NCBI GenBank assembly: GCA_032622095.1 | Contig: CP136065.1 | Span: 60,135,094-60,199,093 of the forward strand | DNA length: 64,000 nucleotides | Reading direction: 5' to 3' | Source of the DNA: Siphonodentalium dalli | Taxonomy: Eukaryota; Mollusca; Scaphopoda; Gadilida; Siphonodentaliidae | Translations under genes and position numbers: made by a program | Shown: piece after piece, positions 1 through 64,000 of the stretch | Position numbering within the stretch: position 1 is the stretch's first letter | Layout of the letters: every line of letters begins with the position of its first letter | Notes under the pieces: generated by a model | The model's database searches: none | The model's input: only the letters and a program-made list of their open reading frames with translations | Told to the model about the DNA's origin: nothing

Positions 1-1133
1 TATATTTCATGAACATCCCTCCAAATGAATAATAGACCATTTCAAATATGTACTTTCATAATTAATGGGAGAATTTATTTCGCAAAGAAAGGGTTAAAAA
101 ATAAAAAGATAGAACAGGAAAAACAACAAAATTGTTGTCTTTATTTCTCCTTAGTAATGCTAGTGTAATGACATTAACAGATATTATTTGCAATATTTGA
201 AGACCAGACAAATTGTAATTAGATAAGTTTTTATAGTTTATATGTTTATTGAAATTTCTGTGGCAGTGAAAATTCTTAAAAAGTATGATCATCAGATGGT
301 TAGACCCCAAAAGAAATTGTTAAACAAAATGTCCTGAAATGTTTGCTGAACAAATATCCAAAATCCGCTTTGTGGAAAATTATCAATTAATCATTAGGTC
401 CAAGATGGCATTTGGTATGGAAAATTAGGTGCACCAATTGAATACTACCAAATTAGTAATAAATTTAAATATACACTAACGATGCATAAACCATATACAT
501 GTATGTAGAACTAGCTGCTTTATTCAGCCCATGGCCGCTTTGTGCGCACATAGTGATTAAACATTTTGTGTTAACCGCGTCTATAGAAAACAACATTCCG
601 GTTGAGTCAATATTTCTCAACTCCTAGCAGCGCGGTGCTGTATTTTACTCGCGTAGTCAATGAAACCATGCTCCATTCAAAACTTGTGCATGCTTCAGCG
701 ACCGATGCTGGTGAATCGAAAACTAATATTAGCAGCCCTCGGCCAATGAGAATACCTGTTTCAGCGACAATTATTCAAATTTGAATTACAATTTACAGTA
801 TAATAAGCATTGCGACATGCATGTATGGTTTATTATCATGGAAAGTATTGAAAATCCAGTAAATGTAACTAGTTTTTATACCACAACGGAATAACTTTAG
901 TTTCTGCCTTACATTCAATAATTAATAATCATGCCGAATGAAACTACCACTCGCTGTGTGGCTAATCTTTACTTTGTGTGTTGCATGCCTGAAATTATAA
1001 TTTTTGGCCCGACTGTTGGAGCTATTCTAAGCAGAAAAACCAGAACTTTATACATGTAAATCATTGGGTTTGTCTTGTGTTGCAGTGACCAATAAATCCT
1101 TCAGATGCATCCGTTTTAGTGCTATGTCGTCAT
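1..1133. other. No gene recognised
   Basis: Short open frames occur (for example a 60-residue one at 602-784) but none resembles a family I know, and none shows exon-like borders that fit the downstream gene. The missing first FIGNL1 exon could lie here or before the window; I could not find its expected WANSE-like end. Confidence 0.4.
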
Positions 1134-1644
1134 TAGGGCTGGACGATATTAACGAAAATAAAAACCATGATTTTTGGAAATTAAAACCGCGGTTAACGAT
1201 ATAATCGCGTTTTTTTAAAACAGATACTAGAAACTGAAAACAATTTCTCACTGTTCGCTAGAATCACATCATTGTCATTAATTTTGACAAGTTGACGTCG
1301 GGAATAACATGCACAACCTCTCAACCAATGACAACCTCATGCTCGATCGATATTCGGAATGAAAAGTGAATTCACTGGTTAAATTCCGCTATTCGGACAA
1401 TTTCGTTTCGGTGACTTGACAAATTCTGGAATATACCGGTAATTAATAAAACCATTATCTCGTCTATGCCAAAACTAAAAGAGTTCTATACTATAGTATC
1501 CTTTTCTAACTCGGTATGTTCAACTATGTTGAGTAAATATATATGTTATTCCCGATGATACTTGCGTCACTTGACAAATGGAAATGTGGTTTACCGTCAA
1601 GACAAATTTGACAATGAGGTTCAGTCTTTTAGCGAAGTCTAAAC

Positions 1645-2544
1645 TAGTGTTGAAACGATTAGTGAATTTCAGAGTCGACTAGTCGAGACCCAAAAGTCGC
1701 GTTGCGTCGACTAGTCGGTACCCGATATCAAAACTTTCAAACATAACATGGTACGGAAAATTCATCGTACATGGCGTACACTGATGACTGATGCAATGAC
1801 GTCTATTGCGTAGCGCATTTCCCTGCATAGACAACAATTTATTTGGGAAATAATACTGTAAACATCTTGATATTTATCCAACACACTGAATGTAATTATA
1901 TAATTAGAAATGTGGTGGATAATGATTAGAAACTCGATCATTTATACAGGTTTTAAATTTAATATCTGCGTTCGAGATTTCGTTTAGTCACGTGATCACC
2001 AATAAACCGGTGCCGAGCGGTGTCACTATAAAATGTTAATGTTCCGACTAAATACGCCCTATAGAATAGGCAATGTTGCAGAATACGATAGCCAGTTCTT
2101 AATGTCAGTATCATTTATATACAGTAGCAACAATGACGTCACCTTAAGCAACCTTCAATTGATCAATTGAAATATACACAGTGTCTAGATCAAAGCGGTC
2201 TCCGACAAACGATAAAGCCTCGTCAATCATTGCCATCATGTCGCAGTGATGTCTTTGACCTCAAACGACGAGTGAGACATTGTGTTGTCAATTTCATTCT
2301 TTCGATTAATAGTCGGGTCACCGTGTGTGTCTATACTAGTAACACTGTCAATTCCGGGTGCCACCAAACGTTATACTTACCGCAACTTACGCGCAGTTAG
2401 CACCGTTTATGTCGGAATCGATCTTGAAAACGTTATACATGGAACTAATACACTATGTTCCGACTAGTCGACGGCAAAATTCAGATGCGACGTTCTGACA
2501 TTTCAGCGTCGTCTACGACTAGTCGATTAATCGTTTCAACCCTA
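1645..2544. mobile_element. Non-autonomous hAT-like element, 900 bp
   Basis: The ends are TAGTGTTGAAACGATTAGT on the left and TTAATCGTTTCAACCCTA on the right, so the inverted terminus is TAG.GTTGAAACGATTA. A perfect 8-bp duplication, gtctaaac, flanks it at 1637-1644 and 2545-2552. Inside each end lie further GACTAGTCGA-type palindromes (around 1676-1718 and 2462-2525). No coding sequence is recognisable. The element sits inside the larger element at 1134-5645. Confidence 0.8.
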
Positions 2545-3055
2545 GTCTAAACACACGTAGTACATAACTTTGGGAATTCGGCCAAGCAAGGACACCATGT
2601 ATTTTTGGGCAGGTTTGAAGCCCTAATTCTATACATTTGGTTTTAACCAATCGCAGTGAGTGGTTTCTTCTAGACGAGAAGAGGGCGGTATCTTCGCCCA
2701 TTTATTATTTTGATTGACGGTGCATGTGCATCATTGTACTGAAGGAAGAGGCGTGGCATAACTGACATTCATATCGATCTATCACCTGATCAATTGTCGA
2801 TTCATTTTGGTGAATTCTCTTGTTATAAATATTACGCAGGGAAGTCGGAGGGTTTGTGTAATATTGTAAGCGAAAGGGGGACGTATTCTAGGTTTTCATA
2901 TTCCCCTAATTTCGTTAGTCGTTCTAAACGTTGTTTACTATGATGATTGAATATTGAAGAAAAAAAAGGACACAAGATTTAGTTGGAATTTAAAACTTAA
3001 TTAACTCGATTTAGGCTTGAGTTCTATGGGAGGCCAAATTCACATTTATTAATAA

Positions 3056-3175
3056 TTGCGCTGAAGCGCAATCCAATTGCGTTGAAGCGCAATCCAATTG
3101 TGCTGAAGCGCAATCCAGGTTGATTCATATCAATTGCGCTGAAGCGCAACTGAATTGTGCTGAAGCGCAATTATT
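3056..3175. repeat. Array of 16-bp palindromes, left arm
   Basis: About five copies of a unit close to AATTGCGCTGAAGCGCAAT occur here, spaced about 20 bp apart. Each can fold on itself (TTGCGCT/AGCGCAA). Variants with GTT or GTG in place of GCG are present. The array lies immediately inside the left end of the element at 3024-5480. Confidence 0.8.
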
Positions 3176-3825
3176 GTTACAAGCTTACACCCCTGAATAG
3201 ATAGTAGAGATGGGCGGTTTTGATTTTTTACGTTCGGTTTCGTATCGGTTTTTCTTGGAGAAAAAACCTCGGTTTCGGTTCGGTTTTCGGTTTTTTTACT
3301 AGATAGTGAAATTAGACTGAAATACATACAATTTGAGTTTATACTTTCAAAGTAACCGTAATTAGAGTCAATAATGTCCCAATAACGTTGAATATTTGAG
3401 GAAGGAAATGCGATCACAGGTAAACAACGGGACAAAATGCCGACGCAAACTGAATCCAACGCGATAAGATGATACAATTCGGTATTTAAAAAAATAAACA
3501 CCCCCATCTTCACTATTTATCCCTTTCTGACATGTTTAAAACATATTTATCATATTATATGCATTAGTATCTGAGAATTCAACCGCAAACAGCAGCAAAA
3601 TCACAACCAGTGGGCGTCCTTGATCATACTGTAACAATTCTTGACACGTGCATGATTGACCCACATTCAATGACTGCGGTGTGATCGCTTTGATGTTGCG
3701 ACATAGTTTACAAGCTGCACATGGCTGCAAACTTCTACCAGATTACGTCACATCGGAATGTCCAGACGATCAAAGTGTTCATACCATTTACTTGGTTTAG
3801 TTTTCGAGTTAGTAGACGCTTCCAT

Positions 3826-4776
3826 TTTTATACGCCCTTTTGAAAAAAAGGCCGTATTATAGTATTGGTCTGTCCGTCCGGGCGTCCGGGCGTCCGTCCG
3901 TCCGTCCGTTAACCTGTTGTCCGGATGATAACTTTAGTTAGAGTGAACCAAAATTAGTAAAATTTGGTATGTGGGTTTATTAGCCGAAAAGTAAGTTCAA
4001 GTTCGAATTTGGGTTCCGCCCGCCAATTTTCACCGGAGTTATGCCCCTTATTTAACGTTTTTTGACTTAGAAAATCCTTGAAATTTGTTGTCCGGATGAT
4101 AACTTTAGTATAGTTTATCGGAATGAATCCAAATTTGGTATATTACTTTCTCCCACCAAAACACAGGTCAAGTTCGAACTTGGGTTCTGCCCCTTTTTCG
4201 ACTCAGAAAATTCAGTTTTTCTTATGTTTTTTGGTTTCCGGATGATAACTCGATTTTGGAATGTTTATACGCAAAACCCGTATTTTTGTGGATTACATAT
4301 ATCGAAATACAGCTCAAGTCCGAATTTCGTTTTAATCCGATAATTTTTGCGAGAGTTATGGCCCCTTTTTTTACGTAATTTGACTTAGAAAATTCATGAA
4401 ATTTGTTGTCCGGATGATAACTTTAGTTAGAGTGAACCGATTTCAATCAAATTTGGTATGTGGGTTTATTAGGAGAAAAGACAGCTCACGTTCGAATTTG
4501 GGTTCCGTCCGCCAATTTTCACCGGAGTTATGCCCCTTATTTGACGTAATTTGACTTAGAAAATCCCTGAAATTTGTTGTCCGCATGATAACTTTACTAG
4601 AGCTTATCGGATTCAATGATAATTTGGTATATTACTTTCTCCCACCAAAACGCAGGTCAAGTTCAAATTTGAGTTCCGTCCGCCAATTTTTACCAGAGTT
4701 ATGTCCCTTTTTTACCAGTTTCCGCCGACCCAAGAGAGGGCGTATATTGCACGCCCAGCGTAGCTCTTGTTTTGGT
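3826..4776 (+). mobile_element. Pearl/Helentron-like non-autonomous element
   Basis: It begins with TTTTTATACGCCCTTTTG and a (TCCG)n-rich tract (3871-3908). About five tandem monomers follow, each with a GTTGTCCG-ATGATAACTTTAG-like segment and most with GGAGTTATGCCCC and GACTTAGAAAAT segments. It ends with a hairpin (GGGCGT/ACGCCC) followed by CTCTTGTTTTG. This architecture matches what is known for bivalve pearl-type elements. The assignment is by architecture, not by a database match. Confidence 0.6.
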
Positions 4777-4837
4777 TGGCGATTATCGCCTTATTTGGAC
4801 TTGTGTTCGGCATTCATATAGTTAGCCAGACTCTGGC

Positions 4838-5071
4838 TTAAGCAACGTTTTTATGACATATTAAGCAGTGACATTTCTTGGAGTCGTCTCCAGTTAGACG
4901 CATAAAATACCTCCAAACAGGGCTTTTTGTTGAACCATGTTCGTTATTTTGTTCGGCCATGTTTGAAAAAGAACAAAAACAGTCACCTATGATATTATAA
5001 CAACACATATCTGAGACGAAATGGACACATTCCGATATATTATTGATCAGATAATTTGATAACAATATCAA
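4838..5071 (-). pseudogene. BED zinc-finger fragment of hAT-like transposase
   Basis: A 77-residue minus-strand frame ends with the pattern SPVWRYFMRL....KKCHCLICHKNV, which has the W-x-YF and C-x2-C signature of a BED finger. The frame stops before the distal H...H pair of the finger, so the domain is cut short. BED fingers are DNA-binding modules at the N terminus of hAT transposases and their domesticated ZBED relatives. It lies at the expected place, near the right end of the hAT-like element at 3205-5231. The residues before SPVW may be untranslated. It is not a functional gene as it stands. Confidence 0.65.
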
Positions 5072-5283
5072 CTAATAAGTACCTGGGGAAGTATAATAAG
5101 TCGATTTAAGTGAAAAATAAACATATAAAAAAAACCGTAATGTCGGTTTGAGCAGAATCGCGTCGGTCGGTTTTCGGTTTATTGTTAAAAACCGAAACCG
5201 AGTTGTTTTCTCGGTTAACCACCCATCACTGATAGATAGGTTATTCCATTAATTAACTGGGGGTTCCCATATATGGGAAAATA

Positions 5284-5455
5284 ATTGCGCTTTAGCGCAA
5301 TTAATTTTCTATTGGATTTATTCATTAAATAACTGGGGGGTTTAGCCATATATATAAAATTAATTGCACTGAAGCGCAATTAATTTTCAATTGCGCTGAA
5401 GCGCAATTGAATTGCACTGAAGCACAATTGAATTGCACTGAAGCACAATTATTAA
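5284..5455. repeat. Array of 16-bp palindromes, right arm
   Basis: This is the counterpart of the array at 3056-3175, with copies such as TTGCGCTTTAGCGCAA and TTGCGCTGAAGCGCAA and weaker variants (TTGCACTGAAGCACAA). It lies just inside the right end of the element at 3024-5480. Confidence 0.75.
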
Positions 5456-5741
5456 TAAATGTGAATTTGGCCTCCCATAGAGTTCTAGTAAACTATTTGT
5501 TTGTATACGCTTATGATTGGCTGGCACCCACTGATTACCGAGTAATGCCGACGATATGACGATTATTTTAGTTTAGACGATATTACTGACGATATTGAAA
5601 TTTTAACCGGGTATTGTCGATTAATCGGGAAACCGCCCAGCACTAGTTGTCATGTACCTTTAATGCTATTTAAAAACAACACACTTTTATATTAGCCATA
5701 CATATTTTCATTCCCAGGTGGTTATCAAATCTGTTGCTTTC

Positions 5742-5947
5742 ATCATGGCATGGCTTGCAGCCATTTTGGCAGCCATTTTGGCAGCCATTTCTTGGCCACG
5801 ATTGTATGATTTTCTGTCCGTGTCACTCTATTTGCCCCTGTACTCTAATGTCACACAAACTGGTATAACTGCTTAATTCCTGCTAGTATGCCACAATATA
5901 TCATATAATGACTTATTTCGAGAACTGATGTAATATACACAACAATG
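5742..5947 (+). repeat. Left arm of a 1.4-kb inverted repeat
   Basis: This 206-bp arm matches the reverse complement of 6954-7147 with only two base differences that I can see plus one extra 12-bp GGCAGCCATTTT unit. The arms enclose about 1 kb containing the FIGNL1 exon at 6420-6505. No insertion duplication is visible around the arm. Confidence 0.9.
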
Positions 5948-6419
5948 TTGAACGCCATCTTGGATAACAAAGTTTCACCAAAGTGGTTTTAGATATGTTA
6001 TATTGAAGACTTTCCTGTGTCATTTGACACCAAAATAGCATTCTTACCAATTTCATCCAGGCTAACCCATCTTTTCGCGCACCACAACCATACTATTTAG
6101 GAAAGTAAGGTTGAGTTCTATTTCCATACATTGATCAATAGATAAGCTGGTGTTTCAAATGCTCATTATAAACCAATGCTTATACATGTATGTTCATTCA
6201 ATACTATATTTGGCATGCATAAGATTATTCAAACTTCATTCATACATTCAGTATCATAATAATTATCTTTCCTTCTTTAAAAAAAAAACAGAAAAAGAAT
6301 CTCTCTATATTAATTTGATAAAATTATTCATGTTATATTTTAAGCAAATTGAAGGCATATTTGATATTATTTTTATAATTTTCTACATATTTTGTGTTGT
6401 ATATCTCTACTAACTCTAG

Positions 6420-6505
6420 GCTGTCGACAGAAAGCAGCATACATTTGCAGAGAAAGTACCTGGATCTATACTCTAATATTGTTGACAACTTTGATGAGAA
6501 AATTG
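6420..6505 (+). CDS. FIGNL1: FIGNL1 N-terminal exon (first one found)
   Basis: The acceptor is CTAACTCTAG|G and the donor ATTG|GTGAGT. The exon gives 28 residues starting LSTESSIHLQ and ending NFDEKI. It entered with two bases carried over from an unseen upstream exon and leaves in phase 1. The centre, RKYLDLYSNIVD, corresponds to the KKYAEKYSAIID region of vertebrate FIGNL1. FIGNL1 is a hexameric nuclear AAA+ ATPase that acts in homologous recombination and meiosis. The N-terminal region has no catalytic motif. The exon lies in the loop of the inverted repeat 5742-7147. The assignment rests mainly on the fit with the next exon. Confidence 0.8.
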
Positions 6506-6775
6506 GTGAGTGTACTGTTTTTACCAATAGTACAGTTTAGTTTATTAGGCTTTAGAACTCACTATATAAATAAATTTTAAAAGGACTGGATGTTTTACAC
6601 ATCTTCCAATAGATGAATTTTTCAGGGTTTTTTGTCATTCTTTGATTCATGTTGGTCGCAATTTTGATTTACACACAAGAAAGAATGAGGCAAATTTATT
6701 TTAACTGTCCTATAGCTATGCATGGATTAAACATACTCATCAGGGGTTTGATCCAGTTGCACTTGTTACCAGGTA

Positions 6776-6920
6776 CAGTAATGCCCTATATAATCGACTC
6801 CTTAACCACAGCAGAATTATGGGTAAGTTTTCAGGATTTAGTCGGAAATATGGCTTGTTGCCATTCATCGGAAAGCTCTCAATGAGAGCTTTCCGATGAA
6901 TGGCAACAAGCCATATTATG
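6776..6920. mobile_element. Palindromic MITE, right half truncated
   Basis: It starts CAGTAATGCCCTATATAATC and reaches a centre at AAAGCTCTCAATGAGAGCTTT, after which the same sequence runs in reverse up to CAAGCCATAT. The stem around the centre is long and nearly perfect. Related copies are at 16322-16515 and 44957-45070. It is intronic. Confidence 0.8.
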
Positions 6921-6953
6921 CCATGCCCTAGCGATGCTCTTTAATAAAGTAGC

Positions 6954-7147
6954 CATTGTTGTGTATATTACATCAGTTCTCGAAATAAGTCATTATATGA
7001 TATATTGTGGCATACTAGCAGGAATTAAGCAGTTATACCAGTTTGTGTGATATTAGAGTACAGGGGCAAATAGAGTGACACGGATAGAAAATCATACAAT
7101 CGTGGCCAAGAAATGGCTGCCAAAATGGCTGCAAGCCATGCCATGAT
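6954..7147 (-). repeat. Right arm of the 1.4-kb inverted repeat
   Basis: This 194-bp sequence is the inverted counterpart of 5742-5947. The near identity implies a recent origin or gene conversion between arms. No transposase or terminal inverted repeat within the arm itself was seen. Confidence 0.9.
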
Positions 7148-7662
7148 CAGGTGCACATGTGGCAACCACAATTTTGTCCTCCTTTCTCACTCCACAGCTC
7201 ACATGATGTCAGTCACATGATGTCTGTCACATGATCACACAGTTAAAGTTGCATACAATGTTCATAACACTTTTGTTGACAATTTTAATTGGCGATTTGT
7301 TGAGTGATATTCTGGTAACTTTGGAAATGAGTTCCTAATTGCCCTTGGGTGAAAAAAAACTTGCATTGACGGGGTGGGTGTCCAAGATCTGACAGGAAAA
7401 AACTTGCGTTCCCAGGGTGGTGGGTCCTTAAAAATTAAAAAAACGAAAATTTCAACCCTGTATGCATGGAATTTTCTTGACTCACCCCTCCCCTGATCTT
7501 GTGGGAATTTTACTTCAGCAACGTTATCTGTTAACAAAACTTTGCAGTGAAATATATTTCAGAAAACTAAGTTCAAGCAAAGTTCTAATAAGTTCTAACA
7601 TCAAATGCTGAATGATCAAACCAAGACCTTGCAGCATTGAATTACTATTTTCTTATTTTCAG

Positions 7663-7716
7663 GGTTAAACAACTATGCTGAAGGTGCACTTGCTTTATGT
7701 TCTCGTCACAAAAATG
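7663..7716 (+). CDS. FIGNL1: FIGNL1 exon, GLNNYAE segment
   Basis: The 54-nt exon runs from TATTTTCAG|GG to AAATG|GTAAGT and enters and leaves in phase 1. Joined to the previous exon it reads IGLNNYAEGALALCSRHKN, matching the conserved GLNNYAENIL segment of vertebrate FIGNL1. The match of sequence, phase and order makes this a firm exon despite its size. Confidence 0.92.
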
Positions 7717-8486
7717 GTAAGTGTGTTGGTGTTGGACTATGTTAGGCTATAACTTTGCAAGAATGTTTTTCTATGCAACAATTGGCTGTCTTCATTGATG
7801 AATGATATGCACATTTAGAATTAATTATATCTTATAAACTGGCATAAATTAATTTAAAAGTTATTTTATCTAGTTAAACAAACACTCTAATTTCTTGTAA
7901 AGGACTAAATATTTGAAACTACGTGGTGAATAGATCATGCCAAATTATGGTTTCTAGTTGCAAACCATTTTCATTCATTAGAATTAAAATAAAAGAAGAA
8001 TATATTTCTGAGAAATTATTTTGTCTAGCCATTAAAAACAACTACTTGTCAAGACTCAGTTTTATATCTGTTTCCACTCGGACCAATGACATTCACAAAC
8101 TGTTAGTAACTGACTCACTTTACTTGATATTGAGTGTTATTAATGTTATAGGCTTTAAAAATAAATACCGATATTATCAACCAATATTTCAGCCTGCCTC
8201 ATATTTAGCTCAACTTGACGAAGTCAAGCATGAGCTATTGCCATGGGTTGGTGTCCATCGTCTGTCCATCAACAATTTCCTTTGGCTCACCCTACAGGTC
8301 ACATCTCTCATCCGATCATCACCAAACTTCATATTGATCTTCGGAGTGACCTTTTTCATAAATTTCACAGTTCAAATTTGACAACTTAACCCCACAATGT
8401 TTTTTGGACAATCTTGTTTTGTCCATAGAAGAGGTGTCCAATTCAATTGATGGACTTAACTATGAGAAAAACTTGTCCAATAAAGG

Positions 8487-8828
8487 TGAGGTCAAACTGT
8501 TGTGGGGTCATGTACTGTATGTCAAATTATTCTCGGGCTTTTTATGGTCAAATAATTCTGGTGTTAGTTATGGTTAAATCATTCTGGGGTCATTTATGGT
8601 CAAATCATTGTGGGATCATATATGGGCAAATCTCTGTGTGGTAATTTATGGTATAAATTTTGTGGGATATAGTTTATGGTCAAATCATTGTGGGATAATT
8701 TATGGTCAAATCATTCTGGGATTATTTATGGTAAAATTATTCTGGGTTATTTATGGTAAAAACATTCTGGGTTATTTATATTAGATCATTGTAGGGTCAT
8801 TTATGGTCAAATCATTGTGGGGTCATGC
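8487..8828 (+). repeat. Degenerate 26-bp tandem repeat
   Basis: About a dozen diverged units close to GGTCAAATCATTGTGGG(A/G)TCATTTAT follow one another. Drift is strong, with unit length varying by one to three bases. It gives rise to chance open frames on the + strand. It is intronic. Confidence 0.85.
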
Positions 8829-9318
8829 ATTTTTAACAAATTGGTCGTTATTATTCTTCATAACTGGTTGAATCACGATGTAATTTTCCAACTCGTTCAT
8901 CCCTTTTTAAAGTTGAATATTTTGGTGCATTTATTACAAATAACTTTTTAATACCAAAAATAAGTCCCATCAAGATCTGTAAATAATCATGTTTATGGTT
9001 CAATTCTGTAAGAAAAGTTGAAAACTCCAGTGCTACACTAGCACTTAAACCACGGATCGGGGTTAGATGAATTCAAGATGGCTGCGACTTAGTGATATCG
9101 CTTATATGAGTGAAAGGATACACTGAGTTTTTATTCATTGATTTCCTCAGATTGACAACCTTCTTGGATTTAAAAAACAAATTTGGTTTCCATTCATACA
9201 AATATTTAGTATTGCCCACTCTCTAAACCGAGTGTCGGGGGCATTGCACTTGTTTTTATGGCCTAATATCTACCTAGCTAATTTATACATGCATGATATA
9301 TGGAACTCTATATTTCAG

Positions 9319-9401
9319 AAAGTCAGAAGTGGAAGTCATCTCTCAGTGTTAATTCTATTCTGGGAATGAACTGCATGAAAACTTCAATGAAGGATTATCA
9401 G
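9319..9401 (+). CDS. FIGNL1: FIGNL1 exon, KWKSSLSVN segment
   Basis: The acceptor is TATATTTCAG|AA and the donor TATCAG|GTATGA. With one carried base it reads ESQKWKSSLSVNSILGMN and on to KDYQ, leaving in phase 0. This matches the SDKWQSGLSINNVFKM block of vertebrate FIGNL1, which lies before the long disordered linker. The following intron is 6.6 kb and full of insertions. Confidence 0.93.
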
Positions 9402-9422
9402 GTATGAAAAAAGTTAGATCAT

Positions 9423-9566
9423 CAAGCCTTGAAATAGTGTGCCTGTCATTTGTAGAATGAGGTCCCCAGAGGGTGAATTTAGTGATGCTACCCTGCATAG
9501 CGGGCTAGCATCACCAAATTCACCCTCTGGGGACCTCATTCTGCTTACACCCTATTTCAAGGCTTG
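9423..9566. mobile_element. Short palindromic copy of the CAAGCCTGA MITE family
   Basis: The ends are CAAGCCTTGAAATAG and CTATTTCAAGGCTTG. The interior is a near-perfect inverted repeat with the core GAGGTCCCCAGAGGGTGAAT. It lies 21 bp after an exon donor. No clear insertion duplication remains. Longer relatives at 25053-25579 and 29975-30373 have 8-bp duplications of hAT type. Confidence 0.85.
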
Positions 9567-9605
9567 AATCTGTACTATGACTACACCTGTTGAGAGCTGG
9601 GAACT

Positions 9606-9958
9606 TTTTATATGCCCTATTTAAAAACATGTTTTTGGTCTGTCTTCCATTCATTTTTAGTTTCCGGATGATAACTTTAGTTCCAATGAATTAAACGGAC
9701 TGAAATTTGGTAAGTAAGTTCACTACCACATAATTCAGGTCAAATTTGATTAATGAGTTTGGCCATCAATTTTTATCAGAGTTACCGCTCTTTGTTGACA
9801 TTTGGGCTCAAGTTTGAATATGGTTTGGATTATTTGATCTGAACCAATGATGGTATGTGTGTTTCTCCCATCCAAAAATACAGGCCAAGTTCAAATATGG
9901 GTTTCTTCTGGCCAATTATTTTTACATGAGTTATTGCCATTTTCAACTTAATTCACCT
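9606..9958 (+). repeat. Pearl-like element fragment
   Basis: It contains TTTTTATATGCCC, GGTCTGTC and TTTCCGGATGATAACTTTAG, followed by two diverged monomers with AATTTGG and GAGTTA..GC segments. It is the same subfamily as 3826-4776 but lacks a clean 3' hairpin. A separate 3'-end fragment of a related type occurs at 9228-9258, with a hairpin CCGAgtgTCGG followed by GCACTTGTTTTT. Confidence 0.6.
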
Positions 9959-9965
9959 GATTTAA

Positions 9966-10192
9966 CGCTTCCATGACGGGAGCTTCCTGACATTTTGCGA
10001 AAACACTGTGCCAATGCATTTTCTTCTATATGAGAGCCTCGCATATGTATGAGAATACATTGGCCTAACAATATTTACATTGACCTTGTTAGCCAGTGCA
10101 TTTTCTCCCTATGGGAGTCTCGCATATATAAGAGAATGCACAGGCACATGATATTTTATGCTGCACCTGTGCAGCTCCCATCATGGCAGGGG
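9966..10192. mobile_element. TTAA-flanked MITE, copy 1
   Basis: It is flanked by TTAA (9962-9965 and 10193-10196) and its ends are CGCTTCCATGACGGGAGC and GCTCCCATCATGGCAGGGG. The interior has alternating GCATATATAAGAGAATGCA-type inverted motifs. TTAA duplications with CCCTT-type ends are typical of piggyBac-like MITEs. Other copies: 38270-38500, 54472-54679 and 55981-56170. Confidence 0.75.
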
Positions 10193-10642
10193 TTAATAAC
10201 AATTTACATATAAACTAACAGGCATATATACCATGACCATCGCGTAAACAGCATGTTATCATAAAGACCTACCATATTTTACCTAAGCAAGAGCCTGATT
10301 GTGTTACAGAAGACAGCACAATGCTACTGGCTAATCACACACAAATGGCATAAACGCTCTTTATTAGTTCCATATCAGGAATTCACCAACAAAGAACGCT
10401 CTTTATGTTTACCATCATAATATAAACACACACCAGAAAAGTAACTTTTTATGCTTTTGTTTACATAACAATGGTCAAACATATGACAATAACATACTGT
10501 TTATGCGATATTTCTTATTTGTATATGGACAAAGTCTGTCTACATTTTAATGTTCTTTCTGTTTGTGGCGGTTTTTGACGGGTGGAAATATTTTCACAGG
10601 ATACCCACCGCCAAGGCCAACCGTACCTTTAAGTATGCACAT

Positions 10643-12185
10643 ACTCTCAGGTGCCAAATAAATGTGATGGCTGAATAAACATTTACCCCTAAAATTATTA
10701 ATAGTGTTGGCATTTTCACTATATATATCTAGTCCAAGTCTTCTTGTACTAAAACCAGCTAAGATATTGGGATGGCGATGCTGGTGTTTAGTCCAAGCCC
10801 GCTTGTATACCAATCCTATCACACGAGTTACGCCCACGATCTGTGGTGGGAATTTGTGGTGTATTTTACTCGATTTACCTAGCAAATCAATACATGATGC
10901 TATATACATCGGAAAGGCTTACATCTTATGGTCATAATGGTGTATAATAATCCAACTTTAATGTTAAATTACACATAGAATATTCCGGTTGATTGCCACA
11001 AATATCGATTTGTTTCTCTGTTTGTTTACGTTTTAATCGAAAGCCGAAGTGGTCCGAATAAGTTCGGCATAATCCGCTGTTTGTTCTGGGAATTCTACTT
11101 TCCGTTTCTATATATAGCGCGGGTTTTCCGAACAAAAATGGCGAAAACCGATCGCCCGAAAGTCCAGTTTTCTATGTGCTTTCAGAACAATTCCCGCACT
11201 AAAAACTTAATGACATAATGGAGGATCAGAATGGTAGTTATGTTGACAATTTTCGCAAGCAACTTGTCAAAATTGGAGCAAATTAGAACTCTTGTGTCTG
11301 ACTTTCCATGTGTGTGAGTTTCGTCCATGTGCATTTTGACTTTTGTGTTGATAAAATAATCGGAGAACCGAATCACACAGTTTCGAAATATAGTTCTTCT
11401 GTTTTAGTGGGACTTTTCAAACTTAAGGTTAAAAATTTATACAAATTTTGTTTGATTTTTTGTGTGCTTAACAAGAGCAGTATATTGCTCTGTTCGCTTA
11501 GTATATATCTTAATTTCGCCGAAGTCCACCAAATGTGGGAAATGTAGCACCATATTATTTATTCTAATACTCGTTGTGTTTACACTGTTTTAAACTTTGA
11601 GAGGGTTGTAATTCCCCGTAATTTATTTAATGTATTACATTTATATCTTCAATGTTTAATTAATATATTTATTATTTTATTTATTGACACACATAATTAC
11701 GATTACAATGGAGAATTCTTCGTAATTTGCGTTGTTGTCCAAAATCTACGGAATATTTTCAACGGAAAATGCCGAACACAGTTCGCGAGGTCAACCGAGT
11801 TCGCATACTTTTAAAAAATTGTAAACATTGAGGTAAATGTCTCTTTTCGCATTAAATTACCGTTTTAAATTCACAACTGATGTGGGTTTCAGATAAAATA
11901 GCATGTCTTCTGCGGAAAATATCCGTTTATTGTCGCAATTGTGATATTTTATTTCATATAATTGTGGTTTTATTTGAGCGGGTCACTAACGCTTAAGCCG
12001 TGTCATAAGCGAGCATTTAGGGCGGTCTTGGACTAAACACCAGCATCGCCATCCCAATATCTTAGCTGGTTTTAGTACAAGAAGACTTGGACTATATATA
12101 TATCATGACCAAATAATAGTGATGGCCAGCATATTCTTCCAAAATTAATAAGCGTGCCAGCACGTTTATTTGGCACCCAAGAGTA
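10643..12185. mobile_element. 1.5-kb element with subterminal inverted repeats
   Basis: A 68-bp sequence at 10730-10797 occurs in exact reverse complement at 12027-12094 (key part TAAAACCAGCTAAGATATTG). The outer ends are similar too (CTCTCAGGTGCCAAATAAA against CTCTTGGGTGCCAAATAAA). No transposase is recognisable in the interior. The exact borders and insertion duplication are uncertain. A related fragment lies at 20902-20975. Confidence 0.65.
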
Positions 12186-12408
12186 AGAGTATTAAGTCGT
12201 CTTTGACTTCTTAATGCAGATATAAACTACATATAGGAAAATGATTAACTGATCCTAATTTTGTTGAGTGATATGTACGTTTCAGCTCAACTTGGCAAAG
12301 AAAAACTTTTATATATACTAGTATGTATGAAATGTTATGGATAAAAGTACCATGTTTACATTAAAGATACTCATATGGCTGTGAGCAGGAGCACAGCTAG
12401 GATCTAAC

Positions 12409-14645
12409 TAGAGGTGCCACGATTATTGATTTTGATAATCGATAATCGGTCGTCAATAATCGACTATAATCGATTAATCGTACCTAATATTAATAACATC
12501 CGTGGAAGTATACCGTAATATGGCCTATTGCCTGGGTGCTCGTTAACTCAATAACTGCACTGTCGCTGGTCATTTGAGACATTGGCTGATGTAATTTTAA
12601 CGTTAATAAAGTGCATCATAAACTAGAGGTGCCACGATTATTTATTTTGATAATCGATAATCGGTTGTCAATAATCGACTATAATCGATTAATCGTACAT
12701 AATAATAATAACATCAGTAGAAGTATTCCGTAATATGGCCTATTGCCATATTGGCTGGATGCTGGTTAACTGCTTTCGCTGCTTGTTTGAGGCTTCGGCT
12801 GATGTAATTTTTGTGTTAATAAAGTGCATCATAAACCACCGGTAATGACTAATGAGCACAATGTGTTCAATACAAGCACAGTTCTCGGCGATGTCATGGT
12901 TATAATATTTGTGAGTTCATTGGAACGAACGTAGCGATTAATTTAACAGCCAAACATACAAGCAATATAAAAGTAGGAATGCACGACGGACCGACGGTGG
13001 TTCCTAAAAAAAAGGAATCTAATGTTACGGAAACTATAAGTTTCAGCGAACTTCCAGAGCATGGATAACAATTACAAAGGTGGGCCCCTGCCCGCAAATT
13101 TCAGGACTCATAAAAAAATAAGTATTTGGTAATAGTTAATTTCATTTAGCAGTCACCACACTATAATCGATAGCCTGTACTAGTAACATCTAAGTATACT
13201 TATACAAACAAAGTATACTTGCTGCAAATGACACCGCCGAGAATATCGCTGATTAAAATGCCGTAGGTTCCCTGATATCGAGAGAATGTCAATCAACTCC
13301 CCTTTGGTCCAATGAGATTCAAGTGCGAGGGCATTCAGTTCACTGACAGTCAGTCCATTTCAAAGACGTAATGCCGCCTTTCTTGTAGAAATATACAACG
13401 ATGTCGGCATAAGTTCAAAACTGCAGTGCCGCCATCATGGCGCCATGCAATTTGAAGAATATACAATGACTCGAAGAGTAACCATGTCATCAAATGAACT
13501 GCGGCTGTTTGCAACATATACTAGTAGTACTCAAGTTGTCGGAATCTCTTATCAGGGTATTCAACAATAACCGGCATTTTCCAACGTCCGAAATAAATAA
13601 CGCAGATTAATCGACGACGGAAATGGTAATCGATTATCGGCTTTATCAACGGTTCATCGATTATACGATTAATCGTGGCACCCCTATCATAAACCACTGT
13701 TAATGACTAATGAGCACAATGTATTGAATACCAGCACAGTTCTCAGCGATGTTATGGTTATAATATTTGTGAGTTCATTAGAACGAACGTAGCGATTAAT
13801 TTAAGTTTTAGGAATAGCCAAATACATAAACAAACAATACAAAAGTAGGAATGAACAATGGACCGCCGGTTGTTCCTACAGTAAATAAAGGAATCAAATG
13901 TTATGGAAACTATAAGTTTCATCAAACTTCCAGAACGTGCATGGTTAACAATCACAAACGTGTGCCCCACCTGCAAATTGCATGAATCAGAACAATTTTA
14001 AGTATTTGATAACAGTCTGTTTCATTCAGCATTCACCACACGATATGCGATAGCCTTTACTAGTAACTTCTAAGTATACATTTCTACTTATAATATCCAA
14101 ACAAAGTACACTTGCAATGCAATTGGGGAGAACATCACTGATTAAAATGCCATATATACATGTACATGTATATTGTTCCCTGGTTTTAGAGAGAATGTCA
14201 ATCAACTTCCCATTGGTCCAATCAGATTCAAGGGCGAGTGCATTCAGTTCATTGAACACGGTGACAGTCGGCACATTTCAAAGACATATTGCCACCTTTC
14301 AAGTATACAATGATGTCGCAATGTGTTCAAATCTACAGTGCGGCCAATTTGTAGAATATTCAACGATCCGACGAGAAACCATGTCGCATCATCAAATGAA
14401 CTGCCAACTGTTTGCAACATATATCAGTAGTACTCATGTTATTGGAATCTCTTTGGTACACGATCAAAGGATGTTAACACCTCGGTTGTAGATAGAACTG
14501 TGTAAAATAAACACTGTATTCAATAATACCCGGCATCTTCTGACATCCGATATAAATAACACAGATTAATCAACGATTAAAATGGTAATCGATTATCGGC
14601 TTTATCAACGGTTCATCGATTATACGATTAATCGTGGCACCTCTA
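12409..14645. mobile_element. hAT-like element, outer copy of a self-nest
   Basis: The ends are TAGAGGTGCCACGATTATTG and ATCGTGGCACCTCTA. A perfect 8-bp duplication, gatctaac, flanks it (12401-12408 and 14646-14653). Subterminal ATCGATTA-type repeats are abundant. The element is about 1.17 kb once the inner copy (12624-13686) is removed. Open frames at 12900-13097 and 13758-13976 are simply the same non-coding stretch in the two related copies. Confidence 0.9.
12624..13686. mobile_element. hAT-like element nested in its own relative
   Basis: It has the same TAGAGGTGCCACGATTA end as the surrounding element and a right end ATCGTGGCACCCCTA. A perfect 8-bp duplication, tcataaac, flanks it at 12616-12623 and 13687-13694. 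It is 1,063 bp long, close to the length of the outer copy. No transposase is encoded. Confidence 0.9.
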
Positions 14646-14653
14646 GATCTAAC

Positions 14654-16010
14654 ATGTAGAAAGGGGGCACAATGGTACAGGACATTAAATTAATAAATAT
14701 ACTAGTATATATTATTTAATAAAATTGGAAGAAATAACTGTCCCCGGTCCCTTTTGTGTTTATGTTGGGGAGGTAAGTCTACTACGTGAGAACAATAAAC
14801 ATGACTTGATACATGAGTTTAAAGAGTTAAAACCCCCAGGTGTGTGATGGGTTGTGGATTGGTGGGCATGATTTTTGCAATTTCAATTTCCCGAGAGTGG
14901 ATCTCAGGCCTGCTTTATGCCTTGTTTGGGACTTGTGGAACATAGGAACACTGTCAACAGACATGGTGGGTGTGTATCTATCTATATATATATATTGTAT
15001 ATCACGTGACTTTGTTATTGAAATCAAGCTTTCCGATTGGTTGGCTACTCGACTCTATTAGTCGTAGTTGTATACTACGCCTTCAAGTCTCTCCCAACGT
15101 GCACTATGCATATGTAGTTTTGACTACTAAAAATAGTAACGAACACTACATCAAACTTTGTTCTGAAACTACTTGTTATTTCGCCGCTGATCCAAATTAA
15201 AGCTTCAGTAAGGCGAACATCAATTGTCTGAACTTAGTAAAAGTTGAAAATAGTAGTTTCCTACTGCTAAATCAAAATATTTGTTCGATACAATATAATA
15301 ATTAGAGCACGACTTGTCGTGAAATACGCCAATATAGTACATAGTGCACAACCTCACTATGCACTATATCGGTGTATTTCACTCCAAGCCATGCTCTATT
15401 TATTAAATAATTCACCTCACCCAGAAATGGCATCTTCTGATTGGTCGAGAGCTGTGTTCTATATTGTGTAGTGCAGCTGCAAAAACAATATATCCATATT
15501 TCCCTACTTACTTGCGCTAATGTCACTCCATTAGTGGCAACATACAATCTTCTTTTTTTGCCTTTCTGTTGTTGTTTTATTTAGTAGATAAAATGTTCAG
15601 TTACTTTTAAATGTGAAAACTATTCTGCAGTCCTTCCCACGAGGAAAACACAGTGAGAGCATTTATTTGCTCCCGTAATTCAGAAGACGGTGTAATATTG
15701 CACCCATACTATAATTGTAAGTTGGGTTTTTCTCAAACAGACATATGTCTAGTTACACTTTAATATGTCATAGTTGAACTGAGATGGTAAAGGATCTAAA
15801 TAAACCTTCAAATAGTTCACTATTGAACCAACAATTACAGTCTCCATTAGTATTTTGAGATGAGGGAAGGGTGCGAATTTTAGCACCCGTGATTTGAAAA
15901 TTACGAGTGCGTACGGGTGCGAGAGCAATCACTCCCGTCTCCTGGGAAGAACTGATTCTGTAATGCCCACAAACAACACAGTGATTGAGATTGATGTTGA
16001 TATATTACAG
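14654..16010. other. Intron sequence without recognised gene
   Basis: Apart from the hairpin at 15302-15398 I see only AT-rich sequence and chance open frames. The stretch ends at the FIGNL1 acceptor at 16010. Confidence 0.6.
15302..15398. mobile_element. Short hairpin MITE, about 97 bp
   Basis: The sequence from TAGAGCACGACTTG to CCAAGCCATGCTCTA is an imperfect inverted repeat with its centre near 15350, so it can fold into one long hairpin. The short length and TA-rich borders suggest a Tc1/mariner-type MITE, but the family is not identified. Confidence 0.6.
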
Positions 16011-16296
16011 GAAAAAAAAGACGCTCTTGATCAAGGTTATTTGAGCCTCAAGAAGATTAGACCTCCATCAAGCTGTGGACCAAATGGGGATTTTGTTTGT
16101 GACATGCCACCCACAAAGATACATCCTCATGAACAATCATTACTTTTTCCTGTTGATACTGACAGTGCTAATTCTAGACAGCAGCAAGGAAAGCTGAACA
16201 AAGCTGGCTTCTACAATTTCAAGCCCACAGAAAACTCCTCGAACACGGACAAAGGAAGAACAAATTTTCAACAGAGACAGCCTTTATTCAATTCTG
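16011..16296 (+). CDS. FIGNL1: FIGNL1 linker exon (disordered region)
   Basis: The acceptor is ATATTACAG|GAA and the donor AATTCTG|GTAACA. The exon enters in phase 0 and leaves in phase 1, giving 95 residues from EKKDALDQGY to RQPLFNS. The composition is rich in N, Q, S, P and K without globular motifs, as expected for the long poorly conserved linker before the RAD51-binding region of FIGNL1. The assignment depends on phase: it joins the exons on both sides without a stop. The open frame continues beyond the donor into a MITE, which is why it looks longer. Confidence 0.82.
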
Positions 16297-16321
16297 GTAA
16301 CAGGAATCATCAAAGTAATGA

Positions 16322-16515
16322 CAGTAATGCCCTAAATAATCGACTCCTTTACCACAGCAGAATTATGATAACTTTTCAGGATTTAGTTGGAAATATGCCT
16401 TGTTGCCATTCATCGGAAAGCTCTCAGTGAGAGCTTTCCGATGAATGGCAACAAGACATATTTCCAACTAACTCCTGAAAAATTGCCCATAATTCTGCTA
16501 TGTTATGGCAAATTA
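16322..16515. mobile_element. Palindromic MITE, near full length
   Basis: It starts CAGTAATGCCCTAAATAATC, turns at AAAGCTCTCAGTGAGAGCTTT and returns through CAACAAGACATATTTCCAAC to the AATTCTGCTATG region. It can fold into a stem of about 90 bp. It begins 25 bp after the donor of the linker exon and extends that exon's open frame by chance. Confidence 0.85.
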
Positions 16516-16599
16516 TATTGCAACATATTCAAACATTTTTGGCCAGGTTGAAGATCGGTCCCATGACCTCATCGTCTTGCCCTGGCTGCAAAGATGAAG

Positions 16600-17098
16600 T
16601 AGTACGCGCTTTGAATATAATGTATTATTATACTGGAATCAGCTTGTCTGTTCGTCTGTCGGTGCATCCGTCTGTCCATCCATATGTTCCGTATGTCTGT
16701 CTGTGGACGCAATTTTGTCCAGGCTTTTATTCCTACAATATTTTATAAATTTTGTTTAAACTTGGCACAGATATTCAGTACCATGGGAACCTGTGCACCT
16801 GCGACTGTGAGGTCTGTTTGACATTTTTTTGTGGAGTTATCCCCCTTTTTCGACTTAGAACATTTTCAATACCTGTTCAGGAGTATACCTTTGTGTGAGC
16901 TTTTATTCCTACATTTTTTGGTAATTTTTTTTAAAACTTGGCACAGATATTTAGTACCATAGGAACCTGTCCACCTGTTATTATGAGGTATGTCTGAGTT
17001 TGTTTTGTGGAGTTATCCACTTTTTCAACTTAGAAAATATTCAATATGTGGGGTATACCTTAGTCCCATCTGGGACAGGCCCATATATCTCTAGTTTT
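16600..17098 (+). mobile_element. Pearl-like element
   Basis: It opens with a TCTGTCGG..TCCGTCTGTCC tract, then has two monomers with AAACTTGGCACAGATATT, TGGAGTTATCC and TCGACTTAGAA segments. It closes with hairpin GTCCCatctGGGAC (17063-17076) and CTCTAGTTTTTT. The architecture matches the other pearl-like copies. Confidence 0.65.
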
Positions 17099-17184
17099 TT
17101 CTGGCATTTGTTTTTACATGATATCTAATTTAGCAACACTTGGTTAGATTGAAATTAGTTAGAAATTATCATTCATACTTTCAG

Positions 17185-17243
17185 ATAGTGGTATGAACAC
17201 ATATCATCCAGTAACTTCTGTGCCTGTGTTAAGGCAATCTGAG
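17185..17243 (+). CDS. FIGNL1: FIGNL1 small linker exon
   Basis: The 59-nt exon lies between CATACTTTCAG|AT and CTGAG|GTGAGT. With one base from the previous exon it encodes DSGMNTYHPVTSVPVLRQSE and leaves in phase 0, matching the next exon's entry phase. The sequence is not conserved enough to align, but both splice sites are strong and the frame is open. Confidence 0.75.
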
Positions 17244-17641
17244 GTGAGTTACCACTACCTTAACCCTTTCTGTACTTAAGCATCATTAATGAGTAATTAT
17301 CCCATAGGAAATATTCAGATAATAAGTTCAACAAGCGACCATATTATCTAAACATTTCCCTCAATAAATAGGGGTCCTTCTGCACTTTTATTTATCTGTC
17401 ATCCCTCCCCTATGGCCCTATCAATACATATTAACTGGGAGAATCCATTTAGTATAGAAATGGTTAATAGATAGTTATATAGCGCTTATCACAGGCAACT
17501 CCAAACCTTTTTAATTCGGTATTACCCCAGTCATGGATCAATGCCGATTCTAAGACATTGAGCCATTTTACAGGTGCTTCATTAGAGCAGAAAGATATGC
17601 ACACTCAGAATTCACAGGTAAAATTAAATTACTCGGTTTAA

Positions 17642-20600
17642 CCCTTCAGTGCCAAGTCCGATTTTTGTATCAACCCATATTTCGTTGATCATTTTTCAAA
17701 TTTATTGATTATAATAATGTGATACATTGATGGAAAGAGCTCTTAGAGCTCTTTCCATCTATGTATCAGATTATTATAAAATCGGACTTGGCACTTAACC
17801 CTTTGGCGAGTAGAACGACATATACAGGTATGTCGTCTATCGGTTGAGGAGTAGAACGACATATACAGCTATGCTCAGAGTAAGCGACCTGTTTTAACGA
17901 GGTGTACATGCATTCATACCGCGGTGCAATACCGCGACATACCGCCGATTCGCGGTTGAACTACCACGCGGGTACCGCGGTACCACCGCGACGTTCGCGG
18001 TACCACCGCACTTCAAACGGTAACGGATGTTGGTACCGCGGTGGCATGCGGTAATGCACCGCACAAACGCGGTGACATTACCGCCAAGCGGTACCGTTTT
18101 TAGAACGCGGTTAATGATGGGATTCGATGGCTGACCGTTAATCTTCCAAAATAGGACGGCCGTTCTCACGATCTCCGTCCATGGTTGTGTACCGTAAAGT
18201 GTATTATTAAAATATTGAAACAGATGAAAGCCGAATATCGGGAAATATGCACATTATAACGGGCTTCCAGTTTAAGTAAAGGTAAGTATAAGTTACTTTG
18301 AGAAAGTCAATTTTTCAATTAATGTGAATATTAAAAAATTACAACAACATTTCTAGTCTCGTTTTATCGCCTACAATTCCCATAAATGACACTATTTGTA
18401 ATCAGTGTTGGTTATCGGGAAGGGAACAAATGATTTCGGTCATTTTAGACAGCTCGATAAATCCGGTATCTACAGTTTATATCAATGTTCAGATGTACGT
18501 GATGGAATGATAACGACCACTATTTAAATAGTCCCCAGAATGAATATCGTTATTAACTTTATTGACATTCATTAACTGCAAATCACAAACACCATTTGTT
18601 CGTATGACGGGAATTATTGTCTTAGTATAAAAGACACAAAATGGAACTCCTGAATATCCAGGAAAAAACAAATTCTGCGCAAAAGCACGTGTCACTGATT
18701 ATGTCATACTGCAGCTGGCAGACTTTGTTAATATAGGTCACGGGGAACTTAAATTAAGATGTCGTCATGTCTTTTTATAACTGGGCTCAATGGGTGAAAT
18801 AAATATGTGTTTTGTTGATGGTGCTATTATATAGTAAAACTACACACATGACGCGCGAATGGCTGTTTTGTGTTTTGGACACTTGTATGTCCATTACTTC
18901 AAATGCGTCCGTTTGGCTTACATAATGCTCGCAGAAGGTAGTTCAGATATTTATCGATCTATTTTGGTCTCATTCGATCTTTAAATTGAGCTATTTATAA
19001 ATATTTGTCGCACAAAAGTGAGACAAACGCTCTTTATTGCTACCGTATCGGGAATAAACTAACAAGGACTAAAACACACCGGATTCGATCACTTGAAATA
19101 ATTATGTTACAATGTTAACCTCTGTAATACTGTATATAACCAAACAAACGTATTTAGAGTTCATTATCCAACACCATGCATGTTTTTTTCCGAATAACGA
19201 TTAGATAGGAATACCGGTATGTGATATAATTTATACTGCGACCCACCGAGAACTACAAGTGCACGCCGTCGCCAAAAGTTGCAATTTCACATCAAACGAT
19301 GCCGCCCGACACGCACTCGATAGCTGAATGAATGTTCACGTAACAAAAGCAGACTGATTTGACAACGTTGTGTCTTTCAATGTTTGGTGTTTTGCGTTTG
19401 TCTTTTGTCGCACACATTGGTGATGATAACAACTTTACTTTGACATGACATGTGCCACGCTTTCTAAGTTATACATGTTATTCCCACCGACAAGAAATCT
19501 TCAGCCGCAAATGTTTGTAAATTGATTTACTGTTTCACGCATGCGTACAATCATACGTCTTGGCGATAATATACTATTTACGCGCCGAATGTGTTTGGGT
19601 TATGAACAAAACTATAGATTTGAACGAATATGAATATTTCTGCAATGATCGCCGCCCTGGCCTCTAACACTAAAATCGGACTCAAGTGTTACTAACGCAC
19701 CGTCCCCGCTGGTTTCGACCAAATTCAGAGAATTGGAGGATTTACTTTTCCCATTTTATGAGAAATTTATATTTCGGAAACACAAAAAAAAAACCCAACA
19801 AATTCCGCATGAGTGGAAACCGATATAGGAATCGGGTGCGTAAATCATTTGACGATATGTTAGATAGTTGCATGCTAACAACAAAAATATTACTCCACGG
19901 TGTGTTGCGTAATCCAGTCGCCGTAAGCAACTATAGTTGAGTTCAAAAACCGCCGACGTGATTAAACGTGATGTACGTGTACATTTCTAATTTGTTACAT
20001 GTAAACCTGACATGTGTTCATATGTAATCCGATTGCATTATTATTAATTTATATTCATTACGCATATATAATTACGTGCAGCTTACTGTATTCATTGAAA
20101 ACAAAAGTTCATAAACATTTACCTACCGTGTGACACCTTGTTTCAGTCGCGTTCTCTCCGCGGTGGAGGGCCGTTAGCGGTAATTTGAACGCGGTTACGA
20201 AAGAATTACCGCGGTGTACGGCGGTAACGAACACCAATAACGCGGTGACATGCGGTAATCAACGGTAAGAATACCGTACCAGTACCGCGGGTCAACCGCC
20301 CTCCGTCGCGGTACAGAATGATAACCGCGGTATTTTGGTGGTAACACCGCGGTAGTTACCGGCCCATAACCTCGTTAAACAGGTCGCTTACTGAGAGCAT
20401 AGCTGTATGTCGTTTCAGGAAGTGTTATTTTACGTAGACATACCGGTAACTTCAATAAATCATCTGATTTATAAATGATTTGTATAGGAGTTATTTTGAT
20501 TAATATAATGTCCCAAATGTATAAGTGCAATCGATTATGATAACACACGTTAACAAAAAATGCACATAAATTAAAACAAATTATTGGACCCTTTTGACCT

Positions 20601-20695
20601 GAAATTATTAATAATTATTGCCATGACGTTGACGTTAAATTTACTCATGACGTCAAGTATATGACGTTACAGATACTCTCCAAAGGGTTAAAGGG
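17642..20695. mobile_element. Palindromic MITE split by a nested element
   Basis: TTAA (17638-17641 and 20696-20699) flanks it. The left half begins CCCTTCAGTGCCAAGTCCGA and folds at AAGAGCTCTTAGAGCTCTTT (around 17746). The right half, AATCGGACTTGGCACTTAA, is interrupted at its internal TTAA by the element 17799-20687, after which AGGG|TTAA completes it. Without the insert it would be about 165 bp. Confidence 0.85.
17799..20687. mobile_element. 2.9-kb piggyBac-like non-autonomous element
   Basis: The ends are CCCTTTGGCGAGTA and, in reverse complement, CCCTTTGGAGAGTA, with TTAA on both sides (17795-17798 and 20688-20691). TTAA plus a CCCT-type end is the piggyBac signature. The subterminal parts (about 17900-18180 and 20150-20370) are packed with ACCGCGGT-type palindromes in an otherwise AT-rich region. 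No transposase frame is recognisable in the roughly 1.9-kb interior. Confidence 0.85.
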
Positions 20696-20901
20696 TTAAG
20701 GGCAAATTGAAGCGATATATTCACATAGTTCAATAACAGGCCGTTCTGGTCAAAAATGTCATATCAAATTAATAATACATTAGTAATAGATTGGGGGCCC
20801 AACAGTGTTGAGAGGCTTATTCATTTCATACTCAACTCAACATTCTCAGCAATATTTCTTTTGGAAATGCTCTATCTATTCTCGGGAGTACTCCCAACAA
20901 T

Positions 20902-20975
20902 AGTCCAAGTCTGCTCGTACTAAAACCAGCTATGATATTGGGATAGCGAGATGCAAATTTTAGTACGAGCATGTC
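20902..20975. repeat. Fragment of the 10643-12185 element family
   Basis: AGTCCAAGTCTGCTCGTACTAAAACCAGCTATGATATTGGGAT-like sequence matches the 68-bp subterminal repeat of the 10.6-12.2 kb element, followed by TTTTAGTACGAGCA in inverted orientation. The region 20700-21670 otherwise shows nothing recognisable. Confidence 0.7.
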
Positions 20976-21672
20976 CCATTGCCATTTGTATGACATGAGT
21001 TATGCGTTAAGTGACCAGCTCACATAAACCACGATTGCGAAATAAACGGGTTTATTGTGTAGATGACATGCTATTTGTTCTGAAAACCACATCAGTTTGC
21101 TGTATCGTGAAGGACTTTTGCAAGCGGCCGTCATAGAGAAATCATAAACTTTTGAAGTGGTTTGCTTCTAAAACATAAAAAAATATTGTAGCATAGCTCT
21201 TTGGTATTCTCACATGGTATTGTGATTTTAGTAATTACTGGCAGTAATTATTGGTGAGTTTATTTCGCTTTCTATTACGTACATTGTATTTGCACATAAT
21301 TGTGTGATTTCACTCCACTTTTATCATATCAAAGTGCACTTTAGTCATTATTTTTCGTAATAGCATTTAATATTCTAGCAAACATAGTTTATATTAATAT
21401 ACCCATTCAGCCAATTATTATTCAATTATCACTAATTATTGATCATATTAATGCATTTTATCAGCAATTTGTTGTGATTCACTGTTCATACATATTTATC
21501 AACTTGTTATGCGATAGACTTCATTTAAGTTCTGCCAATCACTGTCAGTCATATCACCCTGGGAGCACCGAGCTGATCAGCTGAAATTCATGCTCGACCA
21601 AAATCTTCGGCATTTTGTTTATGTTAAAAAAAACTTTAAATATTTACAACCAGATATTAAATTATCTCAATA

Positions 21673-23283
21673 AGGCCAAACAAAAAAAGTGTTTTGATTC
21701 TCAGGCAATTTTTTTTGAGAATCGATGAGGGATCGAGGGTTTTATTTTTTATTTTTGTTATGGGGATAATGCCCATAGTTAGCATGGGTTATTATACCTT
21801 CCCAGGTTAAGAAAATGTAAGGAGAACATTGTTTTGATATAAACTAATGTATTCCACTATAAAGAATTATCACATTGTACTACCCGTACATCAAATCTGA
21901 AATAAAGAATGACATAAATATATGACATTGTACTATCCGTACATCATATAGGGATTTACCAGAATGATATATATATATACAATGTATATTTCAATTTACT
22001 GTTGTTGATATATTTGATATATGTATGTACCTTTTAGTATATATCTATTTATATCTATCTATATACTTTAATATTTATCCATCTATACTATAGTAACTAT
22101 ACATGCTAGCCATAAAAACTTCAAATACTATTATATTAAACCAGCATACACATTGCCAATACACACCATATTTTTTTCCGGTTTGCGTTCACGAAATTGG
22201 AAATCTCAGAATTGTTTACCACACGAAAAGTGGGTTATCTATCTTTTCGAATTGATAGATAAAATGCTGAAATATTTGAACACATTTGACTTAATAAACT
22301 TGGGGTTTGGGCAGCTTGTGGTGACAATATACCTGGTAGTTATTGTTGCCTAGTGTCTGTTTTTGAATACTAACACATACACCATTGTATGTCTATCGTA
22401 TTCGATGTTTGGAACATAACTAATTTCTGTTTTCTAGTCTCCTATTTTCGTGTTATCAATTGACAGCTTCGGTCAAATTGAAAATCGTAATAAAATGGTT
22501 CAACGCATAAATCCACGTCGAACTTAGCCGCACCATATCTTGTGAACTCATTGACTATTGATCCCTTGATTGACTTTTATCCAAACCACTTATAATTTAT
22601 ATATATATAATTCCCATCCATGTTGGTAATTCAAACATGAGCACTTGATATTCCCTAATGTAATCACCACCTGAGATAATTATAATAATTTTTATTTCTC
22701 ATTGACGAGTGATTACAATATTTAATTTCTATAACCCTTACAATGATCACCTATTAACATAGTCTTGGTAATATGACTTTTCTCATTGACGAGTGATCAC
22801 TTGATTGAACTCTAACACAGTCATTACCCGCAAAATTATTGACCAGTGATTACTTGATTTTGTCCAATATATGTTACTTTAAATACCTTATAATTGTATG
22901 TTCACTGATTTAACTCATTTTGTTATACGGTATACCAGTTATAATCTCACTATCGCACCTGTTCGGGTTACGCCCGTACACCCGACTGTTTTCCCTTTAT
23001 TATGGCTTTAAAATCCATGACGTGTGTCTTCACCCGTGCATACGGTGCTCATATCCATATTTTCCTCCTGCTTGGCGCACGCCTTCCACAGAATCTTTCA
23101 AGAGGGATGTATCCATTTTTACATTCTTTCCGATGTATACGATCTATACGATGTTTTTGCTGGCAGTAGCTGAGATGCCTACATGAAACTTTGTGTCACT
23201 TTTACGTATGAAGTAATTGGCGAGTAATCACTTTTTTCCAGACGCGGCTATGCCGGAGAATCAAAACACTTTTTTGTTTGGCC
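21673..23283. mobile_element. 1.6-kb element with 34-bp inverted ends
   Basis: GGCCAAACAAAAAAAGTGTT at the left returns in reverse complement at the right (23250-23283), both continuing TTGATTCTC(A/C)GGCA. The interior carries diverged direct repeats of CTCATTGACGAGTGAT (22713-22850). An 88-residue frame at 22920-23186 is not recognised. The superfamily is unknown; a TA duplication is possible. Confidence 0.6.
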
Positions 23284-23596
23284 TAAAATTGATAATTTTA
23301 ATATATATAATTATTATTATGAAAATAACTTATATTTTTTTTCTTCAAAATATAATACCTTTAAGTGTTTAACTGGATACTTTCTGATTAGTAGTTACTC
23401 TATTCTCATTAATTCAGCTCATGCTGGTTGTTAAGCTTGTCAACTGGACATCCCTAGAAATTAATCATTAGGGTATTTTGTTTTACTTTCATCTTCTTAT
23501 AGACTATAGTATCTGACCACTCCAATGCATGCTTTGTATCTGAATTGGAGAATCTGTAATCAAAGGGTTAAAATAGGAAACATTCTTTCATCACAG

Positions 23597-23707
23597 GGTA
23601 ACAAGAGGACTCACAGAGAAATGGATGAGGCTGACAGAAACAGAGAAGCTGAGAACAATGCTCCATCTGGACATGGGAATGTCTTCAAATCCGCCAAGCA
23701 ACAACTG
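23597..23707 (+). CDS. FIGNL1: FIGNL1 exon with RAD51-binding FxxA motif
   Basis: The 111-nt exon lies between TTCATCACAG|GGT and CAACTG|GTCTGT and is phase 0 at both ends. The 37 residues end with NVFKSAKQQL, which matches the TFKTAKEQL segment of vertebrate FIGNL1. In the human protein this F-x-x-A motif is the core of the RAD51-binding domain, through which FIGNL1 removes RAD51 from DNA; both the F and the A are kept here. The upstream half (GNKRTHREMDEADRNREAEN) is charged and probably disordered. Confidence 0.9.
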
Positions 23708-24195
23708 GTCTGTTCATCTTATGTACCTGTTCCTTAAAATGTCACTGGGCACTAGGGAATTCATGCATGTGAAGGACGTTCATATTATACCTATACTAGT
23801 AATTATGCCTGACTCGATCCCTAGGAACATCATCGTTTTGATACAAAACACACACGCAATTGAGATAGACCGTTTACCAGTTCAAATACCCAAATTATTT
23901 CTGTAATTGGTAACTGTGTTCAAACATTTGTTATATACGTGATGGCATTTTGAGTGCAATCCCTGTAAAATACTTGATGTGGTGATTTTTTTATGAAATA
24001 AATCACATCTGTTGCTGTCTGTTGGGGAAATAATGGCCACTGGGAAACTGAAGTAAGACCTGGAGCTAGCCGATGCAGAGGAGGAATGCTTCATTGGCGT
24101 GTGCCCCAGAAATGAAAAAAATTATTTTAAAAAAAAGTGCTCGTGCTAACTTTTCAAATTTGATGGGAAAATGACATTGCATGGCCTAAAGGTCT

Positions 24196-24497
24196 GAAAC
24201 GAACAGTGATATCTAACCAGGCACTTGTTGATATTGTCGGGCTAATAGCATTATTAGAACAAAAAATAGCTGATTAGGCTAGTATACGGACAATGGTACA
24301 AACAACACTGATCGGACAATCATGCATGTTTGGTTTCTGGATGTCAAAATCAGTCACTTACAGACTCAAAATATCTTTCGGTGTTTGGAATTGAGAGGTA
24401 CTGGTTTATAGCGGTAATTTTTGGGTGAATTTGGGACCACACAGTTAGTTCGGTATGGAGAGGGATTTGTTTATAGAGGGTCCATTTTGGAGTGTAA
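24196..24497. mobile_element. pogo/Tigger-like MITE, copy 1
   Basis: It shares TGTTGATATTGTCGGGCTAA, TAGGCTAGTAT and TATGGAGAGGGATT blocks, in the same order, with 45231-45475. The right end here is degenerate. The region between 23708 and this copy shows nothing else recognisable. Confidence 0.6.
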
Positions 24498-25052
24498 TGC
24501 AATCCAGCATATCATTTAGTATTGTATTTCTAGTTGAATATTTGTCGTTACACGCATTCTGATAGGCCAAGAGCTTCTAACTTTAGTTTTTGATTCACCA
24601 GCATCGGCTGCGTATCTGAGAAAAAAATTTGAATGGAGCACGGTGTCATTGACAATGCGCATCACCTCACTGCCAAGAGTCACATAATCGAGTCAACTGC
24701 AATGTTATTTACTGTATATACGTTTAACAGGAAGTTCTTCTGGCGCTGTAGTAACCACATGGAGCGTGCCCAGAGATTTGGTCACCAGAAAAGGATATCT
24801 CACTTCATAGCATGTAATGACGATAAAAAGTGCTTTTTGTGCAGTTTCTTCTAAATATTTTTGGTGGATTCAATTACAATGGAGATAAACGCACCATGTT
24901 TCGTTTGATATTCAGGAACTGGAGCATGAAAACAGTTTGTGAACTAGCTGGCTTTCATGATCGAATTTCCAAATATCCAACTCAAACTTGAACATTTATC
25001 TCCTAAATATCTAGTCAGACTATTGTGCACCCATTGACATGGTGGTGTATTA

Positions 25053-25579
25053 CAAACCTGAGTTTAGTGTGCCTGTCATTTGCAGAATGAGGTCCCCAGA
25101 GGGTGAATTTAGTGACGCTATCCCACTAAGCGAGCTAGCATCACCAAATTCACCCTCTGCATGGACTCATATGCTATGGGAGACATAGACTCAGATTGAA
25201 GTTCCCAAATGGTGAATATTGTGATGTTCACCCATTGGGAACCTCGATTATGCATTGTGTCATCTGCCAATTTGGGGATTTAGAGAAACTTACCTAACAA
25301 GAAATAGAATATTGTGATTTTCACCCATTGGGAACCTCGATTATGCAATGTATCTTCTGCCAATTTGAGGATATAGAGAAACTTACTAGTAACTAAAAAG
25401 AAACAGAAATCTAAGTGAAGATGTTTCTATAGAAATTTGATAATAAAGAAACTTTCCATAGAAGATGAGGTCTCCAGAGGGTGAATTTAGTGATGCCAGC
25501 CCACTGTGGGATAGCGTCACTATATTCACCCTCTGGGGACCTCATTCTGCAAATGACAGGCACGCTAAACTCAGGCTTG
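25053..25579. mobile_element. hAT-like MITE of the CAAGCCTGA family, 527 bp
   Basis: The ends are CAAACCTGAGTTTAGTGTG and CGCTAAACTCAGGCTTG, flanked by a perfect 8-bp duplication, gtgtatta (25045-25052 and 25580-25587). Each end carries GAGGTC(C/T)CCAGAGGGTGAAT and its inverse. The middle has a TCACCCATTGGGAACCTCGA motif in duplicate (about 25227 and 25321), so part of the interior is tandemly duplicated. Confidence 0.9.
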
Positions 25580-25908
25580 GTGTATTAGCTATTATGCAAC
25601 TGCTTGACGAGCTTATCAGTTTTTCATGTGCCTCGTTACCGTAACCCTTTCTTTACTAAATGGATCAGTTATAAAAGTATACATTGGAATGGATTCTTCG
25701 GGAGGGGTGTTCAGGAAATAGACAACAGACAGTTGAAAGATAATACAAGTGCAGAAGAATTCCTATGCATTGGTGGGAAATGTTCAGATGATAAGTTCAA
25801 CAAATGGTCGTTAGTTCAACAAATGGCTGTTTTAAAATTTTTTATTAATTGAACATTTCCTAAAGGAACTACCTGTCAGTGTGTAGATAGTGACAAAAGG
25901 GTTAACAC

Positions 25909-27073
25909 CAGGGCCCAAGCTAGGGGTTGAAAACAGGGAGAAGTAACTTTTCCCTCTGGAGATTTTAGGGAGACTTCAGCCCAAAATAAGGAGAAGTGGG
26001 TGAGACTTAAGAAAAACATAAGAACCACTTATTTATTTTCAAATATCGCTTTATTTATAACATCAATAAAAAGATAAAATAAAAATAAAACTACTTGACT
26101 TTATCTGAAGAAATTAGCCTATTTGTTATTATAAATTTGAAATGTTTTGGAAATGTTTTGTGTAAATATCATTTAAGCAAGACAATTAGCAAGTTACACT
26201 AGTAGTTAAATTTTTAACTTAAATGGAAGTAGTATTGTAATACAATATTGTAGTATTATTTCCCAGAACTTGGAAGATACGTTTGTACAGTCTGAATCAT
26301 GATGCATGTAACTTTCACTTTGTAAGTTTAATTTGGTCACTGCTGTAATGTGGGTGTCTGCTAAAATAAACAATAAAGATTAACTAACAAAGGAGTTGCA
26401 AAAGCTTTTAGTTTTATTTCTAAAGTATTTATTAATTAATGGCCTCCCTTAATTAATGCCAACGTCAATGGTGTAATCCGATTAAAACAATAAACTTGAC
26501 AAGTGGGCGCGGCCATTTGTTTACGGAAGCGGTCTTTCCCAAAAGTGCGACATGTTGCCGAAATGAACTTCCGAAGCGCCTAGCACATAACCTGATAATG
26601 TGATAATTGTCTTATATCTGAACAGCGATGTATATTTACGTTCATGATCTGAAAAGCGGGATGGCGGTCCTGTACTAATTTCTAAACTCATGGAACTCGA
26701 ATGGTCTAATTATTTCTGATTATACTAGCGATAATAACTTTCGATGGTTAGATATATTATCCCCCAATAATCCCGGCGAATATAGGCGACTTCAAATAGA
26801 TTGTGCCGGGGTTGAATGTGAACAACTTCTTTGATCCGAAGGGGATATTTAAAGGAAATGTTTCGCCAAATGGTTCAGAGAGATGGGACAACAACATTAT
26901 GACAGATATATTTTAATATATTTTATGGTAAAACAAGTCAAATTACCACTGGTAAATCTCAGTTTGGTTCAATTTGGAAGGCGACTTCGTTTTCGCCTTG
27001 CGGACATTCGAGGGCGAAGTCGCCAGAGGGAAGGCGAGAACTTCGCCCGAGTCGCCTCCTAGCTTGGGGCCTG
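25909..27073. mobile_element. hAT-like element, 1,165 bp
   Basis: The ends are CAGGGCCCAAGCTAGG and CCTAGCTTGGGGCCTG, with a perfect 8-bp duplication, gttaacac (25901-25908 and 27074-27081). The right subterminal part is GC-rich with repeated GGCGAAGTCGCC-type words. No transposase was seen. Confidence 0.9.
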
Positions 27074-27771
27074 GTTAACACCATAAAGACAAAAGTGTTC
27101 TATTTATATTGCCTTAAAGATGAATTATCCGAATTAAAGCTCCCAAATTACTATTTCTTTGGCTTCGGGGGTGAAAAATATTTGATTCGAGTCGAGGAAC
27201 CCACCCATCAAAGCTCAGAGTGATCAGATATCGATTTTTGAAGTTTGTTATTTCTCGAGATGTGCAATTAGTTTTGGTCCAGAAAAGTCGTCAAACGCAC
27301 AGACTCAGAAAAACAAATGGTAATATGGCCAAATTTTTTAATACTCAAGTGATAATACGGCCATATTTTGTTGAACTAAATGTTGATAAATAACACGTTT
27401 TGGGAAATTTGATACCATAGTTGACAGTGGTTAGCATTATTTTATTGCAATTAATCGATTCTGATAACTAAAGCGCATTTTGAAGAAATGTTGTTGTATC
27501 TTGATGATATGGGGACCATCTGATCGGATTGAGTACCTTTAATACATAAAATGTCACAATTGTGTTTGAATACCTTTAGTTACATTTTAATGTATTATGT
27601 CAACACCAAAAGATAACTTTGTAAGCATTTTTAGTAGTTTTTTTATATGCTAATTATGAATGATTGATGAAGTGGCCAATGCAACACCATAGGTAACATA
27701 TTTACCATAGACTAGAAACCCAGTCAATATAAATACAAATATTTCTGATATGTTTACCATTTTAATTCCAG

Positions 27772-27860
27772 GCCATTGAGAACCAAAAGAAATGGGGTAA
27801 CAAAGGCAACCAGGCTACATCATCATATTACGGTGGCGGCAAAAAGTCACTGGGTACCAG
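27772..27860 (+). CDS. FIGNL1: FIGNL1 exon, GGGKKSLGTR segment
   Basis: The acceptor is TTTAATTCCAG|GCC and the donor GGTACCAG|GTACCA; phase 0 in, phase 2 out. It reads AIENQKKWGNKGNQ and then SSYYGGGKKSLGT. This aligns with the QQKKY...SSYGGVKKSLGASR segment that follows the FxxA motif in vertebrate FIGNL1, so it is the second half of the RAD51-binding region. The donor lies in a GGTACC palindrome. Confidence 0.95.
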
Positions 27861-29817
27861 GTACCATGAATAATATTTATCTTATTCTATAATATTTTTA
27901 TCATAATATAACACTACCTATCTATATACCTAGTTTTACTGCATTATTGAATATTTTGTAAAGCTCTTATCGATACGATACACCCCACAATATTTTCTCA
28001 TGATACGATATGCATATCATGATTCATTAGACTTAAAAATTTATTGAAATTTTAACCGCAGTGATGAATGGTGGATTGGTCTAATGATAATTCCATTTCT
28101 CATTCTAATAGTATACCATTCCATGCTTAAGCTTATATAATCAAACTGAAACAATTGAATTGATCCTTTAGCTAGTGCTGAATGATAGATTTACCACTCA
28201 CCGCCAGCCCACTGAGGAACTGTACATGTAGTTGACAAAATATATCAAAATGCGGGTAAAAGCTATCACAATTAATCTGTTAAAACATATCATAATATGA
28301 TTCTTATGTATCGTGACTAATCATTACACCCCTAATATTTTGTGTGTGGTTTGATGTTCATCTTTTCATCGATGCCATCAGATAATACTGATGGTGTTTT
28401 CTGATAGAGCTCTGTGAAGGAGATTTGATTTATTGTCAATATCTCCAGTGTGATTCGATATCGACACTGAATCACACCCCTGATACAAATATCTTCTAAT
28501 ATGAAATTTGTCCCCCACCATTGACACACTGTTGCAAAATTTGTGTAGGATGATGATGAAATAGGACTTATGCATCCGAGATATTTGTAGATATTTCAGA
28601 AATCTGTAGAGTGTGCAATATGATATCAACTCTCATCGAGATAATGATAGTCTAACTGCTGACTGCATAATTATTTTGCACATAAATTTACTCTGAAACA
28701 TTTTAGTTTAATTATTAAATCTTACTCTGAATGTCTAAGTTTGGGCTATACAACCAAAGAATCACATATGTGATGTTATTTTCTTTAAAATACTTTCTCT
28801 GAGAATTCCCACGCCTTATTTGAACAAACTCGCGACAGGCTTTGAGCTCAAGATTCTTTGCATAGGTGGCTAGCCGATACCATTCAAGATAGATATTAAC
28901 ATCTGCCTCTGTATCTATATCGAATTTGTGGAAAAGTGATGATTTGCAGGGCTCTACATTCTGAAGTAATAGCTGCTCAATTCAACAGATCAACCAACTA
29001 GTCGACTTTAACTAAAATGATTGGTTTTGGTCAAATTTATTTCAAAATTGCCCATTGTATTTTCTTAGAAAGATATCACTATAATTTTTCATTGATAATA
29101 GTCATGGCTGCATGTATTACACAAACATACTCTGCATATGGTGTTATCCATCTATATAAAGCATGTATTGTCTCATATGTAATATTGATCCTACCACCCC
29201 CCCCCCCCTTATAGAGATAGTACCCACATATGAGTTTTATATGTAGTATATTACCCAGAGTGTATATGAGGTGTCAACCGTTTCTGTATGATTGCTTGTT
29301 GAACTTATTATCTGAACATTGTTGAACTTATTATCATTATCTGAACATTTCCGACCAATGATTATGAATCATTCTGCTCTTGTATTTGGTGTTCTGTCTG
29401 TTGTCTGCTTTTATTACCTGAACAGCCCTCCAGATGAATAATAAACCATTTCAATGTATACTCCTATAACTGAGTGGGAGAATCCATTTAGTTTAGAAAG
29501 GGTTAACCATTGTATAGGCCAGGCGCTTTGTGTAACAATTGTGCAAAACGTGATAAAAGCATGAAACTTGGCATATATGTTCCCCATGCACGATTGGTCA
29601 TTTTCAGATATGGAGGCATTCATTGGAGGTCCTTCCTTAGCAACAGTTGCTACGCAACTACCCGAAACCGGAGATATGCACATATGACTAATATTATGGC
29701 AGTTTTTAACAAACTAAACTATGCCATGTATCATTTTATGATGAAAACTATTATATTAGTTGTGTATGAGGATGACTACTTATATCACACACAAATGTAT
29801 TTCTCCTTTTTTTACAG
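27861..29817. other. Intron without recognised element borders
   Basis: Degenerate TATCG..ACACCCC-type ends of hAT-like elements occur near 27970-28000, 28325-28336 and 28470-28482, but I could not pair them. A C-tract lies at 29201-29215. No coding sequence is recognisable. Confidence 0.5.
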
Positions 29818-29877
29818 GAGAGGTGCCAATAGCAAGTTTATGCCACCAACGTTGAACAAAGATCAAGATGAAGGGAG
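29818..29877 (+). CDS. FIGNL1: FIGNL1 exon, RGANSKFMPP segment
   Basis: The 60-nt exon lies between TTTTTTTACAG|G and GGGAG|GTATGT, phase 2 in and phase 2 out. It reads (R)RGANSKFMPPTLNKDQDEG, aligning with SRGILGKFVPPIPKQDGGEQ of vertebrate FIGNL1. It joins the exon at 32978 directly to give EGSPQQQ. Confidence 0.93.
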
Positions 29878-29974
29878 GTATGTGGAATGTTTCCAATAAA
29901 CCTGAAGTCAATTTTGGACCCTTTACACCGGATTTGGGTCACATTGAACATGAGCATCCAAACTGAATAGTATT

Positions 29975-30373
29975 CAAGCCTGCAAATAGCATGTCTGTCA
30001 TTTGCAAAATAAGGTCCCCAGAGGGTGAATTTAGTGATGCTATCCTGCACAGCAGCCAAGCATCACCAAATTCACCCTCTGGAGACCTCATTCTGCTTAG
30101 GCCTCATCTTCTGAGAAGCATCTATTGTCTCAAATTAACATTGTTTTAGTTACATTTTCCCTTCTGTAAAGTTTCTATATCCCCCAATTTGCAGAAGATA
30201 AATAGGTGAACATCACCAATTTCAACTGGGGAACTTCAATCTGATACTAGGCTTACCATAGCTGTTGAGGGCCTTAGCAGATTGAAGTTACCAGGCTGTG
30301 CAGAATAGCGTCACTAAATTCACCCTCTGGGGACCTCATTCTGCAAATGACAGACACGCTATTTGCAGGCTTG
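29975..30373. mobile_element. hAT-like MITE of the CAAGCCTGA family, 399 bp
   Basis: The ends are CAAGCCTGCAAATAG and CTATTTGCAGGCTTG, with flanking 8-mers atagtatt (29967-29974) and atagtgtt (30374-30381), a duplication with one mismatch. It has the same core GAGGTC/GACCTC inverted modules as the copy at 25053. Confidence 0.88.
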
Positions 30374-30410
30374 ATAGTGTTAGATCATTGCCACAAAATA
30401 CATTCTGAAT

Positions 30411-32504
30411 TAGGGCCCTGCAAAGCTTCGAGATTCAATTTCATTTAATTGATCACTAATCGATCATCATAGGATTCAATTATATTTGAATAGCCCTTCT
30501 TGGCATATTTATGCATGAAAACGAACACTAGGGGTTGAAGATGTCTTAATTCAAATTTAAAATTTAACAATGTCTATTAGAATAACACTCCAAATGCATG
30601 GTAACGTAACTGACTGCTTTCTTCTTGCTATATTGATTTGTACCACACAGCGGGACTCCGACAACCGGACAGAAAAGAATGGTAAGGTATAATGTGGTTC
30701 TTATCCAGTCATGCATATGCAGGGTGCTATTCGAAAATATTGAAAAACATTTTACGAATGTCAACCAACCATATGGATTAATCAGTAAGCATTCTTGCAA
30801 ATTACTTGTAGACTTACATGGATAATGATGATGGGTCAAGTTGTAACACGCTCCATCACCATTCCGGCATCCTTGTATACCCCCAATACACTAGATTGGT
30901 AATAATATAAGGTTTAAAATTTCTATAGGTTTTTAGTCGAGTTTTGACGAGGGACGGTTGGCAGGCGGGTGGCGGACCTAAAGAATGCCTTATAACTTTG
31001 ACATTTGTGAACGGATTACAAAAAAATTTGGTATGGCAGTTGCTCCCAATGACTATTTACTGCCTGTAGAAAATGGGTCACGTCTGAACTTTTTAACAAG
31101 AGTTATCCATCTTAGATGGTTTTTAGTTAAGTTTTTCACCGATAGCGCGATAACGCACGCAAATATTAACCAATTTCAACAATATTTGGTATATGAGACT
31201 CTTGCAACAATATCTCGGAAGAGTTCGAAAACCAGGTTTGTCCGAATTTTTTTTCCGGAGTTATGGGTCTTAGTTTGTCTATTTTTAGCAATTTTATCAC
31301 CGTTAGCGCGATAACTCGATGAAATATTAACCGATTTCAACAATATTTGGTATATGAGTCTCCTGCAACAATATCTCGGACAGGTTCGAAAACCAGGTTT
31401 GTCCAAACAAATTTCGCGGAGTTATGGGTCTTAGTTTGTTTATTTTTTAGCAATTTTATCACCGTTAGCACGATAACTCGATGAAATATTAACTGATTAA
31501 ACAATATTTGGTATATGAGTCTCCTGCAACAATTTCTCAGACGAGTTCGAAAACCAGGTTTGTCCGAATTTTTTTTGCGGAGTTATGGGTCTTAGTTTGT
31601 CTATTTTTAGCAATTTTCTCACCGTTAGCGCGATAACTCGATGAAATATTAACCGATTTCAACAATATTTGGTATATGAGTCTCCTGCAACAATTTCTCG
31701 GACGAGTTCGAAAATCAGGTTTGTCCGAAATTTTTTCGCAGAGTTATGGGTCTTAGTTTGTCTATTTTTAGCAATTTTATCACCGTTGGCAAGATAACTC
31801 GATGAGATATTAACCGATTTCAACAATATTTGGTATGGCAGTTGCTCCCAATGACTATTTACTGCCTGTAGAAAATGGGTCACGTCTGAACTTTTTAACA
31901 AGAGTTATCCATCTTAGATGGTTTTTAGTTAAGTTTTTCACCGATAACGCGATAACTCACGCAAATATTAACCAATTTCAATAATATTTGGTATATGAGT
32001 CTCCTGCAACAATATCTCGGACGAGTTTGAAAACCAGGTTTGTCCGAATTTTTTTCGCAGAGTTATGGGTCTTAGTTTGTCTATTTTTAGCAATGTTATC
32101 ACCGTTAGCGCGATAACTCAATGAAATATTAACAGATTCAATTGATATTTGGTATATAGGTCTATTGCAATAATATACCACTGTCCAACTTTTTTTCCCG
32201 GAGTTGTGCACCTTATTGGCAGAAGTTTGGTTCGACTGCCAAAAAACTCGACAAAAGCATCTTAGATGCATACCCCTTGTTTTTGTATACTATCCAGGGA
32301 GCCAACCCCTTTTTAATGCATTAGTGCAATAGCATATAAAGACAAGCATTTAGTTTACTCGCTTCCTGGATGTACACGTAATGCATTCAATTTACTTGAA
32401 CCATGTTTATGTCGTCGCCCCCATTCGAATTGATGGTTCATGTATCACCTCTGTTTCAATTTGAGATTTGATTCGATTGCAAATCCCCCATTCGCAGGGC
32501 CCTA
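30411..32504. mobile_element. hAT-like element carrying a pearl-like insert
   Basis: The ends are TAGGGCCCTGCAAAGC and GCAGGGCCCTA, flanked by a perfect 8-bp duplication, ttctgaat (30403-30410 and 32505-32512). Subterminal ATTCAATT/GATTCGATT words are typical of this family. Most of the interior is the array at 30929-32285. No transposase is recognisable. Confidence 0.88.
30929..32285 (+). mobile_element. Pearl-like element with ~165-bp tandem monomers
   Basis: It starts GTTTTTAGTCGAGTTTTGACG with a GGGACGG..GGCGG tract. Monomers follow that contain TTATCACCGTTAGCGCGATA, CAACAATATTTGGTATATGA and GGAGTTATGGGTCTTAG. The 5' unit TTGGTATGGCAGTTGCTCCC recurs at 31839, so a longer block of about 810 bp was partly duplicated. 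It ends with hairpin GCATCttaGATGC then ATACCCCTTGTTTTT. Minus-strand frames here are shadows of the monomers. A partial relative is at 58486-58740. Confidence 0.75.
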
Positions 32505-32977
32505 TTCTGAATGTTAAACTTTCAGACTGCTACCTTTAAATTTACAGTATCAGCACACAGCTGCATATTAAATAGATAAAACACTTTGTTTGTGTAAAAT
32601 TGTTGGATTCTGTGTAAATTGGGCTGAGATTATCAGCCGATGCGGAGGTTGAGTGCCTCAGAAATAAAAAATTTAATATAAAAGCGCATGCTTTTTATAT
32701 TGTTTGGCTTGAGAAATGGGAAATGAACTTTTCATGCCCTAACAACTGGAAATATCGTGAGAACTATTTTTTTTAGGGATATTGCCCTCCCTTCACTCAT
32801 CCCAACGATAATCATTTAAAATACCACTCAGTTCCTTTAATAGAACTCTTTCTGAAGTTGTTCTCCAAGCGGATGTAGCTAAAAGAAAACAGCCTGGAAG
32901 ATAACATTTGAAACAACCAATTCTGGCAAAATATATTTCCATCTGACAAATTTTAGTAGACTATGAATTATTTACAG

Positions 32978-33089
32978 CCCACAGCAGCAAAGAGGCACTT
33001 TGTCAAAATCTGGGGAATCAGAAGATGAACCTGGTGATGAGAGGTTAAAAGGAATTGAACCAAAGATGGTGGAACTTATTATGAATGAG
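32978..33089 (+). CDS. FIGNL1: FIGNL1 exon leading into the AAA+ domain
   Basis: The acceptor is TTATTTACAG|C and the donor AATGAG|GTACTT; phase 2 in, phase 0 out. It encodes PQQQRGTLSKSGESEDEPGD and then ERLKGIEPKMVELIMNE. The second part matches DERLKNLEPKMIELIMNEI of vertebrate FIGNL1, the helix immediately before the AAA+ domain. Confidence 0.96.
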
Positions 33090-34021
33090 GTACTTACTGT
33101 AAATGTACATTTATCGTGGTGGTCCAATTTTCGTGGTTTTCATGATTGATACCCAGGAAAAACCCCACGAAAATATTTTATCTTCGAAAATATCACGGTC
33201 GCCATTTTGAGAATGTCATGCAGGAGGTACATGTAACTATATTGACCAGATGTACATTCAAAGTCTGGGGAGTTACGTTATGTGAAGAGAGTGACGTTCA
33301 CCTAGGTTTATATGTAGGTTTATGTAATACAATCCTGCTGTTGACATTCGCAATAGTCGTCAACAAAAGCTTGGACATGCAACATGCTAATTAATTATAC
33401 GCCTATAGTGTGGGTGCGCAATATTCGACGGATCGCAGAGGTGTCTGCACTTCTATTATATTACATGTAGTTGGACTGGATTGTTATTATTAGAGGTTTT
33501 GGGGCGACAGTTAGTACTGGCGGGTCCACGAATTTACGAACCCATGATAAAGTCATATATGGCTGAACCACAAACAAATAATACCAACAAATTTAAAGAC
33601 ATTCACAGTAATTTGTATTGCATAAACATTGTTATCAGTTATCATCACTTCAGAAATTGTTCTGTTCTCTGTCATTGGCCAATATTCATTATCTGATGTC
33701 AGATCTTACCATCATGTGACTATCAAAATGTAAAAGAAAAAGGAGTTAAGAGTACCAGTAATTTGATGCTTTTTTGCATTGTATGCCTGTATATATGAGG
33801 CAATTTTCCATTGGTGCACTAAAAATGGGACCGTTGATCAAAATTTGTGGCCCTATATTTATTAATACCCCGAATCAGCTCTCTTCTGATCCCATTGATA
33901 TTTGTGCAATGATTTTTACATTATGAATATAAATTACATTGTGTGTACATGTGTCTGGCAAATCTGGATCACACTGGTATGATCTGGCAATAAATTATAC
34001 ATTTACTAAGATTACAATAAC
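33090..34021. other. Intron; no gene recognised
   Basis: A stretch with inverted TTCGTGG / CCACGAA words lies at 33110-33545 (TTTATCGTGGTGGTCC to GGTCCACGAATTTACG) and may be a degraded element. Nothing else is recognised. Confidence 0.4.
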
Positions 34022-36210
34022 CAAGCCTGAATTTATTGAGTCCGACATTTGCATAATGACGTCCCCAGAGGGTGAATTTAGTGACGATATCCTGCACGGC
34101 AGGCTGGCAGGCTAGCATCACCAAAATCACCCTCTGGGGACCTCATTTTGCTTAGGCCTCAACTTCTATGGGAGACCAATGATAATATTATGAAATTCCC
34201 CAGTTGCAGTTGGTGATATTCACCCATTAGTCACCTCGATTATGCATTTTATCTTCTGCAAATTAGAAACTTACCAGAAGGGAAAAAATAAATTAACAAG
34301 ACAGTCAATGACTGTGGGGTCGCTCACCAGACTGCAAAGACTGATAAGACTGGGACTCTGGAGACCACAACAGTCAGAACTTTTCATAATCACTTTAAAA
34401 GAAGTAGATATCTAAAGAGTTAAATCTAAAACAAAAAATTTGGAGTTATGTCCCTGGCCCCGCCCACATTTGACCCAGTGACCTGATTTGAACAAATCTG
34501 AACCCCAGTCACCCAAGGATCCTTCATACCAAATATGAACCCATATAGCCTGATGGTATTTGAGAAGAAGTCACTTTAAGAATACTATGGAGGGAAAGAG
34601 TTATGGCCCTGGCTTCGCAACTATTTCAAGTGAACTCATTTGAACAAATCTGAATGTGAGTCACCTAGGGAACATCCACACCAAATATGAAACCATTCGG
34701 TCTTATTGTTCTGAAGATGTTTAAAAGAATTACTATGGTGGGAAAGAGTTATGGCCCTGGCTTCGCAACTATTTGACCCAGTGACCGCATTTGAACAAAT
34801 CTGAATGAGAATCACCTAGGGAACATCCACACCAAATATGAACCCATTTGGTCTTATGGTTCCAGAGGAGAAGATGTTCAAATAATTGTTGTCGGACGGA
34901 TGGACGGACAGACGATGGACGGACGAGGAGTGATGACTATAGGTCCACCAGAGCACGGGTAGGGTGGCTGGTTGGTAATTAAATCTCTTATCTCCGCCCC
35001 TATTTGAACAAACGTGAATCCCCATCTATGAGATCCATTCATTTGGTAATTTCAGACATTAGATTTAAAGAGTTGAACTGAACTGATTTTCCTAAAATGA
35101 CCCCAAATCTAAAAAAATCTAAACCCCAGTCACCGAAGGACCATCCATACCAAACATAATCTAAATAGTCCAGATGGTTCTTGAGAAGAAATTGTTTTAA
35201 GAATTACTATGGAAGGAAAGAGTTATGGCCCTGACTTCTCACCTATTTGACCTGATGAACTCATTTGAACAAATCTGAATGTGAGTCACCTGGGGGACAT
35301 CCACACCTAAATATATAAACCCATTTGGTCTTTAATATGTATCTGGAGAAGAAAACAATTGATGGACGGATAGAGACATAATGACAGATGGATGGATGGG
35401 ATAACAGTCTGACATAGAGACTGACAAATTCAATCCAATATACCCCCCCCCCCCAAGTTTTCTTTGCAAAATCAGGGTATAATGAGTTCAACTGGATACT
35501 GGTGGTTAAGAACATAATATTCGAACAGACAAGCCTGAACAAATTGTCTGACATTTGCAGAATGAGGTCCCCAAAGGGTGAATTTAATGACACAATCCTG
35601 CAATGCGGGCTAGCATCACCAAATTCACCCTCTGGGGACCTCATTCTGTGTAGGCCTCAACTGCTATGGGAGACATAGCATTAGATTGAAGTTCTCCAGT
35701 TAAAGTTGGTGATGTGCACCCATTGGGCACCTCAATTATGCATTTTATATTCACAAATTAGGGGATATAGAAACTAAACAGAAGGGCTAAAGTAAGTAAA
35801 AATGTCAATTTAAGTGCCTATATACTTCCCAGAAGATGAGGCCTAAGCAGAATGAGGACCCTGGCTAGTGTATTTGGTGATGCTAGACTGCTGTGCAGGG
35901 TAGCATAACTAAATTCACCCTCTGGGGACCTCATTCTGCAAATGCCAGCCAGATAGACGACAAATTTAATCCAATATATACCCCCCCCCCCCATTTTTCT
36001 TTGAATATTAGTCGTATGATTTCATCTGGATAAGTGGTGATTAAAACAATAATATGAAATGGCCAAACCTGAATTTAGTATGTCTGACATTTGCAGAATT
36101 AGGTCCCAAAAATGTGGATTTAATGACAATATTCTGTAAGGCAGGCTAGCATCACCAAATTCATCCTCAATCTGATTAGGCCTCAATGGCCAATAAAACC
36201 AAGGAACAGA

Positions 36211-36449
36211 TTGAAGTCCTACAGTTGAAGTTGGTGATACACACCCATTGAGCACCTCAATTATGCATTTTATCTTCTGCAAATTAGGGGGACATTGAAA
36301 CTGAACAGGTGGAAAAAAGTGACTAAATCAATGAAGTCCTACAGTTGAAGTTGGTGATACACACCCATTGAGCACCTCAATTATGCATTTTATCTTCTGC
36401 AAATTAGGGGGACATTGAAACTGAACAGGTGGAAAAAGTGACTAAATCA
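36211..36449 (+). repeat. 120-bp tandem duplication, near identical
   Basis: 36211-36330 is repeated at 36331-36449, starting TTGAAGTCC / ATGAAGTCC and ending GACTAAATCA. The only differences I see are the first base and one A in an A-run. The segment is MITE interior. Confidence 0.9.
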
Positions 36450-37189
36450 AACTGTCAATTTGATACTTAGGATACTTCCCAGAAGATGAGGACTAAGCAG
36501 AATTAGGTCCCTGGCGGGTGTATTTGGTGATGCTAGCATGCTGTATGGGGTAGCAACACTAAATTCACCATCTGGGGACCTCACTATGTAAATGTCAGAC
36601 ACACTATTTCCAGACTTGAAGAAATCAAAGCCATTCACAGTATCATTGAATGTCAGTCATCACCTAACATTGAATGGAAGCACCAGTTTGTTGTTAAATT
36701 GCTACAGATATGTTTAGATTAGAATAATACATGTCATCTGGCCAGTTTATATAATTAATGACCTGTACCTTTACAGATATATATGTCTTGTAATGACAGA
36801 TGGTAAACTGGTCTGAAGCAAGCAGTATTCAGCAAGAGGATCGGGTGGCCACACTATGATAAATTGGCTTTTTCAATAATACAGGCTTGAGTGTCCTCTT
36901 AAAAATTAATAGTGCATAGCAAAGGGGTGTGAATTATAAAGGGCCATAACTCTGTTAAAATATATCGGATCAAACCCATATTTTAACTTGATCTGTATAT
37001 AAGTGTCAAAAATTCATATACCAAATTTGGTGTTGATCAGATGAAAAATGTTTGAGTAATCCTGTCTTGGATGAATTCTATATCAAAACAAGAGTGGAAG
37101 GGGTTAAATAAACAATACCAAAATCCATACAGATGAAGAACATGCTAAGAAAAATCTAGGTAAGAAATATGAGGCTGTGATGTGTCCTA

Positions 37190-37785
37190 AACAAAAATTA
37201 AAGGTCAAAATGCAAAAATTAAATTTTTTGTTTTTAAAGTTATGTCCCTGGCTCTGCCCCTATTTGACCCAGTGACCCCATTTGAACAAATCTGAACCCC
37301 AGTCACCCAAGGTATCTCTGTACCAAATATAAGCTAAATCGGCCAAATATTTTTTTAGAAGAAGTCATTGTAAGAATCACTATGAGTTATGGCCCTGGTT
37401 TCTCAACTAATTGACCGGGTGACCTCATTTGAACAAATCTGAACACCAGTCACCCAAGGACTCTCCATACCAAATATTAGCTAAATTGGCCCAATGGTTA
37501 TGGACAAGAAGTTGTTGTAAGAATTACTATGGAGGAATAGAGTTATGGCCCTTGTTTCGCAACTATTTGACCCAGTGACCTCATTTGAACAAATCTGAAT
37601 GAGAGTCACCTAGGGAACATACACACCAAATATGAACCAATTCGGTATGATGGTTTAAGAGGAGAAGATGTTTTTAAAAAAGTTGACGGACAGACAGACG
37701 GACAGACAAACGGACGGACGGACGACGGACGAGGAGTGATGACTATAGCTCCACCGGAGACTTTGTCTCAGGTGAGCTAAAAACC
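37190..37785 (+). mobile_element. Pearl-like element, TTTGACCCAGTGACC subfamily
   Basis: Three to four monomers contain TTATGGCCCTGG, TATTTGACCCAGTGACC, CATTTGAACAAATCTGAA and CCATACCAAATAT. They lead into a GGACGGACGG tract and a hairpin CTCCaccGGAG (37749-37759) with GGTGAGCTAAAAA after it. Related blocks at 34430-34960 and 35090-35400 have a similar order. Confidence 0.65.
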
Positions 37786-37996
37786 GGGCAATATTAATTT
37801 GAGGCTATAGATACTTTGCAAAAGATGAGGTCTAAGCAGAATGAGGTCCCCAGAGGTTGAATTTGGTGATGCTAGCCCATTTTGCGGGAAAGCGTCACTA
37901 AATTCACCCTCTGGGGACCTCATTCTGCAAATGTCAGACACACTAAATTCAGGCTTGATAACAACATGTAATAGAAGGTTTCACGTAAAAGTGGAT

Positions 37997-38098
37997 AACT
38001 GTATACTCTCTACATTCAAATATAAAACTGGGTAATTGTATATTTATATCTACATTCAGATCTAAAATGGGTAACTGTATATTTATATCTACATTCAG
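37997..38098 (+). repeat. 39-bp repeat duplicating the splice acceptor
   Basis: Two and a half units of AACTGTATATTTATATCTAC-ATTCAGATCTAAAATGGGT precede the next exon. The unit contains the acceptor TATCTACATTCAG, so a copy of the acceptor lies at 38059, exactly 39 bp before the real one at 38098. Confidence 0.85.
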
Positions 38099-38199
38099 AT
38101 TATGGACCATGGACCAAACCTGACATGGGATGATATTGCTGGGCTAGAATTTGCCAAAAAAACAATAAAGGAAATAGTTGTTTGGCCAATGCTCAGACC
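38099..38199 (+). CDS. FIGNL1: FIGNL1 exon, start of the AAA+ domain
   Basis: The acceptor is CTACATTCAG|ATT and the donor CAGACC|GTGAGT; phase 0 in, phase 2 out. It reads [19 protein letters not shown] and on to [11 protein letters not shown], matching [20 protein letters not shown] of vertebrate FIGNL1. The W-D-D-I-A-G-L-E stretch is the N-linker of the meiotic-clade AAA ATPases (with spastin, katanin and Vps4). Confidence 0.97.
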
Positions 38200-38269
38200 G
38201 TGAGTAGACTTGATTAAAATTCATCATTAAAATTTCATAGGTTCAGACATCATGTACTGGATCATTTAA

Positions 38270-38500
38270 CCCTTCCATGACTGGAGCGTCCTAATTTGTT
38301 TGTGAAAACCCTGTGCCAATACATTCTCATAGGCCGTCTCACATATATAAGAGAATGCATTGGCCTAACAATATTTACCTTGATCTTGTTAGCCAGTGAG
38401 GTTTATATATGTGAGGCTCCCTGTGGGAGACTTGCATATATAAGATAGGGTCTTTAGACAGGGTCTTTAATGATGCACCAGCGCAGCTCCCATCAAAGGG
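38270..38500. mobile_element. TTAA-flanked MITE, copy 2
   Basis: TTAA flanks both ends (38266-38269 and 38501-38504). The ends are CCCTTCCATGACTGGAGC and GCTCCCATCAAAGGG. It is the same family as 9966-10192. Confidence 0.85.
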
Positions 38501-38584
38501 TTAATAGGATAAAGTTTGGTTTGTTCGGTCTAAAAACTTGCTCATCTTAGTGTGTTGTTTATAAACTAACCTTTCCATATAAAT

Positions 38585-41500
38585 CAGGGTTCGTACGGTC
38601 GCTTGAATATCTTGAAAGTGCTTGAATTTGGTTTTGGGATTTTCAAGCCCTTGAAAGTCATTGAAGTTTCCCTTAAACACGCTAAGGTGCTTGAAAGTGC
38701 TTGAATTTAGTCATCAAAGGTTGACTTACTGACACATGCTTGCCGTTTTCTACGCGGTATCAAGCGGTGTCAAAATTTTCAAGCTGCATTGTATGATTGC
38801 CAGGTAGTCGGTTCGTTTCGCTATTCATGCCGGTATTCCGCTATTTGCATTGACTCATGCTAAAAATATAACAATGGCGGTGCCCATGCTTTGAAATTTT
38901 CGCTAATCTTTTGTTAAAATAACAATGGGAAAGTGTGTGTTCAACACTATGTGGTTATCGCACAAAACTTATTCTGGTTAGTTGCAACAAACGAACAACA
39001 ATAGGAAGGCAATGTGCGTGCTTTGATGCAAGGAAATAGATATTTCTGGGATGGAGTCGACAAAACACGCGGCGAAAGTTAGACAGCGATCTGGTGTGAC
39101 GGTGAATAACTTTTTCGCAAGGAATCAGGCAAGAACGAATGCCCCATCGAACACATCAAATACTATGTCACCTGCAAATATCACAAGACCAACAGCATTC
39201 AGTTCAAATTCGAATGAAAGTACTACTAGTACAATGAGTGTGAGTCAATATGGATCTGGCGACATCATGAAAGCAGAGGTTCTTTGGACATTGAAGACTG
39301 AATTCTCATTATTCCTTCAGTCAAGTGAGAAAATAGGAACACTTTTTCAAAATATGTTCCCTGACAGTGACATTGCAAAAAAGTTTGGCTGCGGGGAGAC
39401 AAAATGCCGCTATCTCACCCAGTATGGACCCAAGGAATGGGTTAAACATCTGCCGATCGTGATCGGCCTCTCGTTTCAACAGTGAATTTATGGGGCACAC
39501 TCATGCTACAGACTTGTTGGAAAAATTCTATAACACTGTTGGTGCATTGCCTCTTCAAAATTTTAAGCAAATCATGCGGCCTTCATATTGTTCACGGAGC
39601 TTACAAAACAGCACTAGAGAGCACAGACTGGGACATCTCTAATTTACTGAGCAGCATGTATTACCTGTTCAAGGACAGTCCAGCATGCAGGGATGATTAT
39701 TTGAAATATTCAGGTAGTGTATTCCCACTGAAGTTCTGTAAATGTAGGTGGGTGGAGAGCGGCCCAGTTCTTGAAAGAGCCATAGTTATTTGGGAGTCTT
39801 GAAACAAATATATCAAAGCTGTGAAGGAGAAGAAAGTCACTGCCCCAAAGAACAAAAGTTTCGAGAGTTTGAGAAAGGCATCAGAAGATCAATTTGCTAT
39901 TGCCAAATTTGGGTTCTGTCTATCAGTGGCGAAGCAGATCCAACCATTTTTTACACTCTACCAGACAGACAAGCCGATGGTACCATTCTTGGCGACTGAT
40001 CTAGACCGACTTATAAGAGACATTGCTGAAAGATTCATGAAACCAAATGTTCTGTCAGAAAAAACAACATCAGCACTTATGGATATGGATGTGACTGACA
40101 CTACGAACAATGTTGAGGTGTCCAAAATAAACATTGGGTTCAAAGCTGAGAAATGTATCCAAGCGATGAAGTCAAAATCAGCTAGTGAGAATCCCAGTGA
40201 ATTGCAAATCTATACCTTCAGGATGGAATGCAAATCTGTTTTGATGAGTCTACTCAAAAAAATAATAAACAAATCTCCACTGACATATTCACTAGTTTGA
40301 AATATGAGCTTCCTGGATACAAGAAGAATTGCAACAGACACCGAAGCATGCAAGAGAAAACTGAAAAGCATTTTACTGAGCTTGATATCAGCTTCAGAGC
40401 GATGAGGACTGTGGTGAGATACTGTGTCAGTTCAATCACTTTTTAGGCGAAGATGTTGCTGGAAGATCAGAGTTAAAAAATTTCAATGTATTTACTGACA
40501 GAATTGATGTGCTTCTCCATGACTGTACATATATGGATACGGACCAATTCAAGAAATTGTGGGGCTTCGTAAAGGTTCTTCTTCTGTTGTCACATGGACA
40601 AGCATCTGTCGAAGGAGGCTTTTCATTGAACAGGCAGATAGAAACCAACAACTTGGAAGAACAATCATTTGTTGCAATGAGAATTGTGTTGGATCACATA
40701 AAGTATGTTGGAGGTGTACAGGCAGTAGACATAAATAAGAGATTGCTCAACTCAGCTTCATTAAAGGTACCATAATCACCTTTATGAACGACAAAAGAAG
40801 AAGGATGATGCCAAGGCCACTAATCGTAAAGCTTTGACTGATGAGATTGAAGTTCTGAAGAAAAAGAAGAGATTTCTTCAGAATGATATCACTGAACTCA
40901 TAAAATCAGCTGATGATTTGTCAGAGAAGGCTGAATCTGCGAGAAGCTTTGTTCTTGTCTCAATGCCATGAGGATTAAGGCAGAAGAGAAGAAGGAAGTC
41001 CTTTGAACTGTAGATAATGAGCTTGATGCTAAACTGCATGAGCTCAAAAACAAATGAACATCCATTCATCCAAGAATGACCATGCATTTTGTACATAGTG
41101 TATATACCTAGAAGTTGATTGAATAATATTCATATATGTATCATTGTATGAAGAAACAATGGACAAGTTGAATTAGACTGACACGTGTGCATCTATATGT
41201 ATAAAGACTTTAAAATTGGTGTCTAAAAACTTGAGTGTTTTTCTGATAGAAGTCATATAATACATGTACAAGGTTCTTCTTCTCTTTACTTCATAAAGAT
41301 TATCAACTTATCTATGGAAAATTCATCTGTTAGGATCATATTTTCTTTCTGCTATTTATGACCCTCTCTTTGGTACATAAATATGAAAATTCATTAAGTT
41401 ATTAGAACTAGTATACCCATCCAATTAATGAAATACAGGTAGTTTTAGGGATGATGTTATTATGTTATTCTTCATTCGAACGAAGCACAAGTCATGCATC

Positions 41501-41652
41501 AGATCATTTCATTGGAGACTGGATTCCCTCCCTTGTATTAATGCAAATATTTCTATAATCGGTAGTCTGAGGTGCTTGAAAATATTTGAACCAGTGCTTG
41601 AAAAGTCCTTGAAAAGTGCTTGAATTTGGTTTGGAATTCATAGTGGGAACCC
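38585..41652 (+). mobile_element. Decayed hAT-like transposon
   Basis: The left end reads CAGGGTTCGTACGGTCGC and the right end ATAGTGGGAACCCTT, so the shared inverted terminus is AGGGTTC. Both subterminal regions carry many direct TGCTTGAA(A/T)-type words (38601-38712 and 41573-41632). The flanks (atataaat / ctttaaat) may be a diverged 8-bp duplication. A broken transposase-like coding region fills the middle. Confidence 0.7.
39051..40976 (+). pseudogene. Broken hAT-like transposase-family gene
   Basis: The frame starts MESTKHAAKVRQRSG at 39051 and runs to a stop at 39485. Homologous coding sequence resumes near 39560 with SCGLHIVHGAYKTALESTDW and continues to 40975 through several stops and frame changes (39802, 40300, 40446, 40775). 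The segment LLLLSHGQASVEGGFSLNRQ (about 40575-40635) is the conserved C-terminal block of hAT-type proteins, normally SHG.A.VERGFS.N. A charged coiled-coil-like tail follows (about 40800-40970). The middle of the family's catalytic region is missing between 39425 and 39560. Families of this type, with CRWVE and DxPMVPF motifs, are common in marine invertebrates and fish. This copy is inactive. Confidence 0.75.
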
Positions 41653-41706
41653 TTTAAATTTCTTGTTTGAGCAACTAAGAACTATTCTATCCTTATATCT
41701 CATTAT

Positions 41707-42330
41707 TATGCCCCCGATCTCCGATGGAGATTTGGGGGTATATAGTGGAGCCCTCCGTCCGTCCTTCCGTCCTTGCGTCCGTCCTTCCTTCCGTCCGTCT
41801 GTACGAATGTTTCAACTCATAACTTTGGTTTCGCTAACTCAATTCAGTTGATCTTTGGTATGCTAATAGACCACCCGGGGGACAAGATTTCCCCATAGCC
41901 GTGGTTTCGTCCTCCCATTTTTTCCAGAGTTACGCCCCTTTTTGGACTTAGAAAATTCAGGTTTTCTGCTACTTTTTTTGGTTTCCAGATGATAACTTGA
42001 TTTTGGATTGTTTATTTGCAAAACCCGTTTTTTTGTGTATTACCAATATCGCAATACAGGTCAAGGTAAAATTTCGGTTCAATCGGATAATTTTTGTGAG
42101 AGTTATGACCCTTTTTCGACTTAAAAAATTCAATTTTTTTTTTAGAAAATTCAGTTTTCCTTCTATTTTTGTGGTACCAGACCAAATTTGAAGCTAATAT
42201 AGAACTAAATACTCATGAATAACATAACTTTACAAAGTGCCATTTAATAAGTATTTGCATAAAAATAAGAAAAATCCTCTCTGATTGTACAGTCGGGGGC
42301 GTTACCTCCGCCCAGCGGTGCACTTGTTAT
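41707..42330 (+). mobile_element. Pearl-like element, near complete
   Basis: It begins TATGCCCCCGATCTCCGATG with (TCCG/TCCT)n at 41755-41800. Two monomers carry TAACTTTGGTTT, CCAGAGTTACGCCCC and TGGACTTAGAAAATTC. It ends with hairpin GGGGGCGttacctCCGCCC and AGCGGTGCACTTGTTAT. Confidence 0.7.
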
Positions 42331-43228
42331 AAGTAGTATTGAACCGCTCACCTATTAAACACCAATAACTGTAATGAAGTATCACAATTGTGACAATAAT
42401 CTGGTTTATTCTGTGAAGAACATGATATTTGTTCTGAACTCCACAAGAGTTGTCAATTGAAAGAGGTAAGTAAATTTTTTATCACAATGATTACATAATT
42501 TCAAAACAATATGAACTCATTTGAACTTGCGAAGTGACCGTCCTGTAAAGAGAATATACGTGGTCATCAATTGAAAGAGATACCCGGTAATTTGTAAATT
42601 TGAAATTACATACACATCACAAGATGTTTGGTGTAAGTTGTAATGTTTAACTAACAAGTAATATGTGACCACATACCAATTAAAAAGCCGGTTATAGCGA
42701 ATGCTGCAATAAAATCAAAGTGCACATTTCAGCGATTGGCTATTATTTGGGCATGTTTGATTATCACTTCGGATAGCCAAAGGTTGCTGATTATACCTTG
42801 GAATACTTTGTGTCTGTAATGTAAAAAAATTGAGGTTAGTCCTGATAACACAGATGTTTTTATGTGGAATTTAACATAAAAGTTAAATATTTTCAGGCCC
42901 TAAATCCTGGAATTTGGAAATTCATTTTTTTCTGCATTTCACATTCTCAATTGATCATAGGAAATTATAAGATTATGCTGCTGAACTATATGTGTATGTG
43001 TATATTAAGGGAATGGAACTGGGTGATCCTGGTCATGGATTTAACCCTAATTTTGACCCGTTTTGTATCATTGATTCATATCCTGTAATTGAAAAGTTCA
43101 ATATTTATAATAATGTTCTTTCAATTGGTGCAAGTCCAGCAAATAACAAGCATCTTTTTCATATAAGGCCATGATTTTAACTTACGATAAATTGAATCTG
43201 ATTGAGATATAATTTTTCTGATTAACAG
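42331..43228. other. Intron without recognised element
   Basis: AT-rich sequence with no recognised repeat and no gene. It ends at the acceptor of the Walker A exon. Confidence 0.5.
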
Positions 43229-43308
43229 GGACATCTTCACAGGACTACGAGGCCCTCCCAAGGGACTTCTGTTATTTGGTCCACCTGGCACAGGAAAAAC
43301 CCTGATAG
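43229..43308 (+). CDS. FIGNL1: FIGNL1 exon with Walker A motif
   Basis: The acceptor is CTGATTAACAG|G and the donor CTGATAG|GTAATA; phase 2 in, phase 1 out. It encodes [20 protein letters not shown] and then [14 protein letters not shown] is a perfect Walker A (P-loop) that binds the ATP phosphates. It is nearly identical to the vertebrate [20 protein letters not shown]. Confidence 0.98.
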
Positions 43309-44956
43309 GTAATACCCTAGCACTACCTTTATCCTATGTTTTCGTAATTAATAATTGACACTTTCTATACTAAATACTCATTGAAAAGTAGTTCTCTTAG
43401 GAAATGTAACATATAATGACCGTTTGTTGTACTTATTCTCTGAAATTCTTCTGCACTTGTATTATCTTTTCATCTGTCTGTTGTCTGCTTTTATTACCTG
43501 AACATCCCTCCAAACAATTAATAGACCATTCCAATGTATTCTTTTGTAGCTGATTGGACGAACCCATTCAGTATAGAATGTGTTAATGTATCTATTCCTT
43601 TGTGGCTTAATTTGTCCCTGTGGCTGAAATTCTTTTCAAGAAATGTGGATGAGTTCAAGCTTGTAATTGTCAGCTTTTGTCATATAGTGGACAATGTTGT
43701 GCAGGACTTAACATCATGATTCTTATTTTGGTTCTTGTAAAAGCAGCTTATTTGGTGTAGAAATATATTCTGATTCTTGCAAAATGTTAAGGATTTTAAG
43801 GCCTGTTGTGTATCATTAAACGGCAAATAATAAATGTGAATTATTGAAGGGCGCTACCATTTAGTTTTTAATGTCCAGTCTCGAGTCCATTAACCTACTT
43901 AAAACACAGCTTTATAATATACAAGGATAAATTACTTATATGCTGATTACAAATTTTGATTAATCTCGATAAATGAGACGAATACGAATGTTTTTCTGCA
44001 TGCTATAGTCCTTTGCTGAAAACAAAACCACGCCACTTGACACGGTTCATGTTAGTGGAGGTTGCATGCCCTGAACACAATTGTAGCCATATATATACCA
44101 GGACAACTTGTTCGAAACCCAATTTTTATGTATGCAAACATACAGTAAAATATTTGTTTTGCGCTGAACATAGCATAGTATATGTATGTAATATATACTG
44201 TCAATTAGGTTTTGGGCATGTATGCATATAAAGATATTTTTGAGTCGAACAATGGATTCATATTGTTGTGTCCAGAAGAACAGTAACTCTATTACTGTAG
44301 TCCTACATGCTAACACGTGATGTTTCATTGTGACAGGAACCCCCTGGTATGCATAGGAGCAACACACTTCTACCGACAAGGAAATGAATTATGAGGGGTT
44401 CAAAAGCGACAACGCAAATGTTTGTTTTTGTGGGCGGGTGTAGAAGCGAACTATTTCTCTGTTAGAGGACTTTGTGTGAGCTCATTGTGCATAAATTTGA
44501 AGACAAGAACATTCTAGATTACAAATGTCAACTTGTGGTATAAAGCGTGGTATAAAGCATGGTATAAAGTGACCATTCGGAAGATAGAAGGGCAAGGTAG
44601 AACAAAGGGGCTGGATTTAAGATTGGATTAGAGAGCTGTTCGGTTTATAGAAAATAGTGCGATCACAAAATATGAAGTCGCCAGTAATCAAGATGTAAAT
44701 GAATTAATGCAACTTTAATAAACGACACAATAATAAAATTACTTTTTTTTAATGCTAATGGTGCAAATGTTTAAAATAAACAAAAATAGTAAAGACGGAA
44801 TTTATGATAATCTTTTTGCTGTTTTTAATTCAATTTAATTCAAAGATTTGCTGATTCCATGTTTTATGCTATTAGCGCTTTCTATAATAATGAATAGCGT
44901 AGATTGTATATCGTTTTATAAACTTAGATTTCTTCTCGGAATTAAATGCTGTGCGA
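43309..44956. other. Intron without recognised element
   Basis: No coding sequence or clear repeat border. The frame at 44047-44379 on the minus strand is not recognised. Confidence 0.45.
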
Positions 44957-45070
44957 AGTCTCAGTGAGAGCTTTCCGATGAATGGCAACAAGCCATATTT
45001 CCGACTAAATCCTGAAAAGTTACCCGTAATTCTGCTGTGGTTAAGGAGTCAATTATTTAGGGCATTACTG
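44957..45070. mobile_element. Right half of the palindromic MITE
   Basis: It starts near the palindrome centre (TCTCAGTGAGAGCTTTCCGA) and runs to GGGCATTACTG, the reverse complement of the family's left end. The left half is missing. Relatives: 6776-6920 and 16322-16515. Confidence 0.85.
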
Positions 45071-45230
45071 TATTTATAAAGAACTACCAAAACAGTAGTG
45101 TTCATGTTGAATGTGCAAGCTTGTGAAAACTCCATCCAATAATAGCATACCAACTGATGTAAAAACAAACTGCCAGTGATCTCATCCAACTGTGAATTCT
45201 CAATTCTTCAATAAAGGTGTGAAAAGAACA

Positions 45231-45475
45231 GCGAAATCTAATCAGCCACCAGTTGTTATTGTCGGGCTAAGAGCATTTTCCGAACAAAAGACAACCGTTT
45301 AGGCTAGTATCATGTATAGACAATCATGGTACGACAGTGTTTGGATTGCAGAGGTTCCAGATTACAGAGGTAATTTTTAGTGAGAATTCACTTGGTTCAA
45401 TTCTGGACAGCACAGTTCGCTCAGTATGGAGAGGGATTGGGTTTATAGAATGTCTGGTATGGAGAGGTTTCACTG
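45231..45475. mobile_element. pogo/Tigger-like MITE next to a splice acceptor
   Basis: The right end is TATGGAGAGGTTTCACTG|TA; in reverse complement this is CAGTGAAACCTCTCCATA, the classic Tigger-type terminus with a TA target. The left end (CAGCGAAATCTAATCAGC) is more diverged. Internal blocks match 24196-24497. Its right border is only 11 bp before the first base of the next FIGNL1 exon. Confidence 0.65.
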
Positions 45476-45486
45476 TATATTTTCAG

Positions 45487-45557
45487 GTAAATGCATTGCG
45501 AGCCAGTCAAAGTCTACTTTCTTCAGTATAAGTGCATCATCCCTAACCTCTAAATGG
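45487..45557 (+). CDS. FIGNL1: FIGNL1 exon, post-Walker A helix and pore loop start
   Basis: The acceptor is TATATTTTCAG|GT and the donor AAATGG|GTAAGT; phase 1 in, phase 0 out. It reads [20 protein letters not shown] and then TSKW. SLTSKW carries the aromatic pore-loop residue of meiotic-clade AAA proteins, which grips the substrate in the hexamer channel. Confidence 0.97.
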
Positions 45558-45833
45558 GTAAGTATGATATAAGTTCTGGATAATATTTGATTCACCCTGA
45601 ATATTCAATTGGTATTTTATTCGAAAAATTGGTTTGAAAAGGTTTAGATTTAAATCTTATAGCTTTCATAAAGATATATCAGACTATGCTGTTCATCATG
45701 GTGTGGCGGGAAATCGTTTGACCAATCGTATAACAACTATAGATGTAGTTTGTTCATAAATTTCATAGTCTTCATTCAGCTTCATTTGGAAATAGAACAT
45801 GGAGCTGGCTGACTACTGGATAATACTTTATAA

Positions 45834-46091
<258 letters not shown>

Positions 46092-46340
46092 TAGAAGTTC
46101 CCTTGTAATATATGCACATAATTACACACCTATTTCTTCTACATTTCGGTTGATTACGTTACTTCCGTCTGTGTGGTAATTTCACCAAAATGCACTAGCT
46201 ATCGCGATCAGATAGCTAGCATGACGTAATTAACATGATGCACAAAACCCAACAGGTACTACAACAATAATCCAACCTCGTATTGTGTTCAATAGACCAA
46301 CCAGCATGGAAACCAAAGTCACCAAACCAAACAGTCAAAA

Positions 46341-47356
46341 TAGGGCCCTGCAAATGGATTTGATTCGATGCGATTCGGAATTGTTTGTCTGAATCAATTC
46401 GATTCAAATCAGCTTTCCTGATTCTAATTTTATCGAATCTGTTCTCTCCGGTACATTGACTGCATTTCCATGGTTTCTATAGACTACAAATAGAGTACTT
46501 ACAACATTGCTCTTGTACTAAGACACTTTTCGATACTAGCGAACGCATGCACAGAGAGATATTATACACTGTCGCAAATGATCTATAAATAGACCTCGAA
46601 ATTATTGAATTCATTATAATGTCATAATAATTGGTTCGGCAATACAATAAAACATAGCTTCAATGATAGTAACACATATAGGGTGAAACAAGGAGACTGA
46701 GAGCTGGATGAGAGGAGAGGAAGGGGACGCTGACTCCACGGTACTACTACACCTGCTTGCGTTTATTGAACTTTGTTTACAATGACTAAGTATAAGTAAA
46801 ACGTTTTTGATTTGGAAATGTATCTCTGGACGGCAATAATAATTTGTTCGTTTGCGGCGAGGCTCAGGCAGGGATTTCCCATTATAAGAATGATGTAAAC
46901 CAAACATGACTCTGAGATTCCAGTTGAATGTCACAAGGGAATTACAGCCAAAGTTATTCGGAAAACCTTGCAAGTCTCCATCACATATTCTGATATATTG
47001 CCATAGGTCAAGGAGTTCAGCAGGATACAATTCAATGGCAGATTTCAGTGCAACACTGAGATCGATGAAGTTTGATGACTACAACAGTTCAAAAGCATTG
47101 TAAGAGTTACTCCCCATCCACCACTCATCGCCTTCAATGATTCACATCCATCAGTATTTATTGGCAAATTAAGATGCATGCATATTGCGCAGAAGACGCA
47201 TTAATATTGTTCAGTATTTAAATATACAATCTAATCTGGTCCACCTGTTCACTGTAGATACAATTGATATAATGATTTGATTCGAGATTTGATGCGATTT
47301 CGATTTCTCTTACCCGATTCCATTCGAGAATTGATTAGAAATGGAAATCCCTGCTG
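46341..47356. mobile_element. Probable degenerate hAT-like element
   Basis: It starts TAGGGCCCTGCAAATGGATT with GATTCGATGCGATTCGG, as in the family at 30411-32504. Near 47270-47356 there are inverted counterparts (GATTCGAGATTTGATGCGA, GGAAATCCCTG). The flanking duplication is not recognisable, so the right border is tentative. No gene was found inside. Confidence 0.4.
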
Positions 47357-47793
47357 ACCAGTGTGTATAAATCACAGAACTGCACAGGCGTGGGAAGGAG
47401 TTAAAAACTTCATCTCACTTGTTTATTATGGCGCAAGTTATAACAAATAATAAGCGCTACTATTTGTGATGACAAATGGTCAATGAAATAAGATAAGGAA
47501 AGCTAACTGCATCAATCAGAATCGTACTGGCAATAAATTATTATCACAATAAATTCTGTATTGTCCAGGAGATGAAGTCAGGAATATAATCATTGGAATT
47601 GGCTGACCATGTATACATTATTATTATCATTAATTGGGAAGAGTATGTGGAATATCTTTCACCTTAACCTATTTTTGGCTGCAATTATTTGTTAAAGCAA
47701 TGGTCTTGTTGCATTTTAAAATTATCTTTCAAATAGATCTATGTCATCTTGTTTGGAGTAATCACTAATCATTGTTAACTCATCTTTTCATAG

Positions 47794-47849
47794 GATGGAG
47801 CAACAACAGACAGTGAGGAGAGACTCCTAGTCATAGGTGCTACAAACAG
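47794..47849 (+). CDS. FIGNL1: FIGNL1 sensor-1 exon; source of the minisatellite
   Basis: The acceptor is TCTTTTCATAG|GAT and the donor ACAAACAG|GTGAGG; phase 0 in, phase 2 out. It encodes DGATTDSEERLLVIGATN(R). GATNR is the sensor-1 motif, whose N contacts the ATP gamma phosphate through water. The last 37 nt (47813-47849) are the first unit of the tandem array that follows, so the exon's own 3' end is repeated about a hundred times in the intron. The first donor is the only one that joins in frame to the next exon to give NRPKEID. Confidence 0.97.
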
Positions 47850-50800
47850 GTGAGGAACGACTCCTAGTCATAGATGCTACAAACAGGTGAGGAACGACTC
47901 CTAGTCATAGGTGCTACAAACAGGTGAGGAACGACTCCTAGTCATAGGTGCTACAAACAGGTGAGGAACGACTCCTAGTCATAGGTGCTACAAACAGGTG
48001 AGGAACGACTCTTAGTCATAGGTGCTACAAACAGGTGAGGAACGACTCCTAGTCATAGATGCTACAAACAGGTGAGGAACGACTCCTAGTCATAGGTGCT
48101 ACAAACAGGTGAGGAACGACTCCTAGTCATAGGTGCTACAAACAGGTGAGGAACGACTCCTAGTCATAGGTGCTACAAACAGGTGAGGAACGACTCCTAG
48201 TCATAGGTGCTACAAACAGGTGAGGAACGACTCCTAGTCATAGGTGCTACAAACAGGTGAGGAACGACTCCTAGTCATAGGTGCTACAAACAGGTGAGGA
48301 ACGACTCCTAGTCATAGGTGCTACAAACAGGTGAGGAACGACTCCTAGTCATAGGTGCTACAAACAGGTGAGGAACGACTCCTAGTCATAGGTGCTACAA
48401 ACAGGTGAGGAACGACTCCTAGTCATAGGTGCTACAAACAGGTGAGGAACGACTCTTAGTCATAGGTGCTACAAACAGGTGAGGAACGACTCCTAGTCAT
48501 AGGTGCTACAAACAGGTGAGGAACGACTCCTAGTCATAGGTGCTACAAACAGGTGAGGAAAGACTCCTAGTCATAGGTGCTACAAACAGGTGAGGAACGA
48601 CTCCTAGTCATAGGTGCTACAAACAGGTGAGGAACGACTCCTAGTCATAGGTGCTACAAACAGGTGAGGAACGACTCCTAGTCATAGGTGCTACAAACAG
48701 GTGAGGAACGACTCCTAGTCATAGGTGCTACAAACAGGTGAGGAACGACTCCTAGTCATAGGTGCTACAAACAGGTGAGGAACGACTCCTAGTCATAGGT
48801 GCTACAAACAGGTGAGGAACGACTCCTAGTCATAGGTGCTACAAACAGGTGAGGAACGACTCCTAGTCATAGGTGCTACAAACAGGTGAACGACTCCTAG
48901 TCATAGGTGCTACAAACAGGTGAGGAACGACTCCTACTCATATGTGCTACAAACAGGTGAGGAACGACTCCTAGTCATAGGTGCTACAAACAGGTGAGGA
49001 ATGACTCCTAGTCATAGGTGCTACAAACAGGTGAGGAACGACTCCTAGTCATAGGTGCTACAATCAGGTGAGGAACGACTCCTAGTCATAGGTGCTACAA
49101 ACAGGTGAGGACGACTCCTAGTCATAGGTGCTACAAACAGGCGAGGAACGACTCCTAGTCATAGGTGCTACAAACAGGTGAGGAACGACTCCTAGTCATA
49201 GGTGCTACAAACAGGTGAGGAACGACTCCTAGTCATATGTGCTACAAACAGGTGAGGAACGACTCCTAGTCATAGGTGCTACAAACAGGTGAGGATCGAA
49301 TCCTAGTCATAGGTGCTACAAACAGGTGAGGAACGACTCCTAGTCATAGGTGCTACAAACAGGTGAGGAACGACTCCTAGTCATAAGTGCTACAAACAGG
49401 TGAGGAACGACTCCTAGTCATAGGTGCTACAAACAGGTGAGGAACGACTCCTAGTCATAGGTGCTACAAACAGGTGAGGAACGACTCCTAGTCATAGGTG
49501 CTACAAACAGGTGAGGAACGACTCCTAGTCATAGGTGCTACAAACAGGTGAGGAACGACTCCTAGTCATAGGTGCTACAAACAGGTGAGGAACGACTCCT
49601 AGTCATAGGTGCTACAAACAGGTGAGGAACGACTCCTAGTCATAGGTGCTACAAACAGGTGAGGAACGACTCCTAGTCATAGGTGCTACAAACAGGTGAG
49701 GAACGACTCCTAGTCATAGATGCTACAAACAGGTGAGGAACGACTCCTAGTCATAGGTGCTACAAACAGGTGAGGAACGACTCCTAGTCATAGGTGCTAC
49801 AAACAGGTGAGGAACGACTCCTAGTCATAGGTGCTACAAACAGGTGACGAACGACTCCTACTCATATGTGCTACAAACAGGTGAGGAACGACTCCTAGTC
49901 ATAGGTGCTACAAACAGGTGAGGAACGACTCCTAGTCATAGGTGCTACAAACAGGTGAGGAACGACTCCTAGTCATAGGTGCTACAAACAGGTGAGGAAC
50001 GACTCCTAGTCATAGGTGCTACAAACAGGTGAGGAACGACTCCTAGTCATAGGTGCTACAAACAGGTGAGGAACGACTCGTAGTCATAGGTGCTACAAAC
50101 AGGTGAGGAACGACTCCTAGTCATAGATGCTACAAACAGGTGAGGAACGACTCCTAGTCATAGGTGCTACAAACAGGTGAGGAACGACTCCTAGTCATAG
50201 GTGCTACAAACAGGTGAGGAACGACTCCTAGTCATAGGTGCTACAAACAGGTGAGGAACGACTCTTACTCATATGTGTTACAAACAGGTGAGGAATGACT
50301 CCTAGTCATAGGTGCTACAAACAGGTGAGGAACGACTCCTAGTCATAGGTGCTACAAACAGGTGAGGAACGACTCCTAGTCATAGGTGCTACAAACAGGT
50401 GAGGAACGACTCCTAGTCATAGGTGCTACAAACAGGTGATGAACGACTCCTAGTCATAGGTGCTACAAACAGGTGAGGAACGACTCCTAGTCATAGGTGC
50501 TACAAACAGGTGAGGAACGACTCCTAGTCATAGGTGCTACAAACAGGTGAACGACTCCTAGTCATAGGTGCTACAAACAGGTGAGGAACGACTCCTAGTC
50601 ATAGGTGCTACAAACAGGTGAGGAACGACTCCTAGTCATAGATGCTACAAACAGGTGATGAACGACTCCTAGTCATAGTTGCTACAAACAGGTGAGGAAC
50701 GACTCCTAGTCATAGGTGCTACAAACAGGTGAGGAACGACTCCTAGTCATAGGTGCTACAAACAGGTGAGGAACGACTCCTATTCATATGTGCTACAAAC

Positions 50801-51610
50801 AGGTGAGGAACGACTCCTAGTCATAGGTGCTACAAACAGGTGAGGAATGACTCCTAGTCATAGGTGCTACAAACAGGTGAGGAACGACTCCTAGTCATAG
50901 GTGCTACAAACAGGTGAGGAACGACTCCTACTCATAGGTGCTACAAACAGGTGAGGAACGACTCCTAGTCATAGATGCAACAAACAGGTGAGGAACGACT
51001 CCTACTCATATGTGCTACAAACAGGTGAGGAACGACTCCTAGTCATAGGTGCTACAAACAGGTGAGGAACGACTCCTAGTCATAGGTGCAACAAACAGGT
51101 GAGGAACGACTCCTACTCATATGTGCTACAAACAGGTGAGGAACGACTCCTAGTCATAGGTGCTACAAACAGGTGAGGAACGACTCCTACTCATATGTGC
51201 TACAAACAGGTGAGGAACGACTCCTACTCATAGGTGCTACAAACAGGTGAGGAACGACTCCTAGTCATAGGTGCTACAAACAGGTGAGGAACGACTCCTA
51301 GTCATAGGTGCAACAAACAGGTGAGGAACGACTCCTACTCATAGGTGCTACAAACAGGTGAGGAACGACTCCTAGTCATAGGTGCTACAAACAGGTGAGG
51401 AACGACTCCTAGTCATAGATGCTACAAACAGGTGAGGAACGACTCCTAGTCATAGGTGCAACAAACAGGTGAGGAACGACTCCTACTCATAGGTGCTACA
51501 AACAGGTGAGGAACGACTCCTAGTCATAGGTGCTACAAACAGGTGAGGAACGACTCCTAGTCATAGGTGCTACAAACAGGTGAGGAACGACTCCTAGGTG
51601 CTACAAACAG
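47813..51610 (+). repeat. 37-bp minisatellite made from an exon end, ~102 copies
   Basis: The unit is GTGAGGAACGACTCCTAGTC plus ATAGGTGCTACAAACAG, 37 bp; 3,798 bp corresponds to about 102 units. The first unit (47813-47849) is exon sequence. Units are highly uniform in the first part of the array. Variants include ATAGATGC, CTCATATG, 34-bp units lacking GGA (near 48888 and 50549), a GCGAGG variant near 49140 and a shortened last unit (about 31 bp). Nearly every unit junction reads CAG|GTGAGG, a consensus 5' splice site. After the last unit the sequence continues GTGTGTACTTT. Confidence 0.98.
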
Positions 51611-52684
51611 GTGTGTACTTTACTGTGCCAAGAAAATGGTAAAGCATTTTAGTAAGCAGTGTAAAATGATCGAATATAAGAAAGGTAAAGTCTTATTAAT
51701 ATTAATCGGATTGTTTATCACTGAAATTTCAATCACGTTCTCCACACTGTGTAGTGAGAGCATCGAAGCATGAATACTGATTCTGCCAGAGATTGAATCA
51801 TGCTCTGAGTTGCAACTCTTGTCTTAGGTTTTTGTCATGTTTACGTTATTGTACCAAGACATTAAATAGGAACCATGTCAGCTCTTTATACCCATGTGAT
51901 AGGTAGGATCTGAAAAATTGCTGAAGTTGGTTTATTAGCCTCAATTAAAGGCTGGGATGATGAGTTCTCAAAGCTACATCTGGGATAATAATAATCAATT
52001 ATTGTGATTATACAGCACTTACGTTCAATCACTCAAACATACATGGCTCATTTGAACCTCTAAATTATGTTCATTGTGTGTAATTTGTGCAAAGATTCAT
52101 ATGCAGAATATTTTCGACTGATCTTGTCGATGTATCACTGAAATATGACATTTCTTTCTGTAAAATTTGGTGTGTGATCTTCATGCTAAAACAACTGGAG
52201 GAGAAAAAAGACCCCTTTTAATGTTCGAAATGGTAGTTTTTCCGAGGCTTGTAAAGTCAGTATAAAAGTATTTCATGTATATATTGACATATTTTGATCC
52301 AAGAAACTGGTTTGGAATATGACATAAGATGGACTTACTAGGTATAGTTTGAAGTTCCAAATTGCCCTGGGCCTTTAATATTCAATTATTATCATTCAGT
52401 CATAAGATTCTTATGACCGGTATCATGAGGAATAGACAATTTCATTATATACCTATGATATATTCAGGGATCCAAGCTGCTTTTTACAAAACCTATTTAC
52501 TTTTAATTTGAATTCTAGTGAACAAATATTAATGATTGACAGTGATGTGAAACACTCCGGTTGGGCGATCAAATAGAAATGGGGAATAATCCTGCTCAAA
52601 GTTTTTTTTATGAATATTAATCCAAATTTCCAGCACACACACACCGTTATTTTTATGTGTAACCATACCATAGTATGGTACACA
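51611..52684. other. Intron after the minisatellite
   Basis: It starts CAG|GTGTGTACTT, which could be the pre-expansion donor. Nothing else is recognised until the pearl-like repeat at 52685. Confidence 0.45.
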
Positions 52685-53240
52685 TAGTGTCGACGTCTGG
52701 ATTGACCACACTTCGTTCGTCCGTCCGTCCGTCCGTCGAGCCGTCCGTAGACACTTTACACATGGTGCGATAACTCAAACATTTTCTAACTGATCAGAAC
52801 CAAATTTTGTATATGAATTTCTCAGACCAAAATACAGATCGAGTTTGAATATGGGTTTGATCTGAGTTTTTTTTACGGAGTTATGGCCCTTTTTCGACTT
52901 AGAATTCACGGATGCTACGATCACTAAAAAAAAATTTATCTGATGAGAACCAAATTGGTATGTGAGTTTCTCCACCTAAAATACAGTTCGAGTTTGAATA
53001 TGGGTTTGATCAGATTATGTTTAATGGAGTTATGGCCCTTTGACATAGAATTCATGCATGCTTCGATAAATCAACCAGTTTTCATCTGATAGGAACCAAA
53101 TTTGATATGTGAGTTTCTCAACCCAAAATACAGATCGAGTTTGAATATGGGTTAGATCCTGTTTTTTATACCAGAATTATGGTCCCTTTTTAACTAAGAA
53201 TTGAACAGATTTGAGATTTTTATGCTTACAATATATAACC
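52685..53240 (+). repeat. Pearl-like element
   Basis: A (GTCC)n tract (52715-52748) is followed by three monomers of about 125 bp with GATAACTCAAACATTTT, AATACAGATCGAGTTTGAAT and GGAGTTATGGCCC. A further monomer fragment lies at 53848-53938. The 3' end is not clear. Confidence 0.65.
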
Positions 53241-54471
53241 ATAGCAGCTTACAATTAATTACCTGTGATATCAGTTAGCTCTAAGAGAGAGACAAGAGTA
53301 AACCGGTATTATGATAATTAGATTTATTTTTAGCCGTCATATGTTCAGCACAGCTGTGAAAGGTGTAACCCATTCATGAATTGGAATAGTCTACTGTTCA
53401 TTTGTAGGGATGTTCTCATAATTTGAGCAGATAGAGAGAACCGCATTTAGAAGCACTATTTTTATAAAGTTACACAGTCCTATAATGATATCTGATACTC
53501 TCTGCTGCACATATCAAATGACTTTAATAGCCATCTGTTGTTTATTGCATTTCCATAGTGTGTGGACAGTGTTGGCCCAGGGTTTATCAACTCCCACATA
53601 GCTCTCTGGTTTAGCCTATCAATGGAGTGTTCAAGTGACATGCCTGGTACAGTCACCTAATTTTATAGAGTTAAAATTGTTAACCCTGGTCATCAATTTT
53701 ATGCTTTTGTATATTTTTCATGTAATCATTCTCCTTTTATATCCCTTTCACTTGTATGGATTTTTTTAGTTAAAATGAACCCTTCTCACCATTCCTGATA
53801 CTTAGTAGAAATACCTTTCATCTGATATATCTCATTTTATTGAGATGTATGTAAATTTGGTATGTGAGTTTCTCAGCCCAAAATACAGATAGAGTTCGAA
53901 TTTGGGTATGATCCATTTTTTTAAACGGAGTTATGGCTTATGGATTTTCGCGTCCCAACTGAAAATAGCTGTTCACTATAGCCAAAGTATGGGTTTAACA
54001 TCTGCCGATCGTGACCGGCCTCTCGTTATATATTAATTAAATGCAATGACTCTCAACAGCGAAATCATTTGCGTTAGTTTATCGCCGACTGTTGCGTCCC
54101 GAATCGATATGTAAATATTAACAATTATGCATAGTTCAGACAATGATATCTATGGAGTGGTATGGTCGATTTCTTTGAGATTTTCGGAGATGTTAGTAGT
54201 ATGCTACATTCCCACAGTTGGCACTAACTTATCAGTTTCACGCACCCGAACAAGTCCATATTATGTCTTTAAACAAGTTGTGTTGCACGGAAGAAACTAT
54301 TTTATTGATATTGAATTTCAGTACATTTATTTCATATCTATTCCATGTTTTAGATGGACACATGAAATTATTTTGTTAATTTATCAATAACAGGGATATT
54401 CTTTGGAATTCATAGGTCTAGTTTATGTCATATTCCTGTTTTCAACAGAAACAAGCAGAAAACAATGTTAA
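53241..54471. other. Intron; pearl fragment, otherwise nothing
   Basis: The segment GTTTAACATCTGCCGATCGT (53994 on) continues GACCGGCCTCTCGTT and matches the sequence at the deletion point in the hAT-like pseudogene (39436-39476). No gene was recognised. Confidence 0.5.
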
Positions 54472-54679
54472 CCCTTCTATGACTGGAGCTTCCTGAAATT
54501 TGGCGAAAATCCCACAGGGAGCCTCACATATATATAAGAGAATAAAATATTTACCTTGATATTTAACCAGTGCATTCTTTTATATATATGAGATTCCCTA
54601 TGTGGGACTCGCATATTTAAGAGAATGCATTGGCACAGGATCTGTAATGCTGTACAAGCGCGCTCCTGTCATGAAAGGG
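54472..54679. mobile_element. TTAA-flanked MITE, copy 3
   Basis: TTAA flanks both ends (54468-54471 and 54680-54683). The ends are CCCTTCTATGACTGGAGC and GCTCCTGTCATGAAAGGG. It lies 83 bp upstream of the last visible exon. A 5' half-copy is at 55981-56170. Confidence 0.85.
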
Positions 54680-54762
54680 TTAAAATATAATTTGATGTTG
54701 TTGTTACTGGAGGTTTGGCACCCTGTATACATCTTTAAGTGACATTATTCTGTTCATTTTAG

Positions 54763-54926
54763 ACCTAAGGAGATTGATGAGGCAGCTAGGAGACGATTTG
54801 TGAAGCGACTTTATATTCCTCTACCTGATCACTCTGCTCGAATGCAGATCGTAAACAACCTCCTACAGGAACAAAGTTACTCACTAACAGAGCAACATCT
54901 AGAGGATTTATGTTCCAAAACTGGTG
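54763..54926 (+). CDS. FIGNL1: FIGNL1 exon with arginine-finger region (last found)
   Basis: The acceptor is GTTCATTTTAG|A and the donor ACTGGTG|GTAAGA; phase 2 in, phase 1 out. It reads [20 protein letters not shown] and goes on with PDHSARMQIV, then SKTG. EAARRR holds the arginine fingers that act on the neighbouring subunit's ATP. It matches [20 protein letters not shown] of vertebrate FIGNL1. The expected next exon, beginning around YSGADM, was not found before 64000. Confidence 0.97.
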
Positions 54927-55004
54927 GTAAGATGAGTCACCTGGAGTAGTTTGTTCAATAATTATAAGTAATAATCTTCGTCTGGTGTAAATTCACTGTA
55001 GAAA

Positions 55005-55460
55005 CAAAATGGCTCTGATTCACAAAACAGTAAGCTGGAAGCCATCTTGGATTTTACTCTTTGCATCACTAAATTGTTTGGCATGGGCTACAGGTTGTAC
55101 CTTTGGTCGGATCATTATGAAATTTGTCATGGCTGTTGACATTGACATGTAGATGGGAACAAGTCATTTTGGGGTCATTTGGCCATAAAATATGGCTGCT
55201 GGTAGCCATCTTGGATTTTACTCTTCACATTACTAGATCCTTTGGTTCGAGCTACAAGTTGTACCTTTTGTCATATCATTATGAAATTTGTCATGGCTGT
55301 TGACATTAACATTTAGATGGGAATGAATAATATTCAGGTCATTCGGCGATATAATATAGCTGCCAGTGGCCATTTTAGATTTCAAAATTCAATCCATTAG
55401 CACAGGCTACAGGCCGAACAGGTCATACTTTTTGGTCAGATCATAATGAAATTTATCATT
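55005..55460 (+). repeat. Three ~175-bp degenerate tandem monomers
   Basis: Each monomer has AAGCCATCTTGGATTTTACTC or a variant, GGCTACAGGTTGTACCTTT and ATTATGAAATTTGTCATGGC. The third is cut short. It may be part of a larger element. Confidence 0.7.
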
Positions 55461-55740
55461 TGGAAAAGACAGGAAATCGTGTTAGAAGCATAAGAAATGA
55501 CACACTGCCTTACAAAGAGAATACAAGGGATTTGCCACAGAGAAATGACATAGCAGAAAAGATCAAGCAACAAAGGGAGCCTCAGAGAGGGTTACGAAAT
55601 TTATCATCGACGTTATGGTACCAAGTTGATAAAAGGCCAGTTTTCCAATTAGGCTAATTGAATTATGGAATAGTCTCCTGCCAGATGCCATTGGAATGGA
55701 AATCTATAGATAATTTTTTCAAAATATTGGAAAAATAAAT
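55460..55740 (+). pseudogene. Possible tail of a LINE reverse transcriptase
   Basis: A 65-residue frame from MEKTGNRVRSIRNDTLPYKE is followed, in another frame, by LIELWNSLLPDAIGMEIYR and FFQNIGKIN. The pattern L-W-N-S-L-P then F-x-N-x-x-K resembles the very C terminus of many LINE-type polyproteins. The stretch is short and frame-shifted, so this is a weak call. Nothing else of a LINE is visible next to it. Confidence 0.25.
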
Positions 55741-55980
55741 TCTATATGGCACAGCTCTTTGCTACTAGTATGCAGGTAGAAAATGATGAGTAGCTGATTG
55801 AAGAGACCCATCCTGCAGTCATAATTAACATCAAGTAGGGTAAGTAATTATAAACTTGAGTGATATAGATTATAGGTTATTCAACATTTATCTATCCTTT
55901 CTGGTGTCTTTACATAAACATTACTAACAATGATCTTCATCTTCTCTTTTTGTGGTTATATACAAACAAAGTGATGTTAA

Positions 55981-56170
55981 CCCTTGTGATTGGAGCATGC
56001 TAAAATTTTATAAAGCCCTGTGCCAATGCATTGTCTTACATATGTGAGTCTCCATTCATACAGGGAGCCTCACATATAAAAGAGATTTATGTCAAAAGAT
56101 TGCATTTTAATCCTTGAATAACTGCCTTGACCTTATAAAACAGTGCAATCTCTTATAAATGTCAGTCTTT
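55981..56170. mobile_element. TTAA MITE, copy 4, truncated
   Basis: TTAA|CCCTTGTGATTGGAGCATGC marks the left end, followed by the family's internal CCAATGCATT and CTCACATAT motifs. The right end is not intact. The sequence from 56171 to 57112 shows nothing I recognise. Confidence 0.65.
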
Positions 56171-57112
56171 CCGAAGTATGGCAAAAACGAATACAAATTG
56201 AAATAAAAGATTATAAAATACAGTGCCTTAAGAGTTCATTTACAATATTATATCCAGAAAAACTGTTTACATAGTATTCCTCTATAGAAAAGTCATTGAG
56301 GGATATTAATACTTTGTATATTATGGGAATTAAAAAAAAAGTGAAGTGTACAAAAAAAGTTGAATAAAATCAACAAATTTGTGAATTTAAAAACAATTCA
56401 AACGCTATTGTATTCCATGTCCCAGTCCGGACATATACACCAAATTTCATTAATATCCATTGAGAAACAACGGACCAAACGCCACATAACACCCCGTTTA
56501 CACCTTTTATTTGTAGCCGGCCTCGGCATACACTTTATAGTGTGTCCCAAAATGAATAACTAATTAGGAAACGGTAATCGATCTTGCTTTTATTGGCACT
56601 CGATAAATTCGATCATCTACTCACAAATTTATTATATATTACAAAAGCATACATATAGATACTGTTATTGAAGTAAGCAAAATCATTTTAGAATAGAGAA
56701 AAGTATTGGCCACATCAAAATATGACAATATTGTAGTGCCAACAAAGTTACGTGGTGTTTTTTCATTTTATGTACCTCACTTTCGATTTCTCATTTCCGG
56801 TCCTCGTCTTTCATGCGCAATTCGGATAATTTTCACACAGCTAACAACTCGATTTATTCTATTAATCATTACCTTTTTCACCACAGTTATCACTAGCAAC
56901 TAGTATTCTATTACTATTGTAAGTATTCTTATACTGGCTTTGTTTATTTTTATCTGCATCACCCTGTAATAGTGATTTGTTTTTGTCACCAATTTTCGTG
57001 CATACTGAAGTTGAACTGAACTGAACTTAGTGAATTTCGTGTTCCCGATGGTTTTCCAGTGTTTATTTATCCGTTTGTGTGCCTGCCCCAAGTATTATTA
57101 GTATATATAGTT

Positions 57113-58450
57113 TTGATGGAGCCTTGGACTCTGAGCGGGTGAGGCTCTGTCGAAAATGAAAAAAGTGTAAATAGTGGCCGGAGGCTATGTCCAAATTTTT
57201 AAGTACGTAACCAGAGACATATCCAGGCCGTTTTTCATACCATTGACCAGCTTTGGGCGCCCAAACTACAGGCGCCCAAATTTTTTTTTTTTTAATTTAA
57301 ATTTTTTTTTTTCTTTCAAAAAATCATATCATAACAAGGTTACAATACACCAAATACAAATTAGTAGAGTGATTTCCCCGGGCACTACCAAGCTAGGATC
57401 AGCATAAAAAAAATTCTGGCAGCTGAATGGTCAATGATAGATGGATGAAGTGCACGAAAAAATGCACAAATGTGTTTCCCGTCGAGAAACATAAAATATA
57501 ACCACATGATAAATGGTTATGGCTGTGCAAGTGGCGAATAATTTATGGGAGGTGTTTGTGTTTTTTTCGATGTCATTTTTTTCCTCAATTTTAAGGATAG
57601 TGTGACGTTTGTCAAGCTCCAGTGTGATCTACCATGCTAACAAGTACTTTTGTGCACATTTCTGTGTGTCTAAAAGGACGTTCTTTAATTTCAAATACTC
57701 GTGCAGGGTCAAAGCTTTGCTGCGAATATAGGCCAGCGGGATTTGTTAACACTGAGGCCTATGTAAGTCTTGGACTCAAGAGGCTCTGTCGAAAATGAAA
57801 AAAGTGTAAATAGTGGCCGGAGGCTATGTCCAAATTTTTAAATACGTACAGGGACATATCCAGGCTTTTTTTCATACCGTTCACCAGTTTGGGCGCCCAA
57901 ACATAAAATTAACCAAAATAAATTCAATTTTTAAATAATTTTTTATCAATTTAGGGCCCAATTCATATAACAAGATGCCACCCAGTCTAATATGACAAAT
58001 TTTGTAAATACTTTATTAGTATATAGGTCTTATTGATCCTTGGACTCGGAGGCTCTGTCAAAAATGAAAAAAGTGCAAATAGTGGCCGGAGGCTATGGCC
58101 AAATTTTTAAATACGTACAGGGACATATCCAGGCAGTTTTTTCATATTGATTTTCATAACCCAAACTACAGGCGCCCAAAAAAACTACCAAAAAAAAATT
58201 CAATTTTAAATTATATTTTTTTCAATTTAGGTCCCAATTCATATCATAACAAGATGCCACCCAGTCTAATATGACAAGTTTTGTATATACTTTATTGGTA
58301 TATAGTTTTGATTGAGCCTTGGACTCTGAGGCTCTGTCGAAAATGGAAAAAAGTGTAAATAGTGGCTGGAGGCTATGTCCAAATTTTTAAATACATACAA
58401 GGTCTTATCCAGGCTGTTTTTCATACCGTTGACCGGTTTGGGTGCCCAAA
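57113..58450 (+). repeat. Four diverged tandem copies of a GGCTCTGTCGAAAATG unit
   Basis: Units begin near 57113, 57767, 58034 and 58312. Each has GCCTTGGACTC, GAGGCTCTGTC(G/A)AAAATG, AGTGTAAATAGTGGC(C/T)GGAG, GGACATATCCAGG and GGGCGCCCAAA followed by A/T runs. Spacing is irregular (about 650, 270 and 280 bp). Confidence 0.8.
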
Positions 58451-58485
58451 AAAATATTTAACAAAAAAAATTATGGTTTGACGAG

Positions 58486-58740
58486 GGACGGTTGGCGGAC
58501 CGGACCTAAAGAATGCCTTATAACTTTGACATTTGTGAATGGATTAAAAATAATTTGGTATGTCAGTTGCTCCCAATGACTATTTACTGCCTGTAGAAAA
58601 TGGGTCACGTCAGAACTTTTTGACAAGAGTTATCCATCTTTGATGACTTTTTTTTTTTTAGTTTTTCACCATCAACACGATGACTCATTAACCAATTTCA
58701 ACAATATTTGGTATTTGAGACTTAGTAGAGGCTCTTATGT
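58486..58740 (+). repeat. 5' part of a pearl-like element
   Basis: GTTTGACGAGGGACGGTTGG followed by AAGAATGCCTTATAACTTTG and TTGCTCCCAATGACTATTTA matches the start of the array at 30929-32285. Only about one and a half monomers remain. Confidence 0.8.
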
Positions 58741-58789
58741 CCATTTTTTGGCTCCCGTGTGCATTTTGTGAAGAAATATAGCCACTATG

Positions 58790-60140
58790 CTCATGATGTT
58801 GCTTGATATCTGGGGCACCAGAAAACAAATGTTAGACACCTGGGGGTCGCGACTGGGTGGTTTTATGACGTCATCAAGATGGCCGCCATCCAACATTTCA
58901 GAGTAGGCACTGAATCAGTTTGATTAATAGCTAGTAGTGAATTTATGGTAGGAAATATAATATTTCTCTACTGTTGTGATACTATGATAACAGGCTTCAC
59001 TTTGACAGAACAATTGACCACATTTAACCAAGATGGCCACCAAAATGGCGACCGAAGTTCGGGTAAATGATGAATTTTCACACAATTCTCTTAAAACATT
59101 CACGGTTGTTTGAAATCTGTGGCAAATAGCAACTTAATTTTAAATACATTTGAACACCTAACCATTTGGGCATGATAATATGTCATAGTTTGGGTCTTAT
59201 TCCTACAAAATGTCGTCAAAATGTGAATTCATAAATATGCTATGAAATTTTACTAAATATCGATTTTGTAATTCAAGCCAAGTGTTACCCAGAAAATAGC
59301 TGATTTTGATGACAAACATTTGCAACAGGTTTAAACACATAGATTGCCATATAATTACAACCAAAAAAGTGCATCTGTATTCAAGATGGCGACCAAAATG
59401 GTTGCCAAAATTGATAAATCACTAAAATTTGTCAAATTTTCTTTGATATCACTCCTAATGTGCGATTTAGTTAATATAGGTGAATATATTTGCTCCGTGT
59501 TGGCGTAATAACATGGAGATATGAAACAATATGAATAGTTTGTGAACAATGGCTGTTTATACTCAAGAATTCGAGAGAATGAAACGACGAAAATGAGATG
59601 AAATCATCAAAATGGCAACCATGAACAATTTCAGAGTTGGCATTGAGTCTGGGAGGAAAATTTAGATAGTGAAATGATTATGTTTCGCGATCAATAATAC
59701 CATTGGATCACACTTCCTCTTGACGGTGCAATTTGGACCTCAAAATCCAAGATGGCTCCCAAAACGGCGACCGAAATTCTAATAATTGATGATTTTTCAC
59801 ACTCGCCTCTTAAATTATTCACAGCGGTTTGAAATCGGTGGCTACTAGCAACCTTATTTTGAATGAATTATACTATCTAATCATTCGACAACCATGATAT
59901 GTTAGATTAAGATATTATTATCCACATGAATCTAAATTCAGGATGGTGACTCAGATGGTTACCAAAATGGAGAAATCATCCAAATTTGCCAGTTTTCATT
60001 GATAACGCTCCTAATGTGGGTTTCAATGACTACTGGTAAACACATTTGTTCCCCTGTTGACAAAAGTGCCAGGAATGCTGATACAATCTGATACAATATG
60101 AATATTTTGCGAACAGTAGCTGCTTATATCCGAGATTTCA
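58790..60140 (+). repeat. AAGATGGC-rich repeat, left arm
   Basis: A long unit with AAGATGGCCGCCATCCAACA, CCAAAATGGCGACCGAA and CAAGATGGCGACCAAAATGG recurs once with divergence (58857-59590, then 59605-60130). Related motifs in reverse orientation occur near the window end (63137-63165, 63497-63523 and 63860-63885). This suggests one large element with inverted arms, running past 64000. Confidence 0.6.
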
Positions 60141-63120
60141 TGAGAATGGAAACAGAAACCATGAAAAGTAGACAAATTCATCTGATGTTGACCTATTTGA
60201 AAATATCCAAATCTGAATATATGCTGATTACATCCATCATTACATGTACAGCGGAAATGTCCTGATTTGGGTGACTCGACTGGAGAAAAATCGCTACCTC
60301 AACAATAAGGCTGTCGGTATTGAGCAATAATTTAATTACTTCCCCTTGATATCGCCCCCCTTATGGGGTTTGGCTAAGAATTTTTCACTTGACTCCTGTA
60401 TTGCTCATGTAATGCCATCATACTAAGTCAATTCTACCGAAATTCAGCTGCTCACGGAAATTGATTGAATGGACATCACACAATGCAGTACCCAAAAACA
60501 GTAGCGGCATATAATGCGTTGACATTACAGACATCTTCCATGTTAACAAGCTTAATAAGTCCAAATATAAGCTAATATTTGTGTGATTCGTTCTTATTAA
60601 TATACATGTACGAAAACACAGGGTATACTTTTGTGAAACTGAATTTTTTTACAATTGCTCGTCCTTGAATAACATCTAGTTCATATTGTGTGTGCATCAG
60701 GGGATTATATGACAGTAATTGCTTTGTCGCAGACTACCAAACGAGAGCGTTCAGATGTGAGCTATATCTGTCTTCTGCGAAGAAGAATCGCATCGGCGGA
60801 TTTCTACCAGACCTCTGCTTATTACATGCGATATATAGCGACTAGAGATAAATTATGTTCAGGTTCGTACCAAAACAGAAACTGTTGTGGAGCTCTGGAC
60901 AGCTCATAGGTCAACTCACTGACTCCAGACCCAAGATTTGCGAAAGCGTGGCTGATTTTGATCGAGCTAGGATAGGAAGATAGCCTCATATAGTGACTTC
61001 AATTGGTATACATGTGTATTTGAGTTCCACAGAGATAGTTTTCTGGATATCGCATATACTACAAGTTCGTTGCGTGTATGATCCCCATCTTCCTGTGCAG
61101 AACTTATGCACTTATGTCATATTTGTCACATGTGTTATCGAAGTTCTTTCATGCTTGCGTTATGCGGTCTCATCAAAATGTCATACAAGAAACATATTCA
61201 CACAAAATTTTCTTTAAATGCCTGCTTTCTGTAATTGTATCGGCTATCGGCAATGTTCCAGATAAAATTGATAATAATTTTCGCACCAATGCACAGTTCG
61301 ACTTGGCTGTAGAGGCAATTCAACTCACCGATATGTTGAGGTACATGTATTATTATTGGGTGGAAAGTTTGTAGTATTCTTTCCAGATGTTTTATACAGG
61401 AACATTTGATATCCCACTACAATGTAATCAGGTCTGCAGAAAACTCAGGTCGTTAAACGTTGTAATATTATACCTTCCTGAGCAATAGTTGAAGTATATT
61501 TCAGTTATGGACTCTTCAAATAGCTAACAATCCACAATATTCTCTCAATTCAAGAATAACATTGTTATCTATTACTTCCAACTTTTGCGCAGTATCTATA
61601 TTCCAAGCTTGTTATGGGCCTACTTGTGGATCCGACTATTATGGTTGTACGGTTTGCCAGCAAATTCTATAAACTACATTTGTTCGATGGACAATTAAAG
61701 GATTTCGTTCGAGATTGCGGGATTTCTGTGATTCGAAGATCTTTACTTTCTGTGAACTAACAGTTGATGTATAATGCTAATGAATGTCCCCATGTGGACG
61801 TTTTGCAAGAAATCTTAATAAACGTTCCATTAAATGATCTTGATGACCCGTCACTGTATTCATTAGTTCGATTCACCATCATATGGCATGGATCAAAGAT
61901 GAGCTTCTGGTGTTTCGATGAGGTATTTCATCACTAAATATCCAGGCACTAGGCATATGCATTTTGATTTCACGATATTGTTTCGTTGACAACCAGGGAG
62001 AAGTTGAGGAGCCGTTATTGTCACTTGCTGGACTCGACATGGAGAATGACAAACCTTAGGCTATTTTTGCCCGATACTGATGTTTTGACATATTCTAAAA
62101 TAAACTGACAAGCATTAACTCGGTTACGTGCACAGTTCTGTTAGACTAGATCGAAGTGAATATGCAATGTATCTGCTATGAGGTCAGCGGCCGTATTGAC
62201 ATTTATTTATTAAATCTGTATTATGGACTCTCCATTCCACAACCGAAAGAAACATTATATATGGAGTCTCTGATATGCAGTCGGAGAGTTTTGTGGTGAG
62301 CTATGTTAGCTTGCGAGATGGGTTTGTAATTCAACTGTAGTTGCTGGGGTGAGTTGGTTGTAGTTAGGCTACCATCAATGTGACCATCTATTGGGCGAAG
62401 TAACAAGATTGGTACATGTGCTGACTCACGTCTTGAGAAGTGTGACAATGTCTCAACCATTCACACGAATTTCGGGTGATGAAACACAGATATGCCAAAA
62501 ACAAGAAACTGAACAATGCAATCTACCCTTATGGTATCTTATTAGACACAACTGTTTCATAATTAGATACGAAATAATGTTTGCACTAATATGTAATGCC
62601 TGTGTATTTCTAAGTTGAGCAATTATATTTCCCGGTGGCAGTATGATAGCAATGCAACTTCGACTTCGATGAAGCCAAGGTGTGATATTTTTCCTGAATC
62701 TTCTAAATGTTTGTGGCCGGGCGAAATCAACGTGGTCAACAATTCATAAAGAATAGGCAACGAATAAAGCAGATCTGCCCCAAACGAAATAATATAGCCA
62801 TAAAGTTGGATTTCTGTCTGTATTATGACTGCAGGGATTCTTTTGCGTTCGAGTACTCGTTATGCCCTTGTAATGATAGTCAGCACATATCTGGTTTGAC
62901 TTCCTTCTCAGGAAACGGGCAGGATCGTTTAAATTATATTGGGCAATTTCATGTTAGGTTTCTAAGAGTCCATTCTGATATATTCTCGATTATAAACAAA
63001 CTATGTTTGGTCAAACATAGTCACAATATACCTTAACATGATAGTATCTAATTTAGATTGGGCGAATATATCCAACTCCTTTGCTAAATGCCGTTTGAGA
63101 ATATAAACATTTGTCACATT
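60141..63120. other. Unidentified interior of the terminal repeat
   Basis: Several open frames of 70-110 residues lie on the + strand (60688-60906, 61078-61374, 62707-63036). The stretch 61600-61790 also reads as plausible protein (VMGLLVDPTIMVVRFASKF). I recognise none of them and see no catalytic motif. They could be a decayed transposase. Confidence 0.4.
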
Positions 63121-64000
63121 TTATAACTGTGAGTCTTGGCGGCCATTCTGGCGACCATCTTGGGTCAAATAGATCAATGTCGAGTGTAATTGAATGACAC
63201 TAACGATATTTAAAACTGTGTACACTTGTGTTTGTTTTATTATGCCTATTTATGTCCAATGTTAATCTAGAACCTCGAGAAGCAAGTTTATTTGTGAAAT
63301 TACATAGCGAATTATTTAATTTGCATTTTTCGGAGTATGGACAACAATTAGACACAACTTACAGAATAATATGTTTTCCAAAGTACTTGGTGTCATGACT
63401 GATAAAAACAAAGACAATTCCTACTCGCCACAGTTTACAAATAACCGAAAATGATGTAAGTAGCATGTGTAACAATTCAACACATTTCTATATTTCGGTC
63501 GCCATTTTAACAGCCATCTTGGTTTTTTTATCAATCTTGTTCTTTCAAAAGGAAGCTTGGTGCAATTTTATCATTGCCGTAGAAATATTTTTCATTTTCT
63601 GTGTTAAATTTTCTTCCTCACTCAGTTCCCATTCTGCAAATTTGTGTGGCTACCATGAAGATGATTTGACTTAATTTTCGTGGTATAATTATGTTGAATT
63701 CTCGGGTATAATCAGCTGCATGGTTCACCAAATTTACAAATCATTCCATAAGTCCATGGATGTCCGCGAAAAAGTAGCACATATTCACATATATTTACTT
63801 TTTCCCAACACATGAGTAATATTAATAAAAATTGGACAGATTTTGGTGATTTCTCCTTTTTGGCAGCCATCTTGGCCGCCATCTTCAACGAAAATGCATT
63901 ATTTTCAGTGTAACTATATGGCAATTTACATATTTAAAACATTTTTACATTATCTTCTTCAAATTCAGTTATTTTCTGTTCAACTCTTGGCTAGAATCAT
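63121..64000 (-). repeat. AAGATGGC-rich repeat, right arm, cut by window end
   Basis: CGGCCATTCTGGCGACCATC, CGGTCGCCATTTTAACAGCC and GGCAGCCATCTTGGCCGCCA appear at a spacing of about 365 bp. Read on the minus strand they match the left-arm motifs at 58.8-60.1 kb. Confidence 0.55.

Follow-up and report, generated by a model that had tools for sequence, protein, structure and literature searches.

Tandem repeats that span exon-intron boundaries are already known in human genes, and the gain of introns by tandem duplication has reportedly been described by Gao and Lynch in 2009 and by Zhuo et al. in 2007. The relevant passages of De Grassi and Ciccarelli (2009; PMC2812944) concern human segmental-duplication genes with internal tandem repeats at exon-intron boundaries, which change how transcripts are spliced or give rise to introns; transcripts support 27 such intron modifications there, as alternative splicing. 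For the RdRp gene of potato, the passage cited describes an intron gained through tandem duplication, the duplicated sequence bringing splice sites with it or creating them (PMC4974935). Intron 6 of TERT contains a VNTR with a 38-bp unit, placed by its description more than 1 kb from the exon-intron junctions (PMC3948165). In GYNGYN tandem donors, as characterized in the passages cited, a single exon end has several competing 5′ splice sites, separated by a few bases (PMC1779574, PMC2423196).

The locus described here lies in the FIGNL1 gene of the scaphopod Siphonodentalium dalli, where the end of a short exon and its donor are repeated into the following intron. Like the human repeats in those passages, this array spans an exon-intron boundary; it differs in that arrays of this kind recur within one genome, with up to 103 units, that the donor is rebuilt at nearly each junction, and that they are known from sequence alone (compare PMC2812944). 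With intron gain as described for potato it shares a duplication that brings in or generates splice sites, yet at FIGNL1 no new intron position would arise, and a probably old intron would instead be enlarged at its edge (PMC4974935). Whereas the TERT repeat, also an intronic tandem repeat, stands well away from the junctions in that account, the FIGNL1 array begins inside an exon (PMC3948165). As with the GYNGYN donors covered by those passages, several donors would compete at one exon end, but they are spaced by about 37 bp and number 103 (PMC1779574, PMC2423196). In the open-licence literature that was searched, no case came up in which an exon end and its donor are repeated tens to a hundred times, and neither an array of the size seen at FIGNL1 nor the recurrence of such arrays in one genome was found there.

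The window, meaning the whole stretch of 64,000 nucleotides that was analysed, comes from contig CP136065.1 (positions 60,135,094 to 60,199,093 of the forward strand), and its features are collected in Table 1. The gene had been called FIGNL1 in the preliminary description, and this identification is borne out by the preceding exon, whose top match in the PDB is FIGNL1 (3d8b, 7.1e-25). When joined, the FIGNL1 exons match the Pfam AAA family over its full length (profile positions 1-131 of 131, 6.9e-41), and a later FIGNL1 exon is located beyond the window, at C5:60212004. The preceding exon ends at 46073 with the donor CTG|GTATGT (intron start 46074). The 56-nt exon, which we take to cover sensor 1, codes for DGATTDSEERLLVIGATN plus AG and aligns with a segment of human FIGNL1; it is flanked by introns of 1720 bp upstream and 6913 bp downstream. 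The next exon is preceded by ttttag, and its junction with 47849 restores AG|A CCT, which reads R-P.

Table 1. Features of the FIGNL1 locus, in window positions, and repeats at the edges of other exons
Feature	Position	Strand	Basis and remarks
Preceding FIGNL1 exon	45912..46073 (approximate start)	+	tblastn with a human FIGNL1 segment; PDB match to FIGNL1; translation (11 letters not shown)...EFLVQL
56-nt FIGNL1 sensor-1 exon (presumed label)	47794..47849	+	3′-terminal 37 nt (47813-47849) form unit 1
Array of 103 units, mostly 37 bp, 102 of them intronic	47813..51610	+	TRF and cutting at unit ends
Donor 1, CAG|GTGAGG	47847..47855	+	sole frame-preserving donor among 103
Terminal donor, CAG|GTGTGT, probably original	51608..51616	+	judged original from its place at the array end
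Next FIGNL1 exon	54763..54926 (end by eye)	+	begins RPKEIDEAARRR...; in frame with donor 1
Donor-edge repeat regions			L074, L120, L140, L143, L159, L161, L167, L174, L178, L185, L190
Acceptor-edge repeats holding the exon start			L042, 71 bp x 6.3; L090, 32 bp x 14.9; L065, two copies 380 bp apart
Codon differences of copies from exon, synonymous/not			L143 5/3; L178 7/2; L159 0/15; L161 1/0; L167 0/1; L185 0/1; L140 none

Run over the window, TRF reports the repeat at 47806-51597, with a period of 37, 102.7 copies and 97% matches, and cutting at unit ends divides the 3798 bp of the array into 103 units. The count of about 102 amplified copies of the exon end within its own intron, given in the preliminary description, thus stands, as 102 units follow unit 1. 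Four units are off-length (31, 34, 34 and 36 bp); 63 of the 103 are identical to the consensus, and each of the others has between one and four substitutions or has lost 1-6 bp. The head-to-tail units, which fall within the 10-100 bp range of minisatellites, start inside the exon and continue into the intron, and the exons on either side are intact and joinable in frame, as in a minisatellite at an exon-intron boundary. The intron that bears it contains non-repeat sequence as well (51611-54762). The proposal that the unit corresponds to the final 37 nt of the exon is exact for unit 1; the array consensus departs from it at two bases, A8G and C9A, both of which are synonymous in the reading frame of the exon (GAG AGA against GAA CGA). 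Moreover, GTG is common to both breakpoints, in the exon (ACA-GTG-AGG) and in the intron after the last unit (CAG-GTG-TGT), so the breakpoint is ambiguous by 3 bp and the unit may equally be described as 34 exon bases plus 3 intron bases. A dispersed repeat or transposon as the source of the unit is unsupported, since a two-unit query against the 2.2-Gb assembly, in a search that skips very common words, matched no place besides the FIGNL1 array.

A G18C unit follows a T29A unit in all four cases (p = 5e-5), which indicates block duplication, and variant units make up 24 of 51 in the 3′ half against 15 of 51 in the 5′ half (p = 0.10). The nine donor positions among the 37 hold 3 of the 18 substitution types against 4.4 expected (p = 0.59); they are conserved no better than the rest of the unit, as is expected if copies 2-103 are unused.

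Unit ends are followed by GT in 102 of 103 cases and by GC in one. A CAG|GTGAGG site had been claimed for every junction; a near-consensus donor is indeed present at almost all of them, with the exact motif at 96 of the 103 unit ends, while five vary at +5 or +6, one has GC, and the last is CAG|GTGTGT. The predicted duplex with the 5′ end of U1 has -11.6 kcal/mol for CAG|GTGAGG and -9.1 for the terminal donor (intron start 51611), against -14.0 for a perfect match, and a normal U1 5′ end (ATACTTACCTG) is found in all eight U1 loci fetched. On its plus strand the window has four equally strong GT sites beyond those of the array, and none of them lies in the two introns that flank the 56-nt exon. 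In base pairing, the earlier picture of about a hundred donors equivalent for U1 is accurate, 96 of 103 having the same duplex energy; it fails in the outcome. When each donor is joined in silico to the next exon, the frame stays open with donor 1 only, and the remaining 102 all run into one common stop codon.

These observations are probably best explained by a minisatellite that was seeded by a tandem duplication at the 3′ edge of the exon, then grew, and has been tolerated through exon definition. The duplication would have had one breakpoint at an internal GTG of the exon and the other at the GTG with which the intron starts, so that the end of the exon came to adjoin sequence from within it. 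Each copy would thereby end in AAACAG with GTGAGG behind it, which makes a better 5′ splice site than GTGTGT, the probable original, and slippage or unequal exchange may then have raised the number to 102 extra copies. Exon definition would pair the acceptor with the nearest, that is the first, donor, so that copies 2-103 would be removed with the intron and the array would be close to neutral. Tolerance of this kind would follow from the setting of a short exon (56 nt) between introns of 1720 and 6913 bp, where exon definition should favour the first donor. In the passages cited from PMC9225289, exon definition favours, among 5′ splice sites, the one that lies closest to the acceptor across the exon, and with two identical CAG/guaagu donors and flanking introns of 365 nt, five minigenes were spliced exclusively at the upstream donor; those minigenes hold two donors, whereas the FIGNL1 array holds 103. 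The same passages state that under intron definition the downstream donor is preferred (PMC9225289). If the FIGNL1 intron were spliced by intron definition, downstream donors would accordingly be chosen and a truncated protein made, which counts against the use of donor 1.

For the question of recurrence, 166 exons were chosen through protein and family searches and examined with flanks of 400, 350 or 1500 bp. One subset took 35 of 50 matches, leaving out five in the window and ten members of presumed paralog clusters; another took 34 of 85, hand-picked to thin paralog clusters; a third took all of its nine matches. The kinesin subset (77 of 123), drawn after the idea of a hot spot had arisen, was hand-picked from the upper part of the list with several exons per gene, and the SNF2 subset consists of the best 11 of 73 matches. 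Repeats that hold the exon end together with its donor are found by TRF and by eye at 11 of 155 exons (Table 1), the two-copy cases L074 and L120 having been recognized by eye; exon-edge arrays are absent from the 11 SNF2 exons. The preliminary description knew of no named system of this kind, and the FIGNL1 case is not isolated: exon-edge arrays recur in the genome, and boundary tandem repeats are described for human genes in the passages already cited (PMC2812944). The array of L159 is common to three kinesin paralogs, with about 14.7, 11.5 and 14.5 copies, and a two-copy state is common to two myosin paralogs. Codon comparison with the exon, restricted to copies that lie within 15% of it and have no indels, gives a mixed balance of synonymous and nonsynonymous differences across these arrays. 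On the acceptor side, L042 and L090 are mirror images of FIGNL1, the first bases of the exon and its acceptor being amplified into the upstream intron; intronic arrays that merely abut an acceptor (L095, L189 and the upstream array of L159) were counted apart from those that bear exon sequence. Separately, C6:220294135-220294508 contains three matches to one stretch of the SNF2 profile (4-44, 4-32 and 4-38) within 374 bp, and is probably another tandem exon duplication.

A neutral model alone leaves the position of these arrays unexplained. With a cut set at a period of at least 15, a match of at least 80% and at least 2.5 copies, 13 of the 15 arrays in the first 155 regions touch an exon edge (eight at donors, and five at acceptors, three of which are intronic and only abut the exon), ten hold exon sequence, and two lie in the flanks. 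It is conceivable, at somewhat less than even chances, that exon edges, and donors above all, are hot spots at which copies are made and extended by a process linked to transcription or splicing, be it pausing, R-loops or breaks at 5′ splice sites, perhaps in germline-transcribed genes. This would add a cause to the tandem-duplication explanation and would not replace it. When array ends are placed evenly over the flanks and over the outermost 60 nt of each exon, exon-bearing edge arrays are in excess both with the SNF2 set included (10 of 16, p = 2e-6) and in kinesins alone (8 of 11, p = 2e-5). From the density of arrays in the window itself (4 in 60,202 bp, a count that excludes two window arrays just below the 80% match cut) 1.2 would be expected, against ten observed. 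Edge arrays are 11 of 12 at a cut of 3 copies, and among arrays of 1.8 to 2.5 copies TRF places one of 28 at an edge, to which L074 and L120 are added by eye. A germline role is known for FIGNL1, PSME4 and many kinesins, as would suit a process at work there. Against this stand a copy cut that was chosen post hoc (from 1.8 copies upward the edge count is 14 of 43, p = 0.0014) and an uneven rate, with donor-edge arrays of at least 2.5 copies at 8 of 77 kinesin exons, in eight separate loci, and at none of the 89 others (p = 0.0017). The preference for donors over acceptors, eight to two, has p = 0.11, and three of the five acceptor-side arrays are those that abut an exon without including it. 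Given the post hoc cut and a donor result carried by kinesins, a hot spot at exon edges is likely and not proven. GC-rich units as a reason for the clustering are unsupported, seven edge units having 30-49% GC. A still broader proposal, which seems rather doubtful, is that throughout the lineage a germline process linked to splicing or transcription duplicates the edges of exons, splice signals included, in many genes, hidden by exon definition, so that introns grow outward. That such arrays recur at other exon edges suggests a route by which introns lengthen and splice sites multiply with the protein left intact.

Donor arrays were also sought by motif. The genome was searched for pairs of CAGGTAAGT and of CAGGTGAGG at a spacing of 14-26 bp, and 15 loci were fetched, five from the former search and ten from the latter. 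Three of the 15 begin where a coding-like exon ends, in PSME4, in a VWA-domain gene and in an exon on C6; in the other 12 no exon was confidently recognized. The PSME4 locus aligns at 22 of 22 residues (7.6e-6), and in C6:69091700-69102300 (L015, L027 and L028) neighbouring PSME4 exons each have a donor-edge array, with units of 22 bp and 67 bp, the second of 67 bp x 10 with the donor AAG|GTATGT. The exon that follows the first of these presumably belongs to PSME4 too, its translation having been compared with PSME4 by eye. The array of the VWA-domain gene contains 90 donor motifs, and two joined exons of the gene match Pfam VWA_2 at 8.7e-8. At the third locus an exon-end donor array belongs to a coding-like exon on C6 that lies behind an acceptor; a search for the name of its gene found no identification. 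As evidence of a genome-wide excess, arrays of donor motifs are ruled out, because reversed motifs are not rarer, and this also speaks against a hot spot. Among the matches listed for CAGGTGAGG (100 of 219 places), seven loci with at least two pairs and four with one were counted by eye, compared with six and 13 when the motif is reversed (51 of 51 places). Counts obtained with CAGGTAAGT are 20 + 168, compared with 157 + 167 after reversal, and one satellite dominates among the CAGGTAAGT matches listed. Two other loci from these searches have a character of their own. C1:231979802-232059205 (L009) extends over about 80 kb, where a 26-bp unit that includes CAGGTAAGT occurs many times, a donor-like satellite in which no exon was seen, and in L012 (C5:251617478-251618615) a 21-bp repeat with CAGGTGAGG lies inside an open frame of 439 codons made of 7-residue repeats (NRPGEDSCRPGEDS...).

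The FIGNL1 array is a natural experiment on how the spliceosome picks among many near-identical 5′ splice sites in each transcript. If splicing goes almost always through donor 1, proximity to the acceptor on the other side of the exon would outrank a hundred competitors; if it does not, copy number would set the output. A functional array of the latter kind, in which copy number tunes FIGNL1 output through an early stop and message decay, or through U1 sites that block early polyadenylation, is improbable. It agrees with the single stop reached from all 102 downstream donors and with U1 pairing that is stronger than at the terminal donor for 96 of 103, and the passages cited on the TERT intron report that its 38-bp repeat alters splicing according to copy number (PMC3948165). 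A function of this sort is at odds, however, with donor positions conserved no better than the rest of the unit, and with similar arrays in unrelated genes, some of them at acceptors. Far less probable is the splicing of the units themselves as nested or recursive introns, suggested by a unit that starts GT and ends AG (GTGAGG...AAACAG) and by AG|GT at the junctions: recursive splice sites are pyrimidine-rich AG|GT sites inside introns, whereas pyrimidines make up 44% before the AG of the array against 75% before both real acceptors, and to our knowledge the spliceosomal introns of animals are all longer than the 37 nt of a unit. Least probable of all is an assembly artefact that makes the array or its length false, for although long arrays are difficult to assemble, the unit variants here are ordered with a block structure, and similar arrays occur in many other genes with lengths that differ between paralogs. 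The duplication at the exon edge, followed by growth and tolerance, remains the preferred explanation.

Elsewhere in the window, tandem arrays are present at 31120-32176 (161 bp x 6.6) and 8521-8823 (26 bp x 11.7), with no exon recognized at either. Three long overlapping open frames at 39027-40775, for which a Pfam search returned no family above its cut-off, resemble a broken gene or a mobile element.
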